A stretch of 21,723 nt of DNA from contig JAUXGM010000017.1 of the NCBI GenBank assembly GCA_030622125.1, positions 1 to 21,723 of the forward strand. The letters run 5' to 3'. Below the pieces are notes generated by a model, which saw only the letters and a program-made list of their open reading frames with translations, did not search any database and was not told the DNA's origin. Of this stretch, positions 1-21,723 are shown piece by piece (position 1 is the stretch's first letter; the number at the start of each line of letters is the position of its first letter). Both the position numbers and the translations under genes were made by a program. Origin of the DNA: a bacterium. GTDB taxonomy: Bacteria; AUK180.

Positions 1-8
1 ACCGAAAA

Positions 9-43
9 CAATTGACAATTGACAATGAACAATTGACAATGAA
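9..43. repeat. Heptamer tandem repeat (CAATTGA/CAATGAA, five units)
   Basis: Five consecutive 7-base units of the form CAATTGA or CAATGAA run without interruption. The order is type A, A, B, A, B, where B differs in the last letters. The array is non-coding and lies downstream of the minus-strand NicO gene. Heptamer arrays of similar character occur at the other end of the window (21374-21400 and 21432-21473), so this looks like a genome-wide class of intergenic repeat. Confidence 0.85.
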
Positions 44-74
44 AAAAAAACAAATACAAACTCCGAAAACAGGC

Positions 75-133
75 GGGACGTACCTCGGATGTTCAGGTGC
101 GTCCCAAGAAAGTTGAGGTGTGTCCCGGATTCT
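75..133. repeat. REP-like palindromic cluster
   Basis: Three related 11-base arms are visible. GGGACGTACCT at 75-85 is the inverted complement, with one G-T wobble position, of AGGTGCGTCCC at 95-105, and the two could fold into a hairpin with a 9-base loop. The second arm is repeated directly as AGGTGTGTCCC at 116-126. The last 15 bases (119-133) recur in inverted orientation at 21660-21674. Two close GC-rich palindromic arms in AT-rich intergenic DNA is how REP elements look. It might also be a transcription stop for the minus-strand operon, but no run of T follows on that strand. Confidence 0.6.
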
Positions 134-181
134 ATTTTACGATGAATATTAAAGGTATTTTTCACGCCACTTTTTTAAATT

Positions 182-1078
182 TTATAGATTTCCAAAAAAC
201 AGAACAATACCGAGAAAAAAGATTAAAAGCCCACCGCCAAACTTAAAGATAACTTGAAATGTTTTCATCAATCTGTCTTTTTTCGAAGTTATTCTCACTA
301 CGGTATTTTTAGCGACAATTGATATAATACCGCTGATTGATATGGTTATCGACATTCCCATACCCATAGCAATTACCGAAATTATTCCGAGAGGAATGAT
401 TTCCATGGAAAGAGAAAATAACATTATAAGAATACCCCCGGTACAGGGGATCATTCCTATTGTTAGAATAAGAGGTAAGGTACTTTTTTGAGGAGATTTT
501 GAGATATCCATTTCATTTTTCGGATCCTGTTTCTTTTTCAGATCCAAAAGCCCCGTGATAATTAAGAATAAACCTATGAAAGTAATAATTCCATAACTTA
601 TTAAAATTATTGTTCCCTTAATACTCTGAATAGAGTAAAATAGAATCTCATTTAAAATAAAATGCATCACAACTACTATTATAATAGCGGAAAAAGAATG
701 AAGCATTCCGATCGAAACACCTACAAGAATTCCTTTTTTGGCAGTCCCTTCTTCTGAAAGGAAATATGAAAATATCAGGGTCTTACCGTGTCCGGGACCT
801 ACTGCATGGACAATTCCATAGATAAAAGAAAGAAGTAATATTATAATAATGGTTCCGAGTTTTCTTTCTTTCTTGACCTTTCGTGTCAAAGCAGCCATCT
901 GATTATTTATCTTTTTCTGTATAGGTGTAATTATTTCTACTATCTTTCTAATTGGTGCCGGATAAGATATACTCTTTTTATGAGAAGTTCCTTTCTTGTT
1001 ATATTCAAATGGACTATCGGCAAAAATAGTATAACCCGTCAGAAATATTAATGATATAATCAGATATTTCAATCGCAC
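182..1078 (-). CDS. NicO-family nickel/cobalt (divalent metal) exporter
   Basis: This 298-residue inner-membrane protein probably expels divalent metal cations (Ni, Co or a related metal) in the RcnA/NicO manner. It begins with a signal-like segment (residues 4-20), then a basic periplasmic stretch, then about six membrane helices (about 76-95, 117-140, 156-178, 202-222, 226-255, 276-297). The NicO signature HAVGPGHGKT is at residues 91-100 and a second family motif, PCTGG, at 211-215. The loop at 180-200 is lysine-rich and lacks the histidine cluster known from Escherichia coli RcnA. The start is a GTG at 1076-1078 preceded by a weak GGAA. It overlaps the last bases of the DUF1007 gene, so the two are co-transcribed and probably translationally coupled. 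Family assignment is firm; the metal is not known. Confidence 0.88.
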   Translation of the reverse strand: MRLKYLIISLIFLTGYTIFADSPFEYNKKGTSHKKSISYPAPIRKIVEIITPIQKKINNQMAALTRKVKKERKLGTIIIILLLSFIYGIVHAVGPGHGKTLIFSYFLSEEGTAKKGILVGVSIGMLHSFSAIIIVVVMHFILNEILFYSIQSIKGTIILISYGIITFIGLFLIITGLLDLKKKQDPKNEMDISKSPQKSTLPLILTIGMIPCTGGILIMLFSLSMEIIPLGIISVIAMGMGMSITISISGIISIVAKNTVVRITSKKDRLMKTFQVIFKFGGGLLIFFLGIVLFFGNL

Positions 1079-1677
1079 TTTATTTTCCAGAATCTAACGA
1101 TGATCTCTTGCAGGAATTTCTGCTTTTTGTAAGTCTTTCTCTTCACCCTGTCATAGATATTGTAATCGTATTTGATACTTTTTGAATCATAAAAAGTAAC
1201 CGGGTTATTTGGTAAAAGAGTTATTGCACAGTAAATGGTTGCATCCGACATGGCAAAACGAAGCTTAATCGGATCCTTGCCGGCTTTTACATTACAGAAT
1301 AAAAAGAATTCAAATTCCATTCTGTTATTATGTATCGATGCCTTGAAATTCTTTGATTTCTCCATTTTAAAGATATTATCATCTATAGAAATATATGCAT
1401 AGTAATTAAGATTTACGACATTCTTAAAGATAACATTTTTTATTTCTTGAATTTCCTTTTTGTCAAATTTACCATTTTTATTTAGATCAAAATCATTTAT
1501 AACGGAAATACTGAAATATTCGTCAAATACCCATTTAATTTTTAGACCTGAAAGACCATCACCGTCAAAAATGAATTTAACGGAATAATCAATAAATAAA
1601 TGTGGATGACAAAAAGTGTATTGAATAAAAAAAAAGAAAATAAATATTAAAGTTATCTTAAATCCATTATTTTTCAT
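1069..1677 (-). CDS. DUF1007 periplasmic protein, partner of NicO exporter
   Basis: This is a 202-residue exported protein of the DUF1007 (COG3683) family, which is commonly encoded beside NicO exporters and thought to be their periplasmic component. The start at 1677 is preferred because AGGAGT lies at 1684-1689 on the minus strand; an upstream ATG at 1704 would add nine residues before the signal peptide. Residues 8-23 are a hydrophobic signal sequence, immediately followed by HPH (24-26), the usual mature end of this family. Residues 64-75 form an EF-hand-like loop, DLNKNGKFDKKE, with acidic or Asn ligands at the canonical positions and Gly at position 6. The 3' end overlaps the GTG of the exporter gene. 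Function in metal delivery is inferred from context and family. Confidence 0.85.
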   Translation of the reverse strand: MKNNGFKITLIFIFFFFIQYTFCHPHLFIDYSVKFIFDGDGLSGLKIKWVFDEYFSISVINDFDLNKNGKFDKKEIQEIKNVIFKNVVNLNYYAYISIDDNIFKMEKSKNFKASIHNNRMEFEFFLFCNVKAGKDPIKLRFAMSDATIYCAITLLPNNPVTFYDSKSIKYDYNIYDRVKRKTYKKQKFLQEIIVRFWKIKCD

Positions 1678-1711
1678 CAACGGACTCCTAAAAATGAATT
1701 GCACATATTAT

Positions 1712-1740
1712 ATTATAACAAATGAGAGAAAAATAATCAA
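1712..1740 (-). promoter_or_regulatory. Promoter of the DUF1007-nicO operon
   Basis: On the minus strand the sequence reads TTGATT (1735-1740), a 17-base spacer, then TATAAT (1712-1717). A second overlapping TATAAT lies at 1707-1712. Transcription would start near 1705, giving a leader of about 28 bases that contains the AGGAGT ribosome binding site. Confidence 0.7.
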
Positions 1741-1843
1741 TAATATTTTTGTTTTCTATTGTTACAATATGAAAATGTTAATTTTTTCAAAATTATTTTG
1801 AAATTATTGCAATATCTTTTCACCTTTCATTTTAATAATATTA

Positions 1844-1872
1844 ACCACAGATTTGACAGATTTGACAGATTA
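1844..1872. repeat. Short tandem repeat after CCACAG
   Basis: After ACCACAG the 9-base unit ATTTGACAG occurs twice in a row and is followed by ATTA. ACCACAGATT-type sequences with short tandem units are common dispersed intergenic repeats in many bacterial genomes. Here the unit is in no gene. Confidence 0.5.
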
Positions 1873-2030
1873 AAATTATTAAAATCAGAAAAATCTTTAG
1901 AATTTATCTTTAATTTACTAAATCTTCAAATATCGTTAGAAAAGACATTTGCAATATTTTTTTTTAAAGGAATAAAAAATTAACATTTTGACATAGGAAT
2001 AGCATAATATTTGTGTTTTCCCTTTTGCTC

Positions 2031-2059
2031 TTGCATTTTATCGGATTATTTTTTATAAT
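2031..2059 (+). promoter_or_regulatory. Promoter of the metallophosphoesterase-gltX cluster
   Basis: TTGCAT (2031-2036), a 17-base spacer and TATAAT (2054-2059). The expected start is near 2066, which leaves a very short leader of about 10 bases. The leader still contains AGGTG (2067-2071) just before the ATG at 2076. Confidence 0.7.
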
Positions 2060-2075
2060 ATTATATAGGTGAATT

Positions 2076-2561
2076 ATGAAAATAGGATTTATATCAGATA
2101 CTCATGAACAAGTTGAACAAATAAAAAAAGTAGTAACCTTCTTCAATAGAAGGAATGTAGAAGAAGTTATCCATCTTGGTGATATCTGTTCTCCGATAAT
2201 GGCAAATTATTTTATGAATCTAAAACATCCGTTGAAGATTATTTTCGGTAACAACGATGGAGATCATGACTTTTTAAGAAAGAAATTTAATTTTGCAAAA
2301 TTTTACGATACACCATCGGAACTTAAATTCAAGGGATTTAAAATATTATGTATGCATCAGCCGAATTTTTTGGAGGTCTTTGCAAAAAGTGGAGAATATA
2401 AATTGATTGCTTATGGGCACACACATAAGATAGATAAAAGACACATAAATGAGACATTGATATTAAATCCGGGAGAAGTTGCCAATTTACTTAGCAGTAA
2501 ATCAACAGCAGCGATCTATGACTCCGAAAAGAATGATGCATCTATCTATGAGATAGTCTGA
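2076..2561 (+). CDS. YfcE/MJ0936-type metallophosphoesterase
   Basis: This 161-residue cytoplasmic phosphodiesterase of the calcineurin-like superfamily is the size of the single-domain YfcE/MJ0936 group. All metal-binding motifs are present in order: D8-x-H10, GD at 35-36, GNND at 58-61, H94, and GHTH at 114-117, followed by NPGE (131-134), which is typical of this subgroup. These ligands hold two divalent metals that hydrolyse phosphodiesters; the natural substrate of such proteins is generally unknown. The gene is first in its cluster, has its own promoter and a short leader, and ends one base before gltX. The complete motif set makes an active enzyme very likely. Confidence 0.9.
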   Translation: MKIGFISDTHEQVEQIKKVVTFFNRRNVEEVIHLGDICSPIMANYFMNLKHPLKIIFGNNDGDHDFLRKKFNFAKFYDTPSELKFKGFKILCMHQPNFLEVFAKSGEYKLIAYGHTHKIDKRHINETLILNPGEVANLLSSKSTAAIYDSEKNDASIYEIV

Positions 2562-2562
2562 T

Positions 2563-3954
2563 ATGACAAAAAGAGTAAGAGTAAGATTTGCACCCTCGCC
2601 GACCGGATATTTACACATAGGTGGTATTAGGACCGCACTTTTTAATTATATATATGCCTTAAAACATAATGGAAGATTTTTTTTAAGGATAGAAGACACC
2701 GATCATGTAAGATCAAAAAAAAAATATATCGATTCGATCCTTGACTCAATAAATTGGCTTGGTTTTACCCCGTATGAAGGACCTATATATCAAAGTGAAA
2801 GATTGAACATTTATAAAAAATACGCTGAGCAGCTTGTTAAAGAGAGAAAAGCGTACTATTGTTATTGTACAAAGGAAGATATCAAAAAAGAAAAATTAGC
2901 CGCCGAAAAGAATAAAGTTACATACAAATATAGTGGAAAATGTAGAGCTCATATTGGCGAAAAAGAAAAAAATATTTCGTATTCGATAAGGATCAAAAAT
3001 ATCAAAAGGAAAAATTATATTATAAAAGATCTTATTAGAGGGGATGTAAAGGTTAATTCCGATGAATTTGATGATTATATAATTGTTAAGTCGAATGGTA
3101 CCCCTACATATAGCTTTGCTTGCGTTATTGATGATCACCTTTTAAATATATCACATGTTATTAGAGGTGAAGATCATATAACCAATACCTTTAAACAATT
3201 GATCATATACGATCTTTTAAAATGGGAATATCCTACATTTGCTCATATTCCTTTAATCCACAGTACGGGTGGAAGGCGTCTTTCAAAACGACATGGTGCA
3301 ACTGCACTTATTGAGTATAAAAATATGGGTTATTTAAGAGAGGTCTTAATTAATTACTTATCCTTATTAGGATGGAGTCCTAAAACTGATAAAGAGATAT
3401 TTGATATTGATTTTCTTATAGAGAATTTCAAGTTAGAGGATATATCAAAAAATTCTGCACAATTTGATATAGAAAAACTTAATTGGATGAATGGTGTCTA
3501 CCTTTTTGGTATGGATATTGAGAAAAAAGCGGAACTTGTTATTTCTTATGTGGAGAAATATTATAAATATAAACTCGAAAGAAAGAAACTTATCAATATC
3601 TTGTGTATTTTGGGACCAAGAGGGAGAACACTCAAAGAAATATGGGAACATATCAAATTCTTTTATAAAGCTCCAATTGAATATGCCAAAGGAATTGATA
3701 TTGAAAACAGAAACAAAATAATAAGTTTGATTGAAAAAACTAATTTTAATGATAACACTCTTGAGGAAGCTATAAGGGAATTCTGTCATAAAACCAATAT
3801 GAAACTTCAAAAAATAGCACAGTTTATTCGGGTTGCTATTTCAGGAGAAATCGTTTCTTTAGGTATATTTGAATCAATGAAGATATTGGGTAAACAGGAA
3901 ACATTGAATAGGTTAATGGAGTATGAAAAATGGCTAAAAAAAGTGTCTTCATAA
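2563..3954 (+). CDS. gltX: Glutamyl-tRNA synthetase
   Basis: This 463-residue class I aminoacyl-tRNA synthetase charges tRNA with glutamate. The N-terminal nucleotide-binding signature PSPTGYLHIG is at 11-20, with the HIGH-type motif at 18-21. RIEDTD is at 42-47, and the KMSKS-equivalent LSKRHG at 240-245. Cysteines C100, C102 and C127 in the acceptor-binding insertion match the zinc-binding pattern of many bacterial GluRS. The C-terminal helical anticodon-binding part is full length, so this is GltX and not the short GluQRS. It starts one base after the upstream stop with no clear Shine-Dalgarno, which suggests translational coupling. Its last 25 bases overlap the next gene. Whether it is discriminating or also charges tRNA-Gln cannot be read here. 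Confidence 0.95.
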   Translation: MTKRVRVRFAPSPTGYLHIGGIRTALFNYIYALKHNGRFFLRIEDTDHVRSKKKYIDSILDSINWLGFTPYEGPIYQSERLNIYKKYAEQLVKERKAYYCYCTKEDIKKEKLAAEKNKVTYKYSGKCRAHIGEKEKNISYSIRIKNIKRKNYIIKDLIRGDVKVNSDEFDDYIIVKSNGTPTYSFACVIDDHLLNISHVIRGEDHITNTFKQLIIYDLLKWEYPTFAHIPLIHSTGGRRLSKRHGATALIEYKNMGYLREVLINYLSLLGWSPKTDKEIFDIDFLIENFKLEDISKNSAQFDIEKLNWMNGVYLFGMDIEKKAELVISYVEKYYKYKLERKKLINILCILGPRGRTLKEIWEHIKFFYKAPIEYAKGIDIENRNKIISLIEKTNFNDNTLEEAIREFCHKTNMKLQKIAQFIRVAISGEIVSLGIFESMKILGKQETLNRLMEYEKWLKKVSS

Positions 3955-5258
3955 TCGGAGGTGGACCAGCCGGCTATGTTTCTGCTATAAAAGCAGCACA
4001 ATTAGGTTTTGAGGTAACAATAGCTGAAAAAAACAGCTTTGGTGGAACCTGTTTGAATAGAGGCTGTATTCCAATGAAGGCGTTGCTTCACATAACTTCC
4101 TTTCTTGATAAAAATTATAGGCGAATGGGAATTAATTTTGATAACCTTACCTATGATCTTGATAAATTCAGAGCCTGGAAAGATCAGGCAGTGAAAAAAG
4201 CCGTTAAAGGAGTGGAAATACTACTTAAAAAAAATAATGTCAACATTGCCAAAGGTGAAGCGTTTTTACTTGGTGAGAATAAAGTAAAGGTAAATGAAAG
4301 TATTTATGAACCCGATCATATTATATTGGCAATGGGTTCAGAACCGAATATCCCCTCCTTTATTAAAAAAACGGAATATATATGGACATCGGATGATGCA
4401 TTGGAATTAAAGGAAGTTCCCAATAGGTTATTGATTATTGGAGGTGGTATAATAGGCGTTGAGACGGCAACATTATATAACCGTCTTGGTTCGGAAGTTA
4501 CTATCTTTGATATGCTTGAAAATGTCGGCGGCGTTGGTCTTGATAAAGAGATCGCAAATGAATTAAAAAAGCAAATAAATGGAAATGGAATAAAAACGAT
4601 TTTGGGAAATAAGATAGACAAGATTGATGGTAACAAAATTAGTGTAGGAGATAATATCTATGAGGGGGATAGGATACTACTCGCAATGGGAAGAAAATCA
4701 AATCTAAATAGTAATATTTCCGAAGTAGGAATAATAACTAACAAAAATAAAATACAGGTTAATAACTATTACGAAACAAACCTACGGTCAATATTTGCAA
4801 TTGGTGATCTTATAGATGGACCTATGCTTGCTCATAAAGCTTCAAATGATGGATGCAAACTTATTTCATACCTTGCAAAAATCAGCATTGAAAGTTATGA
4901 TATTCCGTCTGTAATTTATACCCATCCCGAGATTGCAAGTGTCGGACTTTCCGAAGAGGCGGCACGGAAAAAATATGATGATATTAAGATGTCTCGATTC
5001 CCAATATCTGCAAATGCAAGAGCGAACTGCACTAAGGAACTCAAGGGAATGGTAAAACTTATTACTGTAAATAATAGAATTATCGGTGTTCATCTTTTTG
5101 GTGATAACGCCTCAGAAATGATATGGTCATTTTCATATTTTATAAATAAAGGAATAGATATAAATGAAATGAATGGAATTGTTTTTCCACATCCGACATA
5201 TTCGGAAGCGATTGGCGAGGCGATTTTGGGAGTATCCGATAGTATGATACATATTTAG
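3930..5258 (+). CDS. lpd: Dihydrolipoamide dehydrogenase
   Basis: This 442-residue FAD-dependent disulfide oxidoreductase reoxidises dihydrolipoyl groups of 2-oxoacid dehydrogenase or glycine-cleavage complexes with NAD+. The FAD-binding GGGPAG is at 10-15. The redox pair C41-x4-C46 sits in GGTCLNRGC. The NAD-binding IGGGIIGVE begins about residue 170 and is followed by an acidic residue after the second strand. The catalytic His-Glu pair is H421 and E426 (HPTYSE). M48 replaces the usual Ser/Thr after the second cysteine. The ribosome binding site TGGAG lies inside the end of gltX, and the two genes overlap by 25 bases. No E1, E2, lipoyl or glycine-cleavage gene is nearby, so its complex is encoded elsewhere. 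A related flavoprotein disulfide reductase is possible but less likely. Confidence 0.88.
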   Translation: MAKKSVFIIGGGPAGYVSAIKAAQLGFEVTIAEKNSFGGTCLNRGCIPMKALLHITSFLDKNYRRMGINFDNLTYDLDKFRAWKDQAVKKAVKGVEILLKKNNVNIAKGEAFLLGENKVKVNESIYEPDHIILAMGSEPNIPSFIKKTEYIWTSDDALELKEVPNRLLIIGGGIIGVETATLYNRLGSEVTIFDMLENVGGVGLDKEIANELKKQINGNGIKTILGNKIDKIDGNKISVGDNIYEGDRILLAMGRKSNLNSNISEVGIITNKNKIQVNNYYETNLRSIFAIGDLIDGPMLAHKASNDGCKLISYLAKISIESYDIPSVIYTHPEIASVGLSEEAARKKYDDIKMSRFPISANARANCTKELKGMVKLITVNNRIIGVHLFGDNASEMIWSFSYFINKGIDINEMNGIVFPHPTYSEAIGEAILGVSDSMIHI

Positions 5259-5267
5259 GAGGATTGA

Positions 5268-5969
5268 ATGAAGAAAAATTTGATTGTATTGCTTACCTTT
5301 ACTTTTGTATTGGTATTTGGTTTATCTTCGGAAGAGATAGATAACTTCTTTGATAAATGGGATGATGCCGAAGGGCTAAAAAGTATAATAACTTATGTGC
5401 TTTCAATTGACGAACGATCGGAAACGGATTGTTTATACATTGAGAAGGCATATTTTTATACCGGTAGAAATTTTGAAGATAAAAAAGATCGAGTTAAAAA
5501 TTTCAAGAAAGCAGTTGAATGGGCTGATGAGGGATTGAAGATCAATCCTGATAATGTTGATATTCTCTATTATAAAGCAGCGGCGTTTGGCAAGATCGGT
5601 ATAGCAAAAGGAGTGTTAAAATCACTGTTCTTAGTTAAGCCGATCAAAAAGTTATGCAATAGAATATTGGAATTGGATAAAAATTATCCAGGTGCCTATC
5701 ATATTTTAGGAGTGATGTACAGAAAACTTCCCGGCTGGAAAGGGGGAGATAAGAAAAAATCAGAGGAGTATTTAAAAAAAGCAATTGAATTAGAGCCCAA
5801 TTTTTCACTCCACTTTTATGAACTTGCAGAAACCGAATTAAAACTTAAGAAAAAAAAGGAAGCGAAAGAAATTTTGAATAAAATAATAAAAGAAGATTTT
5901 GATAAAGATTTAGTGCAGCAAGGAATAGATAAAAAAGCAGCAAAAGAAATGATTACTAAATTAAAATAG
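5268..5969 (+). CDS. Exported TPR-repeat protein (TatT/RMD-like)
   Basis: This 233-residue protein has an N-terminal signal peptide (residues 1-20) and helical tetratricopeptide-type repeats, so it is probably periplasmic or membrane-attached. TPR-like units are seen around residues 76-98 (ending in KINPDN), about 125-170 and 170-205 (KKAIELEPNF). The central part (KGVLKSLFLVKPIKKL, then LGVMYRKLPGWKGG) resembles the arrangement of TRAP-transporter T-component and RMD-type TPR proteins, but I cannot confirm either. There is no lipobox cysteine. A strong AGGAGG ribosome binding site precedes the ATG, 9 bases after lpd. No TRAP transporter genes are in the window. Its partner protein is unknown. 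Confidence 0.75.
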   Translation: MKKNLIVLLTFTFVLVFGLSSEEIDNFFDKWDDAEGLKSIITYVLSIDERSETDCLYIEKAYFYTGRNFEDKKDRVKNFKKAVEWADEGLKINPDNVDILYYKAAAFGKIGIAKGVLKSLFLVKPIKKLCNRILELDKNYPGAYHILGVMYRKLPGWKGGDKKKSEEYLKKAIELEPNFSLHFYELAETELKLKKKKEAKEILNKIIKEDFDKDLVQQGIDKKAAKEMITKLK

Positions 5970-5972
5970 ATA

Positions 5973-5997
5973 CTAAATAGAAACTATAACTATTTAG
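5973..5997. promoter_or_regulatory. Inverted repeat in front of the FAD oxidase gene
   Basis: CTAAATAG (5973-5980) and CTATTTAG (5990-5997) are perfect inverted complements separated by 9 bases. The right arm runs into the AGGAA (5996-6000) that is the only candidate ribosome binding site for the gene at 6011. It has no T-run, so it is not an intrinsic terminator. It could be an operator or a hairpin masking the binding site. Confidence 0.4.
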
Positions 5998-6010
5998 GAA
6001 TTATTACGGT

Positions 6011-7228
6011 ATGAAGAGAGAAGATAGAAAGATATACAACCTTATTTACAGTTATGATTCAACTGTTTCCTCAATCCCGGAGAGGAAAATACCGTTACAA
6101 GTTATTTTTCCCGAATGTGAAGAAGACATTGTCGAAATTGTGAAAGATTCAAACAAAAAAGGAATACCACTCTATATTCGTGGAAGTGGAAGTTCGGTTG
6201 TCGGAAATTCCGTACCGGTTGAAAAAGGAATTATTGTTTCACTTGAGAAAATGGATAAAATCAAAAGTTTATCAAGAGTAGGTAGACTAATTACCGTTGA
6301 AGCAGGTATTACAGTTGAAAAAGCAAATAGATATTTAAAAAAATATAATTTATTTATTCCGGGTTATCCCGCATCATATAAGTTTTCATCTGTTGGTGGT
6401 AATCTTGCATCGAACTCTTCGGGACTTCTTGGAATACGATATGGCATACTTGCTGATTATGTCAAAAAACTCAGGATAGTTACCGGTTCCGGAGAATTGT
6501 TGGAAATAGGATATAATGCCCAAAGATCATCTATCGGGGATGTTCTAAAAGGTTTGTTCTTGGGAAGTTTCGGTAAATACGGTATAATATACGAGGCAAC
6601 ATTAGGACTTTTACCGATAGAAAAGAAGGTGTATGAATATACCTACCAATTTGATACTCCGGATACGGTTTTACGATTCATAAATGAGATTTATGGAAAA
6701 GGAATTCTACCGATTAAGATGGAAATCATAGGCAATACTATCTCGGATTTAATACTAAATAGAAATGAATATTATATGATAATAATGACGGATAAGAGAT
6801 TGAAGGGCGTAAAAAAGGTTGAAATAGTAAATATTAGAACTCAACTGTCTCCGATATTATCTTCAATACGGAAACATAAATTTAGTATTGATCTTTCAAT
6901 TGATCTTCAATATTTTAATGAATTTAATGAACTTATCGAAAAGAAGAAGGATGAAAATATTTTTATCGGTTATTATGGGCATATTGGTGATGGACTCTTT
7001 CATTTGAATATATGTTTTGATAAGGAAACCGATAAGGTAAGAGAAGTTAAAAATTCTATATTTGATTTTGTTGAAAAGGTAAATGGTGTTATAAGCGGTG
7101 AACACGGGTATGGATATACAAAACGGACATGGGCAAAAAAAGAACTTGCCGCTAATATCAAATACCTTAGAAGAATCAAAGGGATTTTTGATCCGAATAA
7201 TATTTTAAATAGGGGATTGGATCTATGA
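6011..7228 (+). CDS. GlcD/DLD-type FAD-linked oxidase
   Basis: This 405-residue flavoprotein belongs to the FAD-binding type 4 (VAO/GlcD) family, which oxidises 2-hydroxyacids such as D-lactate, glycolate or D-2-hydroxyglutarate. The N-terminal FAD-binding domain shows RGSGSSVVGNSV (about 57-68) and GGNLASNSSG around 130. The C-terminal domain has GHIGDG (323-328), FHLN (330-333) and SGEHG (362-366), the metal- and flavin-proximal motifs of the family. It is shorter than the usual roughly 460 residues, with the central substrate domain reduced, so the substrate cannot be guessed. There is no Fe-S partner domain and no glcE/glcF neighbour. The start follows AGGAA and an inverted repeat; its stop overlaps the next ATG (ATGA). 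Confidence 0.85.
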   Translation: MKREDRKIYNLIYSYDSTVSSIPERKIPLQVIFPECEEDIVEIVKDSNKKGIPLYIRGSGSSVVGNSVPVEKGIIVSLEKMDKIKSLSRVGRLITVEAGITVEKANRYLKKYNLFIPGYPASYKFSSVGGNLASNSSGLLGIRYGILADYVKKLRIVTGSGELLEIGYNAQRSSIGDVLKGLFLGSFGKYGIIYEATLGLLPIEKKVYEYTYQFDTPDTVLRFINEIYGKGILPIKMEIIGNTISDLILNRNEYYMIIMTDKRLKGVKKVEIVNIRTQLSPILSSIRKHKFSIDLSIDLQYFNEFNELIEKKKDENIFIGYYGHIGDGLFHLNICFDKETDKVREVKNSIFDFVEKVNGVISGEHGYGYTKRTWAKKELAANIKYLRRIKGIFDPNNILNRGLDL

Positions 7229-7881
7229 ATATATTGATACCAATGCTTCTAATTGGAAATCTGTTTTTTGGCAATAATGAATATAAAAATGAGAACTACG
7301 ATAATGCAATAGATCATTATAATAAATTACGATCGGAAAAATCGATCTATAACAAAGGAAATAGTTATTACAAAAAAAGTGAATATGATAAAGCGATTGA
7401 AGAATGGAAAAAAATTACCGCTAAAAATGGTTCACCGGAACTTAGGTTCAAATCTTATTACAATAGCGGGAATGGATATTTTAAAAAAGGTAACTATAAA
7501 AAAGCAATAGAAAACTATCAAAATGCCCTTAACATCAAACCTTATGATGAAGATGCAAGGCACAATCTTGAACTTGCGAAAAAGATGCAGAAAAAAAAAT
7601 CGGAAAAGCAAAAAAACAATGAAAAAAATAAACAGAAGGATCAACAAAATAAGCAGAAGAAAGAAAATGGAACAAAAAAAAATGATCCACAAAAAAACAA
7701 TGCGGAAAAAAAGAATTTGACCCAAAATGAAAAACAATATCTTAAAAAGCTTGATAAAGTAGAAAAAAAATATAGGAAAAATTACTTTAATCGTGTACCG
7801 ATGACACAGGAAGAACAACAAAAGAAGATGTTGCAGCATTTTGATGATGAAGGTTATTTTATTAAAAAAAAGGACTGGTAG
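7225..7881 (+). CDS. BatC-like TPR protein with charged linker
   Basis: This 218-residue protein has a hydrophobic start (residues 2-15, signal or anchor), three TPR-like units (about 15-36, 40-63, 77-110) and an extremely Lys/Gln/Asn-rich segment (about 118-170). A short conserved-looking tail ends in FDDEGYFIKKKDW. The pattern YNSGNGYFKKGNYKKAIENY followed by NLELAKK is typical of BatC, or of the C-terminal TPR part of BatB, in the Bacteroides aerotolerance (Bat) system. The usual companions (MoxR ATPase, von Willebrand BatA/BatB, BatD) are absent here, so it may be an orphan. It shares an ATGA overlap with the FAD oxidase gene. The poly-A tracts encoding the charged segment contain no frame break. 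Confidence 0.7.
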   Translation: MNILIPMLLIGNLFFGNNEYKNENYDNAIDHYNKLRSEKSIYNKGNSYYKKSEYDKAIEEWKKITAKNGSPELRFKSYYNSGNGYFKKGNYKKAIENYQNALNIKPYDEDARHNLELAKKMQKKKSEKQKNNEKNKQKDQQNKQKKENGTKKNDPQKNNAEKKNLTQNEKQYLKKLDKVEKKYRKNYFNRVPMTQEEQQKKMLQHFDDEGYFIKKKDW

Positions 7882-7889
7882 GAGGAATT

Positions 7890-8357
7890 ATGTTATTAGA
7901 AGGAAGATTAGAGGAACTTGGTTTTCATTTGCCACCCATTAAAAAAACAGTTGGCAAATATTCTCCGATCCTGATCAAAAAACAGGAAAATGTTTTGTTC
8001 TTATCGGGACAACTTCCAATAAAATCCGATGGAGAAATAATTATTGGTAAACTGATGGACAAAAATAATATTGCCGTGGGACAGGAAGCAGCAAGACAGG
8101 CAACCTTAGTCGGACTGGCACAGATAAAAGCCCAACTTGGCCGTTTAGACTATATAAAAAATGTTCTGCAAATCGTCGGTTATGTTAACAGCGCCCCCGA
8201 TTTTACCGATCAACATCTTGTAATGGATGGTGCAACAGAACTAATAGTAAGAATGTTGCCGGATGAACCCTATCCGACTCGTATTGCAGTGGGTGTTTCA
8301 GCGCTTCCGTTAAATGCAATGATCGAAATATCAATGTTGGTTAATCTTAAGGAATGA
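7890..8357 (+). CDS. RidA/YjgF-family protein, Arg-less long subgroup
   Basis: This 155-residue protein has the chorismate-mutase-like fold of the Rid/YER057c/UK114 family. Classical RidA deaminates reactive enamines and imines made by PLP enzymes and is about 128 residues long. This protein has a longer N-terminus (LEELGFHLPP) and belongs to the longer YjgF-like subgroup. The arginine that binds the substrate carboxylate in RidA (ARLP context) is replaced: residues 136-140 read VSALP, with A138 at the Arg position. E147 is kept. Enamine deaminase activity is therefore uncertain. It has a strong AGGAGG ribosome binding site 8 bases after the BatC-like gene and an ATGA overlap with the next gene. 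Confidence 0.88.
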   Translation: MLLEGRLEELGFHLPPIKKTVGKYSPILIKKQENVLFLSGQLPIKSDGEIIIGKLMDKNNIAVGQEAARQATLVGLAQIKAQLGRLDYIKNVLQIVGYVNSAPDFTDQHLVMDGATELIVRMLPDEPYPTRIAVGVSALPLNAMIEISMLVNLKE

Positions 8358-8641
8358 ATCCGAAAATTACAAAGATAAAACTCTATCCCTATATTATTGA
8401 TAAGGGCAAATACAAAATAGTTGCTTATGCGGATATTGAAATCGCAAATGTATTTGAAATTAGAGGAATATCACTTTATATGACAGAACGGGAAGGATAT
8501 TTCATAAGTTTACCGACTAAAAAGATCAGGGGGGATCTTTTTGAAATAATCAAAATTAATAAAAAAGATTATGAGCGATATATGAGGAGAACAATTTTAG
8601 ATGAGTATAAAAAAGAAATAGGAGTTTCAGATGGTTCTTAA
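8354..8641 (+). CDS. spoVG: SpoVG-family nucleic-acid-binding regulator
   Basis: This 95-residue protein has the length and pattern of SpoVG. It starts with a strand (ITKIKLYPY), then IVAYADIEIANVFEIRGISLY corresponding to the family's central strands, then GYFISLPTKKIRGDLFEI matching the well-conserved F-x-x-x-P-x-K-(R/K) segment, and ends in the helix around ILDEYKKE. SpoVG proteins bind DNA and RNA and act as global regulators in Gram-positive bacteria and spirochaetes; a role in sporulation is not implied. Its ATG overlaps the RidA-like stop, and AAGGA lies directly before it. Its last 11 bases overlap the phosphohexomutase gene. What it regulates is unknown. Confidence 0.82.
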   Translation: MNPKITKIKLYPYIIDKGKYKIVAYADIEIANVFEIRGISLYMTEREGYFISLPTKKIRGDLFEIIKINKKDYERYMRRTILDEYKKEIGVSDGS

Positions 8642-9986
8642 AGTATCAATAGCAGGAGTTAGAGGGGATGTTAATATTGGTTTGACGCCGGAAGTGATAA
8701 TGAATATGTCCCTTGCGTATGGAACTTATATGAAAAAAAGCAGGATAGTGATTGGAACCGATACAAGACCAACAGGGGAAATGGTGAAGGGAATTGTAAT
8801 ATCTGCACTTTTGGCGACCGGATGTAAGGTTCTTGATATAGGAATTGCTCCAACCCCAGTTGTAGCATATATGGTAAAACATCTCAATTATGCAGGTGGA
8901 ATAATAATTTCTGCTTCACATAACGATATAAAATATAATGCTTTAAAACTTTTAAAAAGGGATGGGATATTTCTTGATAATGAGGAAGGCAATCAAGTAT
9001 ATGATTTATATGTGAACAAAAAATTTAATTTGGTTGACCATTCTCAGATATCGAAGCCGGAAATATTTAATGATGCTTCAAAAATATTTGTGAAACATCT
9101 GAAAAAATATTTGGAGGAATATGTTGATTTTAAGGCGATTAGAAAAAGAAATTTTAAAATAATTATAGATGCCGTAAATGGAGCTGGTTCGGTAACAAAT
9201 AAAATATTTTTTGAAGAATTAGGTATAGAAAATGTCAAATATATAAATTCTCAGATAGACAAACCATTTCCACGATCACCGGAACCGATAAAAGAAAATT
9301 TAAAAGATGTTGAAGAAATATTAAAAAAGGAAAATTTTGACATCAGTTTTGTCCAGGATCCCGATGCCGATAGATTGGGCTTTTTTACACCGAAAAAGTT
9401 GTTCATTTCAGAAGAACTCACACTTCCCATTGCCATAGAAGGGATATTAGATAAACTTGAAACTTCGGTTGTTGTTAACCTGGCAACATCACAATGGAAT
9501 GACAATATCGTTAAAAATGTAAAAAAGGTCAAGGTAATAAGAGTTCCGATCGGTGAAGCAAATGTTGTAAAGAGGATGCAAAAGGAAGGTTCCTTAGTTG
9601 GCGGCGAAGGAAACGGGGGTGTTATTTTCAGTAAGTTCCATTTAGGCAGGGATTCTTATGTCGGAATAGCACTTATATTGAACACACTTATAAAAAAAGA
9701 CAAAACAATAGATGAACTTGTTGACGAAATGCCGTTTTATTTTATCCACAAGGAAAAATTAGGTAATATTTCTTTTAGTGATGAGACAATAAAAACATTA
9801 AAAGAAACCTTTTATAAAGGCACATACAATTTTATAGACGGGGTCTATTACTTTGAAAAAGGGCAAGACCCATTTTGGTTCCTATTGAGACCATCCAATA
9901 CAGAGCCGATCGTACGTCTCCAGGTAGAGGGAAAAACCGAAAAACAAGTAAAATCCATAGTAAAAAAAATAAAGAACTGTTTTTGA
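8631..9986 (+). CDS. Phosphohexomutase (phosphoglucosamine/phosphomannomutase type)
   Basis: This 451-residue enzyme of the alpha-D-phosphohexomutase superfamily moves phosphate between C1 and C6 of a hexose phosphate. All four active-site elements are present: the phosphoserine loop SASHND (94-99, catalytic S96), the metal loop DPDADR (243-248), the sugar loop GGEGNGG (324-330), and the phosphate-binding RPSNTEP near residue 422. The start IAGVRGDVNIGLTPE is typical of GlmM-like/archaeal phosphomutases, and cell-wall UDP-GlcNAc synthesis is the most likely role. Phosphomannomutase or phosphoglucomutase activity cannot be excluded. AGGAG lies inside the end of spoVG, with an 11-base overlap. 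The stop TGA overlaps the next ATG. Confidence 0.88.
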   Translation: MVLKVSIAGVRGDVNIGLTPEVIMNMSLAYGTYMKKSRIVIGTDTRPTGEMVKGIVISALLATGCKVLDIGIAPTPVVAYMVKHLNYAGGIIISASHNDIKYNALKLLKRDGIFLDNEEGNQVYDLYVNKKFNLVDHSQISKPEIFNDASKIFVKHLKKYLEEYVDFKAIRKRNFKIIIDAVNGAGSVTNKIFFEELGIENVKYINSQIDKPFPRSPEPIKENLKDVEEILKKENFDISFVQDPDADRLGFFTPKKLFISEELTLPIAIEGILDKLETSVVVNLATSQWNDNIVKNVKKVKVIRVPIGEANVVKRMQKEGSLVGGEGNGGVIFSKFHLGRDSYVGIALILNTLIKKDKTIDELVDEMPFYFIHKEKLGNISFSDETIKTLKETFYKGTYNFIDGVYYFEKGQDPFWFLLRPSNTEPIVRLQVEGKTEKQVKSIVKKIKNCF

Positions 9987-10753
9987 TGAATATGAAAAAA
10001 AACCGAGTAAAAAAGCGAAACAATTATGTGAAAAGTAATAAAATGAACAAACAATTTAAAGGTTATGTTTTTGATTTTTATGATACCCTTTGCTTTGTTG
10101 ATGAGGAAAAATTTTTAAAAGGCAAAAAAGAAATTGCAAGGAAACTCGGCATTGAATTTACTCTCTTTTTTCATAGTTGGAAAGAAAAAGGAAGAGATAG
10201 TATTACAGGCAAACTTTATACCACTTACGACAGATTATCTGCTGTTGTTGTTGATCTTAAACTGGATATAGCAGATGAAAAATTACGGAAAATTGCTGAA
10301 TTTTGTGATAGTAGTTTCTTTGATGCCTGTCAACCATATCCGGATGCAGAAGAAACAATAAAACAACTTAAAGAAATGGGATTTTCCCTCTTTGTCCTCT
10401 CTAATGCCTCTGCAAGTGTGGAGGGCGTAATCCATAGATTTAAAAATTTATTCAAGTATTTTAATAAAATTTATTTCTCATATCAGAAAAAACTTGCAAA
10501 ACCGGACAAAAGATTTTTTGAACTTTTGATCAATAACGAAAAAATTGCACCTAAAAAATATTACTATGTTGGCGATGGGAACGACAGTGAACTTGATGTT
10601 GCAAAATCATTCGGGTTCACAACGGTCAAGATTGTACATCCTGTTATGAAGACCTACCGTTTTTCAGAAAGTAAAACTTATGATCATAAGATAAGGAGTT
10701 TATCGGAATTATGTTTGGAGTGCCCAAAAATATTGAAAAATTCTAAAAAATAA
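9986..10753 (+). CDS. HAD-superfamily hydrolase
   Basis: This 255-residue protein is a haloacid-dehalogenase-like phosphohydrolase of subfamily IA. Motif I is FDFYDTL with nucleophile D30; the usual second Asp (general acid/base) is replaced by Y32, as seen in dehalogenase-type and some other members. Motif II is VLSNAS, motif III the lysine in KLAKPDKRFF, and motif IV GDGNDSELD. The helical cap lies between motifs I and II. I chose the ATG at 9986 because it overlaps the previous stop (TGATG). This adds a basic 19-residue leader; an alternative ATG at 10043 begins directly before the fold. Neither has a good ribosome binding site. Phosphatase and dehalogenase are both possible; the substrate is unknown. 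Confidence 0.82.
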   Translation: MNMKKNRVKKRNNYVKSNKMNKQFKGYVFDFYDTLCFVDEEKFLKGKKEIARKLGIEFTLFFHSWKEKGRDSITGKLYTTYDRLSAVVVDLKLDIADEKLRKIAEFCDSSFFDACQPYPDAEETIKQLKEMGFSLFVLSNASASVEGVIHRFKNLFKYFNKIYFSYQKKLAKPDKRFFELLINNEKIAPKKYYYVGDGNDSELDVAKSFGFTTVKIVHPVMKTYRFSESKTYDHKIRSLSELCLECPKILKNSKK

Positions 10754-10761
10754 TTTATAAT
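10733..10761 (+). promoter_or_regulatory. hutI promoter, probable leaderless start
   Basis: TTGAAA (10733-10738), exactly 17 bases, then TATAAT (10756-10761). The hutI ATG begins 7 bases after the last base of the -10 box, just where transcription should start. No Shine-Dalgarno is present before the ATG. The transcript is therefore predicted to begin at or beside the start codon. The -35 box lies in the end of the HAD gene. Confidence 0.65.
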
Positions 10762-10767
10762 ATCGTT

Positions 10768-11997
10768 ATGAAGACGGTAATCAAAAATCTAAAAAAGATC
10801 TATACATCCGAAGGTAAAAATGCTCTTACCGGTAGCGACCAAAACACAGTTAGAATATACTGCAATAACGATATTGAAATAGAAAATGGCATAATAAAAA
10901 AAATTACTCCTAACATCTCCACAGAAAATGATGTCCATATCATTGATGGGCAAGGTTGCATTGCAATTCCCGGTTTTGTTGAATCGCATACCCATCCGAT
11001 CTTTTTCGGAACGAGAGAGGATGAGTTCGTAAATAGGATCAAAGGGATCGATTATGAAAAAATGACAGAAAAAGGCGGAGGCATAAATTACAGTATTAAA
11101 AAAACAAGGGACGCTTCCGATAAGGAATTATCAGATACATTAAAAAGAAATATAAGAAAATTTATTAAAAATGGTGTTACGACCTTTGAGGCAAAATCAG
11201 GGTATGCTCTCACAAAAGAGGGTGAACTGCGTCTTTTAAAGATATTAAATCAATACAAACAGGAAACCGAACTCGATATGAAGATAACCTACCTTGGCGG
11301 ACACCTTTTACCAAAAGGAAGAAAAAAAGATGACTTTATATCAGAGGTGATTGAAACGATAAAGATCGTCGGACAAAGAGGTCTTGCAGATTATTTTGAT
11401 GTGTGGGTAGAAAAAATTGCATTTAACAGAGATGATGCAGCCCTGATGATAAATGAAGCATTGAAAAATGATCTTAAGATACGGATACATACAAATGAAC
11501 TTTCCTGTTTTGGAGGTGGGCTTCTTGCTAATGATCTTGATATTTCTTCATTTGATCATTTTGATTTTTATAGTGAAGAGGAATTGAATATCATTGCAAA
11601 AAAAGGAATAAATGTAACATTACTTCCATTAACACAATTCTCGCTTGGAGAAGAAAATTATCCCAATGGGAAAAAATTGATAAAAAGGCATATTCCCATT
11701 TCATTGTCAACAGATTTTAATCCGGGTACATCATATTCTTCCAACATTCAATTTTTGGCACAGCTTGCTTTTCTAAAATGCAATATGAATATAAATGAAA
11801 TTATAAACGGATTAACAATAAATCCGGCGGTAAGTTTAGGACTCGGTGATCGTCTTGGTTCAATAGAAGTAGGGAAACAAGGGGACATTCTCATAATGAG
11901 TATTCCGAATTTAGAATCAATTTTTTATTCCATTGGAATGAATAACATTCTCTATACTATAAAAAAAGGAAAAATTATATATAGGAGAAATATATGA
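10768..11997 (+). CDS. hutI: Imidazolonepropionase
   Basis: This 409-residue metal-dependent amidohydrolase opens the ring of 4-imidazolone-5-propanoate to N-formimino-L-glutamate, the third step of histidine catabolism. The metal site is formed by HTHPIFFG (the first two His), the histidine of RIHTNELSCFGG, and the Asp of STDFNPG. GGHLLP matches the family's conserved AH-x-x-P segment, and REDEF follows the first motif as in known HutI. The length equals that of the family. The Cys-Glu pair usual before this point (CE-x-x-x-F) is VEKIAF here. The gene has its own promoter with no leader, and ATGA overlap with the next gene shows an operon. Confidence 0.93.
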   Translation: MKTVIKNLKKIYTSEGKNALTGSDQNTVRIYCNNDIEIENGIIKKITPNISTENDVHIIDGQGCIAIPGFVESHTHPIFFGTREDEFVNRIKGIDYEKMTEKGGGINYSIKKTRDASDKELSDTLKRNIRKFIKNGVTTFEAKSGYALTKEGELRLLKILNQYKQETELDMKITYLGGHLLPKGRKKDDFISEVIETIKIVGQRGLADYFDVWVEKIAFNRDDAALMINEALKNDLKIRIHTNELSCFGGGLLANDLDISSFDHFDFYSEEELNIIAKKGINVTLLPLTQFSLGEENYPNGKKLIKRHIPISLSTDFNPGTSYSSNIQFLAQLAFLKCNMNINEIINGLTINPAVSLGLGDRLGSIEVGKQGDILIMSIPNLESIFYSIGMNNILYTIKKGKIIYRRNI

Positions 11998-12797
11998 AAG
12001 TAAAAAAATATTTTAGAGCAAAAAATCTTAAGGAATTTAATTCTTTGAAAAAAAAGTTTCCAAATTCAAAAATATTGGCAGGAGGAACCTATGTTTCTAA
12101 AGAAAAGAATTCCAATATTGATGTGATCATAGATATTCAGGATCTTGGATTGAATTATATAAAAAATGGTTCGGATACAATTAAAATAGGTTCTGCTACA
12201 ACTTTTAGTGAGATAATTGATGAAAAATTGAATTACTGTGATGAAATATTAACCAGGGTATCAATGCATTGCGGACCGATCACTGTTAGGAATATTGCTA
12301 CGATCGGTGGCAATATAATGGCTGGATACTATTGGAATGATACCACGCCGGCTCTTTTAGCACTTGATGCAAGACTTGTCTTTGCAGGCAAAGATAAGAA
12401 AACGGTTACTATGGAAAAATTTATTGAGAACAGAAGAAATTTCTTTGGACTTCTTTTAAAGGAGATCATAATCCCCAAAAAACTCACCGAGGGAAGGCTT
12501 TTTTACGATAGATTTTCAAGAACAGCTTCCGATATTCCAACATCAATATTTATATCTATAAAAACAAAAAAAGAAGTGAGAATTGCAATTGGTGCTGCTA
12601 CCATAAGACCGTTCTTATTAAAAACAAAAGAAATTACACCGGATTTTTTTGATAAAAAACTACTCCCGAAAATCAATGAAATAAAATTAGTAAATGATCT
12701 TCGTGGCACAAAAAACTTTAAATTAAAGATATTAAGGAGTCAGTTTAAATCGGACGGTAAATCGGGGACGGTGGTTGCAAAAGTTGCAAAATTATGA
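11994..12797 (+). CDS. Orphan CoxM/XdhB-type FAD-binding subunit
   Basis: This 267-residue protein is of the molybdopterin dehydrogenase FAD-binding family (the medium subunit of CO dehydrogenase or xanthine dehydrogenase). Both FAD motifs are present: AGGT at 29-32 and TIGGN at 103-107. WNDTTPALLALDA follows, then the C-terminal CO-deh domain ending in DLRGTKNFKLKILRSQF. In known enzymes this subunit passes electrons between FAD and NAD+ in a complex with a 2Fe-2S protein and a large Mo subunit. Neither is encoded here. ATAGGAG precedes the ATG, which overlaps the hutI stop. The last roughly 11 codons lie in the left inverted repeat of the transposon, so the native C-terminus has probably been replaced. 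Its role in histidine use is unknown. Confidence 0.85.
   Translation: MKVKKYFRAKNLKEFNSLKKKFPNSKILAGGTYVSKEKNSNIDVIIDIQDLGLNYIKNGSDTIKIGSATTFSEIIDEKLNYCDEILTRVSMHCGPITVRNIATIGGNIMAGYYWNDTTPALLALDARLVFAGKDKKTVTMEKFIENRRNFFGLLLKEIIIPKKLTEGRLFYDRFSRTASDIPTSIFISIKTKKEVRIAIGAATIRPFLLKTKEITPDFFDKKLLPKINEIKLVNDLRGTKNFKLKILRSQFKSDGKSGTVVAKVAKL
12764..12788. repeat. Left 25-bp inverted repeat of the transposon
   Basis: It begins GGGGACGGTGG and is followed by two tandem copies of GTTGCAAAA (12774-12791, partly beyond the repeat). TTGCAA-AAG-TTGCAA (12775-12789) can form a small hairpin next to the GGGGACGG guide-like sequence. It is identical, in inverted orientation, to 13668-13692. It also encodes the end of the FAD protein and contains the transposase -35 box. 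Confidence 0.9.
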
Positions 12798-12803
12798 TAT
12801 AAT
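12775..12803 (+). promoter_or_regulatory. Transposase promoter, -35 box inside the left repeat
   Basis: TTGCAA (12775-12780), 17 bases, TATAAT (12798-12803), with a second overlapping TATAAT at 12803-12808. The transposase ATG starts at 12809, 6 bases after the first -10 box, so the message would be leaderless or nearly so. There is no Shine-Dalgarno. Translational coupling to the FAD gene stop at 12795-12797 is an alternative. Confidence 0.55.
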
Positions 12804-12808
12804 ATAAT

Positions 12809-13651
12809 ATGGCAAGAAGAGCAAGAATTGATTTAAAAGGTCATTATTATCATGTAGTTTGTAGAGGACAGAGAAAAAATCCGCTTTTCTTTTCTCCCGA
12901 TGATAGACAAAAATATTTTGAAATAATTAATGAACTTCTAATGGAAACAGATATAGAACTTTATGCGTATAGTCTAATGACCAATCATGTTCATCTTGAT
13001 ATTTTTAGAAATGAATATCCACTTCATAAGTTTATGAGTAGATTAAATACTAAATATGCTCTATACTTTAATAAAAAATACAATCTTGTTGGACATGTAT
13101 TTCAAGGGAGATACAAGTCATTTATTGTTCTGGACAATTCTTATTTGGTATATTTAATAAAATATATTCACTTGAATGCGGTTAGAGCAGGTATTGTTAA
13201 AAATCCTGGTGAATATAAGTATTCCAGTGCAAAATTTTACGAAGGTGGAAAAGAAAAAAATATATTCAGCATTAAAAAACTACCAATATTTAAAGATAAA
13301 AATAAGTATTTAAAATTTATGAATTCTGAAGTGGCTGAATATCCTATTTACAAAGATTCAATTGGAAATAAGGATATCTATCTTTTTTTTGAAAAAAGAA
13401 AACCGGGAAGGGAAAAATCTAAGTTTAAAGAGAAAAGAAAGCAAAAAATCAATATTAAAAAAGAATTAAAAAATATTTTAAAAAAAAATAAAATTCAATA
13501 TGAAACATTTATTCATACAAAATTTTCCAGAAAAAATAAAAAATATAAACAATTTGTATTTAAGAAATTAATAAAATTAGGATTTACACAAGCGGATATT
13601 GCAAGGTTAATGCAGTGTAATAAGTCTACTATTGGGAGGATATTAAAATGA
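12809..13651 (+). CDS. REP-associated tyrosine transposase (Y1_Tnp family)
   Basis: This 280-residue HUH-type single-strand DNA transposase starts [20 protein letters not shown], the typical start of REP-associated tyrosine transposases. The metal-binding HUH motif is H60-V61-H62 in NHVHLDI. The catalytic tyrosine is probably Y119 in the [11 protein letters not shown] segment (119-128). [11 protein letters not shown] (94-104) is also characteristic. After about residue 195 comes a Lys-rich stretch, and the end (259-279, [20 protein letters not shown]) is a helix-turn-helix likely to bind DNA. The frame is intact and all key residues are present, so it may be active. It lacks a ribosome binding site. 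It is an insertion in the hut block and is not part of the pathway. Confidence 0.92.
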
Positions 13652-13667
13652 TAACATCATTAAAAAA

Positions 13668-13692
13668 TGCAACTTTTGCAACCACCGTCCCC
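13668..13692. repeat. Right 25-bp inverted repeat of the transposon
   Basis: It is a perfect inverted copy of 12764-12788, ending in CCACCGTCCCC. It lies 16 bases after the transposase stop and 8 bases before the hutU ATG. It occupies the position where a hutU Shine-Dalgarno would be, and none is seen. Confidence 0.9.
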
Positions 13693-13700
13693 ATGGCAAC

Positions 13701-15350
13701 ATGAAAGGGAAGAGACCCGTAAGAGCGCCAAGAGGTACAAAATTACATTGTAAGAATTGGCAGCTTGAAGCTCCAATGAGAATGTTAATGAATAATCTTG
13801 ATCCCGAGGTAGCAAAGGATCCGGATAATTTAATTGTTTATGGCGGAACAGGAAGGGCGGCAAGGAATTGGAAATGTTTTGATAAGATAGTCGAAACACT
13901 TCAAAAAATGGATGAGGCTGATACGCTTTTGATCCAATCCGGAAAGCCTGTCGCTGTTTTTAAAACAAATATATGGGCACCAAGGGTATTGATAGCAAAT
14001 TCACTTATAGTTCCGAAATGGGCTACTTATGAATATTTTAAGGAACTTGAAGATAAGGGACTTACAATGTATGGACAGATGACTGCCGGTTCATGGATAT
14101 ATATCGGTACACAAGGAATCTTACAGGGTACTTATGAAACCCTTAGAGCAGTTGCAGAATCTTCCGGCGGCAGTTTAAAGGGGAAATGGGTGCTTAGTGC
14201 CGGTCTTGGTGAAATGAGTGGAGCTCAGCCGTTGGCGGTTACGATGAATGAAGGTGTTTCAATAATTGTTGAAGTAAATAAGAAAGCAATTGAACGAAGA
14301 ATAAAAGATAGATATCTTGATACCTGGACAGACTCACTTGATAAGGCACTTCAAATGAAGGACGAAGCAATAAAACAGGGAAAGGCGACCTCAATAGGGC
14401 TTTTAGGAAATGCTGCCGATGTCGATAGTGAACTTGTAAAAAGAGATATAACACCCGATATATTAACGGATCAAACCTCTGCTCACGATATGTTAAACGG
14501 CTACTATCCGATGGGCTATACATATCAAGAAGCGGAAGAATTAAGAAAGAAGGATTCCGAGCTTTATTTGAAAGAATCATACAAAACGGTAGCAATTCAA
14601 ATGAGGGCAATGCTTGAAATGCAAAAAAAAGGTGCCTCAACATTTGATTATGGAAATAATATTAGGGCACAGGCGGAAAAAGCCGGTATAAAAGATGCCT
14701 TTGATATTGTCGGCTATGTTCCAAAATATATACGAAAATTCTTTTCAATAGGAAGCGGACCTTTTAGATGGGTAGCACTTTCAGGTGATCCCGACGATAT
14801 CTATAAAACCGATGATGCATTATTAAAGACTTTTCCTGAGAAAAAACATTTAAGAACCTGGATAAATATGGCAAAAGAAAGGGTTGCATGGCAGGGCTTA
14901 CCTGCGAGAATATGCTGGCTTGAGAATAGAGAAAGAGCAAAGATGGCTCATGTAATGAACGATATGGTAAGAAAAGGTGTTGTGAAAGCACCTATTGTTA
15001 TTGGCAGGGATCACCATGATTCCGGTTCCGTAGCAAGCCCGAATAGAGAAACGGAAGGAATGAAAGACGGTTCCGATGCAATAGCGGATTGGCCGATTTT
15101 AAATGCTTTGCTTTCAACTTCATCGGGAGCAACATGGGTTTCCGTTCATCATGGCGGCGGTGTTGGAATCGGTTATTCCATTCATTCGGGGATCGTGGTC
15201 GTTGCCGACGGGAGCGATCTTGCCGATCAAAAAATAGAAATAGCACTGAATAATGATCCCGCAAGTGGTGTTGTCAGACATGCAGACGCCGGATATAAAC
15301 TGGCTATTGATAGAGCAAAAAAGGATAAGATTTGGACACCAATGTTATAG
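13701..15350 (+). CDS. hutU: Urocanate hydratase (urocanase)
   Basis: This 549-residue NAD-dependent lyase adds water to urocanate to give 4-imidazolone-5-propanoate, the substrate of HutI. It is full length compared with bacterial urocanases. RAPRGT (8-13) is near the N-terminus as usual. [11 protein letters not shown] (47-57) begins the NAD-binding part, [12 protein letters not shown] is at 136-147, TDQTSAHD at 256-263, and FDYGNN at 315-320. The family active-site cysteine is C405 in [27 protein letters not shown] and [10 protein letters not shown] are conserved. The ATG at 13701 fits family N-termini, but no ribosome binding site precedes it because the transposon end is there. A 3-codon ORF (ATG at 13693) ends overlapping the hutU ATG. 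The 3' end overlaps the next gene. Confidence 0.95.
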
Positions 15351-17521
15351 ATAATTATCACGACCTTATTAAATTTCAGAAAGCATTTTTTAATAACTTT
15401 ATGATAAGATATTTTCTTGCTCCATTAATATTTTTTCTCTATTTGATCTATCATAAAGCTAACCCTGAGTATATCGGTCCTTTGGTAGTCGGAACAGCTC
15501 TTTTCATTTCTCTTGCTCTGAATACTATATTTCATCTTAAAATATTACAATTAAAGCACACAAAAGATATTCGTTTTGTTAATGAACTATCAAAAAAATT
15601 TCAAGCTATAAATATTACCGTGGATGTCGTACTCATATCCATTTTACTACCATTCGGCGGTGGTGTTTTAAATCCGTTTAGCTTGATATTGGTGCTTGAA
15701 ATTATAGTTGCCGCAATATTATACAGTAGTAAAGCCTCAATTGCAGAGGTTCTGATGTTTATTATAATTCAAGGGTGTTTTTTTCTTAAACCACCGGCAA
15801 ATTTAGATTTAAACGCACAATATTTCTTTTCATTTGTTGTTTATATATTTTTTCTTCTTGTGATAGCGTTGCTTCTTTCGATCCTGACAATGCCTTTACA
15901 TATTACAAGATCCGAAAGGACCGATCTTGATATGGTAACGAATAACATTGATAAATTGAGACGAAAAAAGGATCAACTCGAACAACTCCAAAAAATAACA
16001 TCCCAGATCGTTTATTCCGCAGAAATTGAAAGTATATTAAATTCTATCGTTAATGGAATTAAGAATGTTCTTAATTGCGGGGTTGTTTTACTTTCCTTAT
16101 ATGATAAAAAGAAAATGGTCTATCGCCGAGCTGCATATAGCGGTTTGTCAATAGGAGAATGGGAACAGCTAAAATCAACTGTTCTCTCGGTAAAGGATTT
16201 TAAAAAATTTTTAAAAGATGAATTTAAGATCATGGGGGGTTATCATATACCCGGTAGCTATACTGAAAACAGTAATCTAAATGATTATACATTATCAGTT
16301 GAAGAACAAAATCAAAGTAGTGGCTCCGGTAATTGGCATTCCGAGGATATAATGTTATTCCCAATTTTAGGAAAAAAACAAGATATTATCGGTTATTTTA
16401 CAATAGATAGACCGCATAATAATGAAATCCCAGAAGGTGAAGTTCTTGAAGAACTAACAATTTTTATTAATACCGCCGGTTTTGCTCTTCAGAATTTAGA
16501 GAATTTTGCCGAGCTTTCGGGACTAAACACAAAATTGCGAATGGTTTATGAGGTAAACACGATCATTACAAGGTTAAGTCAAGAAGCCGGATACTTGCAA
16601 AAGATCTGTCAAACTATTAAGAATTCCTTGGGATACCTGAATGTAGCAATACTTTTAAAAGAGAAAAAATATCTGAAAATTGTTGCAAGCTTGGGTTATG
16701 AGCCGAATATTGTAAAACACAAAAAATTAAGAATTGGCAGAGACGGCATTACCGGGTGGGTTGCAAAAACGGGAATTGCACAAATCATTAATAATGTTTC
16801 AAAAGATTCAAGATATGTCCAGGGTGTAATCAAAGCAAATAGTGAACTTGCTATCCCAATTAAATTCGGGTATGATAATATATTAGGGGTTTTAGATGTT
16901 GAATCGGAAAAGCTCAATGCATTTACCCATAATGATCTGGAATTACTAAATTTAATTGCAAATCAACTTGGTATTGCTTTAATGAACAATCAACTTTTCA
17001 ATCAAACAGTTGAACTTTCCAAGATAGATGAAATGACACAGCTCTATAATTATCGGGTCTTTAAAGAAACGCTTGATATAGAAATATCACGATCGAGTCG
17101 TTATGAGCATAAGTTTTCACTTATGATGCTCGACATTGACGATTTTAAAAAGGTCAATGACACTTATGGTCACCAACAAGGGGATCTTGTTTTACAAGAA
17201 CTTGCAAAGATAATGAAAGAAATTGTAAGAGATACCGATATAGTTGCCCGATATGGCGGTGAGGAATTTATGATCGTTTTGCCTGAAACAGGTAAAAAAG
17301 CTACGCTTGATAGTGCAAACCGACTATTGAAGGAAATATCTGAAAAAGAAATACCACTTATAAATAACGAAAGTAAGTCTTTACATATTACTGTTAGTAT
17401 TGGGATCGCTACCTTTCCAAAGGATGGCAGAAATGCAAATGATTTAATCAAAAAGGTAGATACCGCATTATATCAAGCAAAAAAGAATGGCAAAAATCGA
17501 GTTGAAATAGCTAAAAAATAG
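15332..17521 (+). CDS. Membrane GAF-GAF-GGDEF diguanylate cyclase
   Basis: This 729-residue sensor makes the second messenger cyclic di-GMP from two GTP. The N-terminal part (about 25-190) holds about six membrane helices. A coiled-coil segment follows near 195-225, then two GAF-like sensory domains (about 225-385 and 400-555) and a GGDEF domain (about 565-729). The catalytic loop is GGEEF (642-646) in an intact setting (ARYGGEEF). The inhibitory I-site RxxD (RDTD, 633-636) is present, so product feedback is expected. The start is a TTG at 15332 inside the end of hutU, with AAGGA six bases before it; the next in-frame ATG at 15401 would cut into the first helix. The overlap shows co-transcription with hutU. 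The signal sensed is unknown. Confidence 0.9.
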
Positions 17522-17529
17522 GAGGTTTT

Positions 17530-17760
17530 ATGGTAGGTGCTTATTTATTGGTCAATACAAACGGGAAAGATGATGAAAGGGTTTTGGCAGCCCTTAAAAA
17601 AATGGATGAGACAACAAATGCTCACATTGTTACAGGACTTCATGACATTATTGTTTTTCTTGAAGAAGAAAATATGGAAAAGCTTTCAGAAACCATGATC
17701 AACAAGATCAGAAAAATAGATGGGATAGTAAAGACCGTTACTTGTATTGCAGTAAAATAA
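17530..17760 (+). CDS. Stand-alone Lrp/AsnC ligand-binding (RAM) domain
   Basis: This 76-residue protein consists of the effector-binding RAM domain of Lrp/AsnC regulators alone, without the helix-turn-helix. It starts MVGAYLLVNT, continues with a helix, then AHIVTGLHDIIVFLE, which is the highly characteristic TG-x-(Y/H)-D-(I/L) segment of the domain, and ends with KIDGIVKTVTCIAVK. Such stand-alone proteins form ring oligomers and bind small effectors, usually amino acids. Partners can be DNA-binding Lrp homologues or enzymes. A strong TAGGAGG precedes the ATG, 8 bases after the cyclase gene. Its end overlaps the TTG start of the next gene. A role as amino-acid sensor in this cluster is inference. 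Confidence 0.88.
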   Translation: MVGAYLLVNTNGKDDERVLAALKKMDETTNAHIVTGLHDIIVFLEEENMEKLSETMINKIRKIDGIVKTVTCIAVK

Positions 17761-19124
17761 AAAAACTTTCAATATTTATTCTTATACTATTGGCTGTAAT
17801 AAGCCATACGAATTATTATGACGGTATAATTGACAGAGGGGTATTTCTATCTGATATTCATATAATAATTTCCGGGAAAATTTACAAAATTACGGATACA
17901 TCCATTTGTGGCTATCAAAACATTTACCAATCAGATGACAAATATATAATTGTAGCAGTTTCAGGCATTGTTATCTTAAATACAGATATGCAAATAGAAA
18001 AAATTAGGGATTTTGATAATAAAATTGAATATTCGTTTTTTTCAAAGAATAAATTATTTTTATTTTTTCCTGAAAAATTGGAAATCTTCGATAGCAAATT
18101 AAATTTATTAGAAAAAATTCAAGGACATTTTAGTATTGTAACTTATGGTGCAATGCCAATAGTAAAAAATAATAAATCATTTTATAAAATAACATCCGGA
18201 AAAATAGTTTCCATAAATAAAATTAGTAAGAACATAAATAATGAATCTGAAAAATATTTTGTTTTTGGTCGTGAAATATATAAGATAGATATAAATGGTG
18301 ATGTTTATAAGAACGGTAAAATGATCATAAGAGACAAAAATATAGATTTTATTAAGAAAGAAGAAAGCAAATATATATTTTTCGGGAGCGTCGTTTGCTA
18401 TGAGAATGGAACTATTGTTGCCAAGAATGAAAACCACCCGACCGGATTTATTTATCATTGTTTTTCAGAGAAGAATATCTTGTATATATCTACTTATGAC
18501 GAAGGAATTTGGAAGTATAACAATATTGATTTTCAAAAGATCAGAGATTTTGAACTTCTTTCAGGTATCTTTGATGATAATTTATATTTTAGGAGCGGTT
18601 TAATTACAAATAATAAAAAAATCAATGATGAAATTTTAGCAGTTAAAGATAATTATATTTTTTGTAAAAACGGAATATACGATCAAGATCACAATATGAT
18701 CATTAAATATAAGGACGGATATTTTTCGGCAATGGATTTCAAATTACTTATAATAGGAAGTTATACCAAAGGATTATACAGTTATATAAATAAGAAATTA
18801 ACAAAATTAAAAACTCCTTTTTTAGGAGTAAAAAAAATATTGAGATATCAAAATAATCTATACATAATCGCGAATGATGGTGTTTATAGATATGAAAATG
18901 AAGAAACCTATTTTAAAATATTTACCTTTCCTGTAACAGATGCAATTGTTTACGATAATAATTTTTACATAGCCGGCTATAAAAAAGGAATTTATCTGTT
19001 TAAAGATAATCATTTTGAAAAAACAAATCTAACGATTGGTGATCTTAATTGCTATTTTACAAATAATTACATTGTCGGTGAAATATACCATAATATTGTG
19101 ATATTAAAATATGAAGATATTTAA
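17742..19124 (+). CDS. Exported propeller-like protein of unknown function
   Basis: I do not recognise a named family in this 460-residue protein. Residues 5-24 form a signal peptide. The remainder is almost entirely short beta-strands with recurring patterns such as YIFCKNGIYDQ, LYSYINKKLTKLK, LYIIANDGVYRYENE, FYIAGYKKGIYLFKDNHFEK. These look like degenerate blades of a beta-propeller, about 40-45 residues per unit. It has no lipobox. The frame starts with TTG at 17742, overlapping the RAM gene by 19 bases. The region has no ATG that would keep the signal peptide and no clear ribosome binding site. It overlaps lnt by 14 bases. It probably acts in the periplasm or at the cell surface; the composition is rich in Asn, Ile, Lys and Tyr. 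Confidence 0.7.
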   Translation: MYCSKIKKLSIFILILLAVISHTNYYDGIIDRGVFLSDIHIIISGKIYKITDTSICGYQNIYQSDDKYIIVAVSGIVILNTDMQIEKIRDFDNKIEYSFFSKNKLFLFFPEKLEIFDSKLNLLEKIQGHFSIVTYGAMPIVKNNKSFYKITSGKIVSINKISKNINNESEKYFVFGREIYKIDINGDVYKNGKMIIRDKNIDFIKKEESKYIFFGSVVCYENGTIVAKNENHPTGFIYHCFSEKNILYISTYDEGIWKYNNIDFQKIRDFELLSGIFDDNLYFRSGLITNNKKINDEILAVKDNYIFCKNGIYDQDHNMIIKYKDGYFSAMDFKLLIIGSYTKGLYSYINKKLTKLKTPFLGVKKILRYQNNLYIIANDGVYRYENEETYFKIFTFPVTDAIVYDNNFYIAGYKKGIYLFKDNHFEKTNLTIGDLNCYFTNNYIVGEIYHNIVILKYEDI

Positions 19125-20583
19125 AAATATTGTCCTGACCTTATTAAGCAGTCTATTTTTAATACTTTCATTTTATCCTTTTAAAATGGGTGCATTAATT
19201 TTTGTTGCTCTTATTCCCATTCTTATTGTTTATAGAGGAAATAAATCACTACCTGTTTTTATCTATTTTACTTTAATGGGTTTTATCTTTTACACGGTTC
19301 ATTATAATTGGTTGACGATGGTCTGGAATAAAAAGATAGTTTTATTAATGACACTTTATATAGGTACCTATTTCGGTGTTTGGGCATTGATAAATAAATT
19401 ATTTAAAATTAATTTTTTATCTATTAGATCTATCATTTTTTCCTCTTCCTTGTTTGCTCTTTTGGAGATTATCAGGGGAAGTCTCTTGGGTGGTTACAAT
19501 GGATGTAGTTTTGCATCGGCAATATATAATTTTTTACCTTTTATTCAGATAAGTGATATCGGAAGTTTTTATTTAGTTTCACTTCTGATCGTCTTGATCA
19601 ATCTGTCCATATACAGCTTTTTATTTGAAAAACAAAGTAATAAAATGAATATTTTGATATTATTGATATTTGTTATTACAGGAAATCTAATTTACGGAAC
19701 TATCAAAATCGTTATATACAAAAAACCAACTACAACCATTAAAGTATCTTATGTTCAACCCGCTATAATACAAGAGAAAAAATGGAATTCAGAATATTTG
19801 CTTGAGAACTTAAAGCAATTAAATGCTCTAAGTCGGCAGATAGAAGAGAACAGTGAACTTATTGTTTTCCCCGAAACCGTTACACCGAATGATTATACAA
19901 AGTTCAAATTAACAAAATCTGTGTTCGATAAAATATCAAAGGAACGATATATTATTTTTGGCAATAATTACTATGATAAAAATTATTTCTCCAATTACGA
20001 GATCACTAAAAAAAGGAATTCTGCAATAATGCTAAAAAATGCCAAGATAGAAGAGATTTATTTCAAAATAAAGCCTGTTCCATTCGCAGAAAATTCTCCA
20101 ATTGCAATTGGAAAGAGATTGAATTTAGGAAAAAATGTTGAAAGAGGGCATAATTACACGCTTTTTAAAACACTATATGGAAATTTTTCCGTAATGATCT
20201 GTTTTGAATCAATATTTCCCGAAATTTCAAGAAATTTTGTGAAAAACGGAGCCGAATTTTTAATAAATATTTCAAACGAGGCATGGTTTCAAAAAAAGCC
20301 AACATCATCCGAACTTTTGATACTATCAATATTTAGATCGATTGAAACAAGAAGGGATTTTTTGAAGGTTTCAAATGCAGGTATATCCGCCTATGTAAAT
20401 AGTTATGGAAAGATCGTAAAAGAAACCAACCTTTTTGAAGAAAAAACATCAACGATAGATATGAATAAACGAAGTGGCAAAACATTCTTTGTTGAAGTTG
20501 GATATAGTGCGATTTATGTCCTTTTTACTATCTCGTTTGTTATTACTGTTTTTCAAAGGAAGAAAAAAATTTATTATCTATAG
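19111..20583 (+). CDS. lnt: Apolipoprotein N-acyltransferase
   Basis: This 490-residue inner-membrane enzyme adds the third acyl chain to the N-terminal cysteine of lipoproteins, the last step of lipoprotein maturation in diderms. About six hydrophobic helices occupy residues 5-200, and the nitrilase-like domain follows. The catalytic triad is E255 (FPET), K321 (FKIKPVPFAE) and C364 (MICFES). The NEAWF segment (389-393) and GG-YNGC (127-132) in the membrane part are also typical. The length is somewhat below Escherichia coli Lnt but nothing essential is missing. The ATG lies within the end of the preceding gene. The stop (TAG) is followed directly by the Crp-like palindrome. The final helix (about 465-485) anchors the C-terminus. 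Confidence 0.93.
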   Translation: MKIFKNIVLTLLSSLFLILSFYPFKMGALIFVALIPILIVYRGNKSLPVFIYFTLMGFIFYTVHYNWLTMVWNKKIVLLMTLYIGTYFGVWALINKLFKINFLSIRSIIFSSSLFALLEIIRGSLLGGYNGCSFASAIYNFLPFIQISDIGSFYLVSLLIVLINLSIYSFLFEKQSNKMNILILLIFVITGNLIYGTIKIVIYKKPTTTIKVSYVQPAIIQEKKWNSEYLLENLKQLNALSRQIEENSELIVFPETVTPNDYTKFKLTKSVFDKISKERYIIFGNNYYDKNYFSNYEITKKRNSAIMLKNAKIEEIYFKIKPVPFAENSPIAIGKRLNLGKNVERGHNYTLFKTLYGNFSVMICFESIFPEISRNFVKNGAEFLINISNEAWFQKKPTSSELLILSIFRSIETRRDFLKVSNAGISAYVNSYGKIVKETNLFEEKTSTIDMNKRSGKTFFVEVGYSAIYVLFTISFVITVFQRKKKIYYL

Positions 20584-20599
20584 TGTGATAAATATCACA
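20584..20599. promoter_or_regulatory. Crp/FNR-family-like operator palindrome
   Basis: The 16-base sequence TGTGATAAATATCACA is a perfect palindrome apart from its two central bases and matches the Crp consensus TGTGA-N6-TCACA exactly. Its centre lies about 58-59 bases upstream of the start point predicted from the OmpA-gene promoter, near the -61.5 position of class I Crp activation. It does not precede a T-run, so it is not an intrinsic terminator of lnt. Which regulator binds is inference. Confidence 0.55.
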
Positions 20600-20615
20600 A
20601 AAAAACAAAAAAAAC

Positions 20616-20643
20616 TTGACATAAATTATAAATTTGATATAAT
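20616..20643 (+). promoter_or_regulatory. Promoter of the OmpA-like gene
   Basis: TTGACA (20616-20621), a 16-base spacer and TATAAT (20638-20643), both boxes matching consensus. Transcription is expected to start at about 20649-20651. It is the closest match to the sigma70 consensus that I found in the window, as expected for an abundant envelope protein. Confidence 0.8.
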
Positions 20644-20662
20644 ACAAAAAATGAGGCATTTT

Positions 20663-21355
20663 ATGAAAAAAGTAAGTTTGTTATTATTAGCGTTAATGTT
20701 CTGTTCATTTATTTTTGCAATAGAACCAACCTTAGAAGAAATAAACGAAGCAACAATGTTATACGAAAAAGCAGGTACGGAATTTGACACGGCACAAAGT
20801 CTTTATACTACAGCGAATGAAATAATGGGTAAAGTTGATCAAGGCAATAATGTTCCAATCGAAAAAATAGACTATGCATCAGCTCAGTTTGAACAGGCAT
20901 CCGGAATATTTAGTCAAGCGGAGATCGATTATAGAAAAGCGAACAGCATTCTTTCATTCATGGACGAACAACCGCCGGCACAACCGCAGCCTCTTCCTCA
21001 GATCGTAAATGTAAAACAAGAAAAATATCTTCTCTATGCCAGTCATTTTGATTTCGATAAATCATATTTGCAAGAAAAAGAAAAAACAGAGATTGAAAGT
21101 ATGATTTTGACATTAGATGATCCAGCCGGTGTAACCTATTTTATCGGTGGACATACCGACAATATCGGTACCAGGGATTACAATTCAATACTATCTATAC
21201 AACGAGCAAAAAGTATTGTGAATTATCTTATTTCTCTTGGAATTGATCCGAACAATATTGAGATAAAAGGTTACGGTGAGGATGTTCCTATTGCAGACAA
21301 TGAAACAGATTCAGGGCGTGCTGAAAATAGACGGACTGAGATCTATGTGAAATAG
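20663..21355 (+). CDS. OmpA-family peptidoglycan-binding envelope protein
   Basis: This 230-residue exported protein has a signal peptide (residues 1-19, ending in FIFA), then a helical segment with heptad-like spacing (about 22-95) and a Pro/Gln linker (about 105-116). The C-terminal OmpA domain (about 120-230) links the envelope to peptidoglycan. The domain shows FDFDKS, GHTDNIGTRDYN, the SIQRAKSI helix, IKGYGED and the closing GRAENRRTEI. It has no beta-barrel, so it is OmpA-C with a helical arm. I chose ATG 20663 because GAGG lies 6 bases before it. ATG 20651 would add four residues and would sit exactly at the predicted transcription start. A longer frame further upstream overlaps the promoter and is not real. 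Confidence 0.92.
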   Translation: MKKVSLLLLALMFCSFIFAIEPTLEEINEATMLYEKAGTEFDTAQSLYTTANEIMGKVDQGNNVPIEKIDYASAQFEQASGIFSQAEIDYRKANSILSFMDEQPPAQPQPLPQIVNVKQEKYLLYASHFDFDKSYLQEKEKTEIESMILTLDDPAGVTYFIGGHTDNIGTRDYNSILSIQRAKSIVNYLISLGIDPNNIEIKGYGEDVPIADNETDSGRAENRRTEIYVK

Positions 21356-21373
21356 ATGTTAGAGGCAGTAGAT

Positions 21374-21400
21374 AGTTGAGAATTGAGAGTTGAGAGTTGG
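21374..21400. repeat. Heptamer tandem repeat (AGTTGAG type)
   Basis: Units AGTTGAG, AATTGAG and AGTTGAG follow each other, with a fourth partial unit. The unit length (7) equals that of the array at 9-43, and the AATTGA core is shared. The array lies 18 bases after the OmpA-like gene. Confidence 0.75.
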
Positions 21401-21431
21401 AATACAAATACAACAATCAAAGGAAAAACCA

Positions 21432-21473
21432 CAAACTTCAAACTCCAAACCATAAATCTTGAACCTTGAAATG
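21432..21473. repeat. Degenerate heptamer tandem repeat (CAAACTT type)
   Basis: Six successive 7-base units can be laid out: CAAACTT, CAAACTC, CAAACCA, TAAATCT, TGAACCT, TGAAATG. The sequence drifts from unit to unit while the 7-base period is kept. The last unit runs into the hairpin element that follows. Confidence 0.6.
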
Positions 21474-21513
21474 AGATTATCACGCTTTCACTTCGTGAAA
21501 GCTCATAATGACA
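21471..21513. repeat. Hairpin repeat element (GCTTTCAC-GTGAAAGC)
   Basis: GCTTTCAC (21484-21491) and GTGAAAGC (21495-21502) form a perfect 8-base stem with a 3-base loop. Outside the stem, ATTAT and ATAAT continue an imperfect inverted symmetry. The form ATGAGATT...AATGACA resembles a widespread class of small dispersed palindromic repeats. A run of six T begins about 15 bases after the stem, too far for a classic terminator, though it may still help end the OmpA transcript. Confidence 0.6.
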
Positions 21514-21525
21514 GTACTTTTTTAG

Positions 21526-21574
21526 TCATTCCCGTGAAGCCTGTCCTCGACTCCGATCGGGGAACGGGAATCCA
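21526..21574. repeat. Inverted repeat element (GTCATTCCCGT ... ACGGGAATCCA)
   Basis: ATTCCCGT (21528-21535) and ACGGGAAT (21564-21571) are perfect inverted complements. Between them is the self-complementary CCGATCGG (21553-21560). The outer form, GTCATTCCCG with CGGGAATCCA, is like the small ATTCCC/GGGAAT palindromes known as dispersed repeats in many genomes (for example dRS3 of Neisseria). The higher GC than the surroundings supports a mobile or repetitive origin. Confidence 0.6.
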
Positions 21575-21611
21575 TTTATTCTTTACTTTTTTCCTTATCT
21601 ACTTATTGTCT

Positions 21612-21723
21612 TATTTCCTTGTCTATACTGTTCTCGGGTGGTCTATCGTTATCTAAGGAAGAATCCGGGACACAGTAATTCTATTTCCTTTGGCTATATT
21701 GGTATCGGGAGGTATATCGTTAT
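21612..21723. repeat. Imperfect direct repeat, period about 70
   Basis: The segment from TATTTCCTT (21612) to CTATCGTTAT (about 21652) recurs with substitutions from 21682 to the window end, for example CGGGTGGTCTATCGTTAT versus CGGGAGGTATATCGTTAT. The array probably continues beyond the window. The spacer contains AGAATCCGGGACACA (21660-21674), the inverted match to 119-133. Confidence 0.6.

Follow-up and report, generated by a model that had tools for sequence, protein, structure and literature searches.

TIRYT/TIRtron elements and their GGGGWSAS motif were named by Di Nocera et al. (2013; PMC3733652), and Quentin et al. (2018; PMC6006769) placed the TIRYTs in subclass 2.1 of the TnpA_Y1 proteins, a subclass present in about 15% of genomes, and noted in them a DnaA-like helix-turn-helix (HTH). 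The latter authors considered that this HTH perhaps has no role in target recognition, because the arm motif does not resemble DnaA boxes. Direct repeats or tandem iterons in the arms are mentioned in the text of neither study. The element described here occupies positions 12,764–13,692 of the window, i.e., the whole 21,723-nucleotide stretch of bacterial DNA that was analyzed, and fits the described TIRYT/TIRtron group (TnpA_Y1 subclass 2.1) rather than a RAYT flanked by REPs. With a probability of about 0.68, it is a small HUH (Y1) transposon of the TIRtron type, with two separate recognition codes in its inverted ends. This end anatomy and the two-module reading derived from it appear to be new within the literature searched, where an earlier notice of the iterons is possible.

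The element and its transposase

The whole element measures 929 bp (12,764–13,692), its outer limits agreeing with those of sister elements and gene-less MITEs, whose homology stops at the terminal tag. The preliminary description had reported perfect 25-bp inverted repeats around a Y1 transposase gene, and these lie exactly at 12,764–12,788 and 13,668–13,692, are complementary at 25/25 positions and stand 879 nt apart. The gene between them, rightly described as intact, is an unbroken open reading frame of 280 codons (12,809–13,651, plus strand), encoding a Y1 HUH transposase of 280 aa (Pfam PF01797; Y1_Tnp match of 54 bits), while its match to NCBIfam REP_Tyr_transpos falls under the model cut-off. 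The protein contains the motifs NHVH (residues 59–62), GHVFQGRY and Y119-IHLNA, with A replacing the usual P in this copy; residues H60, H62 and Y119, the latter being the predicted catalytic tyrosine, are conserved in the enzyme and its homologs, and the tyrosine motif is of the Y---N type, as opposed to Y---Q in IS200/IS605.

In the AlphaFold model of the transposase (pLDDT 89), the core is most similar among PDB entries to 4er8, the REP hairpin-bound E. coli RAYT, with Z 16.7 across 156 residues. The C-terminal 75 residues (13,424–13,648, plus strand), predicted alone with pLDDT 81, form a five-helix HTH domain nearest to DnaA domain IV, with VIA-align scores of Z 8.1, 6.8 and 6.6 against DnaA structures 8btg, 3pvp and 1j1v, respectively. 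Foldseek returned no match below E 0.001 for the HTH domain alone; the likeness to DnaA therefore rests on the VIA-align values (Z 6.6–8.1) and on Pfam Bac_DnaA_C, which matched 11 of the 33 homologous C-termini, HTH_23 matching 21 of them. By sequence, the HTH is weak in the window copy and clear in its homologs, which, together with the predicted model, bears out the C-terminal HTH claimed previously.

Upstream of the gene, a candidate −10 hexamer TATAAT (12,798–12,803, plus strand; consensus scan) follows at 17 bp from the TTGCAA of the left arm, so that the two together resemble a sigma-70 promoter with 10/12 consensus matches; promoter-like matches in this region were no more numerous than in shuffled sequences, and this single good match is to be taken as a lead only. 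The outer flanks of the elements are AT-rich, with T at position −2 in 35 of 41 arms, and no target-site duplication was seen at the window copy.

Organization of the terminal arms

In the left arm, read on the plus strand, an 11-bp tag GGGGACGGTGG (12,764–12,774), common to sister elements L009 and L010 and to the MITEs, is followed by iteron 1 TTGCAAAAG (12,775–12,783) and its 9-bp direct repeat, iteron 2 TTGCAAAAT (12,784–12,792, direct reading), so that the end is spelled GGGGACGGTGG-TTGCAAAAG-TTGCAAAAT. At the right end, the same order is found on the minus strand, with the tag GGGGACGGTGG at 13,682–13,692 (recognized by arm complementarity and by the genome-wide arm search), iteron 1 TTGCAAAAG at 13,673–13,681 (direct reading) and iteron 2 TTGCATTTT, degenerate past TTGCA, at 13,664–13,672 (minus-strand reading). 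The tag at either end is the proposed cleavage or guide part, which the HUH domain would read.

The arms had previously been likened to REPs in a guide-plus-hairpin layout, with a small TTGCAA-AAG-TTGCAA hairpin beside GGGGACGG. For each homolog, the left arm of the best inverted repeat flanking the gene was compared with dinucleotide shuffles, in set 1 (50 arms), in set 2 (30 arms from named GTDB loci with enzymes of at least 270 aa) and in set 3 (38 arms from other genomes). Direct repeats were strongly enriched at lags 7, 8 and 9 in set 1 (z 5.1, 11.9 and 10.3, respectively; ≤1.2 at the remaining lags), at lag 8 in set 2 (z 10.0) and at lags 7 and 8 in set 3 (z 10.6 and 8.7). No excess of hairpins over the shuffled arms was found, folding being significant at p < 0.05 in 3/50, 3/30 and 1/38 arms, respectively. 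Because direct repeats of period 7–9 are enriched and hairpins are not, each arm is best read from its sequence as the tag GGGGACGGTGG followed by a tandem pair of 9-bp iterons, TTGCAAAAG and TTGCAAAAT. Folding of the ends as single-stranded DNA, suggested in the preliminary description as a check, gave −4.3 and −3.0 kcal/mol for the window ends (z −3.1 and −2.2), whereas the ends of L009 and L010, which bear the same tag, remained at 0 kcal/mol. The hairpin proposed earlier thus exists thermodynamically, but it is better explained by the tandem iterons, the unit of which is itself palindromic; the interpretation of the ends as REPs and of GGGGACGG as a REP guide was not borne out.

Throughout the family, the outermost 8–11 bp of the ends are conserved as the tag, which reads GGGGACGGTGG in the window element and GGGGTCAGG or GGTGCCAGG elsewhere in the family tree. 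The next approximately 18 bp consist of two tandem, element-specific iterons of 7, 8 or 9 bp, and the spacing between tag and iterons is almost constant, amounting to 9–10 nt in 48 of the 76 arms that were scored. The repeat period varies by tag class, being mostly 7 with GGGGTC-type (TC) and 8–9 with GGGGAC-type (AC) tags. At one end of L009 (L009:2369–2419), three extra 9-bp units (TGTAAAAAT, TGTAAAAAT and TGTAAAAAA) were seen past the two iterons; the number of iterons therefore varies.

In a sister class of shorter enzymes of 256–257 aa, mostly from clostridial MAGs, 6 of 9 cases show ends that form a hairpin whose loop holds the tag, and the method is therefore able to detect hairpins. 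Several loci (L185, L190, L196, L197, L214, L222, L228 and L229), mostly belonging to 256–257-aa relatives, display a hairpin such as GGAAGCA...TGCTTCC around a GGGGACGTTC tag. Use of this class as a control lacking the HTH was abandoned, because an HTH-like stretch is present at the C-terminus of these proteins too.

Covariation of protein domains and end sequences

Partial Mantel tests, which can be anticonservative, revealed modest covariation between the two parts of the ends and the two domains of the enzyme. In the 40 elements of set 1, iteron similarity was correlated with HTH similarity given the N-terminal domain (r 0.203, p 0.0005), and correlation of the iteron with the N-terminal domain given the HTH was absent. 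With 57 elements, the pattern for iteron and HTH was the same, and tag similarity went with the N-terminal domain (r 0.363, p 0.0005) and not with the HTH. The independent set 3 (23 elements) reproduced both associations (iteron and HTH, r 0.153, p 0.022; tag and N-terminal domain, r 0.338, p 0.0075), and in this set, taken by itself, there was also a correlation of the iteron with the N-terminal domain (r 0.245, p 0.001). For all 78 elements, the values were r 0.185 (p 0.0005) for iteron and HTH given the N-terminal domain, r 0.081 (p 0.03) for iteron and N-terminal domain, r 0.395 (p 0.0005) for tag and N-terminal domain given the HTH, and r −0.065 (p 0.93) for tag and HTH given the N-terminal domain.

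Where the nearest neighbours by HTH and by N-terminal domain were discordant, the iteron sided with the HTH in 26 cases against 13 (sign test on 78 elements, p 0.027); the corresponding tag test on all 78 elements (21 for the N-terminal domain versus 14) and nearest-neighbour tests on subsets were not significant. Taken together, iteron similarity following the HTH and tag similarity following the catalytic domain suggest a two-module recognition of the ends.

Copies, sister elements and mobility

Allowing up to three mismatches, the arm was found at seven places in the 2.08-Mb genome (192 contigs) and at none in the reversed control. Two of the seven are the window's own arms. C17 and C51 each carry a further exact copy; the very beginning of C176 matches exactly as well, but it overlaps the end of C51, so that this third match and the C51 copy probably represent one locus. 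The genome search proposed in the preliminary description thus showed that the end sequence recurs beyond the window; a single copy, named there as counter-evidence, was not the outcome. A looser arm pattern matched 76 places versus 11 in the control. On C17 (L001:83–139), a second tag copy CCACCGTCCCCATTTTTTA directly follows the arm, as though two elements or ends had landed adjacent to each other.

The genome encodes five homologs of the transposase, and the three other full-length ones also lie between inverted repeats, whose inner sequences differ. The end of L009 reads GGGGACGGTGG-TAGAAAAAG-TAGAAAAAT, that of L010 GGGGACGGTGG-TTAGTTTGA-TTAGTTTAC, and that of L011 is of the GGGAC...CTC type. 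A scan of GTDB contigs with the single protein gave no matches, and a scan with a seven-row alignment yielded 80 named loci, the transposase relatives among which come from uncultured bacteria and one WOR-3 MAG; searches of other phyla returned few genomes. Terminal inverted arms surround the gene in about 50 homologs, and no inverted repeat was detectable around the intact homologs L013 and L018.

Most homologs within one genome are divergent rather than identical. L010 (window genome G000, contig C140) and L052 (genome G002, contig C75, from another genus of the family) share 95.3% identity over 774 bp, which stops at the tag (CCGTCCCC(A) and CCACCGTCCCC(A)), with different flanks on either side, consistent with a likely recent transfer between genera, both genomes being MAGs in which assembly and binning errors are possible. 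Other homologs common to these two genera mostly show only 72–75% DNA identity.

Three gene-less MITEs of about 200 bp (on C34, C40 and C50) carry the exact left end of L010, are mutually alignable and occupy unrelated sites; similar-looking arm pairs were found with TTGATTTTG on C91 and with TAGAAAAAG on C45. The TTGATTTTG iteron family comprises C91:4789–4984 (L085), C29:4226 (L078), C114:1958 (L087) and C182:874 (L093), including one paired element of about 200 bp, and no transposase with ends of this family was seen in the window genome. About ten single copies of the arm-like sequence GGGGACGGAG[AT]TTAATATTGTTTT (C34:25778, C103:18494, C103:26443, C114:13615, C116:24, C132:12855 and others; L122, L125–L134) had no obvious paired end or cognate transposase.

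These sequence comparisons provide good support for movement of the family; for the window copy, it is the end sequence alone that was found elsewhere in the genome. The earlier proposal of a mobile RAYT framed by two inverted REPs and moving as a unit accordingly survives in part: the enzyme is RAYT-like, the ends are inverted, and the family moves and mobilizes gene-less copies, but the reading of the ends as REPs is not supported. The perfect identity of the arms had also been taken as a sign of recent movement or strong constraint; the inference of recent movement does not hold, since the vertically inherited relative L048, at an orthologous site (92% collinear with L050 over 3.2 kb), still has arms matching at 29/29 positions.

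Genomic surroundings of the element

The element is located at a gene-order breakpoint in the histidine-utilization region. On its left, the gene of a FAD-binding oxidoreductase subunit (11,994–12,797, plus strand) stops inside the element's left end, with the last ten codons and the stop contributed by the left arm; in relative G001, the FAD protein ends in ...ISQYREWKEK and the gene of the 2Fe-2S subunit overlaps its end. On its right, hutU (urocanate hydratase; 13,701–15,350, plus strand; TIGR01228, 914 bits) starts 8 bp past the right end and has probably been deprived of its own ribosome-binding site. In four relatives, the FAD subunit gene comes after hutI, and where the gene order could be read, the 2Fe-2S and molybdenum-subunit genes come next; in the window genome, the 2Fe-2S gene is located on a separate contig (C25), where it follows an ABC-transporter-like gene. 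In G001 and G002, hutU is preceded by an lptG-like permease gene. This separation of hutI and the FAD gene from the 2Fe-2S gene, together with the different upstream neighbour of hutU, places the element at the breakpoint; the relatives lack it at this site, but their gene order differs on both sides, the locus having been rearranged.

Discussion

In the favoured interpretation, the DnaA-like C-terminal HTH would bind the iterons as duplex DNA, bringing the enzyme to its own ends only, and the N-terminal HUH domain would then nick at the tag through Tyr119 and join strands, by analogy with TnpA_REP and IS608 TnpA. How a strand-specific HUH enzyme deals with inverted ends is genuinely puzzling, since on either strand only one end presents the tag in the cleavable sense; either annealing of the arms or action on both strands could be envisaged. 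More speculatively, in a single-stranded form of the element, such as the lagging-strand template, the two inverted arms could anneal, which would rebuild duplex iterons and place both tags at a junction. HTH binding to the left-end iterons would also repress the transposase gene, an autoregulation proposed because the TTGCAA of left-end iteron 1 can act as a −35 element. For TIRYT-type HUH transposons in general, the balance tips in favour of a catalytic-domain tag combined with tandem 7–9-bp iterons, read as duplex by the DnaA-like HTH in place of folded single-strand hairpins, so that a change of HTH would re-address the enzyme to new ends.

It is unlikely that the iterons serve solely as an operator for transposase autoregulation, the tag alone being used for end recognition. 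Left-end iteron 1 does overlap the 10/12 sigma-70-like promoter, and within the arm the tag shows the strongest conservation and goes with the catalytic domain, but the iterons are retained at the right end, which has no transposase promoter, and in the gene-less MITEs. Quite unlikely, too, is a mobile REPtron, the ends of which would be short REPs (a GTGG foot and a TTGCAA stem-loop) recognized folded and single-stranded, as by E. coli TnpA_REP or IS608. GTGG immediately precedes the TTGCAA hairpin, the folding energies and z-scores of the window ends make hairpin use in this one member possible, and the catalytic core is nearest to the RAYT–REP complex 4er8. Against this stand the same-tag ends of L009 and L010 at 0 kcal/mol, the lack of hairpin enrichment in the 50, 30 and 38 arms of the three sets, and the failure of Quentin et al. 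(2018; PMC6006769) to find REP-like sequences for subclass 2.1; the GT[AG]G foot with a conserved stem-loop that serves as the REPtron criterion is likewise lacking, GTGG and hairpin occurring in the window copy and not in its sisters.

An immobile, domesticated gene, with arms persisting as a fixed relic or as a chromosome-structure element, is highly improbable. The divergence of most homologs within a genome, the vertical inheritance of L048 and L050 at one site, and the statement of Quentin et al. (PMC6006769) that such proteins are not associated with typical IS features would agree with it, but a 95% identical cross-genus element with sharp ends, the MITE families, the many arm copies, and the position of the window copy in a junction where relatives lack the element all argue against it.

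If correct, the two-module reading of this TIRtron would describe an unusual HUH transposase addressed by duplex words, which might provide a single-strand nickase that is modular and retargetable, and it bears on the published question of the purpose of the HTH. TIRYTs form a large branch of the Y1 enzymes, and their end-finding, their movement and the role of their HTH become testable through the tag-plus-iteron anatomy, which is repeated in three sets and, through the iteron, allows many of the short inverted repeats of such genomes to be assigned to a particular enzyme.

Among the known systems, IS200/IS605 elements (IS608, ISDra2) share the HUH/Y1 chemistry and fold (Z 8–10), but they have subterminal hairpins, no terminal inverted repeats and no HTH, whereas the window element has perfect terminal inverted repeats. 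RAYTs (TnpA_REP; PDB 4er8) have the same catalytic fold (Z 16.7), the HUH motif and tyrosine, and inverted flanking sequences, and their REPINs are comparable to the gene-less copies found here; the window family differs from them by the lack of a conserved GTAG/hairpin REP, by the extra HTH domain and by ends coded in direct repeats. DnaA domain IV, the best fold match of the C-terminus, binds 9-bp boxes, i.e., recognizes words of approximately the same length (~9 bp) as the iterons, but the latter differ from element to element and show no match to TTATNCACA, and likeness of fold is not proof of equal function. Closest are the TIRYT/TIRtron elements, which likewise combine a RAYT-like HUH/Y1 enzyme, inverted repeats in place of REPs, a GGGGWSAS-like motif, a C-terminal HTH (DnaA_C/HTH_23), low copy number and families of arm copies in the genome: the window's GGGGACGG has one mismatch to GGGGWSAS (7/8 fit), the GGGGTCAG and GGGGACAG of its relatives fit fully, and the class 2 motifs of TIRYTs (NHVH, FQ, YIHLNP-like) are present in the window enzyme, with A for the usual P.
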